Source: Natranaeroarchaeum aerophilus (GTDB taxonomy: Archaea; Halobacteriota; Halobacteria; Halobacteriales; Natronoarchaeaceae). From it: DNA of 64,000 nucleotides. The stretch's first letter is position 1. Every line of letters starts with the position of its first letter. The stretch covers positions 124,001-188,000 of the forward strand of contig NZ_JAKRVY010000002.1 of assembly GCF_023638055.1 (NCBI RefSeq), in the 5' to 3' direction. Shown here one piece after another: positions 1 through 64,000 of this stretch. The notes below the pieces were generated by a model. It saw only the letters and a list, made by a program, of their open reading frames with translations, made no database searches and had not been told where the DNA came from. The translations under genes were made by a program, and so were the position numbers.

Positions 1-445
1 TTGCGCGTCGCTCCTCGAACGTGTCGATGAGGGGCATCGTCGGCACGGTCACCCTGACGGTGATCGGGAGGTATGCGGTCGCCGCGAGCAGCGCCTGCAC
101 GCCGCGTGCGCCGAACAGGCTTCCAAGCCCCGAGGCTTCGGTGATGACAGTTGTCGTTCCCGTCGCCAGCAGGTGATGATACGCGTTCTCCAGCGACTGG
201 ACGGTGTCCACGTGCGTGTGTGCGTCGATCAGCCCCGGCAGGACAACTCGCCCGTCAGCGGATAGCTGGGTAGTTTCGGGGCCGATAACGTCGGTGGCAT
301 CGTCGGGAAGGGCAGCGATCTCGTTGTCGACGATAGCGACATCGAGCGAGCGGAACTCGCGTGTCCCGGGCAGGAAGACGCGGCCCCCTGTGATCGCGAT
401 GTCGGCGTCGGCCTCGCCGAGCGCGACCGCCTGTGTGCGGTTCAT
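1..445 (-). CDS. Amidohydrolase-family protein, N-terminal part (dihydroorotase/adenine-deaminase-like), cut by window edge
   Basis: The gene reads leftward from an ATG at 445 and runs off the window, so only about 148 residues are visible. The opening is typical of cyclic amidohydrolases: a beta-rich segment (IAITGGRVFLPG, VAIVDNEIAALP) followed by GLIDAHTHVD, where the H-x-H pair binds the first catalytic metal. Such enzymes hydrolyse amide or amine bonds in rings. The visible part does not separate dihydroorotase-like from adenine deaminase-like members. Its ATG overlaps the TGA of the upstream metallo-beta-lactamase gene by four bases (ATGA), so the two are probably translated from one transcript. 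Confidence 0.8.
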   Translation of the reverse strand, partial: MNRTQAVALGEADADIAITGGRVFLPGTREFRSLDVAIVDNEIAALPDDATDVIGPETTQLSADGRVVLPGLIDAHTHVDTVQSLENAYHHLLATGTTTVITEASGLGSLFGARGVQALLAATAYLPITVRVTVPTMPLIDTFEERRA

Positions 446-1389
446 CTCTCTGTATACACGGTTCGGCCGTCCTCTTCAATCGCTCGCACTTTGCCGCGCG
501 CTTCGAGCACGTCGAGGTGGCCGACCGCCTCGCTCATCGCCGGGAAGTACTCGGTCACCGGCAGGTCGTCGAACAGCCCCTCCATCACCTCACGGGCGCT
601 CGTCTTGCCGTCGATCAGTGCGAGGACGTTTTCTGTTCGGTCCTCGTGGGCGGCGAGGATCTCGTCGATCCGCGCCGTTGGTGCCTCGATACGACCGCCG
701 TGACCGGGTAGCAACTGCTCGAACGCTCGCTCTCGAAGATGCGACAGCGAGGCGTTGAAGCTCGGTAACACTCGGGGACGCTCGTCGTCCGGTTCCATCG
801 GTGGCCGGAGCAGCGGATTCGGCGTCACGTCGCCGAGCACGTGATCGCCAACGATCGCCCGGTCCGCTCCTGCAGCCCGGTAGGAAAACAGCAGTTCGCC
901 CGGCGCGTGGCCGTCCACAGCCTCGACGGTCAGAGTCGTCTCCTCGATGTCGAGCGTATCGCCGTCCTCGGCAATTCGGTCCACAGTGCAGTTCGGTGCG
1001 TACGGGAGATACGCTTCGGGAAGCGTGGTTACGCTATCGACGGTCGAGCGATCGAGCCCATGACGTACAAAAAACGTCTCGAAAAAGGACTGTTCGTACT
1101 CCAGTCGGTTGTCGAACGCTTTGATGATCTCGGCGGCGTCAGGGCTGGCGATGACGTTGATTCCGCGGTCGTGGAGGCGCTTTGCCATGCCAAAATGGTC
1201 CGGGTGCGGATGTGTTACCACCACTCGTTCGAGGTCGCTGATCTGGCAGTCTTCGGCTGCCAGTTTCTCCGTGAGTGTTTCCCAGGCCTCGTCGCTGTCG
1301 GGACCGGGATCGATCAGCGTCCGACCGGCGAGATATGCGTTCACTGGACCGACCTGAAACGGCGTCGGGATCGAGAGCCGACTGAACAT
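442..1389 (-). CDS. Metallo-beta-lactamase fold hydrolase
   Basis: This 315-residue protein has the MBL metal-binding signature THPHPDHFGM (about residues 58-67), later His and Asp residues (VGDHVLG, PGHGG), and a C-terminal winged-helix-like tail as in glyoxalase II/LACTB2-like proteins. It probably hydrolyses a thioester, lactone or phosphodiester; the substrate is unknown. An in-frame ATG exists at 1527, but the added 46 residues look non-coding, and the family normally begins just before the PTPFQVGPVNAYL strand, so the ATG at 1389 is preferred. It is the first gene of a two-gene unit with the amidohydrolase. Confidence 0.85.
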   Translation of the reverse strand: MFSRLSIPTPFQVGPVNAYLAGRTLIDPGPDSDEAWETLTEKLAAEDCQISDLERVVVTHPHPDHFGMAKRLHDRGINVIASPDAAEIIKAFDNRLEYEQSFFETFFVRHGLDRSTVDSVTTLPEAYLPYAPNCTVDRIAEDGDTLDIEETTLTVEAVDGHAPGELLFSYRAAGADRAIVGDHVLGDVTPNPLLRPPMEPDDERPRVLPSFNASLSHLRERAFEQLLPGHGGRIEAPTARIDEILAAHEDRTENVLALIDGKTSAREVMEGLFDDLPVTEYFPAMSEAVGHLDVLEARGKVRAIEEDGRTVYTER

Positions 1390-1595
1390 CGTGCGTGGCT
1401 GGGCCGCGGAGCGGTAAAACGGTTTGTGAACCGGTGACGCACTACTGGCGGTTGTCCCCGCGTTCGGCCGCCGGGAATCCGGGAAATGATCCATATAGTG
1501 ATAGGTCCTCACGTCGTCATCCTTCAAATATCAGTACTACTGTAGTGCGTTTATCCGTATAGATCGAGCGACACGTCAGATTAATTAGGACACAA

Positions 1596-1606
1596 GAGTT
1601 ATATCT
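1596..1606 (+). promoter_or_regulatory. TATA box for the small helical protein gene
   Basis: The sequence GAGTTATATCT is centred about 27 nt before the ATG at 1628. This is the spacing expected for a leaderless haloarchaeal transcript. Position and composition are the only support. Confidence 0.5.
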
Positions 1607-1627
1607 GTCCCTTGCGTAAGGTCGTAT

Positions 1628-1912
1628 ATGAACAGACACTTCGAGGATGCACGATACTACCTGACTCGCGCCGGAAAGAAAGCCAAACAGGGCGTTGCTG
1701 AGGAGCTCGAACCGGTCGAGGAGAAGTTCAGGGAACTAACGGGCGGCGACGAAGAGCCGGAGGCGAGCCGCCTCGACAAGATTCGGGCCGACCTCGAAGA
1801 GATCGAGGAACGCGCCGAAGGTGAGGCAAAAGAGGCCGTCGGGAAGGCCCGCGAACGGATCCACGCCTATCGTCACGGCGCGGAAGCCGAACCTGCCGAA
1901 AGTAAGGCTTAA
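1628..1912 (+). CDS. Small acidic helical protein, haloarchaeal conserved family
   Basis: This 94-residue protein is rich in Glu, Lys and Ala and is predicted to be almost entirely alpha-helical, with a heptad-like stretch (about residues 49-80: DKIRADLEEIEERAEGEAKE). It has no signal peptide or membrane segment. It resembles a short conserved haloarchaeal family of unknown function (I believe DUF7553). A TATA box at the right distance and a clean ATG support the start. It ends 29 nt before tRNA-Val and is the only protein gene on its apparent transcript. No function can be assigned. Confidence 0.75.
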   Translation: MNRHFEDARYYLTRAGKKAKQGVAEELEPVEEKFRELTGGDEEPEASRLDKIRADLEEIEERAEGEAKEAVGKARERIHAYRHGAEAEPAESKA

Positions 1913-1941
1913 GTTCGGAGCGGCGGTACGAATTTCTACGA

Positions 1942-2016
1942 GGGTTGGTGGTCTAGTCTGGTTATGACATCGCCTTCACACGGCGAGGGCCGCAAGTTCA
2001 AATCTTGCCCAACCCA
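1942..2016 (+). tRNA. tRNA-Val (anticodon CAC)
   Basis: The 75-nt cloverleaf has acceptor stem GGGTTGG (1942-1948) paired with CCAACCC (2009-2015), discriminator A2016, anticodon stem TCGCC/GGCGA with loop TTCACAC and anticodon CAC at 1977-1979, and T arm GCAAG-TTCAAAT-CTTGC (1992-2008). CCA is not encoded. A T5 run follows at once as terminator. An inverted, degenerate copy of the 3' half lies about 50 nt downstream (see findings). Confidence 0.95.
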
Positions 2017-2090
2017 TTTTTGACGACATAACAACGAGGAGCGTAGCGACGAGTCCAGGTCGTCAAAATGACTATGGGTAGATTTGAACT
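1996..2090. repeat. Imperfect inverted repeat of the tRNA-Val 3' end
   Basis: The left arm (1996-2027) is the tRNA T loop through acceptor plus TTTTTGACGAC. The right arm (2059-2090), read on the other strand, is AGTTCAAATCT-ACCCA followed by ATTTTGACGAC. The outer ten bases (TTTTGACGAC and GTCGTCAAAA) and the T-loop block (AGTTCAAATCT) are perfect; the middle is degenerate. About 31 nt separate the arms. A further T-loop-like copy (GGGACAGTTTGAACTA) lies at 2169-2184. This looks like the scar of integration events at the tRNA. Confidence 0.6.
2017..2021 (+). terminator. T5 terminator of tRNA-Val
   Basis: TTTTT follows directly on the discriminator base, the usual archaeal termination signal for a tRNA gene. 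Confidence 0.6.
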
Positions 2091-4526
<2,436 letters not shown>

Positions 4527-4650
4527 ACGGCGTAGTATCCTGTTCCGTGCTGTGACAGCTGTCCGAGCAGCAATCCGTGGGTAGGGTCTCTCTACCCACC
4601 AGTATATGGCGTATAGTTACATCTCGGGTCGTGGACAGTCGATTCAGTGC

Positions 4651-5685
4651 ATGGCAGAGTTATCATTATCGAGCGTCGCTGTGCTCGTCCTCGGCGTGGG
4701 GCTGATCGGAGCGGGTGCGGTCGGACTGGCTGTCGACATGGGCTGGGGATCGGCCCCTGACGAGGGGGCTTCCCCTACTCCGTCACAGAACGGAACGGCA
4801 GATGAACAGACCAGTCAGGATCAGACCGAAGATATAGTAGAAGAACCGTATATCGAACCGGTTCCCGAGCGGGGTGATCCGTACTTCGAGGCGGAAGCCA
4901 GCGACGGAAGCTGGATAAGCTACGTCAACCCTCGTGACGAGTATCGCGATCCGTACCTCGGCGACGGCTCCGGGAAGCTCTGTGTGTCGCTGTACAACGC
5001 CGACGGTGAGGTAGCGGTCGGTGAGACGATCCCGAACACCACGGTTACAGTCCCGACCGGCGAATCGCTGGACTGGCACTCACACGCCGATCCATTCGTC
5101 GTCGAGTTCCCGCTGACAGAACAGTACGAACGCCCGCTGGATGCCGATCAGTTCGGCACCGATCCTGATCTGCCACAGGGAGACGGCTATCTTGACTCAC
5201 ACTGTATGGAGATCCACGGAATGCCCTCCGACGGCACGATCGAGTACGGTGAAGCAACGATCGACGGCGAGTACGAAGACCGGATCGAGGTAGTCGGGTA
5301 CATCCAGCAGGACGCTCAGTCGTGGGAGACAGACGTCGATCCGCTGACCGATGCTCGCTCCTATGAGGTGGCCGGTGGTGGCTGGACATACGATCCGGAG
5401 CACTCGCACGGACAGATGGTCGTCGTCCTCCAGCTTGATCATGGCGAGACGGACACTGACGGAAAGGACGATGATGGGTCTGACGATACCAGTACTGACG
5501 ACAACGGTGTTGACGATACTGATCAGGAAAACGGGGAGTCTACTGACCAGGATGACGACTCCGAGAACGCCGATGACGAGAACCGGACCGATCAGCCGGG
5601 CGCGGACAACTCGCTGTCAGGGTTTGGTATCGTCGCCGCTTGCGTCGCCATGCTCGCGGTGGCGGTGTACGCTCGGCGTCGGTGA
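4651..5685 (+). CDS. Exported His/Cys/Met-rich protein with C-terminal archaeosortase-like anchor
   Basis: The product is 344 residues from the ATG at 4651; an upstream in-frame ATG at 4606 sits inside a TATA-like sequence (near 4600), so the later start is preferred. Residues 5-27 form a hydrophobic signal/anchor. The folded part (about 60-255) contains conserved-looking potential metal ligands in three clusters: DWHSHAD, DSHCMEIHGM and DPEHSHGQM. A long Asp/Thr/Ser/Asn-rich linker follows, then SGFGIVAACVAMLAV and RRR, the hydrophobic-plus-Arg layout of PGF-CTERM tails, with SGF instead of PGF. A cell-surface metal-binding role is possible but inferred. No named family is recognised. Confidence 0.8.
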   Translation: MAELSLSSVAVLVLGVGLIGAGAVGLAVDMGWGSAPDEGASPTPSQNGTADEQTSQDQTEDIVEEPYIEPVPERGDPYFEAEASDGSWISYVNPRDEYRDPYLGDGSGKLCVSLYNADGEVAVGETIPNTTVTVPTGESLDWHSHADPFVVEFPLTEQYERPLDADQFGTDPDLPQGDGYLDSHCMEIHGMPSDGTIEYGEATIDGEYEDRIEVVGYIQQDAQSWETDVDPLTDARSYEVAGGGWTYDPEHSHGQMVVVLQLDHGETDTDGKDDDGSDDTSTDDNGVDDTDQENGESTDQDDDSENADDENRTDQPGADNSLSGFGIVAACVAMLAVAVYARRR

Positions 5686-5688
5686 GCC

Positions 5689-6729
5689 CTACTCCAGTTG
5701 CTCTAACGCCCATGCGGCGTGCTCACGAACCTCTTCGTTTGGATCGTCGGCTTCGAGTGTTTCGAGCCGTTCTCTGGCGGTCTCGATGTCCAGCGCCCCG
5801 GCCGCCTTGCAGGCGTTGCTACGCACGATCGGCGCTGGGTCGTCAAGTCTGGCTTCGAGTCGATCAATCGCCTCGGCGATGGCATCGGGACGTTCAATCC
5901 CGACGTGCAGGATCGCTGAAACGGCGTTGCCACGGACGTACTCGTCCTCATCGTCGAGACGCTCGGCCACGACATCGACCGCTTCAGTCGTGCGGTCCGG
6001 ATGTTCCTGTGCGACGTCCGCGAGTAGACCGATTGCGTTCCCCCGGACGCCCGGATGGTCGGCGTCGACAAGCGTCGTCAGTTCCTCGATGGCCTCGACC
6101 GCAGCCGTCGGATACGCCGACGCGATCGCGCCGAGCGCCGACAGCGCGTTCGTCTGGTAGGCAACTTCTCGGTCCGATATCCCGTCCAGTAGCTGTGGGA
6201 CAATCGGCTTCACTTCCTCGGGATAGCCGACAGCGAGCTGTGAAAGGATATACAGCGCGTTCGTCCGCGTCGGATCGTCGGCGTCGAGCAGGGCAGACAG
6301 TGTCGGGACGAGATCGAGCAATCCTTCGGGATCCGCTCCGGCGAGTTCGACACAGCAGCCGGTCGCTGCCTGTGTGCTCTCGTCGTCCTCGACAGTCACG
6401 TGCTCGACGATCACGTCCCGGTGGTCGAGCACCGCTTCGGGGGCGTCGGTAGCGATCGCCCGGAGACAGCGTAACAGCAGTGGATCGGCGTCGAGCGAGG
6501 GGCGACCGAGTAATCGGATGACCAGTCCGGCGAACTCCCCGTCGACGTGTTGCCCGCTCTGGGCCACCTCCAGCAGGGCAGCCACGGTGTCCTCGTGAAC
6601 ACCGGGTGGAAGCGCCGGGTCGGCAAGCAGCGCGCGGATCCGATCGGTGTCGACGTCGGTTGGCGAATCCAGTGCGCGCTCGCGGAGCGCGGCCGCCAGT
6701 TCTGCCGGATCGGTGTGGTCGCCGTCCAT
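5689..6729 (-). CDS. HEAT-repeat protein
   Basis: This 346-residue protein is built from alpha-helical repeats of about 35-40 residues. Recurring patterns include ALSALGAIASAYP, GNAIGLLADVAQEHP, GNAVSAILHVGIERP and SNACKAAGALDIE, which are typical HEAT/PBS-lyase-like repeats forming a curved solenoid for protein binding. There is no signal or membrane segment. The ATG at 6729 (MDGDHTDP) is chosen because the longer reading adds 30 residues of unlikely sequence. It is convergent with the preceding exported-protein gene, with 3 nt between the stop codons. The partner is unknown. Confidence 0.85.
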   Translation of the reverse strand: MDGDHTDPAELAAALRERALDSPTDVDTDRIRALLADPALPPGVHEDTVAALLEVAQSGQHVDGEFAGLVIRLLGRPSLDADPLLLRCLRAIATDAPEAVLDHRDVIVEHVTVEDDESTQAATGCCVELAGADPEGLLDLVPTLSALLDADDPTRTNALYILSQLAVGYPEEVKPIVPQLLDGISDREVAYQTNALSALGAIASAYPTAAVEAIEELTTLVDADHPGVRGNAIGLLADVAQEHPDRTTEAVDVVAERLDDEDEYVRGNAVSAILHVGIERPDAIAEAIDRLEARLDDPAPIVRSNACKAAGALDIETARERLETLEADDPNEEVREHAAWALEQLE

Positions 6730-6963
6730 CGACCGTACCGAAGTGATTCCCGGTGAAAAAACCTCTTGCCGTTTCCCCGACGGATGGAACGCCTTTTTTG
6801 TCCGGGTCGATACTACCATCGAGTATGTGGACGACAGCCACCACCGATACGCTCGCGTTCGATAGCCACTGCGACACCGTGGCCCGGTGCTGTCGTCTGT
6901 GGGGGAGCGGCGTCAGGCGAACCGAACCGGCTCGTCAATCGTTCGGACAGGAGACACCGACGC

Positions 6964-7755
6964 ATGCTTGAGCGACTACGCGAGGACGTTCGGACGGCGC
7001 TGGAGACGGACCCTGCCGCGAAGAGCCGTCGCGAGGTCATTACCTGCTATCCCGGCCTGCACGCCGTCTGGCTCCATCGGGTCGCCCATGCGCTCTGGTC
7101 GGGCGGTTTTCACTGGCTCGCCCGCCTCGTTTCCCATTTCTCCCGCACTGTGACCCACGTCGAGATCCACCCTGCCGCGGAGATCGGCCGGCGCTGTTTC
7201 ATCGATCACGGTTCCGGCGTCGTGATCGGCGAGACGGCCGCAATCGGTGATGATGTTCATATGCATCACGGCTGTACGCTGGGCGGAAACTCGCCGTATC
7301 CCGAAAAGCGCCACCCGACGCTCGAAGATGGCGTGACCCTCGGCGCGAACGCCACGCTGATCGGCGACATCACGATCGGAGAGGACGCCACCGTGGGTGC
7401 TGGCGCGGTCGTGGTCGAGGACGTCCCGCCGGAAACGACCGTAACCGGCGTCCCGGCTGAGCCCGTTAACAGAACCGGTTCGACGCCCGCGAACGGCGTC
7501 GACGAGCTCGACGTGAACGTGGAGTCGACACACGAGGATGGAGTCGACCGAGGCGTACGCGGCAGCGATGACTTACTCGACGATGGGGACGTTGGTTCGG
7601 CTGATTCGGCGGCTGGCGGCGTCCTGCTCGACGCTGACGACCCGGACCGGGATCGCCTGCTCGACAAGATTGACGACGCGCTCGCCGACCTGGATCGTCG
7701 TGAAGACGAACTCGAAGCGCTGCGTGACGATGTCGAGCGTCTGCGTGAGGACTAG
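6964..7755 (+). CDS. cysE: Serine O-acetyltransferase with C-terminal coiled-coil extension
   Basis: The enzyme transfers acetyl from acetyl-CoA to serine, giving O-acetylserine for cysteine synthesis. The 263-residue product starts MLERLREDVRTAL; longer upstream reading is not supported. An N-terminal helical part is followed by a left-handed beta-helix of hexapeptide repeats (about 65-165: IHPAAEIGRRCFIDHG, VVIGETAAIGDD) with the active-site His of the DHGSGVVIGET motif. It then has about 90 unusual acidic residues ending in a coiled coil (DKIDDALADLDRREDELEAL). The core matches CysE closely; the tail is not part of the usual enzyme. Its stop codon shares CTAG with the convergent gene. Confidence 0.9.
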   Translation: MLERLREDVRTALETDPAAKSRREVITCYPGLHAVWLHRVAHALWSGGFHWLARLVSHFSRTVTHVEIHPAAEIGRRCFIDHGSGVVIGETAAIGDDVHMHHGCTLGGNSPYPEKRHPTLEDGVTLGANATLIGDITIGEDATVGAGAVVVEDVPPETTVTGVPAEPVNRTGSTPANGVDELDVNVESTHEDGVDRGVRGSDDLLDDGDVGSADSAAGGVLLDADDPDRDRLLDKIDDALADLDRREDELEALRDDVERLRED

Positions 7756-8906
7756 TCGAGCAGGTGCCGTGCGATGATCGTCTTCTGGATTTCGCTGGTG
7801 CCCTCGTAGATGGTTGTCACGCGGGCGTCCCGGTAGAGCCGCTCGACGTCGAACTCGGTGACGTAGCCGTAGCCCCCGTGGAGCTGGACTGCCTCGTTGG
7901 TGACGTCCATGGCGGTTTCGCTGGCGACGTACTTGGCCACGCTCGCCTGCAGGGGACCGTCGTCCCCGCGGTCGTCTGCCCGGGCAGCAGCGAGTGTGAT
8001 GGCCCGGGCACTCTGGATCTCCGCGTACATCTCTGCGATCTTGTGCCGGACTGTCTGAATATCAGCGATCGGGCCGCCAAACTGCTCGCGCTCGCCGACG
8101 TAATCGCGTGCCATGTCGAATGCGGACTGGGCGAGGCCGACCGACTGTGAAGCGATCCCAATCCGCCCACCAGTGAGGATCGAGAGCGCGGCGCTCAGCC
8201 CTTCACCCTCGGGTGTCAGTCTGTTTGCCGCCGGAATCCGTACCTCGTCGAAGGTAAGCGAGGTGGTGTCGCTGGCGCGGAGGCCGAGTTTCTCCTCCGG
8301 ATCGCCCACTGAGAGGCCGTCTACGTCGCCCGGGACGACGAACTGCGTGATCGAGTCCGGATCCTCGCGGTCGGTCTTCGCGAAGACGATGTAGACGCCC
8401 GCGCGCTCGCCGTTGGTGATCCATTGCTTCTCGCCGTCGAGCACGTACGCGGTCGGGTCGCTGTCCCCCTCGCCGCCCACGGGTCGGGCCTCAGTCGTCA
8501 TCTCCGCAGGATTCGAGCCCGCACCCGGCTCCGAGAGCGCGAACGCACCGACTGGCCGGCCCTCGACCATCTCCGGGAGCCAGCGGTCCTTCTGCTCCTC
8601 AGAGCCGAACTCCGCGATACACGAGGTCGCCAGACAGTGAACTGACAATGCGGTTGCCACTGCCAGCGCGCCGTAGGCGACTGCCTCGTTGACTACTGCA
8701 TAGGTCACACGGTCGGCGTCGTAGCCGCCGTAGGCCTCGGGCGTGGTCAGCCCGGTCAGGTCGAGGTCTGCCAGCCCGTCCCAGACGTCCTCCGGAAACT
8801 GTTCGGTCTCGTCGGCCTCCCGAGCGATCGGCCGAATCTCCTCGACTGCGAACTCCCGAACCACCTCCCGAACTGCCGCCTGTTCGTCGGACAGGTCCAT
8901 AGCCAT
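7752..8906 (-). CDS. Acyl-CoA dehydrogenase
   Basis: This 384-residue FAD enzyme introduces a double bond at C2-C3 of an acyl-CoA thioester, the first step of beta-oxidation, passing electrons to an electron-transfer flavoprotein. All three domains are present: N-terminal helical, central beta (FALSEPGAGSNP, WITNGERAG) and C-terminal helical. The catalytic base is the Glu in YEGTSEIQ near the C-terminus, and the FAD-contact segment QLHGGYGY is present. Length is normal. The chain-length preference cannot be read. It ends on the same CTAG as cysE, from the opposite strand. A second ATG two codons in is possible. Confidence 0.95.
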   Translation of the reverse strand: MAMDLSDEQAAVREVVREFAVEEIRPIAREADETEQFPEDVWDGLADLDLTGLTTPEAYGGYDADRVTYAVVNEAVAYGALAVATALSVHCLATSCIAEFGSEEQKDRWLPEMVEGRPVGAFALSEPGAGSNPAEMTTEARPVGGEGDSDPTAYVLDGEKQWITNGERAGVYIVFAKTDREDPDSITQFVVPGDVDGLSVGDPEEKLGLRASDTTSLTFDEVRIPAANRLTPEGEGLSAALSILTGGRIGIASQSVGLAQSAFDMARDYVGEREQFGGPIADIQTVRHKIAEMYAEIQSARAITLAAARADDRGDDGPLQASVAKYVASETAMDVTNEAVQLHGGYGYVTEFDVERLYRDARVTTIYEGTSEIQKTIIARHLLD

Positions 8907-8984
8907 CTATTCGGCGCTCGGGCGAAAAAGCTAGGCGTCGATCAGTGCCCGGCGACCCGCCAACTGCCTCGGGGTCAAGTGGTT

Positions 8985-9003
8985 CGAGACGCAGAGCGTC
9001 TCG
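8985..9003. repeat. Perfect 8-bp stem-loop
   Basis: CGAGACGC and GCGTCTCG are perfect complements separated by AGA. It lies in non-coding sequence, 5 nt before a second hairpin. Confidence 0.6.
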
Positions 9004-9008
9004 TCATC

Positions 9009-9029
9009 ACGGAAATCGGAGATTTCCGT
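9009..9029. repeat. Perfect 9-bp stem-loop
   Basis: ACGGAAATC and GATTTCCGT are perfect complements separated by GGA. No T-run follows, so it is not a simple intrinsic terminator. Confidence 0.6.
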
Positions 9030-9370
9030 ACGACTCCGTGGCATCCGTCTTGAATCTCTGCGAAGTGGTCTCTGCTGTCGGCACGCCCGGATCACCCCGA
9101 CAAAAGTCACTGGGTTTGCCTGAGAAAACCCCGTATCACTTGTGTTTGTTCGGATCTCGGGAAAATGCCACGAATATCGAATATCATAGGTCGTAACAGG
9201 TGTATAAACGGAAGATCCATATACCGCTCTCCGTCGGATCTATTCGTGTGAACAATGCACACGATATCGCCTGTGCGGTTCTGGCCGACTGAGAGTATTC
9301 CGGACGAGTCGAGACGGATCCGTTCGGGTCCCAGAGCGGCTTCACCGGACTCAAAGTAACGATCCTCACA

Positions 9371-10516
9371 ATGTCCGACCTCACTGACAGCAGCTCCGGA
9401 TCGAATCGGCGCATCGAAACGTCGCCGCTCCGGCGCAGTCTCGAAGTCGAGTACTGGGTCGTCGACGAAGCCGGACGGTTGACCTCGCCGGACGGGCTCG
9501 TGGAGGGTGCCGAGGGCGTCGAACGGGAGTTCGTCGAACCACTCCTCGAGATCAAGACGTCACCGTGTGAGACGACGGCGGAACTCCGCTCGGAGCTATT
9601 CGAGCGCCTCGGTCGTGCCCTGACGCGTGCCGATGCGGTAGGGAAACGACTCGTTCCGCTCGCAACGCCGATCCATCACGGCGAGATCACGGACCGGCCG
9701 AGCGAGCGGACGCGGATCCAGGATCGGGTCCTGGGGGACGATTTCGAGTACGTTCGGCACTGTGCTGGCACGCATATCCATTTCGAACAACAGCCTGGCT
9801 TCGAGATCGACCAGCTCAACGCGTTGATCGCGCTGGATCCCGCAGTGGCGCTGGTCAACTCCTCCCCGTACTACCGTGGGGAGAAGCTGGTTACTGGTGC
9901 CCGCTCGAAGCTGTACCGGCGGATGGCCTACGAACGGCTGCCCCATCAGGGACAGCTCTGGCCGTATGCCGACGACCGGGAGGAGTGGGCCAGACGGCTC
10001 GAACGGCGCTACAGCGAGTTTCTCACCGAGGCGGTGCTCGCTGGCGTCGATCCCGAGACGGCAAAACAGGCGTTTTCCGTCGAGAACGCCGTCTGGACGC
10101 CAGTGCAACTACGACACCGGTTCTCGACTGTCGAGTGGCGATCGCCCGATACCGCCTTACCGACGCAGATCCTACAGCTCGCCGACGACGTCGCCGGAGT
10201 CGTCGAGCGCGTCCGGGACGGTGAGTTCCGTATCGAGGGGGAGTCCGGACGTGTATCCGATGATGCCGTGGTTGCCCCCGAGTTCCGGACACTCGGGGAG
10301 TATATCGAGGCGGCGATCCACGATGGACTCGATGCCAACTCCGTCCGGTCGTATCTCGATCGGATGGGCTTCGATGTCGAATCGTACGAGCCACTGACAG
10401 CCGCCGTTGACGCCGGTCCGGACGTGTCCCCCGAACAGGCACGGGCGATTCGGCTGGAGTACGCCGACCGCCTGATAGACGACTTCGAGCAGACGCGCCG
10501 AGTTGCCGCGGACTGA
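9371..10516 (+). CDS. GCS2-family glutamate-cysteine ligase-like protein
   Basis: This 381-residue protein belongs to the carboxylate-amine ligase family 2 of glutamate-cysteine ligases (GCS2/YbdK type), which use ATP to join glutamate to an amine such as cysteine. Visible family features are the N-terminal SLEVEYWVVDEAG strand, the FVEPLLEIKTSPC metal-binding region, CAGTHIHFE and the later FSTVEWRSPD. Gamma-glutamylcysteine is the main thiol of haloarchaea, so thiol synthesis is plausible. The partner gene 38 nt downstream encodes a glutamine amidotransferase, and that pairing suggests a different, amide-forming reaction. Substrate is unproven. Confidence 0.8.
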   Translation: MSDLTDSSSGSNRRIETSPLRRSLEVEYWVVDEAGRLTSPDGLVEGAEGVEREFVEPLLEIKTSPCETTAELRSELFERLGRALTRADAVGKRLVPLATPIHHGEITDRPSERTRIQDRVLGDDFEYVRHCAGTHIHFEQQPGFEIDQLNALIALDPAVALVNSSPYYRGEKLVTGARSKLYRRMAYERLPHQGQLWPYADDREEWARRLERRYSEFLTEAVLAGVDPETAKQAFSVENAVWTPVQLRHRFSTVEWRSPDTALPTQILQLADDVAGVVERVRDGEFRIEGESGRVSDDAVVAPEFRTLGEYIEAAIHDGLDANSVRSYLDRMGFDVESYEPLTAAVDAGPDVSPEQARAIRLEYADRLIDDFEQTRRVAAD

Positions 10517-10554
10517 TCCGAGGAGAGTATGACACAGAGGAGAACGACACGATC

Positions 10555-11259
10555 ATGACGACGCCCAGTATCGCCCTGCTGAACGCAGCACACAAAGCCG
10601 ACGATACGCGGGAGAACTTCCGACGGGAACTCGACGCGGACGTCACCGAGTTTCACTGCCCGTCAGGAGAGCTCCCCACGAACTTCTGTTACGACGGGTT
10701 CGTGGTCACCGGTTCGCGGGCCTCCGTCTACTGGGACGAGCCGTGGATCGGGGCGTTGAAAGAGTGGGTCGGCGAAGCCGTCCGTGCTGGAGTGTCTGCG
10801 CTTGGCGTCTGTTTCGGCCATCAGCTACTTGCCGACGTCATGGGCGGAAGCGTACAGAGTATGGGCGAGTACGAGATCGGCTATCGGACGGTGTATCAGG
10901 ACGGTGAGAACCGACTGCTGGCGGACGTGCCGGACGATCTGACCGTCTTTACGACCCACTCGGATCACGTTACCCAGAAACCCCCGGGAGCGGAGGTATT
11001 TGCAAAGAACGAGTACGGCATCCACGGCTTCCGCAAGGATCGCGCTTTCGCGGTCCAGTTCCATCCCGAGTACGACATGGAAACGGCCAGAACAGTAACG
11101 TCCTCCAAGTCCGATCAGCTATCCTCGGAGCGCATCGAAGATGTCCTCGCGGATATCACTGCTGAGAACTACGATGCTGCCTGTGAGGCAAAGCGCCTGT
11201 TCGACAACTTCCTAGAGTTCGTCGTCGAGGTACAGCGTGAACGCGCCACAGCGGACTGA
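10555..11259 (+). CDS. Class I glutamine amidotransferase-like protein
   Basis: This 234-residue protein has the complete class I amidotransferase triad: nucleophile Cys in GVCFGHQLLAD and the His-x-Glu pair in QFHPEYD. It would release ammonia from glutamine, or act as a gamma-glutamyl hydrolase. The family resembles the GMP synthase glutaminase subunit but lacks a neighbouring synthetase. It follows the GCS2-like ligase on the same strand with a short gap, probably one operon. A close paralogue is encoded at 39083-39814, sharing NFRRELDAD, VVTGSR-SVYWDE and MGEYEIGYR. The partner reaction is unknown. Confidence 0.85.
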   Translation: MTTPSIALLNAAHKADDTRENFRRELDADVTEFHCPSGELPTNFCYDGFVVTGSRASVYWDEPWIGALKEWVGEAVRAGVSALGVCFGHQLLADVMGGSVQSMGEYEIGYRTVYQDGENRLLADVPDDLTVFTTHSDHVTQKPPGAEVFAKNEYGIHGFRKDRAFAVQFHPEYDMETARTVTSSKSDQLSSERIEDVLADITAENYDAACEAKRLFDNFLEFVVEVQRERATAD

Positions 11260-11282
11260 CGACCGGGACGATCGGCGACCGA

Positions 11283-11816
11283 TCACTCGTCGACGAGCTC
11301 TACATCCAACCGCTCTTCTATGGCCTCGATCAGCGATCCACCGATCCCCGATTCCACCGCTCGGTTCTGTTCGACCGCGAGGAGATCCGATTCGGCGACA
11401 TCGAGTTCCTCCGCGAGCTCCTCACGCTGGAGACCCGCGTCCTGACGAGCGCTCTCGACAGTTTCACCGTATCCACGGACGAGATACGGAAGCTGGTCGT
11501 CGTCGTAGTCGGTCCCCCCTTCCTCCCAGTGGCTGGTATCGCCATCCCACATGCTCTCGCCGCCGGTCTGTGGGCCGCTCGACTCGGGTGTCGTCGAGGA
11601 CGAGCCGGTGGAGCCACTGTCGCTCCCACCGCCCTGTTTGCGCCGCTGTTTCTTGTCCTTGTGCGCGTTATCGTCGTGTGGGCGACAGTCCGGACAGACA
11701 TCGAGCGTCGCTCCCGCAACCTTCGCGGTGCGAAGCGACTCGCTCGTCGCGCCACACAGCTCGCATGCAGCGCCGTCCCCTGAGCCCGAGGAGCCGCCGG
11801 TCGAGTATTTGGCCAT
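11283..11816 (-). CDS. Multiprotein bridging factor aMBF1 (zinc ribbon plus HTH)
   Basis: The 177-residue protein begins MAKYSTGG, as archaeal MBF1 proteins do. It has an N-terminal zinc ribbon (Cys18-x2-Cys21 and Cys41-x2-Cys44), a Ser/Gly/Lys-rich linker, and a C-terminal Cro/C1-type helix-turn-helix (ESARQDAGLQREELAEELD). MBF1 connects regulators with the TATA-binding protein and, in archaea, binds ribosomes. An in-frame ATG eight codons upstream (11840) is an alternative. It lies 61 nt downstream of dph5 on the same strand, so both translation-linked genes may be cotranscribed. Confidence 0.9.
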   Translation of the reverse strand: MAKYSTGGSSGSGDGAACELCGATSESLRTAKVAGATLDVCPDCRPHDDNAHKDKKQRRKQGGGSDSGSTGSSSTTPESSGPQTGGESMWDGDTSHWEEGGTDYDDDQLPYLVRGYGETVESARQDAGLQREELAEELDVAESDLLAVEQNRAVESGIGGSLIEAIEERLDVELVDE

Positions 11817-11877
11817 ACGTCGTGTAGAACGGTCGGTCATTTGAATTTCGCGGTCCCCGGCCGGTGTCTCCGCCCAC

Positions 11878-12651
11878 TTAATCGATTTCGAGGTCTGCCC
11901 GGTTCGCGCCAGCGAGTTCACAGAGTGCGTCGGCTTCGAGCAGGTGGAGTTCGCCGGGGATGACGAGCAGGTGCAACGGGTCGCCGAACTCGCGGTCGGC
12001 GAGGTCCGACAGTGGGGCAGCCTCGACCAGCGGTTCCGGACTGCCCGCGCGGGCGACGACCACGCCCACGAGGTCTGGGTACTCCTCGGCGAGCAGTGTC
12101 GCACCGATGTCGGCTGTCATGTACTCCTCGCGATCGGCCTTGATATCGAGATAGACGACCGTATGCAGATCCTGCTCGCGGTTCGCGTCGATGGTCTCGG
12201 TGACACTTGCGGGCAGCCCGTCCGCACCGTGGGCATAGGGGAAGGGAAGCGTCGTCGCCTTGCCAAATCGGTAGTTCTGCAGTCCGGTGAGCGAACTCGT
12301 CGCCGTCTGGGCGGTAACGCCGTGGATCACGCGCGTCTCGATGTCGCGCTCGTGAGCACGGAGTCGCAGATCGACATGTGTCGTCGAGATCATGGTGTCG
12401 CCGGCGGTGAGAAAGACGGCATCGCCCGACTCAGCGGCATCGAGGATCGGTTCCGGCTCTTGCTCTACACCCGCGCGATCACGCACGTCGATATCGATGT
12501 CGTGGTGGGCTTCGAGTTCCTCGACGCTGGTCCCGATCAGTTTGCTGGTATAAAACTCCGCGAACGCGTGGTCGGCCTCGCGCAGGGCGTGTTGGCCCTC
12601 GACCGTGATCGAACGCTCGTCGTAGAGTCCGAGTCCGACGAAAGTGAGCAT
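11878..12651 (-). CDS. dph5: Diphthine synthase Dph5
   Basis: This 257-residue SAM-dependent methyltransferase repeatedly methylates the modified histidine of elongation factor 2 on the way to diphthamide. The start MLTFVGLGLYDERSIT is the family N-terminus, and AGDTMISTTHVDLRL, IHGVTAQTATSSLTGLQ and the PFPYAHG segment are conserved. It is of normal length and carries no signal. Transcription leftward leads into the aMBF1 gene. The ATG at 12651 is the only sensible start. Confidence 0.95.
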   Translation of the reverse strand: MLTFVGLGLYDERSITVEGQHALREADHAFAEFYTSKLIGTSVEELEAHHDIDIDVRDRAGVEQEPEPILDAAESGDAVFLTAGDTMISTTHVDLRLRAHERDIETRVIHGVTAQTATSSLTGLQNYRFGKATTLPFPYAHGADGLPASVTETIDANREQDLHTVVYLDIKADREEYMTADIGATLLAEEYPDLVGVVVARAGSPEPLVEAAPLSDLADREFGDPLHLLVIPGELHLLEADALCELAGANRADLEID

Positions 12652-12740
12652 AGAGCTATTCGGAGTGGGTCAGTGAAAAGGGGTGTGTGTTCGGGTCGTG
12701 CAGACACAAGCGACAAAACTGAGCCGTCCGAAGTGGTGAT

Positions 12741-13301
12741 ATGGTACTGAAAGAATCCGATCCTGCACTGGAGGACGGAGACCCTGCGCCCGAGTTCGAA
12801 CTGCCAGCCGTCGACGGCGAAACCTACACGCTCGACTCGTTCGCGGACTGTGATGCACTCCTGATCGTTTTCACGTGTAACCACTGCCCGTACGCGAAGG
12901 CGAAGTTCGAGCATCTCAACGAGCTCGCGGGCTCGTACGATGACGCCGCAGTCGTCGGCATCAATCCCAACGACGCCGAGGAGTATCCCGACGACTCCTT
13001 CGAGTCGATGGTCGAGTACGTCGAGGACGGCGAGATTGCCTATGATGCCTACCTACGCGACGAGTCACAGGATGTCGCCGAGGCCTACGGCGCAGTCTGT
13101 ACACCCGATCCGTTCCTCTTCGCGAAGGAGGATGGCGAGTTCCGACTGGCCTATCAGGGGCGGCTGGACGACGCCATGGATCCTGATGCGGAGGCAACCG
13201 AATTCTACGTGCAGCAGGCGATCGAATCCATCCTCAGCGGTGAGCCGGTCACGGTCGAGTGGCGTCACTCGCAGGGTTGTTCGATCAAGTGGCGCGACTA
13301 G
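12741..13301 (+). CDS. Thioredoxin-fold redoxin (peroxiredoxin-like)
   Basis: This 186-residue protein has the AhpC/TSA-redoxin opening (EDGDPAPEFELPAVDGE) and the redox motif CNHCPYAK (a CxxC at about residues 52-55). This places it with thioredoxin-like reductases and cytosolic TlpA/ResA relatives. Later conserved elements are the GINPNDAEEYPDDS and TPDPFLF (cis-Pro) segments and the C-terminal SQGCSIKW with a third Cys. There is no signal peptide, so it works in the cytoplasm. It likely reduces peroxides or disulfides; the electron donor is unknown. Confidence 0.85.
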   Translation: MVLKESDPALEDGDPAPEFELPAVDGETYTLDSFADCDALLIVFTCNHCPYAKAKFEHLNELAGSYDDAAVVGINPNDAEEYPDDSFESMVEYVEDGEIAYDAYLRDESQDVAEAYGAVCTPDPFLFAKEDGEFRLAYQGRLDDAMDPDAEATEFYVQQAIESILSGEPVTVEWRHSQGCSIKWRD

Positions 13302-13530
13302 CGCGGGCGAGCATTTGGGCTGCCCGTCGACGGTCTACCCTCGCCGTTCTTTGCGTTGAGTTTGTTGCGTTCCCAAATCAATTAAAAATCTAACAACACC
13401 TGGACAGATCCGTTTAAAATATTTTATAGCTTATTTTGTGGATTTAGAAGCTCTTATTTTTGTTTGAACCAATACATCATTCGTTTTGACAGTTGTCGCT
13501 ACAGATTAATTTCCATTAACATGTATGAAC

Positions 13531-13540
13531 AATATTTATA
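13531..13540 (+). promoter_or_regulatory. TATA box of the amylase gene
   Basis: AATATTTATA is centred about 28 nt before the ATG at 13565. It lies at the end of an AT-rich island (13363-13540). The in-frame ATG at 13541 would abut this box, which argues for 13565 as the true, leaderless start. Confidence 0.6.
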
Positions 13541-13564
13541 ATGGATGATTCCTCAGCACGAACC

Positions 13565-15451
13565 ATGCCAGCAGATCACAACAAGCTGCGCAGTAGCGAG
13601 ATCACGCGCCGTGACGTCGTAAAAGGCGTCGGGGCAGCAGCCATCGGTGCCGCCGCCGCTGGATCTGCCAGTGGGACAGTTGCCGCAAACGACGCACCCG
13701 GTGAGACGTCGATGCTCCAGTACTTCCACACCGAGTGGACGGAGATGGAAGCCAACATGGACACCGTCGCCGACGCCGGATTCGACGCGATTCACGTGCC
13801 CGCCCCACAGGAGAGCGTGCTCACCGAGGAGGATCAGGACGAGGAACATCCCGAATACGGGCCGGAGTACCCGTATATGCCACCGCTTGGCTACCAACCG
13901 TACGACCGCACCTCGCTCGACAGCGAGTTCGGTACCGAAGCGGAGTTCCGCTCGATGATCGACGAGGCCCACGCACAGGGCATCGACGTGATTGTCGACA
14001 TCGTGCTCAATCACAACGGCTTCGGCCCCGAACTCGACGAGTTCCCGAACGTCAACTCCGAACACTTCTATCAGGAGGGCGGGATCGAGGGATGGATGTA
14101 CTCCTACGACCCCAACGACGACCGCTGTTACGACGAGAACCAGTGGGAATGTGATCCGTGGGCGATCGAACATCACGACCTCGTCGGCCTCCCGACGCTG
14201 GACTGGACCACCGACACGGTGCAGGACCTGGCGTACGACTATCTCCAGTTGATCGCCGACTGTGGCGCGGACGGCGTGCGTTGGGACGCCGCCAAACACA
14301 TGCACAACTGGGTGTTCGAGGACTTCCTCAACCCGTGGGCCGACGAGCTCGGCCTCTACACCGTCGGAGAGGTACTGTTCGAGCCGATCGGCTACATCGA
14401 CGAGTACGCCCAGACGGGGATGGATATCACCGACTATCCGCTGTTTTACACGATGAAGAACGATGCGTTCACTTCCGGTGGGGACTTCCGCGCTCTCGAC
14501 GGTTCAGATGCGGGCTACGTCGCCCAGAACCCGTTCCAGTCGCTGACGATGATCGCCAATCACGACAGCGCGCCCCCTGAACTCGAGGAGCTCGCCCGCG
14601 CGTTCATCCTCACTTACGAGGGCTACCCACGCGTCTACAACTATCTGATCGACTTCGACGACCCCGACCTGCAGAACCTGCTGTGGATCCGCGGGAATCT
14701 GCTCGGTGGGTCGGCGATCACCCGCTACGTCGACGAAGACCTCATCATTTTCGAGCGCGAGGACAACGCGATCGTCGCACTGAACAAAGGCTGGGGTGAC
14801 CGAAGCGAGTGGGTGAATGTTCCGTGGACCGACGAACCACTCGAAGAGTACACAGGCAACGCCACCGATACCGAGGCCAACAGTGACGGCTGGGCACCGA
14901 TCACCGCACCCGCAGGCGGCTGGGCCGTCTACGCGCCCGAAGATGCTGGCGGCGACGGCGGCGACGGCGGCGACGGCGGCGATGGCGGCGATGATGGCGA
15001 CGGCGACGGCAGCGACGATGACACGTCGGACGAACTCGAAGGCACCTACGCCCTTCGCGCGAACCACAGCGACAAGGCCATCGACGTTGAGAACATCTCG
15101 ACGGCTGACGGCGCGAACGTCCACCAGTGGGAGTACCTTGGCGGTGACAACCAGCATTGGGCTGTCGAGTCAGTCGGCGGCAGCGAGTACCGCCTGACTG
15201 CCCAGCACAGCGGCAACGTACTTGCGGCAGCAGGAACCGCTGACGGCGACAACGTCCAACAAGAGGAGTGGACTGGCGACGCGAACCAGCGCTGGACGCT
15301 CGACGACGTCGGCGACGGCTACGTCGTCGAAAACGTCGCCAGCGGTCGTGCGCTCGATGTCGACGGCATCTCCACGGACGACGGAGCGAACATCCACCAG
15401 TGGGAGTACGTCGGCGGCGACAACCAGGAGTGGACGCTCGATCCCGTCTGA
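13565..15451 (+). CDS. Tat-exported alpha-amylase (GH13) with ricin-type beta-trefoil lectin domain
   Basis: The 628-residue enzyme hydrolyses alpha-1,4 glucan outside the cell. A twin-arginine signal (Arg15-Arg16, TRRDVVKG, then an Ala/Gly-rich stretch) sends it out folded. The GH13 barrel has region I DIVLNHNG, nucleophile Asp241 (RWDAAKH), acid/base Glu269 (VGEVLF) and transition-state Asp334 (NHDSAP). A Gly/Asp linker (about 460-485) made of a repeated GGCGAC unit joins it to a C-terminal CBM13-like trefoil with three QxW-type repeats (NQHW, NQRW, NQEW) that should bind polysaccharide. The two surface-protein genes follow directly downstream. Confidence 0.95.
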   Translation: MPADHNKLRSSEITRRDVVKGVGAAAIGAAAAGSASGTVAANDAPGETSMLQYFHTEWTEMEANMDTVADAGFDAIHVPAPQESVLTEEDQDEEHPEYGPEYPYMPPLGYQPYDRTSLDSEFGTEAEFRSMIDEAHAQGIDVIVDIVLNHNGFGPELDEFPNVNSEHFYQEGGIEGWMYSYDPNDDRCYDENQWECDPWAIEHHDLVGLPTLDWTTDTVQDLAYDYLQLIADCGADGVRWDAAKHMHNWVFEDFLNPWADELGLYTVGEVLFEPIGYIDEYAQTGMDITDYPLFYTMKNDAFTSGGDFRALDGSDAGYVAQNPFQSLTMIANHDSAPPELEELARAFILTYEGYPRVYNYLIDFDDPDLQNLLWIRGNLLGGSAITRYVDEDLIIFEREDNAIVALNKGWGDRSEWVNVPWTDEPLEEYTGNATDTEANSDGWAPITAPAGGWAVYAPEDAGGDGGDGGDGGDGGDDGDGDGSDDDTSDELEGTYALRANHSDKAIDVENISTADGANVHQWEYLGGDNQHWAVESVGGSEYRLTAQHSGNVLAAAGTADGDNVQQEEWTGDANQRWTLDDVGDGYVVENVASGRALDVDGISTDDGANIHQWEYVGGDNQEWTLDPV

Positions 15452-15506
15452 TCGGGTCGATTTCGCCAACAGCCTTTTTGTTGCCGGATACATTCGGGTC
15501 TGTAGT

Positions 15507-17321
15507 ATGAAGTTTCGGGGCGACGAGCGCGGCGCGGCCATCCAGATCGGGGCCGTGATCCTGTTTGCCTTCATCGTCATCGCGATGGCGTCCTACCAGG
15601 CCACCGTCGTCCCCAGTCAGAACTCCGGCGTGGAGTTCAATCACAATCAGGACGTGCAGAGTCAGATGGTCGATCTGACGGCCGGACTTGACGCCTCCGC
15701 GCGTGATGGCACGCGGGGGTCGCATGCCGTTCGGCTCGGGACGACCTATCCCTCTCGGACGTTGTTCGTGAACCCCGGATCGCCGAGCGGGCAGTTGCGG
15801 ACGGTCGAGAGTGGGAATGGGCAGATATCGGTTGATATCACGACCGATGACGACGACCGGGTTGATAGATTCTGGACTGACTACGACGGTGATTTCGATA
15901 CGACAAGACTCCAGTACCAACCCAATTATAATGTCTACAATAACGCGCCAAGGACGGTCTACGAACACGGCGCGCTGTTCAACGAAAACCCAAGCGGTTC
16001 ACCGACTGAGATTATTTCCGGTGGACTCGTTGACGACGGCGAGATCACACTGGTCGCACTTCGAGGGGACGTACAGTCGGCGTCAAGTTCGGCGGTGTCG
16101 GTCGACCGCCGCGCGCTCAGTAGCTCCTCAAACACCGTAACAGTCGAGAGTGGGACGATCACGCTACCGATCGAGAACGAGGAGTACTGGAGGGACTGGG
16201 AAGAGCGAACCGACCCTGACGGCATCAGTATCTCAGTTCAACAGGATCCCGACAGGGTGATATTGGATATTACTGATACGGTCGAGATCCGCATGGCGGA
16301 AGTTGGCATCGGAAGCGTGTCACACGCAACACCGAATGAACGTGTCGAATATGCCGTCCTAACTGATCCCCAGCGACCGACAGTAACTGTCGAAGTCCGA
16401 GACGAATTCAACAACCCTGTATCGGGGGTCTCTTTCACTGGAATTGACGGAGGAGAAACGAACAGAGAGCGGACAGATCGGAACGGCGAGATCCGTGTCA
16501 GCGAGATCGACGACGGCGGATTCACGATCGAAGGGCTGGGAAAAATCGGTGACGTCGAATTCACCGATGAGGAACTCGAAGACGCGCCATCGACTGGAGG
16601 TGGTGGCGGAAGCGGCGGCAGCATCGCTTATTATGTTGACTGGCTCAGTTGTGACGAGCAACCGGACCAAGTGTGCAACGATGGCGCATATGAAATAGGC
16701 CAAGGAGAGGAGCGAGAGTTCTGGATGGAAGCGACCGACGACAATGGTAACGTTCGCGTGAGCGGTGCGCCAGTGGATTTCTACGTTAAGGATTCGGCAG
16801 GCGTCGTTGATGATCACGACCCAAAGTCGGGTCAAACAGGATCAGATGGTTACAGTACTACAGTAGTAGACGTCGCCAACGATGCGAGCGATGGAGAGAC
16901 GTTTACGCTCGGCACATCGAGCGGCGGTGATTTCGAAGAAATCACGATATTAATCGGTGAATCTACTGGTCCGCAACCGTCGTTCGGTACAGTATCGGCG
17001 CAGGCCAGTGGACCGGGTGGCGGACCAGTCGCAAACCGACTTGATTCGGTTGCATTCGATGGGAATGTCGACGACGTCGATTCGAGTGGATCGATCCGCT
17101 TCGAGTTGATCGACGACGGCGACATCTATTACGAGAACGAAAGACCGATGAGCGATACTATCGACACATCGGCTGAACTCGAAGGCGGTGACCGACGGGA
17201 CGTTCCTGTTGACGTCCGGATAACACTGTTAAGTAGCTCCGGTAACGTGTACGATCAGTTGACTGGGACGTTCAGCGACAACAACGAGGAACTGTCGACC
17301 GAAAACGGCGATCTCGAATGA
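15507..17321 (+). CDS. Large pilin-like surface protein with Ig-like domains
   Basis: The 604-residue product begins MKFRGDERGAAIQIGAVILF: a short charged segment, then a hydrophobic helix (about 11-31), like archaeal type IV pilin-like class III signals. The exposed part has at least two Ig-like beta domains (about 295-370 with VTVEVRDEFNNPVSGV; about 430-500) joined by a Gly/Ser linker. Its first 100 residues match the next gene's product (FNHNQ-V, RTLFVNP, LGT-YP). The segment 16250-17300 is less GC-rich than its surroundings. The gene overlaps the next by ATGA, so they form an operon, possibly with the amylase. No named family is recognised. A surface-adhesion role is inferred. Confidence 0.75.
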   Translation: MKFRGDERGAAIQIGAVILFAFIVIAMASYQATVVPSQNSGVEFNHNQDVQSQMVDLTAGLDASARDGTRGSHAVRLGTTYPSRTLFVNPGSPSGQLRTVESGNGQISVDITTDDDDRVDRFWTDYDGDFDTTRLQYQPNYNVYNNAPRTVYEHGALFNENPSGSPTEIISGGLVDDGEITLVALRGDVQSASSSAVSVDRRALSSSSNTVTVESGTITLPIENEEYWRDWEERTDPDGISISVQQDPDRVILDITDTVEIRMAEVGIGSVSHATPNERVEYAVLTDPQRPTVTVEVRDEFNNPVSGVSFTGIDGGETNRERTDRNGEIRVSEIDDGGFTIEGLGKIGDVEFTDEELEDAPSTGGGGGSGGSIAYYVDWLSCDEQPDQVCNDGAYEIGQGEEREFWMEATDDNGNVRVSGAPVDFYVKDSAGVVDDHDPKSGQTGSDGYSTTVVDVANDASDGETFTLGTSSGGDFEEITILIGESTGPQPSFGTVSAQASGPGGGPVANRLDSVAFDGNVDDVDSSGSIRFELIDDGDIYYENERPMSDTIDTSAELEGGDRRDVPVDVRITLLSSSGNVYDQLTGTFSDNNEELSTENGDLE

Positions 17322-20300
17322 GATCGGAGATGAATGACAATCTACGGGAGTCCGGATTTGGGGTAGACACCCGCGGCCAGGCCATCCAGATCGGCGCACT
17401 TCTCCTGTTCGCCGCGCTGATCGTCGCCGCGGCGGGCTATCAGGCCGGAATCGTCCCGGACCAGAACTCGGAGATCGAGTTCAACCACAACCAGCAGGTG
17501 CACGGCGAGATGGTCGAGTTGCGAAACGCCATGCTCGTCGCCAGCGACCGGCAGAGCACACAGACAAGACGCGTCACCCTCGGGACCCGATATCCGGAGC
17601 GGACGCTGTTCGTAAATCCGCCACCAGCGAGCGGTTCGCTACGGACGAGCGACCGGCAGGAGATCCGCTTTGAGAACGCCGACAGCACGGGCGCGACGAC
17701 GTTTACCACTCGGTCAATCGAGTATCGGCCACGCTATTACGAGTACCGTAGCGCGCCGACGACGGTGATCGAACACGGAGCGGTGTACAACGACCACGGG
17801 ACTCGCGTGCTGGCGATGACCGACACCGCGTTGATCGAAAACGGCGAGATCTCGCTCGTGCTGGTCGACGGTGAGTTGTCGCTGGCAGGCGATCGGGTCC
17901 GACAGGTATCGGTCGATGCGGCGTCGGCTCGAAGCAGGACGGTGCCGATCCAGTCGGCTGACGGCGACGAGTTTACCCTCGAACTCCCGACGCGACTGTC
18001 CGAGGAGGACTGGGCGGACACGGGCGCGCTCGACGGCCACGACTTCGAGGTGACAGACGGCGTGTTGCGTGTCACGCTCGATGGGGAGCGTTCGTACGAT
18101 CTCACGATAGCCCGACTCGGGTTCGGAGGCGATATCGAGCCAGCGGAGCCCGCGTATCTCACCGAAGTCGAGGGGGAGGACGACGTGACCGTCGAATTGC
18201 GCGATGAGTACAACGCGCCGATCGAAGGCGAGACGGTGACGCTGTCGGTCGCGGACGGTGATGGGAGACTCGAATCGGGGGACGCGACCGGTACCGAGAC
18301 CGATCTGGTGACCAATCGTGAGGGACAGGTCAGCGCGAGGTACGTTCCCGGCGATGGTGAGACAGGGACTGTGACGGTAGAGGCGTTCCACGAGAGTGAC
18401 AGCGTCGGCTCGGTCACCATCGAGTTCGACGTCGCCGGTTCGACCGGTAGCGGGGAATCACGACCGGGGAGCGGCGCAGTCGTCTGGAATGAGGACGATC
18501 CGACCGTCGCGGACGCCGACAGCGAGTTCTCGCTTGAAGCCACGAACAGCCGCGGTGACACACTCGCCAACTTTGCCGTCAGCGATCGGGATGTCGTGCA
18601 GATCGTCGACGCCCCGGAATCGTTCACTGACGGGACCGCAGAGCCGACGTTCGAGATCGATGGCGATGCGGCGAGCGCATCAGGCAGGGACAGCTGGTAC
18701 GCGTACGTCTTCGACCGATCTAGCGGCGACCGGCTGACACTCCAGCTACCGGATACCGTCGGTGTGGTCTGGGAGACACTCGAAGACTGGGCAGACGCCG
18801 ACGAGCAGGATGGTGTTGTCCACGAGACGTTCGGCGACCGACAGGACGACGCGATCCAGCTGGGCTACGAGGGAACGGACGACGGGCTCGTGGGATACTG
18901 GCCACTGGATGAGGAGGACGACACTGTTGCCGAAGACGTCTCTGGGACCGATAACGACGGCGATCACGCTGACAGTCCCGTGATCGGCGCTGACGGGCTG
19001 CTCGAAACGACGAGTTACGAGTTCGATGGAGAGAGTGGGCACGTCGAAGTGCCCCATGACGAGAGCCTGGAGATGAGCGACGGCGACACAGTGACGGTCT
19101 CCACGTGGGCGAATCAGGCGAGCGATCAGAGTGGCGAGGAATGGGTCGCACTCGTTCAGAAGTCCGACACCTCGTTCAACCTGCAGTTGGCCAACGGAAA
19201 CGAGCCGACGTTTACGATCCACGACGGAGGATGGAACGAGGCAAACAGCGGTATCGAACTGGAGACCGATCAGTGGTACCACCTCACGGGCATCTACGAC
19301 GGGGACGAAGCGCGGATTTACGTCGACGGCGAACTGGAAGGAACCACGACGGTCGATGGCGAAATGACCGACGCAAGTGAGTTCGGTGTTGGAATCGGTG
19401 AGAATCTGGATGCATCAGGGCGGCATCTCGACGGGCGGATGGACGAAGTACGATTGTACGATCGGGCGCTCACTGAAACCGAAGTAACTTCGCTCGAAGA
19501 CATTCGTACCGGCAGCTACACGAGCGGCGAAAGAACTGCTACGGAGCCGTTAGACCTCGAAACGCTCGAGCTGACAGGTGTCGACGTGACGACGAACGAC
19601 GGTGATGCGTTAGTACAGGTCGAAGCAGTCTCCGATGACGGCTCGACGGCGACCAGCGATCCGATCCCGCTAGATGGGGGCATCGAGAGCTACACCGTTG
19701 AGGGACTCACAGGAGAGGCCGACAGCTTCCGGCTGCTGGTCGAGATGGGGACACCGACCGTCGAGCGCTCGCCCGTCCTGTCCAGGGTCGAGCTATCGGG
19801 TGACAGCTTAGCAGACGACCCCGAGCCGGTCAGAGTGAACTTCCAGCCACCGGACGCCGAGTTCTCCGGGGAAACGCCTGAAGGCTACCTCGCAGATGTC
19901 GGCGAGGCGTTCGGCGATCACGATGCCGATGTCGACTACGGCTGGATCGACGGCCCAGTTGAAGAGTACCGCGAGCGTGGGAGTGTCGATGATGTCCGAT
20001 ACGACACGCTCGCACACATGAACTGGGACTCCGCTGACGAGGAGTCCTGGGCAGTCGCCATGCCGGACGGCACCTACGACGTGACCCTCGTAATGGGTGA
20101 TCCGGATCATACCGACTCTGAACATACGGTTACGGTCGAGGACACCACCTTCGTCGACGAGGAGGGCGAAGGCGGGTCGAACTTTGTCACACACCAAGGC
20201 ACCGTTGAGGTGACCGACGAACAGCTTCGGATTGACTCGGCTGGCCTCGGCTATAACCAGAAGCTGGCGTTCGTTGAGGTCACGCCCGCAGCCGACCCCG

Positions 20301-20938
20301 GATTGATCGACGACTTCGAGTACCCGACGAGTGTCCTTGACGATCAGTACCGTGTCAACTACGACGGATCGCCGACCAACTCCCACTCGACCGCAGACGG
20401 TCAGTTGGTCCTCGGCGACAGCTCCCGGCTCTACTCGGCACCCGGGCTCGGTGGTCCGGAGCCGTATGCAGAGCGGGACCTGAACTACTATCCCGAACAA
20501 GACGATCAGATCACCGCTACGACTACTCTCGGGCAAGAAGACGTCGTCACAACGTTCAATTTCGGCGTCGACTCCGATGAGCCGATTCGGGGATACACAG
20601 TAAAGCTCGATCCGACAAGCGAGGATCCGGGGAACGACGCGACCGTCCAGCTCTACAGCGAGGACGGCGATTTCGAGAACTACCCGAACCTCGACGATCA
20701 GGAGATCGACCTCGACGCCGGAACCGAGTACGAGATCGTCGTTGATTGGGGCGAAGACACAGTGCAGTTGCGTCTGTTTGAGGTGAATGGGGAGGAACTG
20801 ACGGATGAACCGCTTCGTGTCGACAGTATCGATGAGTTTGACAGCTATCGTGGTATCGCGGTTCAGAACAGGTATCTTGACGATCCCAACGATGGAGAAA
20901 CTGTCTGGGAGGAGATTCGGTCAGATATCAACGGCTAA
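17318..20938 (+). CDS. Giant pilin-like surface protein with Ig-like, LamG and malectin-like domains
   Basis: This 1206-residue protein repeats the layout of its neighbour: charged N-terminus, RGQAIQIGALLLFAALIVA helix (about 19-40), a conserved region (FNHNQQVHGEMVEL, RTLFVNPP), then a Big_1-like Ig domain (about 290-375, VTVELRDEYNAPIEGE). A LamG/concanavalin-like domain follows (about 522-727, from GLVGYWPLD to MDEVRLYDRALTETEV), then a malectin-like carbohydrate-binding domain (about 837-991, VRVNFQPPDAEF to LAFVEV) and a second concanavalin-like C-terminal domain. It has no C-terminal anchor, so the N-terminal helix holds it. Likely sugar-binding surface adhesin; no catalytic motif seen. 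ATG at 17330 is an alternative start. Confidence 0.75.
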   Translation: MRSEMNDNLRESGFGVDTRGQAIQIGALLLFAALIVAAAGYQAGIVPDQNSEIEFNHNQQVHGEMVELRNAMLVASDRQSTQTRRVTLGTRYPERTLFVNPPPASGSLRTSDRQEIRFENADSTGATTFTTRSIEYRPRYYEYRSAPTTVIEHGAVYNDHGTRVLAMTDTALIENGEISLVLVDGELSLAGDRVRQVSVDAASARSRTVPIQSADGDEFTLELPTRLSEEDWADTGALDGHDFEVTDGVLRVTLDGERSYDLTIARLGFGGDIEPAEPAYLTEVEGEDDVTVELRDEYNAPIEGETVTLSVADGDGRLESGDATGTETDLVTNREGQVSARYVPGDGETGTVTVEAFHESDSVGSVTIEFDVAGSTGSGESRPGSGAVVWNEDDPTVADADSEFSLEATNSRGDTLANFAVSDRDVVQIVDAPESFTDGTAEPTFEIDGDAASASGRDSWYAYVFDRSSGDRLTLQLPDTVGVVWETLEDWADADEQDGVVHETFGDRQDDAIQLGYEGTDDGLVGYWPLDEEDDTVAEDVSGTDNDGDHADSPVIGADGLLETTSYEFDGESGHVEVPHDESLEMSDGDTVTVSTWANQASDQSGEEWVALVQKSDTSFNLQLANGNEPTFTIHDGGWNEANSGIELETDQWYHLTGIYDGDEARIYVDGELEGTTTVDGEMTDASEFGVGIGENLDASGRHLDGRMDEVRLYDRALTETEVTSLEDIRTGSYTSGERTATEPLDLETLELTGVDVTTNDGDALVQVEAVSDDGSTATSDPIPLDGGIESYTVEGLTGEADSFRLLVEMGTPTVERSPVLSRVELSGDSLADDPEPVRVNFQPPDAEFSGETPEGYLADVGEAFGDHDADVDYGWIDGPVEEYRERGSVDDVRYDTLAHMNWDSADEESWAVAMPDGTYDVTLVMGDPDHTDSEHTVTVEDTTFVDEEGEGGSNFVTHQGTVEVTDEQLRIDSAGLGYNQKLAFVEVTPAADPGLIDDFEYPTSVLDDQYRVNYDGSPTNSHSTADGQLVLGDSSRLYSAPGLGGPEPYAERDLNYYPEQDDQITATTTLGQEDVVTTFNFGVDSDEPIRGYTVKLDPTSEDPGNDATVQLYSEDGDFENYPNLDDQEIDLDAGTEYEIVVDWGEDTVQLRLFEVNGEELTDEPLRVDSIDEFDSYRGIAVQNRYLDDPNDGETVWEEIRSDING

Positions 20939-21027
20939 AACCCAGCTGTCGGGACGGTTATGATAGCGACGTAGAGTTGTTTCATTTCCTGTGATTACGG
21001 CACATGTCGAAACCCCTATCGACAAAC

Positions 21028-21038
21028 CCATATAGAAC
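21028..21038 (+). promoter_or_regulatory. TATA box of the HMG-CoA synthase gene
   Basis: CCATATAGAAC lies about 24-28 nt before the ATG at 21057, consistent with a nearly leaderless transcript. Confidence 0.45.
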
Positions 21039-21056
21039 CTTCACACACGTTTACCC

Positions 21057-22394
21057 ATGACTGAAGTCGGTATCGACGCCATCGAGATCAGGACGGGCAA
21101 CCTCAGACTCGACCTGCCGAACACGTTCGCGCCCCAGAAGGGCGAAGATCCCGAGAAGTACACGAAGGGGCTCGGGCTGACCGGAAGCTCGTTCCCGGAT
21201 AGCTACGAGGATATCGTGACGATGGCGGCCAACGCCTCCCATCGGCTGATGGAGCGCAAAGGACTCGAACCCGAGGATATCGGACGGATCGACGTCGCGA
21301 CCGAGAGCGCCTTCGACAACTCCAAGCCGGTGTCGACGTACGTCGCAGGCTGTCTCGAACAGGTCTACGAGGGCGATTTCCACCACGCGAACAAGGGCGA
21401 GCGGAAGTTCGCCTGTATCGCGGGCACCCAGAGTCTGGACGACGCGTATAACTGGATCCGGGCTGGACGAAATCGCGGCAAAGCGGCGATCGTGATCGCG
21501 ACGGATACGGCGCTGTACGCGCGGGACGACCCCGGCGAGGCGACACAGGGTGCGGGGGCAGTTGCCATGCTCATCGACGAGGATCCGGATCTGGTTTCGC
21601 TGTCCGTCGAGCAGGGGTATGGCTCGGCTGACGAGACGGACTTTCTCAAGCCCAACCAGCAGTTCCCGAGCGTCGACGGCAAGCGATCGGTGCAGGTGTA
21701 TCTCGCGCGGATGCGCGAGGCGCTGGAGGACTACAAGTCGGTGGCGGGGGCCATCCACCCCGACGACTTCGCGTACGGTCCCTTCCACACGCCGTTCCCG
21801 GGGATGGTGCGCAAGGCCGCCGTGCTGGCGTACCGGAACCTGATCCGCGATACGGACATCGCCGACGTGCTGGCCGAGGAGATCGGCGAGCAGCCCCGGC
21901 GCGATGACTTTGCGGATGACGACGCCTTCTTCGACGCACTGACCGAGTACACCGACGCGCTCTCGGGGACCGAACGGTATCAGGACTGGTACGGGGCCAC
22001 GATCGAACCGACGCTCGGTATCGCTCGTGAGGTCGGCAACTGGTACACCGGATCGGTTCACGTCGCGCGGATCAGCGCGCTCCGTCACGCCGCAGCAAAC
22101 GACATCGACCTCGCCGGGCAGCGCCTGCTGGTCGGCTCCTACGGCAGCGGGGCACAGGCCGAGATCCATACCGAGACGGTCCAGGAGAACTGGCGCGAGG
22201 AGATCGAGGCGCTGAACGTCGACGAGCAGCTCGATCGCCGGTACGAGCTTACGTTCTCCGAGTACGAGGAGATCCACGACGCGCACAACCACGAGATGGA
22301 CACCGAAGTCGAGGAGCTCACGACGCCCGAGTCCGAGTTCGTCTTCGACGGCTGGGGCCGGATGGGCGAGCGCAAGTACCGGTACGTCGAGTAG
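21057..22394 (+). CDS. hmgB: Hydroxymethylglutaryl-CoA synthase
   Basis: This 445-residue enzyme condenses acetyl-CoA with acetoacetyl-CoA to HMG-CoA, the entry to the mevalonate pathway that feeds archaeal isoprenoid lipids. The catalytic Cys120 lies in KFACIAGTQS; the Glu of VATESAFDNSKP and the later FHTPFPGM (catalytic His) and GSYGSGAQAE segments are conserved. Length is typical of the archaeal/haloarchaeal type. A TATA box just upstream and a T6 run at the end suggest a single-gene transcript. Confidence 0.97.
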   Translation: MTEVGIDAIEIRTGNLRLDLPNTFAPQKGEDPEKYTKGLGLTGSSFPDSYEDIVTMAANASHRLMERKGLEPEDIGRIDVATESAFDNSKPVSTYVAGCLEQVYEGDFHHANKGERKFACIAGTQSLDDAYNWIRAGRNRGKAAIVIATDTALYARDDPGEATQGAGAVAMLIDEDPDLVSLSVEQGYGSADETDFLKPNQQFPSVDGKRSVQVYLARMREALEDYKSVAGAIHPDDFAYGPFHTPFPGMVRKAAVLAYRNLIRDTDIADVLAEEIGEQPRRDDFADDDAFFDALTEYTDALSGTERYQDWYGATIEPTLGIAREVGNWYTGSVHVARISALRHAAANDIDLAGQRLLVGSYGSGAQAEIHTETVQENWREEIEALNVDEQLDRRYELTFSEYEEIHDAHNHEMDTEVEELTTPESEFVFDGWGRMGERKYRYVE

Positions 22395-22434
22395 CAGAGA
22401 CGAGCGGGAGACAGACCCGGTTTCGCCCCATTCA

Positions 22435-22440
22435 TTTTTT
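22435..22440 (+). terminator. T6 terminator after HMG-CoA synthase
   Basis: A run of six T stands about 40 nt after the stop codon and 25 nt before the next gene's ATG. T-rich tracts are the usual archaeal termination signal. Confidence 0.4.
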
Positions 22441-22464
22441 GCTCGATGCCGTCGATATCCCCCT

Positions 22465-23040
22465 ATGGAGACGCTCAAGCGCACGCTGCGCGAGGCCCCC
22501 ATCGTCGATCGAGGCGAGTACCAGTACTTCGTCCATCCGGTAACCGACTGCTTGCCGGAGGTCCAGCCGGACCTGCTACGCGAGATCGCAACTGCATTCG
22601 AGGCGGTGGTCGATCTCGATCGGGTCGACAAGATCATCACGGCCGAAGCGATGGGCGTCCATCACGCCGCGGCCCTGAGCATGCAGACGGATATTCCGTT
22701 CGTGGTCGCCAGAAAACGCGCGTACGGCTTCGAGGACGAGGTTGCGGTCCACCAGACGACCGGCTACGCCGAGGACGAACTCTACATCAACTGTATCGAG
22801 GATGGAGAGCGCCTGCTCTTTGTCGACGATGTCTATGCGACCGGCGGGACGATCCGAGCAATGTGTGATGCGATCGCCGAGACCGGCGGCGAACTCGTCG
22901 AGGCGGCGGTCGTCATCCGACGCCAGACGGGTGAGGAGCCGGTCGATCTACCGATCGAGGTCCAGCACTTGCTCGAAGTGGATATCGTAGATGGAGAAGT
23001 GGTGATCCTCGACGACGTGACGGCCGAGGCCACCGAGTAA
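22465..23040 (+). CDS. Purine phosphoribosyltransferase (HGPRT/APRT-like)
   Basis: This 191-residue type I PRTase joins a purine base to PRPP for salvage. The PRPP loop is LLFVDDVYATGGT (about 114-126), with the flexible loop and base-binding region around VARKRAYGFEDE. It corresponds to the haloarchaeal HGPRTase-like proteins; whether it prefers adenine or hypoxanthine/guanine cannot be read. It ends one base before the stop of a convergent HTH regulator. Confidence 0.85.
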   Translation: METLKRTLREAPIVDRGEYQYFVHPVTDCLPEVQPDLLREIATAFEAVVDLDRVDKIITAEAMGVHHAAALSMQTDIPFVVARKRAYGFEDEVAVHQTTGYAEDELYINCIEDGERLLFVDDVYATGGTIRAMCDAIAETGGELVEAAVVIRRQTGEEPVDLPIEVQHLLEVDIVDGEVVILDDVTAEATE

Positions 23041-23041
23041 G

Positions 23042-23755
23042 TCAGGGCAGGTCGCGGATCGAATCAAGCATCCCGTCGACATCGGCGTTCGAGACGGCCA
23101 GTGAGTAGCCGTCGATCGCGGCCAGCTTCGGCGCGTGCTCCCAGAGATCATCAGGGTCGAGACCGTGGAGGACGACCGCGTTTGGCGTCGGATTGACCAC
23201 GCGAAGCGCGACTAGCGGCGACTCCCCGCGGGTGACGCCGGTAAAGACGAGGCTCCGGTTCGTGCTCTGGCCGTACAGTCGGAAGAACTCCTCGCTGGAG
23301 AGGCGGGTGATCGCGCTGATGCTGTCTATTACCGTGTGACCGGTTATCGACTCCTGTTCGCCCTCGACGATTTCGGTGGCGGCGATGGCATCGTAGAACC
23401 GACCGAGCGGGATCGAGGTCGAGTACTCGCGCAGATCGAGCACGATATCGCTCTCGAACCCGGCCGAGAGTACGCGGGCGTACTGGCGGATCCGGTCGCC
23501 TCCGCGACGCTCGTCGATGGCGAGCAACGCCTCGACGATGCGATTGATAACGCTGATGCCGGGACTCGCCCGGCGGCCGCTCTCGTAATCGCTGATAACG
23601 GACGAGGAGATGTCGAGCTGATCGGCGAGTTCGGTCTGGGAGGCGTCGAAATCGGTTCGCCATTTACGCAGGGTTGCGCCGGGATCGTCGCTCAGCGTAA
23701 TCTCGCCCGCTATCTTCTCGGCGAGGTTTCGCCTGGGGTCCTGCTGGGTCGTCAT
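23042..23755 (-). CDS. HTH transcriptional regulator (Cro/C1 type with C-terminal sensor-like domain)
   Basis: The 237-residue product has an N-terminal Cro/C1 helix-turn-helix (about 28-85: KWRTDFDASQTELADQLDISSSVIS, DYESGRRASPGI). A domain of about 130 residues of the archaeal COG1709 type follows, with RSLVFTGVTRGESPLVALRV. The ATG at 23755 (MTTQQDPRR) is favoured over a start nine codons upstream. It is convergent with the purine PRTase gene with a single base between stops. Its target and ligand are unknown. Confidence 0.85.
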   Translation of the reverse strand: MTTQQDPRRNLAEKIAGEITLSDDPGATLRKWRTDFDASQTELADQLDISSSVISDYESGRRASPGISVINRIVEALLAIDERRGGDRIRQYARVLSAGFESDIVLDLREYSTSIPLGRFYDAIAATEIVEGEQESITGHTVIDSISAITRLSSEEFFRLYGQSTNRSLVFTGVTRGESPLVALRVVNPTPNAVVLHGLDPDDLWEHAPKLAAIDGYSLAVSNADVDGMLDSIRDLP

Positions 23756-23873
23756 GCAGAGTGCTGTGCGAGCGCGAACCAAAAGAATATCGAAAGAAGC
23801 ATTCGACAGTTGCCGAACTCCGCCGGAGTACAGGCAACATAAACGCTAACATGGAACAGCCTCGAAGAAATAT

Positions 23874-24500
23874 ATGCCCTCGACCGTCGTTCACGTCGCG
23901 TTCGCCGGACTGATCGGGACAGCACTGCTCGCACGCCACTTCGACGCGAAGTCGATCTGTATCGTCATGACCGTCAGCGCCGCTATCGATCTGGATACGA
24001 TCATCGATATCTGGATTCCGGGCGCACACCGTGCGTACTTTCACAATCTCGTCTTTCCGACCCTGATACTGCTGGGGCTGTGGTGGGACGTCCGCTGGCG
24101 CGAGGAATCGTACGTCAAAGGCAAGTGGGGCGATTGGGGCGTCCGGGTTACCTGGGTCAGCATGGTCGCACTGATTTTTGGGCATATCCTGCTCGATGCC
24201 TTCTTCAACGGTGTAAACCTCTTCTGGCCGCTGCACGACCGGTTTTACGATCTCTCGGGCGAGCTCCTGATCTCGGATCAACGCGGGCTCGTCCAGACGT
24301 TCATCGACGGCGAGACCGCAGAAGGCACCGTTGCGGAGACACATTACACGACGGGTGTGAATCCCACGCCGGGAGAGACGCCCGGGGACGTAGAGCGGCG
24401 ATTTCCCATCGCGGGGACCGGCGAGCGGTTCGTGCTGACGATCACAGGGTTTGCGGTCGTCGCGATGCGCCTGTACGAGGAGCGGCGTCGGGGAGAGTAA
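23874..24500 (+). CDS. YdjM-like membrane-bound metal-dependent hydrolase
   Basis: This 208-residue integral membrane protein has four or five hydrophobic helices. It also has the spaced His/Asp residues of the YdjM/DUF457 family (HVAFAGL, DLDTIID, FHNLVFP, GHILLDAFFNG), thought to bind a metal at the membrane face. The biochemical role of the family is not established. It is divergent from the HTH regulator gene across a 118-nt AT-rich gap with a TATA-like ACATAAAC near 23840. A soluble loop of about 60 residues (150-185) precedes the last helix. Confidence 0.75.
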   Translation: MPSTVVHVAFAGLIGTALLARHFDAKSICIVMTVSAAIDLDTIIDIWIPGAHRAYFHNLVFPTLILLGLWWDVRWREESYVKGKWGDWGVRVTWVSMVALIFGHILLDAFFNGVNLFWPLHDRFYDLSGELLISDQRGLVQTFIDGETAEGTVAETHYTTGVNPTPGETPGDVERRFPIAGTGERFVLTITGFAVVAMRLYEERRRGE

Positions 24501-24505
24501 CCAGA

Positions 24506-24976
24506 TCAGTCCTGTTCTCGTACCGTCGATCCGACTACCAGCGCCGCACCGATGATCACGAGATTCTTGATGATATACTGCCCCTCGACCGTGAGCGCGT
24601 GGGGGAACGTGACAAAGGCCACGTCCGGCAAGAGCACGAGCGGCAGGAACGTGCCCGGCATCTGGAGCGCCAGTAGCAGGATACCGACCCGGATCAACGG
24701 CTTGTAGAGGAGACAGATCCCGATCAACACCTCCCAGACGCCCAGAACCGGCACGAACAGTTCGGGCGGGACGACGTAGACCGTCGCGGCGACGAGGTCG
24801 CCCGCTGGACTGACGCCGAAGACCTTCAGCGCTCCAAACCAGATAAACACGACACCGAGCCCGAACTGCAGAATCGGAAGGCTCCAGCGGTCCATCCACG
24901 CCGCGATTTCTTGATCGATGGTCTCGAAACGATCTCGATACGGCTCTAGCTGTTCGGGGAGTGACATCGTGGACAT
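24506..24976 (-). CDS. DoxX-family membrane protein
   Basis: This protein of about 156 residues has four transmembrane helices and the DoxX pattern (LPILQFGLGVVFIWFGALK; LGVWEVLIGICLL; QMPGTFLPL). DoxX-like proteins are linked to quinone or thiol redox and membrane integrity, without one defined reaction. ATGs at 24976 (MSTMSLPEQ) and 24967 (MSLPEQ) are both possible. It converges on the YdjM-like gene with five bases between stops. Confidence 0.8.
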   Translation of the reverse strand: MSTMSLPEQLEPYRDRFETIDQEIAAWMDRWSLPILQFGLGVVFIWFGALKVFGVSPAGDLVAATVYVVPPELFVPVLGVWEVLIGICLLYKPLIRVGILLLALQMPGTFLPLVLLPDVAFVTFPHALTVEGQYIIKNLVIIGAALVVGSTVREQD

Positions 24977-25091
24977 TCTGATTACGCCTATACCGAAACT
25001 AGGCACTGGTGGGGCTTAATCGCGTCGTCTACGAAGAAACAATAATTAGGAACTTGTGCGCTCAGCGGCCGAGCAGCCAGCTCTCGCCGGT

Positions 25092-25565
25092 TCAGTCGGG
25101 GAGGTATCTGACGTTGAGCAGCCCCTCGTCGGCGTCGGATCGGACCTCGACCCGGACGGCGTCGAGCCGGGCCGCGCGTTCGAGTGTTGCGAGGTCATCA
25201 ACCACATCAGCGGTGGCAGCCGCAGTTTCCGATGGGGGTACAGAGATAACGTGAAGTTCGCCAGTTCCGGCACGTTCGACGCGCTCGGCGTCGCCGACCG
25301 ACTGCTCTGTAGCGATCTCTCTGGCCTGTTTTGTCGGCGAGAGATCGGAGTCGACGATCTCGATCTCCCGACGAGCATCGATCTCGACGACCGACCAGAC
25401 GACGTCCATCGGGGGTTCCGGCTCGATGGTCGCGTCGACGACGTCCCGTTCGCTCACGTCGGGATTCGAGGCGAGCGTGTGTATCTGCCCGTTCGTCACG
25501 TCACGAAAGACCGCCGACTCGTCGTCGGCCGAGGTGACGACGAAGGTACCAGCTTTTTTGCTCAC
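25092..25565 (-). CDS. DUF5812 family protein
   Basis: This small, acidic 157-residue protein with beta-rich N-terminus (KAGTFVVTSADDESAVFRDV, GQIHTLASNPD, EPEPPMDVVWSVV) matches a conserved haloarchaeal family of unknown function that I recognise as DUF5812. There is no signal or membrane segment. The start codon is GTG at 25565. No neighbour suggests a role. Confidence 0.8.
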   Translation of the reverse strand: MSKKAGTFVVTSADDESAVFRDVTNGQIHTLASNPDVSERDVVDATIEPEPPMDVVWSVVEIDARREIEIVDSDLSPTKQAREIATEQSVGDAERVERAGTGELHVISVPPSETAAATADVVDDLATLERAARLDAVRVEVRSDADEGLLNVRYLPD

Positions 25566-25610
25566 ATCTACCGTAGGCGATCCGGGACACTTTGGGGTTT
25601 CGCGTCGCCC

Positions 25611-26150
25611 CTATCGCCAGATCCACCGCTGGACGGCGAAGATCAGGATCGCACCGATCACTGGCGGGAGGAGTCCGGTGAGCGAGGGCAGTCCGTAGAG
25701 AAACTCGATTACGGGGGCCAGCAGTGCGGGGGGATCGGAACGTGCGTCTGCGGGAGCCGATATCACGAGTGCCAGATACATCGAGGCCACAAACAGGTAC
25801 CCCGCGATCCCGAGGGCGGCGTCCCCCTGGCGATCGGCGCGGCCCTTCTCGCGGTTCTTCGCTGCGTAGAGCACCGGGCCGACGAGCGGCGCGAGGAGGG
25901 CGAGTCCGACCAGCGGCAAGAGCGCCCGACCGATCATATTCAGCGCCGTCTGACCTTCCGTCTGGTCGATCCAGATGGGTAATCCGAGCAACACGAGCGC
26001 CACCATAAAGAGACCAACCAGGGCGCTGACGACCGCATACGAGCGCAAAAGCAGTGAGTCACTCGACCGAAACGTCCGACCGTAGGACTTGCGGAGGATG
26101 CTCCGGGAGCTACTCTCCGTCGCTGCGCCGTCCGTTGCCGCGTCAGTCAT
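25611..26150 (-). CDS. Four-helix membrane protein of unknown function
   Basis: The 179-residue product begins MTDAATDGAATESSS, with a hydrophilic N-terminus of about 35 residues. Four hydrophobic helices follow (about 40-62, 74-98, 115-136, 150-176), including LLRSYAVVSALVGLFMV and NMIGRALLPLVGLALLAPLVG. No catalytic motif is visible. It lies 45 nt upstream of the DUF5812 gene, on the same strand, and could be cotranscribed with it. It is divergent from pgi. Confidence 0.7.
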   Translation of the reverse strand: MTDAATDGAATESSSRSILRKSYGRTFRSSDSLLLRSYAVVSALVGLFMVALVLLGLPIWIDQTEGQTALNMIGRALLPLVGLALLAPLVGPVLYAAKNREKGRADRQGDAALGIAGYLFVASMYLALVISAPADARSDPPALLAPVIEFLYGLPSLTGLLPPVIGAILIFAVQRWIWR

Positions 26151-26311
26151 TGCTCGACGCTTGGGCTGGAACGGGGTTAAACCGCCCGATACACCTGATG
26201 GACCGTCCCGGGCGTTCTCAGCCCATCTTCCCAGCGATTGACACCGAATTGATTTCCCGCCGCCCAACGCTGTACGGCGGGTTTTTGATCCCGGCGCGTC
26301 CAACTGTTCGT

Positions 26312-27604
26312 ATGGACGTAGATATCGGTAACGCGCTCGCTACGGAGGCCTCTCCGGGGATCTCCCGCGCAGCGCTGGAACGACTTGACGAGGACGTCGC
26401 GCAGGCACACGAGCGGATCCAACGTGGTCGGGCGAACAGTGATCATGGCTACGCGGCGCTGAACCTTCCAGCGACAGCGCATCCGGACACGATCCGCGCT
26501 GCCGTCGAACCGTTCGACGACGCCGACCATCTTCTGGTCGTGGGCATCGGCGGAAGCGCGCTCGGCGCGGCGACGCTCGTGGACGCGCTGGACGGCGACC
26601 TCTCGGTCCACGTCCTCGACAACGTCGATCCGGCACACATCAACGACTTGCTGCAGTCCGTCCCGCTCGCCGACGCCGCCGTCAACGTCGTCTCACGCTC
26701 GGGGACGACTGCTGAGACGCTGGCGAACTTCCTCGTCGTCCGCGACGCCATGGACCAGGCAGGCGTCGACTGGACCGACCGGACGTTCGTGACAACCGGC
26801 GATGAAGGGCCGCTGCGGGATCTTGCCGGGACACACGATCTGCCAAGTCTGCGGGTCCCAGATGATGTTCCAGGCCGCTTCTCTGTACTCTCTACAGTCG
26901 GGCTTGCGGCGGCCGTACTCGACGGACACGACATCGACGCGATTCTTGCGGGGGCAGGCGAGGTCGCTGACGGCCTCACTGGCTCGCTGTTCGAGTGTCC
27001 CGCATACGCCTACGGCGCGACCACATACGCGCTGGACGCTCGCGGCGCAGCGGTCAACGCGATGATGCCCTACGCCGAGTCCCTGGAGACCTACGCGGAG
27101 TGGTTCGCACAGCTCTGGGCCGAGAGCCTGGGTAAGGACGGTCTCGGACAGACGCCAGTCCGGACCCTCGGCGCGACGGACCAGCACTCCCAGTTACAGC
27201 TCTACCGTGCAGGCCCGCGAAACACGATGGTGACGCTGGTTAGACCGACCGAACGGACCGACCGCGAGATTCCGACGACCGATATCGAGGGGCTTGCCTA
27301 TCTCGGCGATAGCTCACTGGGCGAACTGCTCGACGCTGAATTCGCCGCAACCGAAGCGAGTCTCGCCGCGGCGGGACGCCCCAATGTCCGGGTGGAGATT
27401 GATCGAGTCGACGAGCGCGGTCTCGGAGAGCTCCTCTACGGGATGGAGGCCGCCTGTGTACTGGCGGGAGAACTCTACGGCGTCGATACGTTCCAGCAGC
27501 CCGCTGTTGAGTGGGGCAAACGTGCGGCTCGCGGCCTGCTCGGCGGTGGCGAGTTCGAGGAGGCCGACGCTGTCGACGCGAAAACGACATTGCGGATCGA
27601 ATAG
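26312..27604 (+). CDS. pgi: Glucose-6-phosphate isomerase
   Basis: The 430-residue enzyme interconverts glucose-6-phosphate and fructose-6-phosphate. Two SIS (sugar isomerase) domains are seen: VVGIGGSALGA and SRSGTTAET with the phosphate-binding Ser/Thr cluster in the first, and the QLWAESLGKDG segment with the catalytic Glu in the second. Compared with bacterial PGI of about 550 residues it is short, as in other haloarchaea. The ATG at 26312 (MDVDIGNALA) is chosen, since longer readings run through the divergent promoter. The gene at 27630 follows closely. Confidence 0.95.
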   Translation: MDVDIGNALATEASPGISRAALERLDEDVAQAHERIQRGRANSDHGYAALNLPATAHPDTIRAAVEPFDDADHLLVVGIGGSALGAATLVDALDGDLSVHVLDNVDPAHINDLLQSVPLADAAVNVVSRSGTTAETLANFLVVRDAMDQAGVDWTDRTFVTTGDEGPLRDLAGTHDLPSLRVPDDVPGRFSVLSTVGLAAAVLDGHDIDAILAGAGEVADGLTGSLFECPAYAYGATTYALDARGAAVNAMMPYAESLETYAEWFAQLWAESLGKDGLGQTPVRTLGATDQHSQLQLYRAGPRNTMVTLVRPTERTDREIPTTDIEGLAYLGDSSLGELLDAEFAATEASLAAAGRPNVRVEIDRVDERGLGELLYGMEAACVLAGELYGVDTFQQPAVEWGKRAARGLLGGGEFEEADAVDAKTTLRIE

Positions 27605-27629
27605 CGCCACTGGAGTAGTGGCCCAACGC

Positions 27630-28742
27630 ATGGACCGGGAGAGATTCGTCGATATGGGGATCGCCTGCGCGGCTCTCACTGCGGCCGTGACGCTCCAGCC
27701 CTGGCCTTCACCGGCGGTGGTTGATGATTCCCTTCCGATCCCGGTCTCACCGCCGTTGGTCGCCACCGCGTTCGCACTCCTAGCACTTGCCGGGTTTCTT
27801 GGCCGCCGGTACGGCTGGCTCGGCCGCTGGACCGGTGTGGTGGCAACGGTTGGCGGAAGTACAGGGGCGGTAATACCGTCGGTGTCCGTGATCGTCGTGC
27901 TGACCGACGCGGGGATTGCGGTATCGATCTGGCCGCCGCTGGCAGTTGGACTCGGCGTCACGACCGGTGTGATCGGGATGGTTGACTGGGCGGAACTTCG
28001 GGTCGACGATCTGCTCGACCGGTTGGACACGCTCCTCGTCGCCAGCATCGTCGCGGTGACTGCAGTCCTCGCTACCGGGATTTTCGATGTGCTGGTCGGT
28101 TCGATCACAACCGCCCTGCTGGCTGTTGATCGGGGGCTCGCAGATGCTGTGACTGGCCAGCTTGCGGCCGCAGCCGGACTCTGGCTCGTCGTGGTGGTGT
28201 ATCTCTACTGGCGAGAGGGAGGGATTACCTCTATTGATCTACGCTGGCTGGACACGCGGGACCTACTGTACTGTCTCGGAGGATTCATTGGATTGTTGCT
28301 CGTCTTGCTTCTCAGTGCGGAGCTACTGGCTGGACTTGGAGTTCCCTCGTCGCCGTCTGGTGTCACCGAAGGCGCCCCCGAGCCCCGTCCTGAACTGTTC
28401 CTCGCTGTACTGCTCATCTCGGCGTTGCTGGTCGGGCCGGTCGAGGAACTGCTCTTTCGGAGCGTGATCCAGCGATCGTTGTACTCCTCGTTTACCCGGG
28501 CAAGCTCGGTCGTACTCAGTAGCATCCTGTACGCCGCGATCTATCTGCCGGCATACGCTACGGCTCCGTTCTCGGTCGCACTCGCCGGTCTCTCGCTGGC
28601 GTTCACCCTGTCGCTCGTACTGGCGGTCACCTACGCACGTACTGACAACGTCCTCGTCCCTGCGCTCATTCACGGCGCGTTTAACGCCTTCCAGTATGCG
28701 GTGCTGTACGTTGCCGTGGTACACGAGGTTGGAGTCGGGTGA
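27630..28742 (+). CDS. CPBP-family (Abi/Rce1-like) membrane protein with altered motif 2
   Basis: The 370-residue polytopic membrane protein (about nine helices) has a C-terminal Abi/CPBP domain. Motif 1 EELLFR (about residue 273) and motif 3 with its His (LIHGAFNAF) are present. In motif 2, where the family has FxxxH before LPAY, it reads ILYAAIYLPAY, so the metal-binding His is Tyr. The other CPBP gene in this window (41274) keeps FAVVHLPAY. CPBP proteins include CAAX-type prenyl peptidases; this one may be weakly active or non-catalytic. It starts 26 nt after pgi. Confidence 0.8.
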   Translation: MDRERFVDMGIACAALTAAVTLQPWPSPAVVDDSLPIPVSPPLVATAFALLALAGFLGRRYGWLGRWTGVVATVGGSTGAVIPSVSVIVVLTDAGIAVSIWPPLAVGLGVTTGVIGMVDWAELRVDDLLDRLDTLLVASIVAVTAVLATGIFDVLVGSITTALLAVDRGLADAVTGQLAAAAGLWLVVVVYLYWREGGITSIDLRWLDTRDLLYCLGGFIGLLLVLLLSAELLAGLGVPSSPSGVTEGAPEPRPELFLAVLLISALLVGPVEELLFRSVIQRSLYSSFTRASSVVLSSILYAAIYLPAYATAPFSVALAGLSLAFTLSLVLAVTYARTDNVLVPALIHGAFNAFQYAVLYVAVVHEVGVG

Positions 28743-28799
28743 CTGTCCGGCCCTTCGAAGGCTTTATCGGCCGCCTCGGCGTCCGTCCCGATAACAACC

Positions 28800-29330
28800 A
28801 TGTCCGAGAAACCCGCCTCTATGTATCGGCAGATCGACAAGCCATCGTACACCCGCCGCGAGTACATGGGAGGAATTCCCGGCTCGAAGATCGCCCAGCA
28901 CCAGATGGGTGATCTGCAGGCCGACCCCGACGACTACCCCGTCCAGATCAGTCTGGTCACCGAGGAAGCCGTTCAGTTGCGCCACGGCGCGCTCGAAAGC
29001 GCCCGCCTGTCGGCGAATCGCCACCTCATCAAGGAGTTCGGCGAGGGCAACTACAAGATGACGCTGCGGAAGTTCCCTCACCAGGTCCTGCGTGAGAACA
29101 AACAGGCAACCGGTGCCGGGGCCGACCGTGTCTCCGACGGAATGCGCCAGTCGTTCGGCAAAATCGTCGGTACGGCCGCCCGGATCCCCGAAGGCGACCG
29201 CATCTTCACCGCCTGGTGTGATGTCGACCAGGCCGTCGAGGTCAAAGAGGCCTTCCGCCGCTCGTACAACAAGCTCTCGCCGCCGTGTCGCATCGTCGTC
29301 GAGCGCGGCGAAGAGGAACTCGTCTCCTGA
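28800..29330 (+). CDS. rpl10e: Large-subunit ribosomal protein L10e (uL16)
   Basis: This 176-residue protein of the uL16/L10e family sits near the peptidyl transferase centre and tRNA-binding sites. Characteristic segments are [33 protein letters not shown] and [17 protein letters not shown]. Length and sequence are normal for archaea. It is preceded by a short gap after the CPBP gene and followed by a RimK-like ligase gene. Confidence 0.97.
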
Positions 29331-29385
29331 GATCGGTCGGCGACCGAACAGCATCCTTTTGCGTTTCTGCTCCCCAGTGCCGGCT

Positions 29386-30255
29386 ATGATCGACCTCGTC
29401 GCGGTCAACCGCGCGGAGACGTTCGAGCGGATCCGCGACCCACTGGCAAACCGGGACATTCGACTTCACCACGTTCCAGTTACTGAGCGGACACTCGCAC
29501 TGACTGACGATGCCGCCCGACGTGACGAGTTCGATGTCGGCTTCGTCTATCCGGGACGATTCATGGAAGGTGGGGTTGCCGACGCACTGTTCGATATCCC
29601 ATGGATCAACGGCCGCGAGGCGGTCGTCACTTCACGAAACAAGGGTGGCGTGATCGCTCGACTCGATGCCGCTGGAGTTCCAGTTCCGAAGACGGTTATG
29701 GTCTCGAACCCAGTCGGCCAGGACGAGTTGACCGACGTTTTCGAACGGTTCGAGCCGCCGGTTGTCGTCAAGCCCAACTCGGCGACACGCGGTGTCGGCG
29801 TGGCGAAAGTCCACGATCTCGATTCCTTTCTGGGCGTCGTCGATTATCTGGATCTGGTGCACGACTACCGCGCGACCGGCGACAAGTCGTTTCTCGTCCA
29901 GGAGTACGTGGCGGGCGCGACCGACTATCGGGCGATGATCGTTGACGGCGAGTACGTCGGTGCCGTCGAACGGCGGTTGCCGGATGACGCGCTTCGCTCG
30001 GGGCAGTGGAAACACAACGTCCACCGTGGTGCGGACGCGACCGGTGTCGATCTGCCGAACCACCTGCGCGAGCTGGCCGCACGGGTAGCGGCGGAGCTAG
30101 ATATTCCGTTGCTTGGGGTCGATCTGCTCGTCTCCGAGGATCGGGCGGTCGTCAGTGAGACGAACGCGCGGCCGACGGTCGATGCGGCGACGAAGTACGA
30201 GGAGGGCTTCTACGACCGACTGGCAATGTTGATTGAGCAAGTGGCAAAGGAATGA
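29386..30255 (+). CDS. RimK-type ATP-grasp ligase
   Basis: The 289-residue ATP-grasp enzyme (RimK family) couples ATP hydrolysis to joining an amino group to a carboxylate. Seen are the preATP-grasp N-terminus, the ATP-binding lysines (PVVVKPNSATRGVGVAKV), the hinge FLVQEYVAG, and metal ligands near the C-terminus (GVDLLVSEDRAVVSETNARP). Related proteins add glutamates to ribosomal protein S6, coenzyme F420 or peptides. It lies 55 nt after rpl10e, so modification of a translation component is possible but only inferred from position. Confidence 0.85.
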   Translation: MIDLVAVNRAETFERIRDPLANRDIRLHHVPVTERTLALTDDAARRDEFDVGFVYPGRFMEGGVADALFDIPWINGREAVVTSRNKGGVIARLDAAGVPVPKTVMVSNPVGQDELTDVFERFEPPVVVKPNSATRGVGVAKVHDLDSFLGVVDYLDLVHDYRATGDKSFLVQEYVAGATDYRAMIVDGEYVGAVERRLPDDALRSGQWKHNVHRGADATGVDLPNHLRELAARVAAELDIPLLGVDLLVSEDRAVVSETNARPTVDAATKYEEGFYDRLAMLIEQVAKE

Positions 30256-30298
30256 CGGGGCGTCGAGCCTGTGTCGGCTGAGCACGAGCCCGGACCGC

Positions 30299-30697
30299 TC
30301 AGTCGAGGTCTATGTCCGCTGAGTCATCGGCGCGGTCGAAGACGACTTCGAGGACGCCGTTGTTGTAGGTTGCATCCGCGGAGTGTTCGTCGACGGTACC
30401 CGGCAGAGAGACCTTGTCGTCGTATTGACGGCGCTCGTTCGCCGCGGAAATCGTCAGTACTTCGCCATCGCACTTGAGATCGATCGCTTCCTTGTCGACG
30501 CCGGGAATATCGGCGATCACACGGATTTCGTCGTCGGTTTCGTGGATGTCGACGTGGGTGTCGGTGCCGAACCCGGGGCCGGACTCGAAGCCAGCGCTGG
30601 ACTCGAAGTCGACGTCACCGCTCATCATATCGTTCATCATCCGCTCGATCTCGCGAAACAGATCGTCGAAGGGATCGTCCCGGTCGTCGCGTCTCAT
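30299..30697 (-). CDS. Hsp20/alpha-crystallin small heat-shock protein
   Basis: The 132-residue chaperone has a disordered Asp/Arg/Met-rich N-terminus (about 1-45). An alpha-crystallin domain follows (about 46-125: THVDIHETDDEIRVIADIPGVDK, VLTISAANERR, YNNGVLEVVF), with the GVL motif. It holds unfolded proteins to prevent aggregation. It is short but within range for haloarchaeal small Hsps. It has its own upstream region of 237 nt shared with gap. Confidence 0.92.
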   Translation of the reverse strand: MRRDDRDDPFDDLFREIERMMNDMMSGDVDFESSAGFESGPGFGTDTHVDIHETDDEIRVIADIPGVDKEAIDLKCDGEVLTISAANERRQYDDKVSLPGTVDEHSADATYNNGVLEVVFDRADDSADIDLD

Positions 30698-30934
30698 GGC
30701 TGTAGGTAGTGACTAGCCGAGCAAAAGCCTTCTGTCCAGTCGTAGCTCTCCTATCGTTCGAAGGGCTGTTTGCAGTGTTGCCATCTCAGTCGCAATTGAC
30801 TGGTTTGTGTCTGTCAAGTTCTGATCTACACGCCGTTTGATCCTCAACATCGGACCCGGTTTCTACATAATAGTTCATCTGTCGGACGGAGTTTTAGATA
30901 AATACTTTACGTGTGACAGAGAAACACTACAGGT
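30698..30934. promoter_or_regulatory. Divergent intergenic region between hsp20 and gap
   Basis: A strong TATA-like TTTAGATAAATAC (30893-30905) stands about 35 nt before the gap ATG. On the other strand the hsp20 start is 1 nt from the region's left edge; no clear TATA box was picked for it. Nothing else is recognised. Confidence 0.5.
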
Positions 30935-31954
30935 ATGAGTGGAACTGCAGACGACCCGCTTCGTGTAGGACTGAACGGCTTCGGTCGTATCGGTCGCAAT
31001 GTGTTCCGAGCAGCGCTCGAGGACGATGGTATCGAAATCGTCGCCATCAACGATATTATGGATGTCGACGATATGGCGTATCTCCTCAAGTACGACAGCG
31101 TCCACGGCCGGACCGAGGACGTCTCGATCGACGGCGAGACGCTCGTGGCCGGCGATGCGTCCGCCGATGTGCTCACGGTCAAGGATCCCGCAGATCTGCC
31201 GTGGGACGAGTACGACGTCGACGTCGCCTTCGAGTGCACCGGTCTCTTCCGCACCTACGACGAGGCCCACAGCCACGTCGAGGCAGGTGCCGACAAGGCG
31301 TTGATCTCCGCGCCCGCAAAGGGCGAGAAAGACGTCCAGACGATCGTGTACGGCGTCAACGACGACGAGTACGACGGCGAGGATGTCGTCTCGAACGCCT
31401 CCTGTACCACGAACTCCGTCTCCCCGATCGCGAAGGTGCTCAACGACGAGTTCGGCATCGAATCCGGCGTCCTGACGACGACGCACGCCTACACCGGCTC
31501 CCAGAACCTGATCGACGGCCCCAAAGCCAAGACCCGACGTGGTCGCGCGGCCGCCGAGAACATCGTCCCAACCTCGACCGGTGCCGCACAGGCGACCACC
31601 GAGGTCCTGCCGGAACTCGAGGGCAAGCTCGACGGGATGGCGATGCGTGTCCCGGTCCCGAACGGCTCGATCACGGACCTGACGGTCGATCTGGCCGAGG
31701 AGGTCTCCGCCGAGGAGGTCAACGCCGCGTTCGAGGAGGCCGCTAACGGCGAACTCGAGGGCGTGCTCGGCTACACCGAAGAGGAGCTCGTCTCCAACGA
31801 CATCATCGGCGAGCCGTACTCCTCCTTCGTCGACGCCAACTCCACGATGAAAGTCGAGGACGGTCTCGTGAAGGTCCTCGCATGGTACGACAACGAAGTC
31901 GGCTTCTCGAACCGCATGCTCGACGTCGCGAAGTTCATTGTCGACGAAGCCTAA
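30935..31954 (+). CDS. gap: Glyceraldehyde-3-phosphate dehydrogenase (type I)
   Basis: The 339-residue enzyme oxidises glyceraldehyde-3-phosphate with NAD(P) and phosphate to 1,3-bisphosphoglycerate. Rossmann motif GLNGFGRIGRN is at the start, catalytic Cys157 in SNASCTTNS, catalytic His in TTHAYTGSQ, and the C-terminal WYDNEVGFSNRM is conserved. It is the bacterial-type enzyme (GapI), as in other sugar-using haloarchaea, not the archaeal GapII. pgk follows 44 nt downstream, forming a glycolytic pair. A T5 run lies between them (31968-31972). Confidence 0.97.
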   Translation: MSGTADDPLRVGLNGFGRIGRNVFRAALEDDGIEIVAINDIMDVDDMAYLLKYDSVHGRTEDVSIDGETLVAGDASADVLTVKDPADLPWDEYDVDVAFECTGLFRTYDEAHSHVEAGADKALISAPAKGEKDVQTIVYGVNDDEYDGEDVVSNASCTTNSVSPIAKVLNDEFGIESGVLTTTHAYTGSQNLIDGPKAKTRRGRAAAENIVPTSTGAAQATTEVLPELEGKLDGMAMRVPVPNGSITDLTVDLAEEVSAEEVNAAFEEAANGELEGVLGYTEEELVSNDIIGEPYSSFVDANSTMKVEDGLVKVLAWYDNEVGFSNRMLDVAKFIVDEA

Positions 31955-31967
31955 AGGACCGACTACC

Positions 31968-31972
31968 TTTTT
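31968..31972 (+). terminator. Possible T5 terminator between gap and pgk
   Basis: CCTTTTTAG lies 14 nt after the gap stop. Partial termination here could let the two genes be expressed at different levels; only the T-run supports this. Confidence 0.3.
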
Positions 31973-31998
31973 AGTTCACCGCAGCCCATACCCAAACT

Positions 31999-33207
31999 AT
32001 GTTCGAAACTATCGACGACCTCGACGACCAGCAACGACTCCTGATGCGCATCGACGTGAACGCCCCCGTCGACGACGGGGAGGTGCAGGACAACCGCCGG
32101 TTCGTCCGCCACGCCGAGACGATCTCGGAACTGCTCGCGGACGACCACGCAGTCGCGCTGATGGCCCACCAGGGCCGTCCGGGGCGTGACACGTTCGTTA
32201 CGCTCGAACAGCACGCCGACATCCTCGCGGAGCACGTCGGCGAGTCCGTCGAGTACGTCCCCTCGACCTATGGCGAAGAAGCCCTCGACGCCATCGACGA
32301 CCTCGAATCCGGCGACGTGATCCTGCTCGAAAACGTCCGGATGACCGACGAGGAACTCGCCGATCTGACGCCCGAAGAGCACGGCGAGACCGAGTTCGTC
32401 CAGACGCTCGCGCCCGAGTTCGATGCCTACGTCAACGACGGTTACTCGGTCGCCCACCGCGCACACACCTCGATCGTCGGCTTCCCGCAGGTCATGGACA
32501 GCTACGCTGGCCGGGTAATGTCCGACGAGTACGAGTACAACACCAGCGTCGAGCGCCGCGAGTTCGACGGGAAGGTCACGATGGTGCTCGGCGGGACGAA
32601 AGCCGAAGACGTCATCGCAGCGATGGAGCACCTGGATGAAAAGGTCGACCAGTTCCTGCTCGGCGGGATCGTCGGTCACCTGTTCCAGCGCGCGAACGGC
32701 TACGACATTGGGACGGACACGCCGGAAGGTCCCGGCGGTCTCTACGATGACAACTGGGAGGCAAACGAAGAGACGATCCGCGAGGTCATCGACGAGTACG
32801 GCGATCGGATCTCCCTGCCCGTCGACGTCGCCCGGGAGGGCGAGGATGGTGAGCGGGTCACCGATCGGATGGAGAACCTGCAGGGATCGCCCGACGCCTA
32901 CATGGACATCGGCGAGGCGACGATCGACGAGTATCGCCCGCACGTCGAGGAGTCCGAGGCCGTCCTCGTGAAGGGTGCACTCGGCGTCTTCGAGATGGAG
33001 GCGTTCAGCTACGGGACCCGCGGCGTCCTGCAGGCGGTCGCCGAGACCGATTGTTTCTCGGTCGTCGGCGGTGGCGATACCTCCCGTTCGGTCGAGATGT
33101 ACGATATCGGGACTGAAAACTTCAACCACCTCTCGATCGCTGGGGGCGCGTACCTGAAAGCGCTAACCGGGGAGCCGCTGGCGGCGATCGAAGCGCTCGA
33201 AAAGTAG
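31999..33207 (+). CDS. pgk: Phosphoglycerate kinase
   Basis: This 402-residue enzyme makes ATP from 1,3-bisphosphoglycerate. Family blocks are RIDVNAPVDDGEVQDNRR (substrate-binding Asp/Asn/Arg), LMAHQGRPG (His in place), LLENVR, YVNDGYSVAHRAH, LGGTKAED and the phosphate-binding VVGGGDTSRSV loop at the end. It follows gap in the same direction. Confidence 0.97.
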   Translation: MFETIDDLDDQQRLLMRIDVNAPVDDGEVQDNRRFVRHAETISELLADDHAVALMAHQGRPGRDTFVTLEQHADILAEHVGESVEYVPSTYGEEALDAIDDLESGDVILLENVRMTDEELADLTPEEHGETEFVQTLAPEFDAYVNDGYSVAHRAHTSIVGFPQVMDSYAGRVMSDEYEYNTSVERREFDGKVTMVLGGTKAEDVIAAMEHLDEKVDQFLLGGIVGHLFQRANGYDIGTDTPEGPGGLYDDNWEANEETIREVIDEYGDRISLPVDVAREGEDGERVTDRMENLQGSPDAYMDIGEATIDEYRPHVEESEAVLVKGALGVFEMEAFSYGTRGVLQAVAETDCFSVVGGGDTSRSVEMYDIGTENFNHLSIAGGAYLKALTGEPLAAIEALEK

Positions 33208-33278
33208 CGCTCCACTCTCGGATATTTTTCGAGCATCGGGAGAACAAGACCTAACACGCTACCAGCCGAGGAGTCGGT

Positions 33279-34232
33279 ATGAGCGAGCTCTACGAGGCCG
33301 CAGAAACTGCAGTACAGCAGTGTCTGAATGTCGGTGCCGAGGAGTCCTGTCTGATCGTTACCGACGACAAGCGCCAGCCGATCGGCGAGGCGCTGTACGA
33401 CGCCGCAACAGCGGTCACTGACGAGGCGACGATCATACGCTATCAGCCCGGCGACCAGCACGGGGAGGAGCCGCCAGCCCCGGTTGCCGCCGCAATGGCC
33501 GAGTCTGACGTCTTTCTTGCGCCGACGACCAAGAGCCTGAGCCATACCCGTGCGCGCGGAACTGCGTGTGAGTCGGGTGCACGCGGCGCGACGCTGCCGG
33601 GAATCACCGAAGACGTGTTTACGACCGGTCTCGACGCCGACTACGACTCGATCGCGGCGGTCTCCGCGGAGCTACTGGAGACCGTTCAGGACGCCGACGA
33701 GATTCGTGTCACGACGCCCGCAGGGACGGATATCACCTTCGCAGTGGGCAACCGGGACTGGCACACCGATACGGGAATCGTTCACGAGCCCGGCGAGTTC
33801 TCGAACCTGCCCGCTGGCGAGGTATTCATCAGTCCCACATCGACCGATGGGGCCTTCGTCGTCGACGGTACGATGCGGCCCCATGGCCTGCTCGCGGAGG
33901 GCCACCAGCTCTCCTTCGAGGTGGAGGACGGCTACGTCACCGAAATCAGCGACGACGAGATCCGCGCACAGATCGAGACCGCTGGCGAAGAGGTCGGACA
34001 GGACGCCTACAACCTCGCCGAACTGGGTATCGGGACGAACGTCGGTGTAACCGAACTGGTCGGATCGGTCCTGCTCGACGAAAAAGCAGCCGGAACAGTC
34101 CATATCGCGATCGGGGACGACGCCGGGATCGGTGGGGATACCGATGCGCCGCTTCACATGGATGGGATCCTGCGCGAGCCGACAGTGTTCGTGGATGGTC
34201 AGGCCATCGAGCTCCCACAGCCCGATCGGTAA
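33279..34232 (+). CDS. M29-type (thermophilic) aminopeptidase-like protein
   Basis: The 317-residue protein matches the COG2309 aminopeptidase family (leucyl aminopeptidase, aminopeptidase T). Likely dinuclear-metal ligands are the Glu in LPAGEVF, the Glu in LAELGIGTN, the His in VHIAIGDD and the His and Asp in LHMDG, in the family's order. It would remove N-terminal residues from peptides in the cytoplasm. It is shorter than the 400-residue bacterial enzymes, mainly in the N-terminal part. Its TAA overlaps the ATG of the next small gene by one base. Confidence 0.8.
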   Translation: MSELYEAAETAVQQCLNVGAEESCLIVTDDKRQPIGEALYDAATAVTDEATIIRYQPGDQHGEEPPAPVAAAMAESDVFLAPTTKSLSHTRARGTACESGARGATLPGITEDVFTTGLDADYDSIAAVSAELLETVQDADEIRVTTPAGTDITFAVGNRDWHTDTGIVHEPGEFSNLPAGEVFISPTSTDGAFVVDGTMRPHGLLAEGHQLSFEVEDGYVTEISDDEIRAQIETAGEEVGQDAYNLAELGIGTNVGVTELVGSVLLDEKAAGTVHIAIGDDAGIGGDTDAPLHMDGILREPTVFVDGQAIELPQPDR

Positions 34233-34525
34233 TGACCAATTCTGACGGTGAGACGTCCCACGAGGATACGCATACGGAGAGTAACAACGGGAGACCCCCC
34301 ACGATCCGCTCACGGCCACGGCGACTGGTTTCATACCTGCGACATAACCGGACGCGGATACTGACCGATACCGCAGTGCTGGTGGCCTGGGTGCTGGTGG
34401 TATCATCTATCTTCAGCTGGCTCGACTTGCCAAACTGGCTCCTCTACGTGGTGATCTTCGCTGGCGTCGTCGTCTACGCCCGGGCCACGCCAACGTGGGA
34501 ACGACCCTATCAAAGTCCGGACTAG
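34232..34525 (+). CDS. Small membrane protein of unknown function
   Basis: This 97-residue protein has a polar N-terminus (about 1-45, Ser/Thr/Arg-rich) and two hydrophobic helices (about 46-64 and 68-85: TDTAVLVAWVLVVSSIF, LLYVVIFAGVVVYA). It belongs to a haloarchaeal family that I recognise only by shape. Coupled to the peptidase gene by a 1-nt overlap (TAATG) and ending on a CTAG shared with the convergent gene. No function is assignable. Confidence 0.65.
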   Translation: MTNSDGETSHEDTHTESNNGRPPTIRSRPRRLVSYLRHNRTRILTDTAVLVAWVLVVSSIFSWLDLPNWLLYVVIFAGVVVYARATPTWERPYQSPD

Positions 34526-35769
34526 ACGAACTGCAACAGCGGGAGGGTCACCGCCACGACCCAGAGCAATGCGCCAGTCCTGACGTAGCCGAACTCGATC
34601 CCCGGCTCCCGAGCGGTCTGTGACGCCCCTGCGGCGATCAGCCCGATCCCAACGGCGAGCGCGCCACGATGGACGACCGTGTCGAGCGGGAGCGTCGTGA
34701 CACCCATAACAGTGTAATCGAGGAAGATAGCGACTGTAAAGCCGAGTGCAGCTGCGGTAAACGCCTGTGCCCGATCGAGCTGGCGCGTCGTGAGATAGGC
34801 GGCGATCGGAAACCCGATCACCAGTATGGGGTAGAAGACGGCCACGATGAGTTTCGGGTTGCGTTCGGGGAGGAGACGCTCTGCGCCGACCGCACCGAAC
34901 CGAATGGACAGGTAGAGCGCGACCAGCACGGCGACAGCCAGCAACGATCGCACCGTCGTCTGAACGTCGTCGTTCGACCACAGCTCCTTGCCCTGCTCGA
35001 AGCTCCGGGCCGCTCTGGTCGAGCCAAGCAACAGACCAGCAAACAGCAGGTACGTGGCACGGTCGTCGAGGTCGACGATCGTCACCCAGCCGTCGGCGTC
35101 CGAGCTGTCGTCGTTACCGAATCGATCGCGGCTGAGATTCTCGACGTACCATCGGTCGATGAACTCCTCCTCGACGGCCAGCTGTGAGTCTTCGATACTG
35201 TGGACGGTGTGTCGTAGATGGAACCAGTCCCAGTGCTCGTCGTGGGCCTGCATCGCGGTCCAGTCATCCTCGCCAGGATCGTTGTACGCCCGTATATGAC
35301 GCCGATCACCGAGATAGTCGCCATCGGCGAGCTGATACGACTCCACGAGCCACATCGGCGTCCCGTCGGCCGGATCGACGTATACGTACCGGGTCGCACC
35401 GTCTGCGCCGCCCCACGCCACGGTCGACGTTGCGTTCCCGTCAATCTCGAACTCCTCTGCGGGGGCAATATCCTGCTCGTCTTCCTCGACGTCTTCCCAG
35501 TCCGCGAGCGTGGACTCGCGCAGTGCGCGCTCCGTCACGTCGGAATCACCGTAGACGACGAGGTTAATCGAGAGCGTCCGCTCGTGAGTGCTCGGCTCTC
35601 GACTCGTGTACGGCCACAGTTCCGACCCGTCTTCCAGGGTCACAGTTTCGGGCTCGCCGGGTGACGCTGATTCGGAGAACTCGGCAGTCACTATCGACGC
35701 GCCAGCGATCATAGCGATCACGACGAACAGAATGGTGACCGCCGTTGACGGGCGGACATCGATCGGCAC
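34522..35769 (-). CDS. Membrane protein with large extracytoplasmic N-terminal domain
   Basis: This 415-residue protein starts with GTG. A first helix (about 10-29) is followed by about 215 extracytoplasmic residues containing an ordered pattern (RYVYVDPADGTPMW, RRHIRAY, DWTAMQAHDEHWDWFHLRHT). It then has six or seven hydrophobic helices (about 240-415). The His/Trp/Asp pattern faintly recalls LssY C-terminal domains, but I would not assign it. The C-terminal helices include LDYTVMGVTTLPLDTVV. It is convergent with, and shares its stop-codon CTAG with, the preceding small gene. Confidence 0.65.
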   Translation of the reverse strand: MPIDVRPSTAVTILFVVIAMIAGASIVTAEFSESASPGEPETVTLEDGSELWPYTSREPSTHERTLSINLVVYGDSDVTERALRESTLADWEDVEEDEQDIAPAEEFEIDGNATSTVAWGGADGATRYVYVDPADGTPMWLVESYQLADGDYLGDRRHIRAYNDPGEDDWTAMQAHDEHWDWFHLRHTVHSIEDSQLAVEEEFIDRWYVENLSRDRFGNDDSSDADGWVTIVDLDDRATYLLFAGLLLGSTRAARSFEQGKELWSNDDVQTTVRSLLAVAVLVALYLSIRFGAVGAERLLPERNPKLIVAVFYPILVIGFPIAAYLTTRQLDRAQAFTAAALGFTVAIFLDYTVMGVTTLPLDTVVHRGALAVGIGLIAAGASQTAREPGIEFGYVRTGALLWVVAVTLPLLQFV

Positions 35770-35916
35770 ACTCGTCCTTTCCGAGTATTGCGTATATAAC
35801 GCTTGTGGGCGCGATAGAGTGCGGAACTACCTGAACAGCAACTGGAGACGAAACGTAGCCATTACGACCGATCCCGGCGTATGATTTTAGTGCGCGGGAT
35901 TCCTAATGGTTCATGT

Positions 35917-36087
35917 ATGGGATTCGGTAGCTACGACGAATCCGAACAGGAAAATCAGGATTTTGACACGGACATTGATGAGAACAACGTCGGCGCGGGC
36001 AGCGAGCACGACGGCGAGATAGAGTACGAAATCGGAGCATCGAACAACGAACTACTCGACCGTCTCGAAGAGATCAAAGACGAGTAA
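35917..36087 (+). CDS. DUF5786 family small acidic protein
   Basis: This 56-residue protein begins MGFGSYDESEQENQ and ends in a helix, NELLDRLEEIKDE. This is the pattern of the haloarchaeal family I recognise as DUF5786. It is very acidic with no membrane segment. An upstream in-frame ATG at 35881 adds 12 unlikely residues and is rejected. It precedes the DUF99 gene by 5 nt, so both are probably one transcript. Confidence 0.85.
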   Translation: MGFGSYDESEQENQDFDTDIDENNVGAGSEHDGEIEYEIGASNNELLDRLEEIKDE

Positions 36088-36092
36088 CGTCG

Positions 36093-36644
36093 ATGCAGGC
36101 CGGAACGCGGGCGCTTGGAATCGCCGAATCGTACAGCGGTTCGGCCGATGAGTCGTATGCCACGCTCGCGGGCGCGGTTGTTCGGGCTGATCGTGTAGTA
36201 GATGGTATCGGCTTCGATCGGACCACTGTCGGCGGGCTGGACGTGACCGACGCTGTCTGTCGTCTGGTCGACCGCGACGACGTTCGTCTTGTACTGTTAT
36301 CGGGGATTGCACTCTCCTGGTACAACCTCTGTGATCTCCGGGCGGTACACGACCGGATCGATCGGCCGGTACTCTCGGTGAGCTACGGGGAAAGCGATGG
36401 GCTAGAAGCGGCGATACGGCGTGAATTCGACGGGGAACCGCTCCGGAAACGCCTGGAGATCTATTGGTCTCTGCCCTGCCGTCGATCAGTATCCGTCGAC
36501 GGACGTACGGTTTTTGTTAGATCGATCGGTGATGTCGAGACAGAGGCAGTCGTCCGGCGATTTACCTTGGGCAATGCGCGGCCGGAGCCTGTACGTGTCG
36601 CCAAGTTGGCTGCACGGGCAGCACACGCCTATCGACATAGCTGA
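36093..36644 (+). CDS. DUF99 family protein (endonuclease V-like fold)
   Basis: The 183-residue protein has the DUF99 signature: ALGIAES at the start, the GGLDVTD segment, LLSGIALSWYN and VSYGESDGLE. DUF99 is an archaeal family related in fold to endonuclease V, proposed to act on deoxyuridine-containing DNA. The product is of normal length. It follows DUF5786 by 5 nt. Confidence 0.85.
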   Translation: MQAGTRALGIAESYSGSADESYATLAGAVVRADRVVDGIGFDRTTVGGLDVTDAVCRLVDRDDVRLVLLSGIALSWYNLCDLRAVHDRIDRPVLSVSYGESDGLEAAIRREFDGEPLRKRLEIYWSLPCRRSVSVDGRTVFVRSIGDVETEAVVRRFTLGNARPEPVRVAKLAARAAHAYRHS

Positions 36645-36760
36645 CACACCCCATCAGCCGTTCGTGAACTATCCTGAACAATCCCGCACAAACAGGGGTG
36701 TCATCCCGACAATCTGGAGACAGTAGTTTCATTATCGAGACGACCGTAGCCACACGTACG

Positions 36761-37621
36761 ATGTCGTTACTGATAGTTGCAGGAATCGTCGCCGCTGGCA
36801 CTGCCGTCCTCCTCAGTGTCCTCTTAGCGGTCTGTGTCGGTCCCTCCCTTCTCTCCGCGCCCCTCCGTAATCCCGAAGCGTTCAGGCGTCGCCTGTACAA
36901 CGTCGCGCCGTTTTTCGTCGTGCTTGTACTCGTACTGGGAATTAATAAGGGCCTCCACGACGTCAGTCAGGACGTCTCGTGGGTGGTCGGACAAAACGTC
37001 ACCGGTGTGTTCTATGATCTCGAGGGGGAGTTCCTCATTGCGCTCCAGAACGCGTTCCCCGAGCAAGCAGCGTTTTATTTCTCGTTTATTTACGTATTCG
37101 GCTACGTGGCGTTGCTTGTCTTCCCGATGATCGCGTATCTGTTCAGCGATAGCCTCCACAACCTGAAAGTGACGCTGATCGCGTACGCGACCAACTACGG
37201 TATTGGCGTCCTGATGTACACTATGTTTATCGCCTATGGTCCGCGTAACGTGATGGAAGGACTGCTCAGCCAGCCGATGTACGAGGTGTACCCCGAAGTA
37301 ATGTTTCTGACCTCCGCGGTCAACACCAACACTAACGTCTTCCCCTCGTTGCACACCTCGCTTTCAGTCACTGCGATGATCCTGGCACTGATGAGCCACC
37401 GCGAGTTCCCCCGGTGGACGCCGATCGCCCTCCTGCTGGGTACCAGCGTCGTTATTTCGACGATGTATCTCGGCATCCACTGGCTGACTGACGTGATCGT
37501 CGGCGTGGCGCTCGGCGCGCTGGCCGTCTACATCGGCGAGTACGTTGTTAACCGGGTCGACCGCTCCGGAGTAATCGCCGATCCAGACGATGACCAGCCC
37601 TCTGTCAGCGTCTCGGACTGA
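36761..37621 (+). CDS. PAP2-superfamily membrane phosphatase/transferase
   Basis: The 286-residue protein has about six helices and the PAP2 acid-phosphatase motifs: conserved GPRN (motif-1 region), FPSLHTSLSV (motif 2, catalytic His) and YLGIHWLTDVIVGV (motif 3, nucleophilic His and Asp). It may remove phosphate from lipid pyrophosphates such as polyprenyl-PP, or act as a lipid headgroup transferase like inositol-phosphorylceramide synthase homologues. The ATG at 36761 (MSLLIVAGIV) is favoured over 36698. Its GC content is lower than that of neighbours, and a 64-bp repeat follows. Confidence 0.85.
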   Translation: MSLLIVAGIVAAGTAVLLSVLLAVCVGPSLLSAPLRNPEAFRRRLYNVAPFFVVLVLVLGINKGLHDVSQDVSWVVGQNVTGVFYDLEGEFLIALQNAFPEQAAFYFSFIYVFGYVALLVFPMIAYLFSDSLHNLKVTLIAYATNYGIGVLMYTMFIAYGPRNVMEGLLSQPMYEVYPEVMFLTSAVNTNTNVFPSLHTSLSVTAMILALMSHREFPRWTPIALLLGTSVVISTMYLGIHWLTDVIVGVALGALAVYIGEYVVNRVDRSGVIADPDDDQPSVSVSD

Positions 37622-37658
37622 AACTCGTCTGGGAACCGCCGAAGCGACGATTTCCTCA

Positions 37659-37804
37659 CTCGAAGGCCGCAATGCCGATTGCTCACTGCCCTTGCACCGT
37701 TTCTCGTGACGCTTTCGCGTCACTCGAAGGCCGCAATGCCGATTGCTCACTGCCCTTGCACCGTTTCTCGTGACGCTTTCGCGTCACTCGAAGGCCGCAA
37801 TGCC
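37659..37804. repeat. 64-bp tandem repeat, 2.3 copies, including a gene's stop codon and hairpin
   Basis: Two identical 64-bp units (37659-37722 and 37723-37786) plus an 18-bp partial (37787-37804) lie at the 3' end of the dehydrogenase gene on the minus strand. Each unit begins with the gene's last six codons plus stop and holds a perfect hairpin GTGACGC-TTTC-GCGTCAC (37706-37723 and 37770-37787). The coding copy is the one starting at 37787. A degenerate remnant may precede the first unit. Identical copies indicate recent expansion. Confidence 0.9.
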
Positions 37805-38944
37805 AGTGAGATCTTCTCCCACGATCAACGAATGGATATCGTGCGTCCCCTCGTAGGTGTAGACGGTCTCCATGTTGGCGAGGTGGCGCATCGGTGGGTA
37901 GTCCGTGGTGATACCGTTCCCGCCGAGCATCTCTCGGGCAACGCGGGCCTGATCGCGGGCCATCCGGACGTTGTTGCGCTTCGCCATCGAGACTTGCTGT
38001 GGACGCAGATTGCCGCGCTCTTTCAGGTCGGCGAGCCGGTGGGCCAGTAGCTGGGCTGTCGTCACCTCTGTCGCCATCTCGGTGAGTTTCTCCTGTTGCA
38101 GCTGAAAGCTCGCGATCGGTTGGTCGAACTGCTCGCGATCAGTCGCGTACTCACGGGCTGTCTCGAAGCAGTCCCGGGCCGCACCGACCGCTCCCCAGGC
38201 GATGCCGTACCGGGCCTGCGTGAGACAGGAGAGCGGCCCTTTCATCCCCGTTACGTCGAGGACGTTTTCGGGCGGAACGTAGGCCTCTGTCAGCGATATC
38301 TCACCGGTCGAGGACGCCCGCATCGAGAGCTTGCCGTCGATTTCGCTCGTCGTTACTCCGTCGGCGTCAGTCTCGACGAGGAAGCCACGGACCGGCTGGC
38401 TCTCTGTCGAGACATCCCGCGCCCACACCACTGCGAGGTCGGCGATGGGCGCGTTCGTGATCCACGTTTTCGTCCCGGTGAGCCGGTAGCCCTCGCCGTC
38501 GGCCTCGGCACGGGTTTCCATGTTTGCCGGATCCGAGCCGTGCTCCGGTTCGGTGAGGCCGAAACAGCCGACGGCCTCGCCCTCACCCAGCGCGGGCAGC
38601 CAGCGCTCTTTCTGGGCCTCGGTGCCGAAGGCGTGGATCGGATACATCACCAGCGCACCCTGCACGCTCGCCATCGAGCGAATCCCCGAATCGCCCGCTT
38701 CCAGTTCCTGCATGAGCAGGCCGTACGCCCGCTCGCTCACGTTCGCCGAGCCGTACCCCTCGAGGTTCGGCGCGTAAAACCCCAGTTGGCCCATCTCCTC
38801 GATCAGGTGCGCCGGGAACTCGCCGGACTCGAACCACTCGCCGACCGACGGTTTCACGCGGTCGGCGACGAACTCGCGGGCCGTATCGCGGATCAACCGC
38901 TCCTCCTCGGCGAGGTCGGCCTCCAGATCGACATAATCGAGCAT
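37784..38944 (-). CDS. Acyl-CoA dehydrogenase, glutaryl-CoA dehydrogenase-like
   Basis: This 386-residue FAD enzyme has the full acyl-CoA dehydrogenase fold. The catalytic Glu is in TYEGTHDIHSLIVGEDLTG; the H-D-I-H ending, FGLTEPEHGSDPANM and LGGNGITTDYP match the glutaryl-CoA dehydrogenase branch better than short-chain enzymes. It may oxidise glutaryl-CoA or a related dicarboxylyl-CoA. The last six codons and the stop are duplicated as a tandem repeat downstream. A TATA-like GTATTTTG lies about 27 nt before the ATG. Confidence 0.92.
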   Translation of the reverse strand: MLDYVDLEADLAEEERLIRDTAREFVADRVKPSVGEWFESGEFPAHLIEEMGQLGFYAPNLEGYGSANVSERAYGLLMQELEAGDSGIRSMASVQGALVMYPIHAFGTEAQKERWLPALGEGEAVGCFGLTEPEHGSDPANMETRAEADGEGYRLTGTKTWITNAPIADLAVVWARDVSTESQPVRGFLVETDADGVTTSEIDGKLSMRASSTGEISLTEAYVPPENVLDVTGMKGPLSCLTQARYGIAWGAVGAARDCFETAREYATDREQFDQPIASFQLQQEKLTEMATEVTTAQLLAHRLADLKERGNLRPQQVSMAKRNNVRMARDQARVAREMLGGNGITTDYPPMRHLANMETVYTYEGTHDIHSLIVGEDLTGIAAFE

Positions 38945-39009
38945 AGTGGGAGTTGCACCCGTGGGGGCAAAATACGTCCGCCGCGGGCTACAGAATTCGA
39001 AGTATTACA

Positions 39010-39026
39010 CTACAGTTATTGAAGTA
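39010..39026 (+). promoter_or_regulatory. Repeated motif CTACAGTTATTGAAGTA upstream of the dehydrogenase
   Basis: This 17-nt motif sits about 66 nt before the dehydrogenase start (minus strand), upstream of its TATA-like box. It recurs with one substitution (G to A) at 48967-48983, there as part of a dyad. A regulator site is possible but unproven. Confidence 0.4.
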
Positions 39027-39082
39027 TTGGATAACAGGCCCAAAAAAGCCGACCGAGACGGAACTGGTCCCGGAACCGCTTC

Positions 39083-39814
39083 TCAGTCTGCCCCGGCCGG
39101 ATCGGCGGTGTCACTGCCGACGACGGTCTCGGGCTGACGCAGATCGTCGACGATTCCCAGCCAGTTCTCGAAAACCAGTTTCGCCTCGCAGGCCTTCGCG
39201 TAGTTCTCCTCGGTGATGCCGTCGAGTACCTGCTGGATGCGCTCGTCGGGCAGATCCTTGCCGAGCGTCACCTCGCGGGCAGTCTCGGTGTCGTACTCGG
39301 GGTGGAACTGGACGCCGAACACCCGGTCCTTGCGGAACGCGTGGATCGAGTAGTCGTTCTCGGCGAGCACTTCGGCACCCGGCGGCGGCGTCACGACCTC
39401 GTCGGAGTGGGTCGTAAACGCGGTAAAGCGCTCGTCGATGCCGTCGAACAGGGTCGACTCGCCACGGTGTTGGATTTCGCGATAGCCGATCTCGTACTCG
39501 CCCATACCCGCGACCTCGCCGCCGAGCGCGTCGGCCAGAAGCTGGTGGCCCCAACAGACGCCCAGACACGGCAGCCCTGCCTCGATAGCTTCCTGCACCC
39601 ACTCGCGCGTGGGTGCGATCCAGTCTTCGTCCCAGTACACGGAGACGCGTGACCCGGTAACGACGACCCCGTCGAACGCCTCGACCTCGGGCGGAACCTC
39701 GACGTCGGTCACGTCGAACTCCACGAGGTCAGCGTCGAGCTCCCGGCGGAAGTTTCGCCGGTTGTGCTCGGGGTCGTGGGCTGCGTTGAGCACGGCGATG
39801 CGCGGTCGACTCAT
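39083..39814 (-). CDS. Class I glutamine amidotransferase-like protein (paralogue of 10555)
   Basis: The 243-residue product has nucleophile Cys in GVCWGHQLLAD and the His-Glu pair in QFHPEYD, as in class I amidotransferases. It is a close paralogue of the protein at 10555, sharing VVTGSR-SVYWDE, MGEYEIGYR and TTHSD. Unlike that one it has no GCS2-like ligase beside it. The ATG at 39814 (MSRPRIAVLNAAH) is preferred to a start 29 codons upstream. Partner and substrate are unknown. Confidence 0.85.
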   Translation of the reverse strand: MSRPRIAVLNAAHDPEHNRRNFRRELDADLVEFDVTDVEVPPEVEAFDGVVVTGSRVSVYWDEDWIAPTREWVQEAIEAGLPCLGVCWGHQLLADALGGEVAGMGEYEIGYREIQHRGESTLFDGIDERFTAFTTHSDEVVTPPPGAEVLAENDYSIHAFRKDRVFGVQFHPEYDTETAREVTLGKDLPDERIQQVLDGITEENYAKACEAKLVFENWLGIVDDLRQPETVVGSDTADPAGAD

Positions 39815-39981
39815 CTGTACTCTACCGAAGACCACACAGGGTAAAAGGGGTTGCGTCCCGCGAGAAACGTGCCGCATCCTGTGACAGCAGTTCGGCGTCA
39901 AGACGGCCTCAGACGGCTATTGGGCCGTGTTACCGGATGGCGTCCTTGACAGGTGTTTATGAGTGCCAGCGTCGACCCCGA

Positions 39982-40782
39982 TTACGTATCCGACTCGACG
40001 TGCTCTTCCAGAAACCCGATAATCGCGTCGTTGACGCCGGTCGCGCGCTCGACGCCGACGAGATGGCCTGCTTCGGGTGCGGTCTCCAGTTCACTCCGTG
40101 GCAGCTCCCGATCTAGCAGTTCGGCGTTCGAGAACGGGACGATCTCGTCGTCCTCGCCGTGGAGCAGGAGGGTCGGGAGCGTCGTTTCGTACAGCGGGTC
40201 ACGGTGTTCGTAGCCCCTGAAGGCTGCCGTCTGCGCTTTCCATGCCGCCCGTCCGGCATCGTCCTCGGCTCGCCATGCCGCGATTCGCTCTACCGCCTCC
40301 GGATGTTGCTCCCGGAAGTCGGCAGAAAGCACCGCTTCCAGCGACGATGACAGCGCCTCCTCGTCGTCCCGCGGCGCGAACGCGTCGTCGAGTCGGTCCC
40401 GATTCAGTTCCGTCTCGTCGCCGCCCGGACTCGACCCGATCAGCGTCAACGTCTCGGCGCGGCTGTGTCGTTGTGCGTAATCGAGCGCGATCATTCCGCC
40501 AAGTCCACAGCCGACGAGATGGGCGTTTCGGACGCCATGGTCGGCGAGCACCGTCTCCAGATCGTTGGTCAGCTGTGGAACGGTGTACGGTCCTTCAGGC
40601 GCATCGGACCGACCGGTCCCCCGGAGATCCCAGACGAGCGTCTCGAACGGCCCGGCGAGCGCGTCGTTCTGCCAGCCCCAGAGCCACGCGCCAAATCCCA
40701 CGTCCTCGATGAACACGACTGTCTCGCCGCTCCCCCAGGTGTCGTAGTACAGCGACACGCCATCGCGAGTTGCTGTTGGCAT
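39982..40782 (-). CDS. Alpha/beta-hydrolase-fold protein lacking the nucleophilic serine
   Basis: The 266-residue protein has the alpha/beta-hydrolase layout: oxyanion strand region, LVWDLRGTGRSD, and a C-terminal GEDDEIVPF (acid Asp) and AGHLVGVERA (His). The nucleophile elbow reads LVGCGLGGMIAL. In active relatives this is G-x-S-x-G (for example VGASMGG), so the catalytic Ser is Gly with Cys before it. The Asp and His remain. It may be a non-hydrolytic member, or the Cys may take over. The ATG at 40782 (MPTATRDGVS) matches the family start. Confidence 0.8.
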   Translation of the reverse strand: MPTATRDGVSLYYDTWGSGETVVFIEDVGFGAWLWGWQNDALAGPFETLVWDLRGTGRSDAPEGPYTVPQLTNDLETVLADHGVRNAHLVGCGLGGMIALDYAQRHSRAETLTLIGSSPGGDETELNRDRLDDAFAPRDDEEALSSSLEAVLSADFREQHPEAVERIAAWRAEDDAGRAAWKAQTAAFRGYEHRDPLYETTLPTLLLHGEDDEIVPFSNAELLDRELPRSELETAPEAGHLVGVERATGVNDAIIGFLEEHVESDT

Positions 40783-40876
40783 ACCACTCACTCGTCCCGG
40801 GAGCTGTTTGTAGGATACGATATCGTCCGCACTGTCCGGCCAAGATTTTAGTTCTGAGAGTCCGTAGCTTGGGGTG

Positions 40877-41218
40877 ATGACGCCCATCGAGTCGGTTCCG
40901 GCGTGGGTGTTTGTGTACGCTGGCGTCTTCGCGCTGTTCCATCTGCTCATCGGGTACTACCTCTATCGTCGGTCCAACGAACCGGGTGTCCGTGGGACCA
41001 TCTCCTCGCCACAGTCACCGGATCGCCCTCTCGATGCAGACGCCACTGGAGCCGCCCCTGAGCGACGATCCGCCGCCGGCCCGACCGTCCACTGTGGGCA
41101 TTGCAACGCCGAAAACGAGCCGGGGTATCGGTACTGCCGTAACTGTGTTCAGGAGCTGCCAAGCGTTGCGGAACAATCGATATCGACAGGGAAACCCGAC
41201 GAGCGCGAGAGCCTGTGA
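40877..41218 (+). CDS. Membrane-anchored zinc-ribbon protein
   Basis: This protein of about 113 residues has one N-terminal helix (about 9-26: PAWVFVYAGVFALFHLLIG), a disordered Pro/Asp/Ala linker, and a C-terminal zinc ribbon with two CxxC pairs (CGHC and CRNC). It resembles a haloarchaeal family of single-helix zinc-ribbon proteins (I believe DUF7577). An upstream GTG is directly adjacent (40874). The TATA-like GATTTTAG lies about 30 nt before. A membrane-associated binding role is inferred only from the layout. Confidence 0.75.
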   Translation: MTPIESVPAWVFVYAGVFALFHLLIGYYLYRRSNEPGVRGTISSPQSPDRPLDADATGAAPERRSAAGPTVHCGHCNAENEPGYRYCRNCVQELPSVAEQSISTGKPDERESL

Positions 41219-41273
41219 TCGGTCATCCTGGATTGGTACGTTTTTAGACTCTTCGGACCGTACACTCCGCCAG

Positions 41274-42263
41274 ATGCCTGACTGGAACGACCGCGGTGAC
41301 GATGACGGAAACAAGGGCAGTGACGATGACTGGAATGGCGGCGGCGAGGATGGCTGGAATGAAACGGATGATACTCACGGAGGGTGGGGAAACTCGAGGC
41401 GTGATAGCTCGGAAGAAGATGTAGTTGACGCCGAACTGTCAGGTAAAACCGACACCTCGGCGACTGGCCCCGAGGGAATGGCGCCAGAGAAGGGACCCGA
41501 CAGCCGACAGTTGGGAAAGACACTGGGTGTCTCCGTTGGACTTGGTCTCGGTGGGTTAGCACTTGGAGTCATCGCATCGATCCCATTGATGTTCGGTGTG
41601 ATCGCATTGTTCGGACTTCCGTTTCAGGCAACTGCGGAGGGCCAAAATCTTCCAGGGTTCGTCACCAATACAATTGCACTGCAGGGCGTCGGCATGGTCG
41701 GTATTTCTGTCTGGTATTTGTCCCGGCATAATCTGGGACTCGAGTTTCTCCGACTACGGAAACTGACCCTCAGGCACGTTGGTTGGATCATCGCCGGTGC
41801 AATCATCCTGTTCATTGTTAACATCATCTCTGGTATAGTCATTGACGTTCTGGGACTACCAACACCCAGCCACGGTCTCATCGATACGTTCGTCGAAACG
41901 CCTGAACTGCTGCTGGCTGGAATCGTTCTCAATCTATTACTGATCGGCCCGGCCGAAGAACTGCTGTACAGGGGGATTATTCAGACAAAACTCGTCAACG
42001 TGGGAGGAACGGTGAAAGGCGTTTTTCTCGCGAGCGTACTCTTTGCAGTCGTCCATTTGCCCGCGTACGGTCTGGACGGGTGGGCAGCAATTATCTCACT
42101 GGTCTTTCTCGGGGGGGTACTGGGAGCTATCTACGAGTACACCGACAACCTGTTGATACCGATGATTGCTCATGGGGTGTACAATTCGCTGCTGTTCATT
42201 ATGATATATATTGCCATCATCACCGGAAACGCAGACCAGATAGTTACAATACTGCCGATCTAA
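41274..42263 (+). CDS. CPBP-family intramembrane metalloprotease
   Basis: This 329-residue protein has a Gly/Asp/Asn/Trp-rich N-terminus (about 1-80; many WN-G pieces) and then about eight helices. CPBP motifs are complete: EELLYRG (motif 1), FAVVHLPAY (motif 2 His) and IPMIAHGVYNS (motif 3 His). It should be a metal-dependent membrane protease of the Rce1/Abi type; substrate unknown. Its 3' half is less GC-rich than the neighbours. The other CPBP protein here (27630) lacks the motif-2 His. Confidence 0.85.
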   Translation: MPDWNDRGDDDGNKGSDDDWNGGGEDGWNETDDTHGGWGNSRRDSSEEDVVDAELSGKTDTSATGPEGMAPEKGPDSRQLGKTLGVSVGLGLGGLALGVIASIPLMFGVIALFGLPFQATAEGQNLPGFVTNTIALQGVGMVGISVWYLSRHNLGLEFLRLRKLTLRHVGWIIAGAIILFIVNIISGIVIDVLGLPTPSHGLIDTFVETPELLLAGIVLNLLLIGPAEELLYRGIIQTKLVNVGGTVKGVFLASVLFAVVHLPAYGLDGWAAIISLVFLGGVLGAIYEYTDNLLIPMIAHGVYNSLLFIMIYIAIITGNADQIVTILPI

Positions 42264-42264
42264 T

Positions 42265-42390
42265 CTATGCTTCGGCCCGCGGCTCTGTTCCCAGCGCTCG
42301 ACTGAGTAGCCAGGCAATCGCGATAAACGGTAACAGCGGAAACAGAAGCAAGAGCACCCCACCGGCGATAATGTAGCCAATGGCAGACAT
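42265..42390 (-). CDS. Small membrane protein (41 residues)
   Basis: A short open frame on the minus strand encodes MSAIGYIIAGGVLLLLFP followed by LLPFIAIAWLLSRALGTEP and a charged end. This is a clear single or hairpin helix with a positive residue after it. An in-frame ATG at 42438 would lengthen it to 57 residues. It converges on the CPBP gene, the two stops separated by one base. Hydrophobic character and tight fit argue that it is real; no family is known to me. Confidence 0.5.
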   Translation of the reverse strand: MSAIGYIIAGGVLLLLFPLLPFIAIAWLLSRALGTEPRAEA

Positions 42391-42503
42391 ATCTGCTCGT
42401 CCTGTGACCGTTCGGGGTGGCGTCGCCGATCGGGTCATACTGGTACTTTGGAGAGCGCCACTGAAGAGCTCTGCCCGCTATTCGACGGTGTGATGACCGT
42501 CCC

Positions 42504-43049
42504 CTACCACGGCTCGTCTTTCAGCCCGAGTTTGAACGCGATGATGTTCGTCCCGACGTGGAGGACCGGCGTCAGGATCAGGACGGCGAGGATCACCGGC
42601 AGCGTGAACCACTCGACAAACCAGTCGGTGGCGACAAGCGCGGTCAGCACGAGCGAGACGACGACGAAGTCAAGTTGATCGATGCCAGGGAAGGCCGCAC
42701 CACGTTCGCGTCCCGTTCGGCGTTTCAGAAAGGAAGCCAGGATGTCGCCAAGCATCGCTCCGGCGGCCAGCGCGAGCAGCGCTACGATTGGGAACTCGGC
42801 GACAGTGAAGCCAAGCGCCGAACTGACACCCTCGGCGAGGAAATTCAACAGGAGGCCGAGGCCGACACCTGCGAGAATGCCGCCCGCCGTACCGCGCCAC
42901 GTCTTTCCGTCGCCGAGGACGCGCTTCCCATCCCAGGTTCGCCCGCCATCGATCGGTGGCCCACCGCCGGTCAGCACGGCCGCGTTGTTGGGGACGTACG
43001 CGGGCAACATCAGCCAGAAGGCGACGACGACGATCTCCAGTGGATTCAT
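42504..43049 (-). CDS. carS: CDP-archaeol synthase CarS
   Basis: The 181-residue membrane protein (about five helices) matches the archaeal DUF46/CarS family, which makes CDP-archaeol from CTP and digeranylgeranylglyceryl phosphate for ether-lipid synthesis. Landmarks are the N-terminal PAYVPNNAAVLTGGGPPIDGG, the DGKTWRGTAGG loop, GAMLGDILASFLKRRTG and FPGIDQLDFV. The start is the ATG at 43049. Convergence with the small membrane gene leaves 113 nt. Confidence 0.92.
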   Translation of the reverse strand: MNPLEIVVVAFWLMLPAYVPNNAAVLTGGGPPIDGGRTWDGKRVLGDGKTWRGTAGGILAGVGLGLLLNFLAEGVSSALGFTVAEFPIVALLALAAGAMLGDILASFLKRRTGRERGAAFPGIDQLDFVVVSLVLTALVATDWFVEWFTLPVILAVLILTPVLHVGTNIIAFKLGLKDEPW

Positions 43050-43134
43050 ACACGGGTCTGTCGGCCGGTCGGCATAAACGGCTACGATTCTCGGCGGGGA
43101 ATAGTATACAACCCTACACTACCAACGGTCCGAT

Positions 43135-43971
43135 ATGCTCCCGCCGATTGCGAGCAACTTCGTTGCCGGAGAGACGCCCGCCGAAGCACTCGCTCACGCC
43201 CGCGAGTACAACGAACACGGCATCGGCGTGATCCTCAACCTGCTCGGCGAGCACTACGATGCCCGTGCCGACGCGGCAGCGGACCGGGACGCGTATCTCC
43301 AGCTAATCGAGGATATCGCTGCGGAGGATCTGCAGGCCTGTATCTCGGTCAAGCCCTCGCAGATCGGCCTCGACGTCGACCCCGAGTTCTTCCGGACGAA
43401 CCTCACGGAGATCGTCGAACACGCCGCACCGCGGGACGTGTTCGTCTGGGTCGATATGGAGGATCACACGACCACCGATGACACTATCGACGCATTCGAG
43501 CCGCTTGCTCGCGAACATGGGACGGTGGGACTCTGTCTGCAGGCGAACCTGCAACGGACCCGCGACGATCTCGAACGACTGGCCGACGTCCCCGGAAAGC
43601 TCCGACTCGTCAAGGGGGCGTACGACGAGCCAGACGACATCTCCTACGGGCGCAAGGAGCGCGTCAACGCCGAGTACCGCGAACTGCTCAGGTACGCCTT
43701 CGAGCACCGCGATGCAGGCGTCGCCGTCGGCAGCCACGACCCCGCAATGATCGAGCACGCACAGGAACTCCACGAACGCCACGGGACAGACTTCGAGATC
43801 CAGATGCTGATGGGCGTCAGAGAATCCGCTCAGTTCGATCTTGCCGAGGACTGTACGGTCTGGCAGTACGCGCCCTACGGCGATCGATGGCTATCCTACT
43901 TTTATCGGCGCATCAAAGAGCGCAAGGGGAACGCGCTGTTCGCGGCGAGAGCGGTCCTTGGCCGATCCTGA
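43135..43971 (+). CDS. Proline dehydrogenase
   Basis: The 278-residue FAD enzyme oxidises proline to pyrroline-5-carboxylate, the first step of proline use as carbon and nitrogen source. Family motifs in order are SVKPSQIG, VDMEDHTT, LQANLQRTRDD, LRLVKGAYDE, VGSHDP, QMLMGVRE and APYGDRWLSYFYRRIKERKGN. It is the short monofunctional form. No P5C dehydrogenase gene is adjacent. Confidence 0.93.
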   Translation: MLPPIASNFVAGETPAEALAHAREYNEHGIGVILNLLGEHYDARADAAADRDAYLQLIEDIAAEDLQACISVKPSQIGLDVDPEFFRTNLTEIVEHAAPRDVFVWVDMEDHTTTDDTIDAFEPLAREHGTVGLCLQANLQRTRDDLERLADVPGKLRLVKGAYDEPDDISYGRKERVNAEYRELLRYAFEHRDAGVAVGSHDPAMIEHAQELHERHGTDFEIQMLMGVRESAQFDLAEDCTVWQYAPYGDRWLSYFYRRIKERKGNALFAARAVLGRS

Positions 43972-44039
43972 TCGTTTTTCCTCGCGCTTGCCGGTGAAGG
44001 ATAACAGCGCTCATTAGGGAGGACGCCGAAGTGGAAGTA

Positions 44040-44789
44040 ATGACAACATGGAAACGGGACTTCGGGAGTGGCCTCGTCGTCCTGGTTCCGATCATCGTCA
44101 CGCTCTGGGTAGTTATCTGGCTGGCCGGATTCATCGCCGGACTTCCGTTCGTCGCCGCTATCGACGCCGACCTGCTCGCGACGGTGGGGCTGGGTTGGCT
44201 TCCGACAGACCTGGTGCGGGTCGTCGTGACCCTGTTCGTGTTCGTGTTGCTGGTATTCGCGGTCGGCTATCTAATGCGGACCGCGCTCGGCGGGTTCGCC
44301 GAGAGCGCACTCGACGATCTGGTAAACCGCCTTCCCGGTCTTCGCGTCGTCTACAACGCCTCGAAGATGGCGGCCGAAACGGCACTGGGCGGGACCGACG
44401 CCCTCCAGACGCCGGTCAAGATAGAACCGTGGGACGATATGCGTCTCACCGCGTTTAAGACTGGCAAGCAGACAAGCGACGGTCGGGAGATCCTCTTCAT
44501 GCCAACCGCGCCGAACATCACGACTGGCTTCGTTGTCGAGGTCAAATCCGAGGACATCAAAGAGGTCGACGAGCGCGTCGAGGAGGCGCTGACACGACTG
44601 CTGAGCGCTGGGTTCGGTGACTCCAACGGGAACGGGCCGGGGAGCCAGAGTGTCGGTGGGATCCCAATCGATGTTCAGGAGGCGGCCGACAGCGAGTACG
44701 GTCGGCTCGACCCACGGCGGGTGTCGGGAGGGCGAGAACAGGAGGAACACGATGAGAGCACCGACGTGACGATTGAGTCCGACGAGTGA
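44040..44789 (+). CDS. DUF502 family membrane protein
   Basis: The 249-residue protein begins MTTWKRDFGSGLVVLVPIIVTLWV with two hydrophobic helices (about 12-32, 55-83), then a soluble domain with LPGLRVVYNASK and VKIEPWDDMRL and a Gly/Asn-rich acidic tail. This matches DUF502. The family's function is not settled; plant COV1 relatives affect vascular patterning. The ATG at 44040 is taken over a GTG three codons earlier. Confidence 0.85.
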   Translation: MTTWKRDFGSGLVVLVPIIVTLWVVIWLAGFIAGLPFVAAIDADLLATVGLGWLPTDLVRVVVTLFVFVLLVFAVGYLMRTALGGFAESALDDLVNRLPGLRVVYNASKMAAETALGGTDALQTPVKIEPWDDMRLTAFKTGKQTSDGREILFMPTAPNITTGFVVEVKSEDIKEVDERVEEALTRLLSAGFGDSNGNGPGSQSVGGIPIDVQEAADSEYGRLDPRRVSGGREQEEHDESTDVTIESDE

Positions 44790-44805
44790 GACCGGGGCCG
44801 AAGCG

Positions 44806-45735
44806 CTACACGTAGGTGAACCAGTCGTCGTACTTCTCGGGCGGCGATTCGAGCATGTCGAAGAACTCCTGTTGAATCTCCTCGGTCACCGGGCCGCGCG
44901 TTCCGGAGCCGATCTCGACGTTGTCGACCTGTCGGATCGGCGTGACCTCCGCGGCGGTTCCGGTGAAGAACAGTTCGTCAGCCGTGTGCAACTCGCCGCG
45001 GCCGATCGTCGCCTGATCGTGGACGGTGTAGCCCAGATCGCGGGCGACCTCGATGACGCTCTGGCGGGTAATGCCGTCGAGGATCGACTGGGAGAGCGCG
45101 GGCGTAAAGAGTTCGCCGTCGCGCACGAGGAAGATGTTCTCGCCGGGGCCTTCGGCGACGTAGCCGTCCTTGTCGAGCACGATTGCCTCGGTGTAGCCGT
45201 TCCGCCGGGCTTCCTCGCCAGCGAGCATGCTGTTGACGTACAGCCCGGTCGTCTTGGCGTTTGTTGGAATCTGGCTGGAGGAGTGTTTCCGCCACGAGGA
45301 GACCATCACCTCGACACCCTTTTCCAGAGCGTCCTCGCCGAGGTAGGTGCCCCACGGCCAGCACGCGATGGCGGTCCGGGTCGGGCAGTCTTTGGGGCTT
45401 ACGCCGAGACTGTTGTAGCCGTAGAAGGCGATCGGCCGGATGTAACAGGATTCGAGATCCTGCCGGCGGATCAGCTCCATCGTCGCCTCGGTCAGCTCCT
45501 CACGCTCGTGGTCGATCTCCATCTCGTAGGGCTTGCCGGACTCGTAAAAGCGGTCGAGGTGGGCATCCCAGCGGAAAAGCGCAGGGCCGTCGTCGGTGTC
45601 GTAACACCGGACGCCCTCGAAGATCCCGGTACCGTAGTGGAGTCCATGTGTGAGCACGTGGATCTGGGCGTCCTCCCAGTCCACGAACTCGCCGTCCATC
45701 CAGATGGTGTCGACGTCCATCTCGTCAAATCCCAT
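44806..45735 (-). CDS. ilvE: Branched-chain amino acid aminotransferase
   Basis: The 309-residue PLP enzyme (class IV fold) transfers amino groups between branched-chain amino acids and 2-oxoglutarate. The PLP lysine is Lys161 (TNAKTTGLYVNS); also visible are HYGTGIFEGVR, YIRPIAFYGYNSLGV and GPGENIFLV. It is of normal IlvE length. The start MGFDEMDVDT at 45735 is favoured over the GTG two codons upstream. Its stop is 16 bases past the DUF502 stop, convergent. Confidence 0.95.
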   Translation of the reverse strand: MGFDEMDVDTIWMDGEFVDWEDAQIHVLTHGLHYGTGIFEGVRCYDTDDGPALFRWDAHLDRFYESGKPYEMEIDHEREELTEATMELIRRQDLESCYIRPIAFYGYNSLGVSPKDCPTRTAIACWPWGTYLGEDALEKGVEVMVSSWRKHSSSQIPTNAKTTGLYVNSMLAGEEARRNGYTEAIVLDKDGYVAEGPGENIFLVRDGELFTPALSQSILDGITRQSVIEVARDLGYTVHDQATIGRGELHTADELFFTGTAAEVTPIRQVDNVEIGSGTRGPVTEEIQQEFFDMLESPPEKYDDWFTYV

Positions 45736-45843
45736 ATGCACTCAATTGAAGCCCGTGTTTAAAACGGTTTACGAGGGAAGATGACGACAGCGGCTCTTTG
45801 AGTCTACAGAAAGCCCTTTGTGTGGGTCGTCGACTCTGCAAGT

Positions 45844-47151
45844 ATGACACGGGAGCGAATGATGCCGACGCGTGGTCGTCGCGAGGTGCTGGCGCTGGCC
45901 GGCGCGGTACAGGGCGCACTGCTCGCGGGGTGTCTCGACGGAAACAGTAGCCCCGGTGGGGGGATGGGCGGCCACATCGACGACCTGCCGACCCGGGACC
46001 TGGATCAACTCGTCGCGGGCAACGACCAGTTCGCACTGGACGCCCTCATGGAGTTGATCGAGGAGAAACCTGACGAGAACCTGTTTTTCTCGCCGTACAG
46101 TATCCGCGCCGCACTGGCGATGACGTGGGCAGGAGCACGCGGCGAGACGGAAGCCGTGATGGCTGACGCGCTGGCGTTCGCGCTCGACCAGGACGACCAA
46201 CACGCCGCCTTTGGGGATCTGGAGGCCGAGCTTGACGCCCGTTCGGACGCCACCGAAAACAACGATGGCGAGCCGTTCACGCTCCGCGCGGTCAACGACG
46301 TCTGGGGGCGCAAGGAGTACCCGTATCGAGACGAGTACCTCGACGCCCTCGACGAACACTACGGCGCGGAGCTCCACTCCGTCCCCTTCGAGACCGATCC
46401 GGAGGCCGCCCGCCAGGAGATCAATGAGTACATTGCCGAGCAGACGGAGGACCGGATCGACGAACTACTGCCGGAGAACTCGATCTCCGCCTCGACCGTC
46501 CTCGTGCTCACCAACGCAATCTACTTCCACGCGAGCTGGCTCCACCAGTTCTCGGAGGGGTCGACCGAGCCCGCCGAGTTCAGCGCGCTCGACGGTTCGA
46601 CCGACGAGGTGTCGATGATGTCCCAGGAGCAACGGTTTCCCTACACCGAGGTCGAGGGCCACCAGCTCGTCGACCTACCATACGTCGGCGAGGAGGTGAG
46701 TATGACCGTGATCCTGCCCGCGGAGGGCGAGTTCGAGGAATTCGAGGAAGCTCTCGATCCGGCAACACTGGGCGGACTGCTCGACGAGCTATCGACGATC
46801 CAGGGGACGATCGAGTTGCCCCGGTTCGAGTACGAGTCGTCGTTCGCGCTCAAAGACGTCCTCTCCGCGCTTGGGATGGAGGTCGCCTTTGACCTCGGAT
46901 CGGCGGATTTCAGCGGGATTGTCGAGGGCGGCGGCCTTGCGATCAGTGACGTCTGGCACGACGCCTTCGTCGCGGTCGACGAGGAGGGGACGGAGGCTGC
47001 CGCGGCGACCGCGGTCGGGATGGAGGAGTCGGCACCGCAGGAGACTTTCGAGATGACTGTCGATCGCCCCTTCCTCTTCTGTATTCGCGACCGGCCGACC
47101 GACACGCTGTTGTTCGTCGGGCGGGTCGTCGATGCCGCGGCGGCGCAGTGA
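45844..47151 (+). CDS. Serpin (Tat-exported lipoprotein)
   Basis: The 435-residue serine protease inhibitor has a Tat-type lipoprotein signal (GRREVLALAG, lipobox LLAGC) so it is tethered outside. Serpin landmarks are NLFFSPYSIRAALAMTWAGARG, the breach region VLVLTNAIYFHASW and DRPFLFCIRDRPTDTLLFVGRV. The reactive-centre hinge EEGTEAAAATAV has small residues, as in inhibitory serpins; the P1 site is near VGMEES. It probably protects the cell surface from proteases. Start at 45844 rather than 45820. Confidence 0.93.
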   Translation: MTRERMMPTRGRREVLALAGAVQGALLAGCLDGNSSPGGGMGGHIDDLPTRDLDQLVAGNDQFALDALMELIEEKPDENLFFSPYSIRAALAMTWAGARGETEAVMADALAFALDQDDQHAAFGDLEAELDARSDATENNDGEPFTLRAVNDVWGRKEYPYRDEYLDALDEHYGAELHSVPFETDPEAARQEINEYIAEQTEDRIDELLPENSISASTVLVLTNAIYFHASWLHQFSEGSTEPAEFSALDGSTDEVSMMSQEQRFPYTEVEGHQLVDLPYVGEEVSMTVILPAEGEFEEFEEALDPATLGGLLDELSTIQGTIELPRFEYESSFALKDVLSALGMEVAFDLGSADFSGIVEGGGLAISDVWHDAFVAVDEEGTEAAAATAVGMEESAPQETFEMTVDRPFLFCIRDRPTDTLLFVGRVVDAAAAQ

Positions 47152-47219
47152 GCAACCCGGCCGGCCCACCGCGCCGACGTTTCACGGCGCTTATACCGTC
47201 CCCGTGACGAGTAAGGAGT

Positions 47220-47741
47220 ATGGCAAACGACGAGCTCATCGCGGCGCTACGAGACGCCGACGCGGTCCAGTACGGCGAGTTCGAGCTCTCCCACGGTGGG
47301 ACGAGCGAGTACTACGTCGACAAGTATCTCTTCGAGACCGACCCGCACTGTCTGGAGTTGATCGCCGAGGCGTTCGCGGAACGGATCGGCGACGAGAAAC
47401 TGGCGGGGGTCGCACTCGGTGCCGTCCCGCTGGTGGCAGTCACCAGTGTCGAGACTGGCCAGCCCTACGTGATCGCTCGCAAACAAAAAAAGGAGTACGG
47501 GACGGGGAACCTGATCGAGGGGCGTCTCGACGACGGCGAAGAGGTGGTCGTGCTCGAAGATATCGCGACGACCGGTCAGAGCGCCGTCGACGCCGTCGAG
47601 GCGCTGCGCGAGGCGGGTGCGACGGTCGACCGTGTGGTAGTCGTCGTCGACAGAAACGAGGGGGGTCGCGAGAATCTCGCCGAAATCGACGTCGAACTCG
47701 AATCGCTTGTGACGGCCGAGGAGCTGCTGGCAGACGCCTGA
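47220..47741 (+). CDS. pyrE: Orotate phosphoribosyltransferase
   Basis: The 173-residue enzyme joins orotate to PRPP, giving OMP in pyrimidine synthesis. Seen are [21 protein letters not shown] (orotate/PRPP contacts), [12 protein letters not shown] (catalytic loop with Lys) and [14 protein letters not shown] (PRPP-binding loop). Length is normal for archaea. The MFS gene starts one base after its stop, indicating cotranscription. Confidence 0.96.
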
Positions 47742-47742
47742 A

Positions 47743-48900
47743 GTGGGCCGCACTCGCCTCTTCGCCTCGCTGTGCGGGCTCGTCTTTCTGGTCAATCTCG
47801 CACGGATCATCTTCGCGCCGTTGCTCGACGTCTTCATCGCCGAGTTCGCCATCGGCGAGGCGACCGCCGGACTGATCGTCACGCTGGCGTGGGTCGGCAG
47901 TGCCTCGCTTCGCCTGCCGACGGGCTGGCTGTTGACGAAGGTCCCTCGCCACCACCTCGTGCTGGTGTCGGGGACGATCCTCGCGGGCTCGTCGGCGGTC
48001 GCCGCGACGGCGACGACGGTACCCCATCTGATGCTTGGGACCTTCCTCATGGGAATCGCTTCGGGCGTTTACTTCGTCTCGGCGAATCCGCTGGTGAGCG
48101 AGCTCTTCCCCGACCGCGTGGGCCGCGTGATGGGTGTCCACGGCGCAGCCAGTCAGGTCGCCGCGGTCGTCGCGGCCCCCCTGGTTGCGCTGACGCTGTT
48201 CGTGAACTGGCAGCTCTCACTGTGGCTGATCGCCGTCGCCGCGGCACTCGTCACCGTGTACATCTTCGTCGTCGCACGGGAGACTGAGCTGCCGGATGCG
48301 GGGCGACACGATAGCAACCTGCTCGCCAGCGCGCTCTCGGAGTGGCGACTCATCGGGACGGCGCTGGCGATCGCGGGCATCACCGTGTTCATCTGGCAGG
48401 GCGTGTTCAATTTCTACGAACTCTATATGCAGTCGAAAGGGCTCTCCCGGGGCATGTCGAGTACGATGCTCACACTCGTCTTTGCCGCCGGAATCCCCGC
48501 GTTCTTCGTCGGCGGCGATCTCGCCGACCGGCTCCCGAAAGTGCCCTATCTGCTGGGCATTGTCGGGACGTTTGCCGCCGGGCTCTACGCGCTGACGGCC
48601 GCCGAGAGCCTCTGGGCACTGATTACCCTCACCGTCATCGTCGGCTTCGTCATCCACGCACTGTTCCCTGCAGTCGACACCTACGTCCTCGGAACGCTCC
48701 CCGACGAGACCCGCGGGAGCGCCTATGCTGTCTTCAGTTCTATCTGGATGCTCAGCCAGTCGCTGGGCTCGTACGTCCTTGGCGTCTTCATCGAGGGAGG
48801 ATACACCTACGACGAGGTGTTCGCCGCCAGCGCGGTCGTTCTGGGTGCGAGCGTGGTCGTGCTGTTCATCGTCGACCGGACCGGTCGGCTTCCGGGCTGA
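47743..48900 (+). CDS. MFS transporter
   Basis: The 385-residue protein has about 12 hydrophobic helices and starts with GTG one base after pyrE's stop. The N-terminal half has MFS-like GWLLTKVPRHHLVLV and SANPLVSELFPDRVGRVMGVHG around loop 2-3 and helix 4-5; the C-terminal half has GDLADRLPKVPYL. The substrate is unknown; its link to pyrE suggests, but does not show, a nucleobase or nitrate-type permease. Confidence 0.85.
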   Translation: MGRTRLFASLCGLVFLVNLARIIFAPLLDVFIAEFAIGEATAGLIVTLAWVGSASLRLPTGWLLTKVPRHHLVLVSGTILAGSSAVAATATTVPHLMLGTFLMGIASGVYFVSANPLVSELFPDRVGRVMGVHGAASQVAAVVAAPLVALTLFVNWQLSLWLIAVAAALVTVYIFVVARETELPDAGRHDSNLLASALSEWRLIGTALAIAGITVFIWQGVFNFYELYMQSKGLSRGMSSTMLTLVFAAGIPAFFVGGDLADRLPKVPYLLGIVGTFAAGLYALTAAESLWALITLTVIVGFVIHALFPAVDTYVLGTLPDETRGSAYAVFSSIWMLSQSLGSYVLGVFIEGGYTYDEVFAASAVVLGASVVVLFIVDRTGRLPG

Positions 48901-48941
48901 CGAGATCGGCCGTGTTACGGACTCAGGATCGATATTCTCCT

Positions 48942-48984
48942 TTACTTCGAATACTGTAGTAATATGCTACAATTATTGAAGTAA
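48942..48984. repeat. Imperfect dyad between convergent genes
   Basis: TTACTTC-n6-TGTAG-n7-CTACA-n6-GAAGTAA is an inverted repeat whose two block pairs match exactly. Its right half contains CTACAATTATTGAAGTA (48967-48983), nearly the motif at 39010. It lies about 42 nt beyond the MFS stop and 19 nt from the end of the oxidoreductase gene. It could be a bidirectional terminator or a protein-binding site. Confidence 0.55.
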
Positions 48985-49002
48985 GTGGCTGAAGTGGGCG
49001 GA

Positions 49003-50025
49003 CTACCCGCTTCGAGCGTTTTCGATCAGCGCCTGCACGTCGACGCGCTCGCCGCGTTCGGCCGACATGGCTGCCGCCTCGGTGAGCGCAATGGCCCGCA
49101 GGCCGTGCTCGGGCGGCACCGCAACCGCTGTATCGTCACGGATCGCATCGAGCAGGTTCTCCAGTTTTGCCTCGGTCAGCGAGACGAAATCCGTCTCGCC
49201 CTCGACCGGAATCGAGGCCGGTTCCTCGCCCGGTTCTGTGCGTGCCACGCCGCTCTCGCCCTGCGAGACTCTCCCGTCGGTACCATAGATATCCAGCGAG
49301 TCACCGACATCCGGCGTCGTCGGGCCATTACCCACGAGCGCGGCGCTCGCGGTCACTCGCCCGTCCTCGCGCTCTAGCTCCACGGAGAGCGCGCTGTTGA
49401 TGTCGACGCCAGTCCCGGACTCGTCGATCGTCGCGCTCACCGAGACCGGCTCGGCGTCGAGTACCCACAGCAGGACGTCGAGCAGGTGCGAGCCCGAATC
49501 GTAGAGGAAGCCCCCACCCGAGAGGTCAGGGTCGCCGCGCCACGTCTTCGCGTAGTCGACCCAGTCCTGTTCGAGGTGGCAGTCCACGAAGTGTGGCTCG
49601 CCGATCACCCCCGACTCGACGCACTCGCGGAGTTCGCGAAAGCGCGGATCGAAGTGGCGCTGGTAGCCCACCTGCACCAGCTGATCGGACGCCGCGGCGG
49701 CGTCGACGAGCGCCACGGCGTCCTCGACGGTCGTCGTCATCGGCTTCTCGACGTGGACGTGCGCGCCGGCGTCGAGCGCCTGCAGGACCTGCTCGCGGTG
49801 GACCGAGTGGATCGAGGCGACGTTCACGATCTCGGGGGTGTGCTCGTTGAGTAGTTCGTCGGTCGTCTCGTACGCCGGGGCGTCGAACTCGCTTGCGAAC
49901 GTCTTTCGGGCTTCCCCGGACGGGTCGGCACCAGCAATCACGTCGACGCCGTCCATGTCCGCGAATAACTGGAGTTCTAGCTGACCGAGACCGCCGAGTC
50001 CGAAGCCCGCGACAGTGAGTGTCAT
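49003..50025 (-). CDS. Gfo/Idh/MocA-family oxidoreductase
   Basis: The 340-residue NAD(P)-dependent dehydrogenase acts on sugars or inositols. The Rossmann GFGLGGLGQLEL opening, the EKPMTTTVEDA motif (catalytic Lys) and the GGGFLYDSGSHLLDVLLWVL segment (catalytic His/Asp) are the family's marks. C-terminal residues bind substrate. The exact sugar cannot be read. It is convergent with the MFS gene and divergent from the AbrB-VapC module. Confidence 0.9.
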   Translation of the reverse strand: MTLTVAGFGLGGLGQLELQLFADMDGVDVIAGADPSGEARKTFASEFDAPAYETTDELLNEHTPEIVNVASIHSVHREQVLQALDAGAHVHVEKPMTTTVEDAVALVDAAAASDQLVQVGYQRHFDPRFRELRECVESGVIGEPHFVDCHLEQDWVDYAKTWRGDPDLSGGGFLYDSGSHLLDVLLWVLDAEPVSVSATIDESGTGVDINSALSVELEREDGRVTASAALVGNGPTTPDVGDSLDIYGTDGRVSQGESGVARTEPGEEPASIPVEGETDFVSLTEAKLENLLDAIRDDTAVAVPPEHGLRAIALTEAAAMSAERGERVDVQALIENARSG

Positions 50026-50095
50026 AGTTTGGGGTTGTCGCCGCGCCGACTAATCTCTGTGGCATGATACGGACTGACGAAAACTGTTATACATT

Positions 50096-50112
50096 TCCCA
50101 CTCAAAGTGGGA
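50096..50112. promoter_or_regulatory. Palindrome before the AbrB-type antitoxin gene
   Basis: TCCCACT-CAA-AGTGGGA is a perfect 7-bp dyad ending 2 nt before the ATG at 50115. TATA-like GTTATACAT lies just upstream (50085-50093). The layout fits an operator at a leaderless transcription start, as expected for autoregulated toxin-antitoxin pairs. Confidence 0.6.
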
Positions 50113-50114
50113 CT

Positions 50115-50390
50115 ATGGTGCAGGTCGACTCGAAAGGGCGGATCGTCCTTCCAAAAAAGCTCCGCGAGCGGCTCGGTATCGTGCCCGGTACGGAGGTCGA
50201 CATCCGCGAGGAGAACGGGAAAGCGGTCGTCGAACCGGAACCCGAGCCCGAACAGGTCATCGACCGAATGGAGCGACTCGTTGGAGAGACCGGTGCGGAA
50301 AGCGACCTGAAGCCGCTTGACGATGTGGCCCCGAGCGCCCGTCGGCACCGGGAGGCGGTGGACCGTGGCGCGCGTGAGGACAGCCGATGA
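50115..50390 (+). CDS. AbrB/MazE-type antitoxin
   Basis: The 91-residue protein has an N-terminal SpoVT-AbrB swapped-hairpin DNA-binding domain (MVQVDSKGRIVLPKKLRERL, GTEVDIREENGKAVVE) and a C-terminal acidic/Arg-rich tail that should bind the toxin. The ATG at 50115 follows a perfect palindrome. Its TGA overlaps the toxin start by four bases (ATGA). Classic first gene of an AbrB-VapC module. Confidence 0.9.
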   Translation: MVQVDSKGRIVLPKKLRERLGIVPGTEVDIREENGKAVVEPEPEPEQVIDRMERLVGETGAESDLKPLDDVAPSARRHREAVDRGAREDSR

Positions 50391-50854
50391 CCGACGGCGG
50401 CGGGCCGTACCTGTTCGATGTCGGTGTGATTGCGCTGGCCCACACCGACGCGCCGGTCCGCGACGCCGCGCTCTCGTACGTCCACGACGCGATCGCGGGC
50501 GAAATCGACGCCGTCGTCCCCTACCCCGCGCTGTTCGGTGCCCACGCCGTGCTGACGACCTACTACGGGCGGACGAACGCCGAGGCCGCTCGACTGCTGG
50601 AGAACTTCATGGACGCGAGGCGGATCCACTGGTGTGACCGACTGCCGGAGGCGACGGTCCGCGGCGGCTTCGACCGCGTCCGGAGTGCGAACGTCGGCGG
50701 CTGGGATGGCTACTACGCACAGGTCGCCATCGAGGAGGGTGTCAACACGGTGCTGACGATCGACGACGACTTCGAGCGGTTCGACGCGTTCGAGACGCAC
50801 GTCATTCTGTCGAGAGACGAGTTCCAGGAACTGAACGCGTTTCTCGGGGAGTGA
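50387..50854 (+). CDS. PIN-domain toxin (VapC-like)
   Basis: The 155-residue PIN-domain ribonuclease has acidic residues in FDVG, GWDGYYA and TIDDDFERFD that form the metal site. VapC proteins cleave tRNA or rRNA when free of antitoxin. The middle region is somewhat longer than in most VapCs. Translationally coupled to the antitoxin by ATGA. RNA target unknown. Confidence 0.85.
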   Translation: MTDGGGPYLFDVGVIALAHTDAPVRDAALSYVHDAIAGEIDAVVPYPALFGAHAVLTTYYGRTNAEAARLLENFMDARRIHWCDRLPEATVRGGFDRVRSANVGGWDGYYAQVAIEEGVNTVLTIDDDFERFDAFETHVILSRDEFQELNAFLGE

Positions 50855-50874
50855 TCCGTCACCAATAGTTTTGT

Positions 50875-50896
50875 GTTTGTGTATCTATACACAAAC
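50875..50896. promoter_or_regulatory. Palindrome before the VapB-like antitoxin gene
   Basis: GTTTGTGTA-TCTA-TACACAAAC is a perfect 9-bp inverted repeat ending 1 nt before the ATG at 50898. It differs in sequence from the palindrome of the first module, as expected if each antitoxin controls its own promoter. Confidence 0.65.
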
Positions 50897-50897
50897 T

Positions 50898-51176
50898 ATG
50901 GGGACGAAAACCATCGGCATTCGGGAGGACGTATACGAGCGGTTGAAGGCTCGAAAACGAGAGGACGAGAGCTTCACGGACCTCGTGGATCGCATACTGG
51001 ATGACACCACTGTCGATTGGCGTGAGGGATTCGGAACGCTCACGGAGGGAGACGCGGACGAACTCGAACGGATCGTCGAGGATAGTCGTGATCGGACAGG
51101 TGAAGGGCTGTCCGCACGCCAGCGGGAGGCTCTCGACGAACTCGCGGATGTAGAGGCAGACGATGAAACTGCTTGA
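50898..51176 (+). CDS. VapB-like antitoxin
   Basis: The 92-residue protein begins MGTKTIGIREDVYERLKARK, a ribbon-helix-helix-like N-terminus typical of short haloarchaeal antitoxins, followed by an acidic C-terminal half. It overlaps the following toxin gene by 14 bases. The palindrome before it supports autoregulation. Confidence 0.85.
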   Translation: MGTKTIGIREDVYERLKARKREDESFTDLVDRILDDTTVDWREGFGTLTEGDADELERIVEDSRDRTGEGLSARQREALDELADVEADDETA

Positions 51177-51564
51177 TACAACCTTCCTCATCCATTACTG
51201 GGCGGGACGGCAAGCGGTTGCAGAGTATCTCGAACGACACGAAGAAGAGGAGTTCGTGACGACGACACTGAACATCAAAGAAATCGCCGTCGGACGGGAG
51301 ATTCAGGGGACGCTCGATCCAGTCGAGATTCAGTCACAGTTCGAGTGGACGACGATCCTCCCGTTCCAGATGGAACATGCGGTTACTGCTGGCGAGCTAG
51401 AAGCGGAATTTCACCGGGACGAAACAGTGAATCAGGACGAAATCAATTCCCTTGCCGGAGATCTACTGATTGCCGCCGTCGCCAAAGCGGAAGGCGCGAC
51501 AGTCGTCACGCAAAATACGGACGACTTCGAGCGATTCGATGGAGTGGCTGTAGAGAGCTACTGA
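51163..51564 (+). CDS. vapC: PIN-domain toxin VapC
   Basis: The 133-residue PIN-domain ribonuclease has LLDTTFLIHYW at the start (first Asp), acidic residues around NIKEIAVG, and LAGDLLIAAVA then TQNTDDFERFDGV (last acidic cluster). It would cut RNA when not bound by its antitoxin. It is typical VapC length, with a start overlapping the antitoxin gene by 14 nt. It is a second, distinct module right after the AbrB type one. Confidence 0.9.
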   Translation: MKLLDTTFLIHYWAGRQAVAEYLERHEEEEFVTTTLNIKEIAVGREIQGTLDPVEIQSQFEWTTILPFQMEHAVTAGELEAEFHRDETVNQDEINSLAGDLLIAAVAKAEGATVVTQNTDDFERFDGVAVESY

Positions 51565-51595
51565 GTGTATGTCTCGTGAATCAGCGCCTGTCAGG

Positions 51596-52075
51596 TTACT
51601 CTTCACGCCCGATCCCGAGTGTCACGATTGCGATCACTTCTCCTTCATGTTCAAGATACGGGGCGTTCGGAAGTCCCTCCGCATTCTGCCGTGGGAGGTC
51701 CTCGTAGGCGTCCTGTGTCGCCTCGGCTTTGTCGGATGTCGCACTGACTCCGTGGATCGAAATCCCCTCGAACTCCCCGTGATCAGAACTGCGAACAGTA
51801 CCGCGTTCGTACTCTACGTCCGAAAGCTTCTCGAACAGCTCGGCGAAGAGCCCGACCCCGTCGACTCTGTCGTCGTCCGATGGAACCGGATCGATCGATG
51901 ACGGAACGTCTTCGATAACCCAGGCTTCGATATGCATCAGTTCCCCGGATTTTTGCTCGTCCTCAGTACTGTCTTCACGTTTATCGCCGCTAGTCGTCGA
52001 GTTGGAGTCTAGACAGCCTGCGAGGAGAGCCGGAGCACTCGCACTGAGGACCTGCCGACGGCTCGGGGGCGTCAT
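51596..52075 (-). CDS. Tat-exported lipoprotein of unknown function
   Basis: The 159-residue product opens MTPPSRRQVLSASAPALL followed by AGCLD: a twin-arginine signal and lipobox. The mature part has a Ser/Thr/Asp linker and a small domain with HIEAWVIEDVPSSIDPV and EHEGEVIAIVTLG. No family is recognised. Convergent with the VapC gene, 31 nt apart. Confidence 0.75.
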   Translation of the reverse strand: MTPPSRRQVLSASAPALLAGCLDSNSTTSGDKREDSTEDEQKSGELMHIEAWVIEDVPSSIDPVPSDDDRVDGVGLFAELFEKLSDVEYERGTVRSSDHGEFEGISIHGVSATSDKAEATQDAYEDLPRQNAEGLPNAPYLEHEGEVIAIVTLGIGREE

Positions 52076-52231
52076 CGGCTACCCTCCAGCGCGTATTCAG
52101 GGGTGACCATGGGTGATCGTTGATCGGATCGTCGTATATGTTTTGTGCCCGTCACGACGGTTCCACTATCCGACGTACCAGCTGACCGCTACCCAACCGA
52201 TTAACTCCCTCGGCGGGCGATATACGGTCGT

Positions 52232-53251
52232 ATGGAGTACACACAGCTCGGTTCGACCGGCACGTCAGTGTCACAGCTCTGTCTCGGTACGTGGCGCTTC
52301 GGCCGCGATACCGACGGAACCGTCGAAACGACGAAAGAGGAGGCCCACGAACTGCTCGACGCCGCCGCCGAGCGCGGGATCAACTTCATCGACACCGCGA
52401 ACGTCTACGGTACGCCGAACGGGAAAAGCGAGCAGTGGATCGGCGAGTGGCTGGAGGACCAGAATCGGGACGACTTCGTCCTCGCCTCGAAGGTCTACTT
52501 CCCCTACGACGGCGACGGCGAACCGGGACCGAACGACTCGGGGCTCGGACGCAAACACATCCGAGCACAGATCGAGGGTACGCTGGATCGGCTCGGCACC
52601 GACTATCTCGACCTGTACTACATCCACCGCTTCGACGACGACACGAAGGTCGAGGAGACCCTGCGGACGCTCAACGACCTCGTGCGCGAGGGCAAGGTCC
52701 ACTACATCGGCGCGTCGTCGATGGCTGCCTGGAAACTCACGAAAGCCCTCTGGAAGAGCGACGTCGAGGGACTCGAACGGTTCGACGTGACACAGCCCCT
52801 TTTCCACGCGGCCTACCGTGACGACGTGGTCGACTATCTGGACGTCTGCGCGGATCAGGAGATTGCAGTCTGTCCGTACTCGCCGCTGGCGGGCGGATTC
52901 CTGACGGGCAAGTACGAGCGCACCGAGGACGGCATCGAGGCACCCGACGACTCCCGCGGGGCGATCGACCCGAACTTCGACGACTACTACGTCTCCGATC
53001 GGGGCTGGCAGGTGCTCGACGAGATCCGGGCCGTCGCCGAGGAGGTCGACGCCACGCCCGCACAGGTATCCCTGCGCTGGCTCATGGATCAGGAGAAGTT
53101 CACCTGCGTCCCAATCGTCGGCGCGCGCACCGTCGATCAACTGGATGAAAACGTCGGCGCGGTTGACGTCTCGCTCAGTGACGATCAGCACGACCGGATC
53201 TCCGAGGCCCGCTACGACGAAGAGGGCAAGCGCTGGGGCCACCGCGACTGA
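52232..53251 (+). CDS. Aldo/keto reductase
   Basis: The 339-residue NADPH-dependent oxidoreductase has a TIM-barrel. The catalytic tetrad is visible: Asp and Tyr in FIDTANVYG, Lys in LASKVYFP, His in YIHRFDD. The cofactor-binding end is GARTVDQLDENV. The substrate is unknown. Length is typical of the YajO/tas-like subgroup. Confidence 0.92.
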   Translation: MEYTQLGSTGTSVSQLCLGTWRFGRDTDGTVETTKEEAHELLDAAAERGINFIDTANVYGTPNGKSEQWIGEWLEDQNRDDFVLASKVYFPYDGDGEPGPNDSGLGRKHIRAQIEGTLDRLGTDYLDLYYIHRFDDDTKVEETLRTLNDLVREGKVHYIGASSMAAWKLTKALWKSDVEGLERFDVTQPLFHAAYRDDVVDYLDVCADQEIAVCPYSPLAGGFLTGKYERTEDGIEAPDDSRGAIDPNFDDYYVSDRGWQVLDEIRAVAEEVDATPAQVSLRWLMDQEKFTCVPIVGARTVDQLDENVGAVDVSLSDDQHDRISEARYDEEGKRWGHRD

Positions 53252-53265
53252 TTGCGGGCCTGTAC

Positions 53266-53985
53266 TCACCGACGCCTGACCACGAGCGTCGGGCGGTTCG
53301 TCCGGTCGCTGATCCGCCCGGTGACACCACCGAGGATCCGTCGCCGGAGCGACGGCTCGGATTCACCGACGACCAGCAGGTCGTACTCCTCGGCAGTCGC
53401 TGCGATCGTTTTCGCCGCCGATCCGGAGCGTTCCTGTTTCCATCCGATCCGATCGGGATCGACGCCAAGTTCGCGGAGCTTGTCACAGGCACCGCGCAAG
53501 AGGAACTCCGCGCGCGCCTCGTCGGCATCGGAGTCGGCGACGTGGAACACGGTGACTGTTACCTGGCTGTTTTCGAGCAACCGCCCGGTGAACTCCACGA
53601 GGCGCACGATGTTCGGGTCGCCCTTGATCGGGACGAGTATGTCGTCAACAGCGTTGTCGACCTCGCCGGGCGTCACCACCGCGTCAACTCCGTACTCCTC
53701 GGCGACCCGATCGACCGTTTGCGACCGATTCCTCGTGAAGACGACGGTCGAAACGACGTCGTTCTGCCCCTCGAACTCGTCGACGATTGCGTCGGTCCGC
53801 TCGCGCGCCGCGTCGCCGAACTCGGCTTCGTACTGCTCGGTCGGGGTCTGATCAGGAACCGTCCCGTAGCCGAGGACGACCACTCGGTGGGGGCCCAGCA
53901 GATCGATAAGCGCGCCCGGTGGAGTCGTTGCTTCGTCAACCTCGACTGGGAGCAGGACCGTTGGCTGTGAGAGAGCGGTTGTCAT
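53266..53985 (-). CDS. Universal stress protein-like (UspA, C-terminal repeat intact)
   Basis: The 239-residue protein has two Usp-like regions. The first (about 1-110) is degenerate; the second (about 115-239) has DDILVPIKGDPNIVRLVE, the ATP-loop-like VVGESEPSLRRRILGG and the TLVVRRR end. UspA proteins are stress-related, often ATP-binding. Transcription is leftward, 14 nt from the convergent aldo/keto reductase. Confidence 0.8.
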   Translation of the reverse strand: MTTALSQPTVLLPVEVDEATTPPGALIDLLGPHRVVVLGYGTVPDQTPTEQYEAEFGDAARERTDAIVDEFEGQNDVVSTVVFTRNRSQTVDRVAEEYGVDAVVTPGEVDNAVDDILVPIKGDPNIVRLVEFTGRLLENSQVTVTVFHVADSDADEARAEFLLRGACDKLRELGVDPDRIGWKQERSGSAAKTIAATAEEYDLLVVGESEPSLRRRILGGVTGRISDRTNRPTLVVRRR

Positions 53986-54036
53986 ATGTACTAACGTGTC
54001 GGCTACAGCATCAACGGCGGGGGATGACAGGGAGCT

Positions 54037-55248
54037 CTAGCGGCTGAGCAGCAACACCGCCGCGAGTGCCGCGGCGCAGGCGATCGTCACCGTGAGCACC
54101 CAGAACGCCGTGACGAAGCCGACCGACTCCGAGAGGACGCCGACTACGGCGGGGGCGAGCGCGCCCGACCCCATCAGGAGCGTCCGGACGATTCCCAGAC
54201 TGCCACCAGCAACTGACTCGGGGAGGACCGACATCCAGTAGGCACCCCGCACCGGCCGGAAACCATGTGAGCCGAGGCCGATCACCACGACGACCGCACC
54301 CAGCACGAGCGGACGACCGGTCGGCGTCAGGACGACCAGCGCGGCGAGGGCGGCCGTCGCCAGCGTGAGGGTGGCGACGATGACCGGTAACTCGCCAACC
54401 CGGTCACTGACCGTCCCTGAAACAATCTGCACCACGCTCGCGGCGAACAGCGCGCCAAAGAGCAGTCCAGCAGTCGCGGGGGTCAGCCCCGCCTCGCTGG
54501 TGAGATACAGCGGCAGAAAGGCAACGACGCCGTTGTAGGTGAACCCGAACAGCACCGTGACGAGGACAAAGGCGAGGAGACGGGGGTTCCGGAAGAGCGT
54601 GACGTATTCACGAACTGTCCCGCCTGACGCGCCAGCACTGTCCGTCCCTTCCGGATCAGAGACCCGCAACGCGAACGCGACCGTTCCGACGATCCCCGCG
54701 AGTCCAGCCACGAGAAAGACCGTCCGCCAGCTCTCGCCGAGCAGGGCTGGTCCCGCGAGGACGGCGACGACGACCGCCGGTGCGGCTACACCCGCAAGCG
54801 TCCCGATAGTGTCCATCGTCCCCAGTGCTCTCCCCGTTCTGGCGGGATACAGCCGCGAGAGCAGACGGATTGCGACCGTCTTGTGTGCGCCGGTCCCCGC
54901 GCCCATGAGGACCATCGCGCCGACGAGGACGGGGAAGGGCGAGTCGACGACCAGCGCGAGTGCGGCCAGCGCGGCGACCATACTTCCGGTCGCGATGACC
55001 CGAACCGAGCCGAATCGATCCGCGAGCGCGCCGGAGGGAAACTGCATCGCGGCGTACGTCAGCATGAACCCGGTGTACGCAACCCCGATTTCGGCGTTCG
55101 TGACACCGTAGACGCCCTGTAGCGGCTCGAATAACGGCGGGAAGGCATAGCGGACGAACTTCGCGAGAAACCAGAGCAAGGAGACCAGTACGAGCGCGTC
55201 GAACTCAGTGAGCCTCGCGGATACGGTTCGAAGCGATGGGCGGGCCAC
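54037..55248 (-). CDS. MFS transporter
   Basis: The 403-residue protein has 12 predicted helices. MFS features are GALADRFGSVRV (loop 2-3 signature) and GTVSDRVGELPV (loop 8-9 equivalent). The start is GTG at 55248 since no ATG lies before the first helix. Its substrate is unknown. It lies 66 nt downstream of the DUF7546-like gene, same strand; a link to the heme genes is not indicated. Confidence 0.85.
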   Translation of the reverse strand: MARPSLRTVSARLTEFDALVLVSLLWFLAKFVRYAFPPLFEPLQGVYGVTNAEIGVAYTGFMLTYAAMQFPSGALADRFGSVRVIATGSMVAALAALALVVDSPFPVLVGAMVLMGAGTGAHKTVAIRLLSRLYPARTGRALGTMDTIGTLAGVAAPAVVVAVLAGPALLGESWRTVFLVAGLAGIVGTVAFALRVSDPEGTDSAGASGGTVREYVTLFRNPRLLAFVLVTVLFGFTYNGVVAFLPLYLTSEAGLTPATAGLLFGALFAASVVQIVSGTVSDRVGELPVIVATLTLATAALAALVVLTPTGRPLVLGAVVVVIGLGSHGFRPVRGAYWMSVLPESVAGGSLGIVRTLLMGSGALAPAVVGVLSESVGFVTAFWVLTVTIACAAALAAVLLLSR

Positions 55249-55314
55249 GGGTACAGGGACGTTTCTCCTTCCGAAATATAAAGCGCCCGAGACGAGCTGC
55301 CCCCGCGGGAAGCG

Positions 55315-55998
55315 TTAGCGCCCGAACGGCCGCCAGTACAGCAGGCCGACCGTCACGACGAAGATGACGGTCGACAGGCCAAACGAGAAGCCCGAGGTCG
55401 CCGCCGTAAACGCGCTCGCGGAGCCGCCGGTGATACTCGCCACGACGGCGGCGATCAGCGGCCACGTACAGCTCACACAGGAGACCAGTCCCAGCAGGCC
55501 CGAGACCGCGGCGTTGGTCGCATCGATGATCGTCGCATAGACGAGGTAGGCAAGTGCCGCGTATCCTACGATAAACGCCGGCATCAGGGACAGTTCGATC
55601 AGCTCGCCGCCGTAGTACAGGTTCGGCACGAGACCGGGGGGCCCTGCTACGTTCACGTTGAGCCCGCCCGCAAAGGCGACGTCATAGAATGACGCCCCGG
55701 GGGCGATCAGTCCGCCGAAGAGGGCGAGCAGGCCGAAGTAGAGGGCAGCGATTACGCCTGCTTTCCGGCGCGTCCGCACGGAGGCGTCGGCAGGCGACGT
55801 GCGATAGAGCGCCCACGCGCCGACGTTCAGCCAGATCAACGGGTAGAGATGGAACGTCGTCACGCTCGTCTGGCCGAGCATGAGCAAATACACCCCGAAC
55901 AGGATCAGCTGTGTGTTGATGATGACCGCGTACAGCAGGGCCGTGTTCCTGTCGGGAAGGAAGCGATCGAGGTCGGCTCGCTGTGTGAGTGAGCTCAT
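55315..55998 (-). CDS. Membrane protein of the heme/oxidase cluster (DUF7546-like)
   Basis: This 227-residue protein has about six helices. A Cys-rich segment LVSCVSCTWPLIAAV lies in the second half, possibly a metal or redox site. It starts 4 nt after the ctaA-ctaB fusion and is surely cotranscribed with it. Homologues accompany ctaB/cox genes in haloarchaea, as far as I recall under DUF7546. A role in oxidase maturation is inferred from the operon. Confidence 0.75.
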   Translation of the reverse strand: MSSLTQRADLDRFLPDRNTALLYAVIINTQLILFGVYLLMLGQTSVTTFHLYPLIWLNVGAWALYRTSPADASVRTRRKAGVIAALYFGLLALFGGLIAPGASFYDVAFAGGLNVNVAGPPGLVPNLYYGGELIELSLMPAFIVGYAALAYLVYATIIDATNAAVSGLLGLVSCVSCTWPLIAAVVASITGGSASAFTAATSGFSFGLSTVIFVVTVGLLYWRPFGR

Positions 55999-56001
55999 CG
56001 G

Positions 56002-57441
56002 TTACAGTACGAGTGCGTCGACGACGATGGCGACGAGCAGCGCGCCGAGATAGGCGTTCGAGGCGTGGAATGCGCGAAACGCCGCTTGCTCGGTGCGTTC
56101 CCAGTGGAGGCGGACGACTGCCCAGAGGAAGACGCCGCCGAGAGCGACCGTCGTCGCGGCGTAGAGGACGCCGAGATCCGTAATCACCGAAAGCGCGCTC
56201 GCGCCCAGCAGGGTTGCTGCCAGATACCACAGGATGTGTTTTCTCGTGACCGCCTCACCGTGGACGACCGGCATCATCGGGAACCCGCCCCGGGCGTAGT
56301 CGTCCTTGTACGCCAGCGCGAGGTTGTAAAAGTGGGCGGGCGTCCACAGAAAGATCACGCCAGCGAGCGCGAGTCCGGGCAGGCCGATCCGTCCCGTCAC
56401 GGCGACCCACCCGATCATCGCGGGCAGCGCGCCGGCAGCACCGCCGATAACCGTGTTCTGGACCGTGTTCGGCTTGAGCACCAGCGTGTAGATGACGCTG
56501 TAAAACAGGATCGCAACGAGGCCGAGTGCAGCCGCGAGGACGTTCACTTGGAGGAAGACGGCGAGTGACGCGAGGGTTAGCAGGCCGCCGAAGGCCAGTG
56601 CGTTCCGGACCGGGACGAGGTGGGTTGCGACCGGTCGGTCCGAGGTTCGGGCCATCTTTTTGTCGACATCGCGTTCCAGCACGTGATTGAACGTGCCGCT
56701 CGCGCCGATCGCCAGCACACCCCCGGTAAGTGTCAACACGATGGTCCGGATGGTCAGGTCGGGGCCTGCGGCCAGCGCCATTCCTGCTGATGCCACGAGA
56801 CAGAGCAACCACATCAGACGCGGTTTCATCAGTCGGAAATAGGCGAACGCGGTCAGTTTCGCCCGGCCCAGCACGTCGTCCGGGACTGTGGGGGTCGGGA
56901 CATCGCCGACTGGCTCCGGGTCGGGATCCGGCTCAGTGGGATCGCTCTCGACGTCGAGTCCGGCCGTCTCGGCTTCGAGCGTCCACGCGAGCGCGAGCAC
57001 CAGCGTTCCGAACACGAGCATTGCGACAAGCAGATGCAGGTTCGAGAGCACGCCGGTCAGGCCAACGGTCGCGGCGGCCGCGCCGATAGCTACCTGTGTC
57101 GTGTACAGGACTACACCGAGCCCGAGCGCCGCCCGGACACGTCGTGACGCGTCCCCGATCAGAGCGATTGCGGCGGTGATCGCGACCAGTACGCCGACGA
57201 GCAGAGCGGTAACCCGGTGGCCCCACGCGATTGCGATCTGTGTATCGGAGATGGCAAACCACTCACCGCCACAGGCTGGCCAGCCCCCGCAGGCCGCTGC
57301 AGCGTCGGTGATCGCGGTCGTCGCGCCGACGACGATCAGCAGATACACACCCATCACCGTCGTGGCCAGTAGCCACGTGAACCGGTCGTGACTACCGACC
57401 AGCGGAAACCTCGATTCGCTTCGAACGGGGGGGTGTGACAC
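56002..57441 (-). CDS. ctaB: CtaA-like/CtaB fusion: heme A synthase-like plus protoheme IX farnesyltransferase
   Basis: The 479-residue protein starts with GTG. The N-terminal half (about 20-155) has four helices and a CtaA-like pattern (TAITDAAAACGGWPACGG, WGHRVTALLVG, NLHLLVAM) with potential heme-binding His residues. After an acidic linker the CtaB half (about 195-479) has the prenyltransferase motif NHVLERDVDKKMARTSDRP and a second DDYARGGFPMMP motif. CtaB farnesylates heme B to heme O, and CtaA-like domains oxidise it to heme A, so one chain may hold both steps. Divergent from coxB. Confidence 0.93.
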   Translation of the reverse strand: MSHPPVRSESRFPLVGSHDRFTWLLATTVMGVYLLIVVGATTAITDAAAACGGWPACGGEWFAISDTQIAIAWGHRVTALLVGVLVAITAAIALIGDASRRVRAALGLGVVLYTTQVAIGAAAATVGLTGVLSNLHLLVAMLVFGTLVLALAWTLEAETAGLDVESDPTEPDPDPEPVGDVPTPTVPDDVLGRAKLTAFAYFRLMKPRLMWLLCLVASAGMALAAGPDLTIRTIVLTLTGGVLAIGASGTFNHVLERDVDKKMARTSDRPVATHLVPVRNALAFGGLLTLASLAVFLQVNVLAAALGLVAILFYSVIYTLVLKPNTVQNTVIGGAAGALPAMIGWVAVTGRIGLPGLALAGVIFLWTPAHFYNLALAYKDDYARGGFPMMPVVHGEAVTRKHILWYLAATLLGASALSVITDLGVLYAATTVALGGVFLWAVVRLHWERTEQAAFRAFHASNAYLGALLVAIVVDALVL

Positions 57442-57558
57442 GTACGACTACCTCTTGTGATACCCTTCGACTGGGGATACTTATGCGGCGCGCTTCGCCC
57501 GGCCCTCGCTCGAAAAGTCAGCACATATTTAACCCCCTTTCCCTAAGAACGACCCATA
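57442..57558. promoter_or_regulatory. Divergent promoter between ctaAB and coxB
   Basis: TATA-like CATATTTAAC (57524-57533) lies about 30 nt before the coxB ATG, fitting a leaderless start. The ctaAB GTG is at 57441. This gives coordinated control of heme and oxidase genes. Confidence 0.5.
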
Positions 57559-58311
57559 ATGAAGAGAGCGCGGATCGCCCTGATCACCGTGTGGACGGGG
57601 ACGCTGTTGCTGTTGCTGGCCCAGCCAGTTTCGGCGGCGTCTACCTCCGCCGAGCTGATCAGCGACCTCAACGAACGGCTGATCATCGTCGCCCTGCCGA
57701 TCACGCTACTGGTCGAAGGGATCCTCATCTACGCCGTCCTGAAGTTCCGGAACAACGACGATCCGAAGCCGACCGAGGAGAACCGCCGTCTGGAGATCAC
57801 GTGGACGATCGCGACCGCCATCGTCCTGCTGTTCGTCGGATTCGCCGCCTTCGAGGTCATGGCGGATCCCCAGGTCAGCTCGATGGCCGACGACGAACCG
57901 CCCGAAGACGCCGTCGTCATCGAAATCGAGGGTGACGACGCCTGGCAGTGGCACTTCGAGTACCAGAACGAGTACGAGGGTGTCGAGATGACCAACGAGA
58001 TGTACATCCCCAAGGATCAGGAAGTCTACATGCAGGTGACCGCAGAGAACTGGTTGCATATGGTCCACATACCGGATCTGGGTGTGAAACAGCAGGCCCA
58101 GCCCGGCGTGGTCCACACGGTGTCGACGACGCCGACCGAGACCGGCTCCTACCAGGGCTACTGTACGGAGTACTGTGGTGCTGGCCATTCGGGAATGCTC
58201 TTCGAGACACACGTTGTCACTGAAGAGGAGTTCGACGAGACAATGGAAGAGCAACTGGCCGAAGCCGAAGAAGAGGAGAACGGCGACGAAGCGAACGGTA
58301 ACGACGAGTAA
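57559..58311 (+). CDS. coxB: Cytochrome c oxidase subunit II (CuA-bearing)
   Basis: The 250-residue subunit has a signal peptide (about 1-27), two helices (about 37-57 and 75-96) and a periplasm-side cupredoxin domain. The CuA ligands are His167 (HMVHIPDLG), Cys202, Cys206 and His210, Met213 (YCTEYCGAGHSGM); DAWQWHFEY is the electron-entry Trp segment. It receives electrons from a soluble donor and passes them to the heme-copper site of subunit I. The subunit I gene is not adjacent in this window. An acidic C-terminal tail ends it. Confidence 0.95.
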   Translation: MKRARIALITVWTGTLLLLLAQPVSAASTSAELISDLNERLIIVALPITLLVEGILIYAVLKFRNNDDPKPTEENRRLEITWTIATAIVLLFVGFAAFEVMADPQVSSMADDEPPEDAVVIEIEGDDAWQWHFEYQNEYEGVEMTNEMYIPKDQEVYMQVTAENWLHMVHIPDLGVKQQAQPGVVHTVSTTPTETGSYQGYCTEYCGAGHSGMLFETHVVTEEEFDETMEEQLAEAEEEENGDEANGNDE

Positions 58312-58344
58312 CCCGCAGGTGTTTTTCAGCTCGATCAATGCACG

Positions 58345-58362
58345 GTACAGCTACTGCTGTAC
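58345..58362. repeat. Palindrome between coxB and nosD
   Basis: GTACAGC-TACT-GCTGTAC is a perfect 7-bp dyad. It lies 34 nt after the coxB stop and 77 nt before the nosD start. A T5 run (58322-58326) precedes it. It could be a terminator hairpin or a regulator site. Confidence 0.45.
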
Positions 58363-58438
58363 GCGTTCTGACTGGCCGTTCGAGAACCATACCAGACAAC
58401 GTAAATCGGCACACCCGATACAACGACGTGTGAACCAG

Positions 58439-60370
58439 ATGCTGTACCGTGGTCGGGAGCTAACCATTGCGGTGGTGATTGTCGCTGGCCTGATCGGCAT
58501 TATTGCTGCCGGCGTGTTCGCCGCTGATGTCGAGGATTCGACGCCCTCGCCGGAGCCGTTCGACTCGGTGACAACGCTGGGTATCTCACAGGAAGACCAG
58601 CGCGACGCCGAGCACGATGACCTCTCGATTCCCCGTGTACAGGTATTTTACTCCCAGTACGAGTACGTGGTCGGCTACTACGGCGTCGAGCAGGCAGTTA
58701 GCACGCTCGACCAGCCCGAACACGACCAGCAGTTTGGCTATCCGCTTGTCGTCTACGTCTCTGACTACGGGGGGACAACGGTCGAGCTTACGGATGAAGG
58801 GTATCTGACCGCCGAAACGTCGACCGGCTGGGTCGACGCGAGCGACGCGTACTTTGTCGTCGATAGCGAGGCCCGGACGCCGGCTGGCGAAACTGTCGTC
58901 CCGTTCGGTTCGGAATCCGCGGCCACGGTGTTCGTCGACGAGCACGGAGGCGAGATCGTCGACTGGCCCGAGCTCCGAACGCGCTCGTTCGACGTCGACA
59001 GTGCCGCTGTCGTGCGCGACCGTGTCGACGAGCAGCGATCACAGGCCGACGAGCAAGTCGATGCTGTCGAGCCATTGCTCGACCGCGACCCGGTACGAAC
59101 CGTCGAGGACGACGAGACTGTACAGGACGCGATCGACGACGCGCCGGCGGGATCGACAGTCGAGATCCCAGCCGGAACCTACGAGGAGACCCTTCGGATC
59201 GACGAGCCCCTCACGCTCCGGGGCGAGGACGCGACGATCCGCGGTGACGGCGAGGGGAACGGTATCGAAGTCCGGGCCGACGACGTGGCCATCGACGGCG
59301 TTCATGTCGACGGAGTTGGCAATCAGACTCGCGATCCCGATGCGGCGACAGAAGACGGCGACGAGGAAGACTGGGACGCCAACATCGAATCGGGCTACGG
59401 CCACGGTGATGCCGGAATCCACGTGGTCGACGCGACCGGCGTCTACGTCACGAACGTCTCGATCGAGACCCCGGCAAACGGCGTCTTGCTCCGTGACGCA
59501 CCCGATGCGGTCGTCGACGACAGCACGGTCGACGGGAGCGAGGAGTGGCGCGACGGGTTCATGGGCGTCATGTCGATGCGCTCGCCCGGCGTGGTCCAGA
59601 ACTCCACGTTCGACGGTGGCCGCGACGGCGTCTACCTCCATCGATCGCCCGAGACAGTGATCCGGGACAACGAATTCTACGACAACCGCTTTGGCGTCCA
59701 TCTGATGCATACATCGGATTCGGTGATCGCGGACAACCACGCTCGCGGGCAGGAACTCGCCGGACTGACGATTATGACGAACCCGACACACAACGCGATT
59801 GTCGGCAACGATGTCCGGGAGGCGACGCATGGGATCCTCCCCGCCGGGTCCCAAAGCTACGTCGCCGACAACGTCGTCGCGGACAACGAGTATGGCATCA
59901 CGACAAGCGCGGACCAGTCGCTGTACGAGGCAAACGTCATCTACGACAACGACGTTGGTCTCCGCACCGGCTCGATCCTCGCCTCGAACCGGGTCGTGCA
60001 CAACGATATCGTCGCGAACGACCAGCACGTCGACGCGAACATCGGTCCGTTGCGGATCTGGACCTTCGACGGCCAGGGCAACTACTGGGACGGGGCATAC
60101 GGTACGGAATCGGGGGGCGTACTGGATCGCTCGTACTCCCCAACAGATCCCGTACAGGGACAGCTCCACCGGACTGATGGCGCACTCACGCTCGCGGAAT
60201 CCCCCGCCGCGCGCGGATTGAGCGAGCTTCGCGGCACCACGCCCGGCCTGCGCAGTGGAAGCGTCGTCGACACCGCGCCGCTTGCGGAGCCAGTGAACCC
60301 TGACAGACTCGCCGAACTCGACGACGAGCAACGGTCGGAGCTCGGTGAGGATGGAGGTGACACGTCATGA
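58439..60370 (+). CDS. nosD: NosD-like copper protein with N-terminal NosL-like domain
   Basis: This 643-residue protein has an N-terminal helix (about 9-29). A region (about 50-180) reads YPLVVYVSDYGGT, YFVVDSEARTPAGE and ATVFVDEHGGEI, which aligns with part of the NosL protein encoded at 61905. A right-handed beta-helix follows (about 220-530) with NosD/CASH repeats (GNGIEVRADDVAIDGVHVDG, YDNRFGVHLMHTSDSVIADN). NosD works with an ABC transporter and NosL in copper-site assembly of N2O reductase. nosF overlaps its end by 4 nt. nosZ is not in the window. Confidence 0.88.
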   Translation: MLYRGRELTIAVVIVAGLIGIIAAGVFAADVEDSTPSPEPFDSVTTLGISQEDQRDAEHDDLSIPRVQVFYSQYEYVVGYYGVEQAVSTLDQPEHDQQFGYPLVVYVSDYGGTTVELTDEGYLTAETSTGWVDASDAYFVVDSEARTPAGETVVPFGSESAATVFVDEHGGEIVDWPELRTRSFDVDSAAVVRDRVDEQRSQADEQVDAVEPLLDRDPVRTVEDDETVQDAIDDAPAGSTVEIPAGTYEETLRIDEPLTLRGEDATIRGDGEGNGIEVRADDVAIDGVHVDGVGNQTRDPDAATEDGDEEDWDANIESGYGHGDAGIHVVDATGVYVTNVSIETPANGVLLRDAPDAVVDDSTVDGSEEWRDGFMGVMSMRSPGVVQNSTFDGGRDGVYLHRSPETVIRDNEFYDNRFGVHLMHTSDSVIADNHARGQELAGLTIMTNPTHNAIVGNDVREATHGILPAGSQSYVADNVVADNEYGITTSADQSLYEANVIYDNDVGLRTGSILASNRVVHNDIVANDQHVDANIGPLRIWTFDGQGNYWDGAYGTESGGVLDRSYSPTDPVQGQLHRTDGALTLAESPAARGLSELRGTTPGLRSGSVVDTAPLAEPVNPDRLAELDDEQRSELGEDGGDTS

Positions 60371-61092
60371 CAACCGAGGCGATCCTCCGTGCCGATGCTG
60401 TCAGCCACTCCTTCGATGAGGTCGAGGTGATCGACGATATTTCGGTCGACGTCGAACCGGGGGAGGTGATGGCGATCGTCGGACCGAACGGCTCGGGAAA
60501 GACGACGCTCTTGCGCGTGCTGGCTGGACTGTTGCCGTCGACCGATGGGACCGTCGAGTATCGGGGGCCGGACCGCGAGCGCGAGATCGGGTACCTCCCC
60601 CAGCGCCCAACCTTTCGACCGGGGTTTACAGTTCGCGAGACGATCGATTTCTACCGCGCGCTCGTCGACGAGGAAGGGACGGATCGGCTCTCACAGGTCG
60701 GTCTGGCCGACGCTGCGGACCGACGTGTCGAGGCCCTTTCCGGCGGGATGACGCGGTTGCTCGGAATCGCACAGGCGACGGTCGGCGATCCACCGGTGGT
60801 CGTGCTCGACGAACCGGGGAGTGGTCTCGATCCCGGGATGCGTCGTCGGACGTTCGAGGTGACGAACGACCTCGCGGACGACGGGACGGCGGTGCTCGTG
60901 AGTTCACACGACCTGTCGCTGGTCGAGCGGACGGCGGATCGTGTACTGGTGCTCGACCGCGGAACCGTTGTAGCGGACGGCTCGCCCGACGAACTACTGG
61001 GGACTCACGGAATGGATTCGCTCTGGGACGTGTTCGGCGAGGCTACCACGGGATCGACTGATGCCGTCGACGTCGCGGGGGTGACCCAATGA
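60367..61092 (+). CDS. nosF: NosF-like ABC transporter ATP-binding protein
   Basis: The 241-residue ATPase has Walker A GPNGSGKTT, Q-loop YLPQRPTF, signature LSGGM, Walker B VVVLDEP and the switch His (SSHD). It powers the NosY permease in the NosDFY complex. The start overlaps the nosD stop by four bases and its stop overlaps nosY by four. Confidence 0.93.
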   Translation: MTTEAILRADAVSHSFDEVEVIDDISVDVEPGEVMAIVGPNGSGKTTLLRVLAGLLPSTDGTVEYRGPDREREIGYLPQRPTFRPGFTVRETIDFYRALVDEEGTDRLSQVGLADAADRRVEALSGGMTRLLGIAQATVGDPPVVVLDEPGSGLDPGMRRRTFEVTNDLADDGTAVLVSSHDLSLVERTADRVLVLDRGTVVADGSPDELLGTHGMDSLWDVFGEATTGSTDAVDVAGVTQ

Positions 61093-61904
61093 GCGGTCGC
61101 CGTGCGGCGCGGGTCATCTTCGGTCGCGAACTCGCGAGCATTGTCCGCACGCGTAGCTATCTCCTGCTGTTCGTCGGCGTTTCCGCGGTGATTCTCGGGA
61201 TCGCAACCGTCGGTGGCGGGACCGGTGCGGGCTACGTTCCCACCGCAGTCGACCTGCTCTTGCCGCTCGAACTGCTCGTCCCCGCGGTCGCGTTCGCAGT
61301 CGGCTACCGGTCAATCGCGGACGACGTCCAGCGCGATGAGCTATCGGTGCTTTCCACCTACCCCGTTCCGGACTGGGCGTACGTCGGCGGCGTCTACGCC
61401 GGTCGGGCAGTAACCGTCGTGGGAATCCTCGGCATCCCATTGCTCGTCGTCGGCATCCTCGTCTCACTCTCTGCTGGCCCGGATACGACCATCGTCGCGA
61501 CACATCGCGGGATCGACTCGCCGGTCCTGTTCGGCCGGTTCGTGCTTCTCACGCTCGCGTACGGGTTGATGGTGCTGGCCGTCGTACTTGCCCTTTCTGC
61601 GCTGGCGAGCAGTCGGAAAGCAGCGTTAACGCTCGCCGTCGTCGGCCTCGGTGGACTGGTCGTTGGCCTCGACCTGCTCGTTCTCCGTGGCGTCGGGACG
61701 GGATGGGTGACTGGCGATACGCTGCTGACAGCAATCGCGGCGTCGCCCACGAGCGCGTATCGTGGGCTGGTGTTCGAGACGGTGCTGTACGTCGCGTTCG
61801 AGGCAGAAACCGGTTACGCGTCTCCCGTTGCGAGCGCGTTTAGCCTGCTAGCATGGACCTTGATCGGCCTGAGTATCACCGCGCTCGGCGTCTCTCGCCG
61901 GTGA
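61089..61904 (+). CDS. nosY: NosY-like ABC transporter permease
   Basis: The 271-residue protein has about six helices and the ABC-2 type permease organisation (YRSIADDVQRDELSVLSTYP coupling loop, LSAGPDTT). It completes the NosDFY set. The stop codon abuts that of convergent nosL (TGATCA). Confidence 0.88.
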   Translation: MSGRRAARVIFGRELASIVRTRSYLLLFVGVSAVILGIATVGGGTGAGYVPTAVDLLLPLELLVPAVAFAVGYRSIADDVQRDELSVLSTYPVPDWAYVGGVYAGRAVTVVGILGIPLLVVGILVSLSAGPDTTIVATHRGIDSPVLFGRFVLLTLAYGLMVLAVVLALSALASSRKAALTLAVVGLGGLVVGLDLLVLRGVGTGWVTGDTLLTAIAASPTSAYRGLVFETVLYVAFEAETGYASPVASAFSLLAWTLIGLSITALGVSRR

Positions 61905-62468
61905 TCAGTTCCCCATCGCGTCGAGTAGCTCACGGTTGATTTCTCCGTGGGTAACGACGTCGCCACCGTGCTCGTCCGCGAAGGTCGTGGCATCGCCATC
62001 GTCCTCAAACGGGATCAGATCGGGGCCCATCGCGCCGTGGGCATCCGATCCTGCGACAAAAGTAATCCCTGTTTCCTCGGCGTAGTCGTCCGCGTCCAGA
62101 TGCGCGGAGATGAACGGCTGCTCCTCGTCCCCCGTGAGGCTGTAATCGACGCCACTGTAATCGGTGAGATACGTGACGATCGGTGTTTCTCCGGCATCTT
62201 CGGCATCGAACCGGTATCGGTAGGTACAGGTGCCGCTGCAGAAGTGCGCTGGACCCTCCCGATCGTCCGGGTAGTCCTCGAAGAATATCTGCCCAGTCGG
62301 ACCGGGGTGTTCCTCGATCACCATGCCACACTGATCACAGGACTGACCGTCGTCGAGGGCGATCGGCTCCGGTGCATCGTCATCACCGAGACAGCCGGCG
62401 AGCGCGCCGATCGCTACCCCGCCTGCAGCTGCCAGAATACGCCGTCTACTGAGGTTGCTCTCGTACAT
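61905..62468 (-). CDS. nosL: NosL copper-chaperone lipoprotein
   Basis: The 187-residue product opens MYESNLSRRRILAAAGGVA, a Tat signal, with lipobox LAGC. The NosL metal-binding motif is CDQCGM (about 44-49), with further Cys in HFCSGTCTY and Met (AMGPDLIPFED). NosL binds Cu(I) and delivers it for metal-site assembly. It is convergent with nosY and copA lies next on the same strand. The shorter start at 62468 is used because the signal begins there. Confidence 0.93.
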   Translation of the reverse strand: MYESNLSRRRILAAAGGVAIGALAGCLGDDDAPEPIALDDGQSCDQCGMVIEEHPGPTGQIFFEDYPDDREGPAHFCSGTCTYRYRFDAEDAGETPIVTYLTDYSGVDYSLTGDEEQPFISAHLDADDYAEETGITFVAGSDAHGAMGPDLIPFEDDGDATTFADEHGGDVVTHGEINRELLDAMGN

Positions 62469-62525
62469 GGGAAGACGCAGGTGCTGGACGGTATTAGGGA
62501 GTCTGGTACGAGCGCCGAAACCCAC

Positions 62526-64000
62526 CTACAGACTCCGCGAAGAGTTGAGGACGACCAGAAAGCTCGATAGCGCCATCGCGGCGGCAGCCAACAGCGGGTT
62601 CAGATATCCGGTGATGGCAAGTGGAATCGCGATGGCGTTGTAGACGAACGCCCAGCCGAGATTCTGTCTGATCCGACGGTTCGTCCGCGCCGAGAGGTCG
62701 AACACGTCCGGGACGCCGTCGAGATTCCCGCTGGCGATTACGGCGTCGGCGGCGTCCGTCGCGAGTTCGGTCCCGTTACCGAGCGCGATCCCGACGTCCG
62801 CCGCGGCCAGCGCCGGTGCGTCGTTGCTCCCGTCGCCGACCATTGCCGTCTTGCCCTGCGTCCGGAGCCGTTTTACGGTCTCGGCTTTGGCCTCGGGCGG
62901 GACGCCGGCGAACACGTCATCGACCGCCGGGGCGGCCCGGAACCGCTCGGCTGCTGCCCCCTCATCGCCGGTGATAACCACGACGCGTCGTTCCTCACCG
63001 ACCCGTGACAGGACGTCTTCCCAGTTCGGTCGTGGCGTATCGCCGACCACCACGACGCCCTCGGCCCGCCCGTTCCAGCCGACGACGATGGGTACGGTCC
63101 CGCTGTCACGCGCTTCGGCGACCGTCGACTCGAAGCGGTCGGGGATCTCCCAGTCGCGCTCTGCGAACAACAGTGGATGACCGACAATGATCTGGTCGCC
63201 GTCGAGACGCCCCGTAACGCCGCGGGCGTGACGTTGGAAGTTGTCGACGCTCGGAAGGGTATCGGGTGCGCGCTCGTTCACGTGGTTTACGATCGCCCGG
63301 GCGACCGGGTGTTCGGTCAGACGCTCGAGCGCGGCCGCACGGGCGAGCACGGCTTCGGTATCGTCGGCATCGACGCGCTCGACAGTCATTTCGGCAGTCG
63401 TCAGGGTTCCAGTCTTGTCGAAGGCGACGATGTCGACGTCCGGCGCATCCTCGAAGATCGTCTCCGCGGCGATTACGATCCCGCGTTTTGCGGCCGTCTG
63501 CACGCCGGACGCGACAGCAAGCGGCGTGGCCAGTCCAAGCGCACAGGGACAGGAGACGATCAACACGGTGAGCGCGGTTAGCATCGCCGGCGTGAACGCC
63601 GATCCGGTGGCAAGTAACCAGAGGGCGGTCACCGACGACAGCAGGATGACTAGCGGGACGAACACGATCGCGAGCCGATCCGCGAGCCGCTGGACACCGG
63701 GGCGCGTGCTCTGGATCGACCACAGCAGTTCGACGATCCGGTCGAGGGTGCTCGCGGCCTCCTCGCCGACTTCCACGACGAGTGGCTGGTCGGTCACCAC
63801 CGTCCCGCCGAGCACCGGATCACCCGGCCCCTTCTCGACGGGCACGGATTCGCCGGTGATCAGCGCCTCGTCGACCGCAGCGCTGCCGTCAAGAACGGTC
63901 CCGTCGAGCGGCACCCGTTCGCCGGGCCTGACGAGCAGTTCCTCGCCGGCATCAACCGTGTCGAGTGGGACGCGCTCGCCGCTTTCGTTCAGCCGGGCGT
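62526..64000 (-). CDS. copA: Copper-translocating P1B-type ATPase, C-terminal part, cut by window edge
   Basis: About 491 residues of a P-type ATPase are visible; the N-terminus lies beyond the right edge. Motifs in order are the actuator TGES, the CPC metal site in IVSCPCALGLATP, phosphorylation DKTGTLT, the HP motif (EHPVARAI) and the hinge GDGSNDAPALAAADVG. The CPC motif marks copper or silver transport (P1B-1). It exports Cu(I), and next to the cox/nos genes it may supply the outside face with copper. A reading starting at 63914 is an internal GTG, not the true start. Confidence 0.92.
   Translation of the reverse strand, partial: ARLNESGERVPLDTVDAGEELLVRPGERVPLDGTVLDGSAAVDEALITGESVPVEKGPGDPVLGGTVVTDQPLVVEVGEEAASTLDRIVELLWSIQSTRPGVQRLADRLAIVFVPLVILLSSVTALWLLATGSAFTPAMLTALTVLIVSCPCALGLATPLAVASGVQTAAKRGIVIAAETIFEDAPDVDIVAFDKTGTLTTAEMTVERVDADDTEAVLARAAALERLTEHPVARAIVNHVNERAPDTLPSVDNFQRHARGVTGRLDGDQIIVGHPLLFAERDWEIPDRFESTVAEARDSGTVPIVVGWNGRAEGVVVVGDTPRPNWEDVLSRVGEERRVVVITGDEGAAAERFRAAPAVDDVFAGVPPEAKAETVKRLRTQGKTAMVGDGSNDAPALAAADVGIALGNGTELATDAADAVIASGNLDGVPDVFDLSARTNRRIRQNLGWAFVYNAIAIPLAITGYLNPLLAAAAMALSSFLVVLNSSRSL

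Follow-up and report, generated by a model that had tools for sequence, protein, structure and literature searches.

A haloarchaeal pilin-like gene family beside hmgS with variable, probably exchangeable C-terminal cargo

Do a secreted amylase and the two large surface proteins encoded directly behind it work together, and if not, what are the two surface proteins for? The window analyzed here, a stretch of 64,000 nucleotides of the Natranaeroarchaeum aerophilus genome (G000:C2:124001-188000; genome 3.29 Mb), raises this question by its gene order. On the forward (+) strand, which carries all the window features given below, an AhpC/TSA-type peroxiredoxin gene (12741..13301; Pfam AhpC-TSA, 1.5e-15) forms the left neighbor of the amylase gene. 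The latter is followed by gene A (15507..17321), coding for a pilin-like surface protein of 604 aa in which an N-terminal domain (N-domain) precedes Ig-like cargo, by gene B (17318..20938, starting at 17318 or 17330), coding for a second such protein of 1206 aa, and by the conserved right neighbor hmgS, the HMG-CoA synthase gene (21057..22394; NCBIfam HMG_CoAsyn_Halo, 1.5e-263). The amylase stop codon lies 55 bp from A, A and B overlap by ATGA at 17318-17321, and 118 bp separate B from hmgS. The order of amylase, A and B and the overlap are as drawn in a preliminary description of this DNA, which called both surface proteins giant, a word that suits B and not A, and which considered the three genes a possible module for starch or glycan capture and digestion.

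The pilin-like N-domain and its place beside hmgS

A and B are homologous (BLASTP 7e-49, with 31% identity along the full alignment) across their first ~330 residues and beyond; the relationship of their N-termini suggested earlier is therefore upheld, with the shared length of 100 residues corrected to ~330. The N-domain occupies 15507..16481 in A, where it consists of a class III signal, a long helix and a beta head, and 17357..18433 in B, for which an AlphaFold model of the first 300 aa was made. The prepilin-type (class III) signal reads RGAA in A and RGQA in B, each followed by a hydrophobic tract, an arrangement that we take to be a FlaFind-type motif, and it is conserved in alignment A1 of 30 N-domains, 2 of them the window's own and 28 those of relatives (L050, L057 and L067, truncated or unanchored, were excluded from A1 as well as from the tree and pair counts below). 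The AlphaFold N-domain of B has a helix at residues 6-65 and then a beta head (pLDDT 92, pTM 0.86), with strands plus one short helix being all that follows the long helix. The predicted structure thus has the layout of a pilin, a long N-terminal helix with a globular head, the ‘lollipop’ described in PMC9934059. With signal and model in agreement, the term pilin-like used in the preliminary description is retained.

Beyond this layout, the N-domain has few known relatives. Foldseek returned no match in the PDB at E 0.001 or better for the model with helix and head together, and the best Z in a second fold search (VIA) was 3.1; the absence of a fold match is not proof of a new fold. A search of NCBIfam at E 0.01 was empty for both proteins, and the N-domain has neither a Pfam nor an NCBIfam model. 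The closest relatives by sequence among solved structures are two archaeal/haloarchaeal pilins (E 0.046 and 0.051, over 29 positions), the former a short match of 29 positions to Natrinema PilA2. When 64 chosen members, including the B of the window, were scanned with Pfam, 2 matched Pilin_N and 5 matched DUF7289 at E 0.001, all below the family cut-offs, and where members were inspected one by one, the matches started at the N-terminal helix. Neither A nor B reached Pilin_N in Pfam. We also considered a viral origin of the N-domain and rejected it, since single-protein patterns found no relative of it in viral_contigs and A has no PHROG match.

The domain is widespread. At E 1e-6 its profile was found in 129 of the 145 genomes of the order (absent at this cut-off in 16), mostly as one copy per genome among the matches listed, and in 128 genomes of a sample of 196 covering the phylum, in many of them over the helix only. 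HMG-CoA synthase is present in 143 of the 145 genomes. Among the matches listed, 127 genomes have both genes; the N-domain gene lies within 6 kb of hmgS in 107 of them and upstream of it on the same strand in 105. A similar picture emerges from 80 named loci examined separately. The ORF runs off the contig in 6 and is complete in 74, of which 70 have at least 2.5 kb of downstream sequence; hmgS follows on the same strand in 61 of these 70, with a gap of at most 200 bp in 37. Upstream of the pilin-like gene, one protein family recurs at 52 of 64 loci and another at 38 of 64, which we take to be DUF2150 and a TatD-like protein, respectively. The hmgS of Haloferax volcanii is HVO_2419 (PMC13358004), with HVO_2418 and HVO_2420 as possible neighbors. 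Neither of these two genes was mentioned in the open-access literature searched, nor did we find there a description of an hmgS-linked pilin-like family, most subscription journals lying outside the scope of the search. We conclude that A and B belong to a family of pilin-like genes, conserved in haloarchaea, whose cargo is variable and probably exchangeable.

Why then are there two copies in the window? In a tree of 105 rows, A groups with the gene of the sister species (G001) and with the first of two copies in G003 (support 86), and B groups with the second G003 copy (support 94), both supports being moderate. Most likely, the tandem duplication that gave A and B had already occurred when these two genera separated, and B was lost from the sister species. 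Among the other named loci, L130 and L133 likewise carry the gene in duplicate.

Whether these proteins enter a filament is a separate matter. A single Peptidase_A24 gene is encoded in the genome of the window, along with seven T2SSE-type ATPase genes, all of which lie elsewhere in the genome, outside the window. With no pilus assembly ATPase gene in the window, incorporation into a filament stays putative. Let us assume, instead, that A and B are stand-alone membrane-anchored surface proteins, with the N-terminus as a signal anchor, no filament, and the cargo serving as a tether or stalk through the S-layer. The cargo is very large and variable, the gene is mostly single-copy per genome among the matches listed, no pilus ATPase gene lies beside it, and visual inspection of the last 30 residues shows no hydrophobic C-terminal anchor, all of which would fit such an arrangement. 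Against it, the conserved polar second half of the 60-residue helix and the conserved head look pilin-like, as though made to pack. On balance we consider a stand-alone anchor unlikely, but it deserves to be kept in mind.

The cargo and its variation between close relatives

Behind the N-domain the two proteins carry different loads. A Big_1 Ig-like domain is weakly indicated in both (Pfam E 0.0023 in A and 4.2e-5 in B), the one in B lying at 18182..18427, below the family cut-off. B further contains a LamG domain (Laminin_G_3, 19025..19486; Pfam 2.9e-31) within a cargo cassette delimited by blastn and protein searches (18767..20909). Of the Ig, LamG and malectin-like domains previously assigned to B, LamG is thus clear and Ig weakly supported, and the malectin-like region lacks Pfam support above cut-off: its best Pfam match, AGA-YXIM_GBD, has E 0.039, its best match among PDB sequences has E 0.75, and the last 375 residues of B gave a structure model with pLDDT 40 from a three-row alignment. 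The description of both proteins as sugar-binding is narrowed likewise: one lectin-type domain (LamG) is supported, in B alone, and A has no lectin domain. LamG was found in 2 of the 64 relatives scanned, the B of the window being one of the two; a domain this rare does not make glycan binding a trait of the family.

The cassette of B (2143 bp) occurs a second time in the same genome, at 83.7% nucleotide identity, within a 1458-aa surface protein (G000:C3, ~188057-190199) whose N-terminus differs from that of B. Its LamG half, over the first ~345 residues, is related at 24-28% identity to LamG proteins of tailed haloviruses (HVTV-2 UBF22945.1 and HHTV-2 gp63), one of which adjoins a baseplate gene. 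The PHROG matches of B are confined to the LamG region of the cassette, and a search of viral_contigs found no relatives of the cassette.

How variable is the cargo in the family? Among 99 members, with rows of identical N-domain starts merged, 45 close pairs have N-domains at least 70% identical and cargo long enough to compare. Cargo identity is <0.35 in 22 of these pairs, which include 10 disjoint pairs and have mean identities of 0.79 in the N-domain, 0.26 in the cargo and 0.94 in HmgS. Close relatives with N-domains 70-92% identical and hmgS 86-100% identical, and with the promoter region kept as well, often have unrelated C-terminal ends. In the remaining 23 pairs the cargo is more alike, as in L060/L104 (N-domain 0.93, cargo 0.99). 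At the DNA level, identity between L115 and L129 is 96% before the gene, declines from 94 to 76% through the N-domain, lies at 51-55% in the cargo and is 84-93% from hmgS on; L117/L138, L074/L078 and L084/L126 have similar profiles.

Rather than being exchanged, the cargo might simply diverge very fast under diversifying selection imposed, for example, by viruses. The gradual fall of cargo identity in L107/L114 and L108/L110 fits this scenario and argues against a sharp exchange in these pairs. Identity at third codon bases, however, collapses in the cargo along with that of the amino acids. L113/L119, moreover, contain an internal island at codons 300-600 (38-62% identity in amino acids, 43-56% in third bases) with amino acid identity much higher to either side (90-100% ahead of the island, 76-100% behind it), and the cassette of B is found pasted into another protein. 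Taking both sides together, divergence without exchange appears rather improbable to us. The C-terminal variability is present and in places mosaic, and recombination would be its cause.

A more specific possibility is that the pilin-like start and hmgS act as homology arms on either side of a hypervariable cargo slot, making the locus a haloarchaeal counterpart of VARTIG. Outer domains, some of them related to tailed-halovirus proteins, would then be swapped between lineages, giving each its own contact surface. We put this forward tentatively, and with distinctly less confidence than would be needed to prefer it.

The amylase at the locus

The amylase gene (13565..15451, or from a longer start at 13541) encodes a secreted GH13 alpha-amylase with a Tat signal (motif TRRDVVKG), Pfam matches to Alpha-amylase (1.3e-16) and Alpha-amy_C_pro, and a ricin-B/CBM13-like beta-trefoil tail (15047..15433; PF00652/PF14200, 4.5e-46). 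DIVLNHN, DGVRWDAAKH, GEV and NHDS, read directly in the translation, are presumably the GH13 catalytic motifs with their conserved acidic residues. By its catalytic domain the protein is a GH13 member, with amylase activity predicted from sequence, and the earlier account of a Tat-exported GH13 amylase with a CBM13-like tail agrees with our findings. Its catalytic part has a paralogue in the same genome (G000:C1:295271-296536; 87% amino acid and 83% DNA identity).

Would amylase, A and B then make up one unit for capture and digestion of starch? They share a strand, 55 bp lie between amylase and A, and B carries LamG and the amylase a ricin-type tail. The preliminary description proposed such a module and a search for the triplet in other haloarchaea. 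That search found no relative of the amylase (E 1e-5) at any of 110 other pilin-gene loci, namely 30 regions and 80 named loci, 61 of the latter with ~8 kb available on both sides. As far as the amylase is concerned, the outcome named beforehand in the preliminary description as a refutation, homologues of the large proteins lying away from glycan genes, was thus obtained. Amylase relatives at E 1e-20 occur in 23 of the 145 genomes of the order, and among the matches listed for the N-domain, the genome of the window is the only one of the 23 in which such a gene lies near an N-domain gene. In the sister species the order is AhpC, a gap of ~217 bp, the nearest relative of A, and hmgS; the AhpC gene adjoins the relative of A there, as seen at L040. 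The gap aligns to the ricin tail of the amylase with a score of 113, whereas 500 shuffles reached at most 57 and 145 other pieces of the window at most 49. This indicates that the sister species lost the amylase, of which a decayed remnant of such a tail is left, and kept A.

Transcription signals point the same way. A promoter-like TTTATA box found by pattern scan (13535..13540) lies 30-25 bp before the ATG at 13565, which would be a leaderless amylase start, and a promoter-like TTTTT box (15475..15479) lies 32-28 bp before the ATG of A. A box ~30 bp before the start codon has the spacing of leaderless haloarchaeal transcripts, so that the two boxes suggest separate starts for amylase and A. 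Among 73 relatives of the pilin gene with a clear start (L111, whose start was not found, was left out), TTT[TA] occurs at -42..-24 of the start codon in 66, compared with 0-4 in seven control windows further upstream, and a strict TTTWWW box in 44, compared with 0-1 in controls; A itself has TTTTT and no strict TTTWWW box. Probably, amylase and A start separately and B follows A.

Linkage of the amylase, decay in the sister species and separate promoter boxes together speak against the starch module as proposed, and we consider such a unit very improbable. The amylase, a secreted enzyme in its own right, occurs at the pilin-gene locus only in the genus of the window, and it looks like a local newcomer there. 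Very improbable, too, is a role in nutrient uptake through sugar-binding proteins displayed in the manner of a bindosome, to which the prepilin-type signal on large proteins and the lectin domain of B might point, for Pfam assigned a substrate-binding-protein domain to neither protein and LamG is present in just 2 of 64 members.

A proposed role and comparison with known systems

We favor, with fair confidence, a reading of A and B as type IV pilin-like surface proteins of modular build that display exchangeable adhesive or lectin cargo. In such a scheme, prepilin peptidase would cut the signal of A and B, and the helix would serve either as a membrane anchor or as the part that fixes the protein in a type IV filament, perhaps as a minor or tip subunit. 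The cargo, an Ig-like stalk with a LamG lectin in the case of B, might contact glycans, surfaces, cells or viruses, and exchange of the cargo by recombination would allow lineages to change their contact surface. If this is true, a pilin-like gene that has gone without a name occupies a constant position in most haloarchaea, and its outer end is exchanged among closely related species; self-recognition, adhesion and virus receptor choice could then be tested at one locus, in strains open to genetic work. It would also qualify the published statement that VARTIG-like variability has not been found in archaea outside Thermococcales.

In VARTIG of Thermococcales, C-terminal Ig variability is driven by recombination, and the account of Makarova et al. 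(PMC8416519) states that other archaea have no counterpart; a large Ig protein (arCOG07710) is followed there by variable small genes. As far as that account goes, the family described here resembles VARTIG in combining a large surface protein with a variable C-terminal region. It differs in its prepilin-type N-domain, in being one gene with a constant place at a core locus and in having no array of small genes downstream, hmgS being next in 105 of 127 genomes among the matches listed. Diversity of haloarchaeal surface genes is shared with the cell-wall genomic island of Haloquadratum walsbyi, where it arises by homologous recombination and has been proposed to limit virus infection (PMC4535781). 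As presented there, that case concerns a multi-gene island in one species, whereas here the diversity affects the C-terminal portion of a single pilin-like gene throughout an order. The LamG proteins of HVTV-2 and HHTV-2, at their 24-28% identity to the cassette of B, are virus genes without a pilin part. Archaeal proteins of >1000 aa with type IV pilin-like signals are known (Szabo et al. 2007, cited in PMC4371748), and B shares with them a prepilin-type signal on a protein of this size; the section of PMC4371748 on such proteins does not describe the hmgS-linked family, its N-domain or cargo exchange.

The comparison perhaps most instructive for B is with the modular minor pilin PilC of Streptococcus sanguinis, in which a pilin is joined to an Ig-like and a concanavalin A-like lectin domain that binds glycans, and which is stabilized by PilA (PMC9934059). 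B has a class III signal and a pilin part, then Big_1 (weak) and Laminin_G_3, in the same order, and the smaller A beside it recalls the PilC-PilA pair. Unlike PilC, which belongs to a pil locus, B is encoded by hmgS, away from pilus machinery genes; it has another pilin head, no sequence relation to PilC is shown, and the cargo of its family varies between species. The likeness is thus one of analogy and not of membership, and by the same analogy A might act as a partner of B, as PilA does for PilC.

Genes around the pilin-like proteins

Upstream of the pilin-like gene, within 4 kb at the loci L070-L149, two more gene families are recurrent, one at 52 of 64 loci and the other at 38 of 64, and a core block thus encloses this gene in most lineages, the window excepted. 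Outside the order, in the genomes G233, G311 and G198, some matches to the N-domain, the conserved N-terminal part of A and B, lie within open frames of about 2000 codons, which exceed the haloarchaeal ones among the matches listed.

Relatives of the amylase

The genome of the window encodes a second amylase (G000:C1:295271-296536, locus L150), whose catalytic part is 87% identical to that of the window amylase; the DNA match between the two ends ahead of the ricin tail. In the sister species, the interval between ahpC and the nearest relative of A holds a degenerate remnant of the ricin-type tail of the amylase (L040:9175-9310).

The LamG cassette of B

The 2.1-kb cassette of B (window 18767-20909) recurs with 83.7% DNA identity in a different large surface protein encoded by the window's genome, where it occupies L155 8057-10199. 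LamG proteins related to this cassette are also present in tailed haloviruses (L164 5932-7062; L165 4932-6035), and in HVTV-2 the LamG protein gene adjoins a baseplate gene like those for gp9/gp10 of T4.

Follow-up and report, generated by a model that had tools for sequence, protein, structure and literature searches.

A nosZ-independent NosDFYL lineage of haloarchaea that accompanies ba3-type oxidase and may serve its CuA site

Introduction

NosDFY together with NosL is known as a machine dedicated to the CuZ site of N2O reductase. The CuA site of cytochrome oxidases is otherwise made by Sco and PCuAC, a route that has no ABC transporter. In Paracoccus, NosL is required for the CuZ site of NosZ and not for its CuA site (PMC6530538; review PMC7558416). 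According to earlier papers, nosDFY occurs without nosZ in Haloferax volcanii (Zumft and Kroneck, cited in PMC9240420), where the NosD protein is HVO_0892 (PMC8241124), and Bacillus azotoformans carries a nosDFY set without a linked nosZ (PMC3475470). Here, we describe a haloarchaeal locus in which nosDFY, nosL and copA stand beside oxidase genes, and we compare it with related loci in other haloarchaea.

Results

The window, that is the whole 64,000-nucleotide stretch that was analysed (G000:C2:124001-188000), was read again. The open reading frames and domains obtained were those of the initial annotation: a heme A/O synthase fusion, coxB, nosD-nosF-nosY, nosL and copA, in this order. The fusion of CtaA (heme A synthase) with CtaB (heme O synthase), at 56002-57441 on the minus strand, scores 295 bits with TIGR01473, above its cut-off, and exceeds the gathering score of PF02628. 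It adjoins coxB in every coxB locus examined and is part of the ancestral coxB locus. From its neighbourhoods, the DUF7546 membrane protein encoded next to it (55315-55998, minus strand; PF24412, E 7e-73) also accompanies ctaAB-coxB, and a paralogue is found downstream of cbaA, outside the window. The coxB gene (57559-58311, plus strand) encodes subunit II of an aa3-type oxidase (TIGR02866, 177 bits, above the cut-off). It is followed on the same strand by nosD (58439-60370), nosF (60367-61092) and nosY (61089-61904), each overlapping the next by 4 bases. Convergent with nosY is nosL (61905-62525, minus strand), and copA (62526-64000, minus strand), encoding a P1B copper ATPase, is cut by the window edge. 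At full length, CopA has 757 amino acids and its gene extends to G000:C2:188799. The genes cbaB-cbaA start 2.2 kb beyond the right edge, divergent from the copA operon. Their products are of the ba3 type (B family), with a subunit I of the ba3 kind (CbaA matches the Thermus ba3 oxidase 1ehk with E 2e-123) and a short subunit II with a CuA motif. CuA ligands are intact in both CbaB and CoxB.

The 643-residue NosD consists of an N-terminal membrane anchor, a NosL-like domain (PF05573, residues 65-180, E 8e-17) that had been overlooked in the initial annotation, and a right-handed β-helix. As is characteristic of the NosD family, it is a secreted β-helix protein of this kind that matches PF05048 above the gathering score (E 9e-30). 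With the NCBI subfamily model TIGR04247 it reaches 211 bits, below the cut-off of 300. Alignment with NosD of the solved NosDFY complex (PDB 7o0y, E 3e-18) superposes the H-x-M motif, and the triad H421-x-M423...M446 is conserved in 78 proteins of the same fused type, hereafter class B, as well as in the matching columns of the nosZ-linked type, hereafter class A. The NosL-like domain of class B NosD has lost its copper cysteines. An AlphaFold model of NosD (two sequences) had a mean pLDDT of 50 and was left out of the fold search. NosF, the ABC ATPase (PF00005, E 5e-30), has intact Walker A (GPNGSGKT), signature (LSGG) and Walker B motifs. The putative permease NosY gave no Pfam match and no PDB match of its own, and it resembles a few NosY proteins of class A only marginally (about 42-44 bits). 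It is named from its operon position and from its conserved neighbour family, which 76 of the 82 class B loci have kept. NosL (PF05573, E 7e-39; PDB 7osf, E 1e-11) carries a twin-arginine lipobox signal and an intact copper motif, C63-x-x-C66-x-M68. The matches of NosD to 7o0y and of NosL to NosL structures are far above chance. Finally, CopA (TIGR01511, 445 bits, above the cut-off) combines an HMA domain with a CcoI-like Cys-rich domain at its N-terminus, the latter being a weak match that lies under the gathering score (PF12156, E 3e-4).

In agreement with the initial annotation, nosZ is absent from the window. It had been proposed that the gene might lie past the right edge; the next 20 kb on that side contain none, and a profile search of the genome, which is 98% complete in 32 contigs, found no NosZ. 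With the NosZ models TIGR04246 and NF052460 (L-NosZ), matches were confined to the CuA domains of subunit II proteins of oxidases and stayed far below the cut-offs. Therefore, the Nos set must have another role in this genome. Similarly, nosZ was found within 10 kb of none of the 82 class B loci, as compared to all 17 class A loci, the latter having been picked for nosZ.

Class A and class B NosD proteins form separate clades with a support of 100, in a tree that lacks L059 and L074, whose genes were miscalled. Class B occurs in 127 of 194 haloarchaea, with several copies in some genomes. It stands together with class A and nosZ in 48 genomes and is found in 79 genomes without nosZ, with conserved residues and motifs intact.

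We compared the distribution of class B with that of oxidases and nitrogen genes in the 194 genomes. CbaA is present in 116/127 class B genomes as compared to 22/67 of the others (odds ratio 21.6, p 2e-17). Counted by genus, the values are 35/38 and 6/27 (p 6e-9). Within genera the odds ratio is 11.5, a value that rests on few genera. Class B was found in 49/53 genomes having only the ba3 oxidase and in 9/50 having only CoxB, and for subclade B1, which contains the NosD of the window, CbaA is present in 40/41 genomes. The association with CoxB is negative (odds ratio 0.20, p 3e-5), CoxB being scored at E 1e-27, as at 1e-15 cross-matches of CbaB were included. Within genera, no association was seen with nosZ (odds ratio 0.92) and no clear one with nirK (odds ratio 1.6, chi2 0.35); by genus, the nirK link is weak (p 0.005). 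Overall, the link with ba3 is much tighter than that with nirK, with CoxB or with nosZ, and it persists within genera, though shared ancestry may contribute in part to the association in the whole sample. CbaA occurs without class B in 22 genomes and class B without CbaA in 11, and therefore neither strictly needs the other.

The neighbourhoods of class B loci were compared using a composition-filtered gene set. A cbaA gene lies within 10 kb of class B in 8 loci from 7 genera, most class B loci not being beside cbaA. Among further copper genes, Sco (CxxxC + His) is the most frequent and lies near 26/82 class B loci from 18 genera as compared to 0/17 class A loci; chance matches antisense to nosL, at L000 and L053, are not counted. 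Also frequent are copA, a family of HTH regulators and DsbD_2-like proteins. Both co-occurrence and co-location with the oxidase, as expected of an assembly factor for an oxidase copper site, are seen for class B.

Discussion

The idea that this Nos set serves something other than NosZ stands: nosZ is missing, and the genomic company consists of heme-copper oxidases, Sco and a CcoI-like copA. The initial annotation had gone further and proposed that NosDFYL loads the CuA site of the oxidase, with CoxB as partner. Copper loading of a CuA-type oxidase is indeed suggested by the context, but the choice of CoxB is not supported, since adjacency to it is specific to the genus and the fused NosD follows ba3. 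We consider it probable that the set serves a copper site of the ba3-type oxidase. That this site would be CuA rather than CuB comes close to an even chance. The full proposal, in which the haloarchaeal nosZ-independent lineage, with its NosD fused to a cysteine-less NosL domain, carries out ATP-driven insertion of copper into the CuA site of ba3, is put forward tentatively.

From gene content and conservation, we infer the following copper flow. The CcoI-like CopA would export Cu(I), which the lipoprotein NosL would pick up at its CxxCxM site. NosL may then dock on NosD, whose own NosL-like domain is probably the fixed half of the docking site. ATP hydrolysis by NosF-NosY would power the transfer of copper, via the H-x-M...M helix of NosD, to a heme-copper oxidase. 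The most likely client would be the next-door cbaB-cbaA oxidase, at the CuA site of CbaB, together with Sco. Two points of background count against CuA, namely that NosL is dispensable for the CuA site of NosZ in Paracoccus and that the Sco/PCuAC route, with no ABC transporter, otherwise accounts for CuA in oxidases.

The former point favours another copper site of the ba3 system, either the CuB site in CbaA or that of a halocyanin acting as electron donor: since the CuA site of NosZ needs no NosL, a non-CuA site fits the known NosL better, and co-occurrence with ba3 would be equally expected. Sco, the most frequent further copper gene near class B, classically serves CuA, however, and we regard such a client as unlikely. 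It is unlikely, too, that class B is a general system of extracytoplasmic copper supply or copper resistance, linked to ba3 merely by a higher need for copper. The frequent copA, HTH regulator and DsbD_2-like neighbours, the weak nirK link by genus and the several copies in some genomes are consistent with such a system, whereas the tightness of the ba3 link and its persistence within genera speak against it, as does the CcoI-like N-terminus of CopA, a weak match but of the assembly kind.

The adjacent aa3-type CoxB, as main client through its CuA site, appears quite unlikely. Its ligands are intact, it adjoins the nos set in the window and in G033 and lies at about 9 kb in genus g32, and 9 class B genomes have CoxB without CbaA. 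However, in four genomes of the same family (G178, G053, G128 and G031) coxC directly adjoins coxB and no nos gene intervenes, and among same-family genomes only this genus has the nosDFYL-copA-cbaBA block inserted there. The adjacency is therefore local, the nos block lying elsewhere in the relatives, and CoxB was rejected as main client on these loci and on its negative association with class B. Finally, a relic of a denitrification cluster that has lost nosZ is hardly credible. Each component is homologous to nos genes, but class B is a deep clade of its own, it coexists with class A and nosZ, and its residues and motifs are maintained in the genomes devoid of nosZ.

If class B does insert copper into the CuA site of ba3-type oxidases, an ABC-type assembly machine thought to be specific for CuZ would have a more general role in building respiratory copper sites, and its use for oxidases might be as old as that for N2O reductase. 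If the whole lineage builds an oxidase copper site, the machine is more general than had been supposed, and nosD or nosL in an archaeal genome could not be taken to indicate N2O reduction. Class B also opens a clear test of copper supply to ba3 in organisms amenable to gene deletion, such as Haloferax volcanii.

With NosDFYL of P. stutzeri (PDB 7o0y, 7osf, 7znq), the locus shares the four kinds of components, a putative NosY among them, and the operon logic, the H-x-M...M helix of NosD, the CxxCxM motif of NosL and a canonical ABC ATPase. In contrast, class B is a separate clade that lacks NosZ, has its NosD fused to a cysteine-less NosL-like domain and goes with ba3 oxidase and Sco. The CcoGHIS/CcoI route to cbb3 shares with it a P1B ATPase having a Cys-rich N-terminus and HMA, alongside a DsbD_2/SafE-like membrane protein; here the oxidase is ba3 rather than cbb3, and NosDFYL is extra. 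Like the sets of H. volcanii, also a haloarchaeon, and B. azotoformans, class B comprises Nos maturation genes without linked nosZ. In the passages cited, those sets appear as a bare fact or as a 'copper transporter', with no ba3 or Sco link and no separate lineage. We found no earlier description of this NosD lineage or of its ba3/Sco links. With the Sco/PCuAC route, class B would share CuA as end product, and Sco genes do stand beside many class B loci; that route has no ABC transporter, and an ATP-driven step would come in with NosDFYL.

Gene order and absence of nosZ

The genome of Natranaeroarchaeum aerophilus (3.29 Mb, 32 contigs) is 98% complete. At the right end of the window, ctaAB (minus strand) is divergent from coxB (plus strand), which is followed on its own strand by nosD, nosF and nosY, with 4-base overlaps between successive genes. 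Convergent with nosDFY are nosL and copA. The remainder of copA occupies, on the same strand, 800 bases past the window edge and is followed on that strand by two genes, one for a DsbD_2/SafE-like membrane protein and one for a protein of 70 aa. Then come, divergent from the copA operon, cbaB (166 aa, CuA subunit II) and, on the cbaB strand, cbaA (570 aa), encoding a ba3-type oxidase subunit I (match to 1ehk, E 2e-123). Four further genes follow, encoding in turn a protein of 64 aa, a DUF7546 member, a protein of 85 aa and a COX3 protein. The ba3 cluster beyond the copA operon is complete and starts 2.2 kb right of the window edge (L007:14181-18794, in the NosD neighbourhood L007). COX1 is represented twice in the genome, by cbaA and by the aa3 coxA, which lies 128 kb to the right; there are also two Sco genes, of which at least the stronger is distant from the locus.

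The initial annotation had reported no nosZ in the window and proposed NosDFY/NosL as a copper loader for the CuA site of the adjacent CoxB. The absence of nosZ was confirmed beyond the right edge: none was found in the 20-kb right flank, and in the whole genome two NosZ models matched nothing but the CuA domains of the oxidase subunits CoxB and CbaB, with scores far below cut-offs. No nirK was found in this genome.

A NosD lineage with a fused NosL domain

When 194 haloarchaeal genomes were searched with the protein sequence of NosD, 127 had strong matches (E 1e-98 or better) and 15 had weak ones only (E 1e-27 or worse); no match fell between the two groups. The neighbourhoods of 82 strong loci from 39 genera (class B, the class of the window's NosD) were compared with those of 17 loci from 14 genera selected for having nosZ (class A). 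A fused NosL domain was present in all 82 class B loci, and nosZ lay within 10 kb of class B NosD in none. The NosD tree separated the two classes with a support of 100. In a phylum sample of 393 genomes, all 54 matches fell in the window's own order.

Residues 65-180 of the window's NosD form the NosL domain (PF05573) and the remainder the NosD helix. Across 78 class B proteins, Cys, Met and His are not conserved at any position of the fused part, and a single protein carries CxxC there; stand-alone NosL retains CxxCxM. The class B helix keeps H421-x-M423...M446, in the same residue order as nosZ-linked NosD (H247-x-M249...M271), and its H-x-M aligns with NosD of the solved complex. Paired class B copies, tandem or close, occur in genomes G029 (locus L058), G037 (L092), G049 (L149), G149 (L069) and G052 (L091), hinting at specialised copies.

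Association of class B NosD with ba3-type oxidases

Among the 194 genomes, nosZ was found in 62, CbaA in 138, nirK in 101, Sco in 145 and, at a stricter cut-off, CoxB in 135. Class B was strongly associated with CbaA across genomes (odds ratio 21.6, p 2e-17), by genus (35/38 vs 6/27, p 6e-9) and within genera (odds ratio 11.5, chi2 8.8), these tests being plain or genus-stratified and short of full phylogenetic correction. It occurred in 49 of 53 genomes having ba3 without CoxB, and in 9 of 50 having CoxB without ba3. CbaA accompanied 40 of 41 genomes of subclade B1, to which the window's NosD belongs, and 16 of 21 of subclade B2. No clear within-genus link of class B to nosZ, nirK or Sco was observed.

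Class B NosD has NosL within about 10 kb at 71 of the 82 loci, Sco at 26 after cleaning (18 genera), a DsbD_2-like protein at 24 and CbaA at 8 (7 genera). By chance, a gene present twice in a genome of 3.5 Mb would be expected this close, within 10 kb, at about 1 in 100 loci. Sco was near none of the 17 class A loci; Sco proteins near class B retain CxxxC and the distal His. The DsbD_2/SafE-like protein, which adjoins copA here (L007:12901-13704) and lies beside copA or Sco in the 24 class B loci, may serve to hold the copper-binding cysteines of Sco or NosL in the reduced state. Also recurrent around class B nos genes are an HVO_0163-type HTH regulator, present at 28 loci (e.g. L128:10570-11112), and a small membrane protein of the DUF7471 family, present at 22 (e.g. 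L072:12758-13111); neither was seen near nosZ clusters.

Position of the block beside coxB

In four genomes of the window's family (G178, G053, G128 and G031), DUF7546-ctaAB is followed by divergent coxB-coxC and a DUF7410 protein gene. In the window's genome, the nosDFYL-copA-cbaBA block separates coxB from coxC, and in G033, of the same genus, this block likewise adjoins coxB. Because coxB and coxC are contiguous in family relatives and split in this genus, the ba3 oxidase genes and the nos genes accompanying them look like a single block lying within an aa3 locus. At its far end, the ba3 cluster carries genes for COX3 and for a DUF7410 protein, both members of the coxB locus in relatives.

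DUF7546 membrane proteins occur once per oxidase set (55315-55998 and L007:16591-17265) and alongside ctaAB-coxB in most loci examined; they may be oxidase subunits or assembly factors. In the CtaA-CtaB fusion (56002-57441), the CtaA half is about half-length, since the CtaA model matched only at positions 3-171 of 322. The fusion is usual in haloarchaea, as the fused query found a full-length match in every coxB locus examined. Further left in the window, two consecutive small gene pairs (50064-50854 and 50871-51564) have, from their translations alone, an AbrB- or antitoxin-plus-PIN (VapBC-like) look.

Proposed copper route

The components and associations described here suggest how copper most likely flows, each step being inferred. 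CopA would export Cu(I), NosL would pick it up and dock on NosD, and ATP hydrolysis by NosFY would power the metal's passage via the NosD His/Met site into one of the copper sites of the ba3 oxidase. The receiving site is probably CuA of CbaB, with Sco taking part. The main objection to this route is that NosL of Paracoccus is required for CuZ but not for CuA (PMC6530538; PMC7558416), which makes delivery to CuB of CbaA a serious alternative.

Full-text searches, with subscription journals outside their coverage, returned no link of nosZ-less nosDFY to ba3, Sco or a separate lineage. Related arrangements are on record. A remark in a Haloferax mediterranei genome paper, citing Zumft and Kroneck, mentions nosFY without nosZ in H. 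volcanii (PMC9240420), and the H. volcanii NosD, HVO_0892, is listed as an expressed glycoprotein annotated for probable copper transport (PMC8241124). Outside the haloarchaea, nosDYF sets unlinked to nosZ are mentioned for B. azotoformans (PMC3475470).
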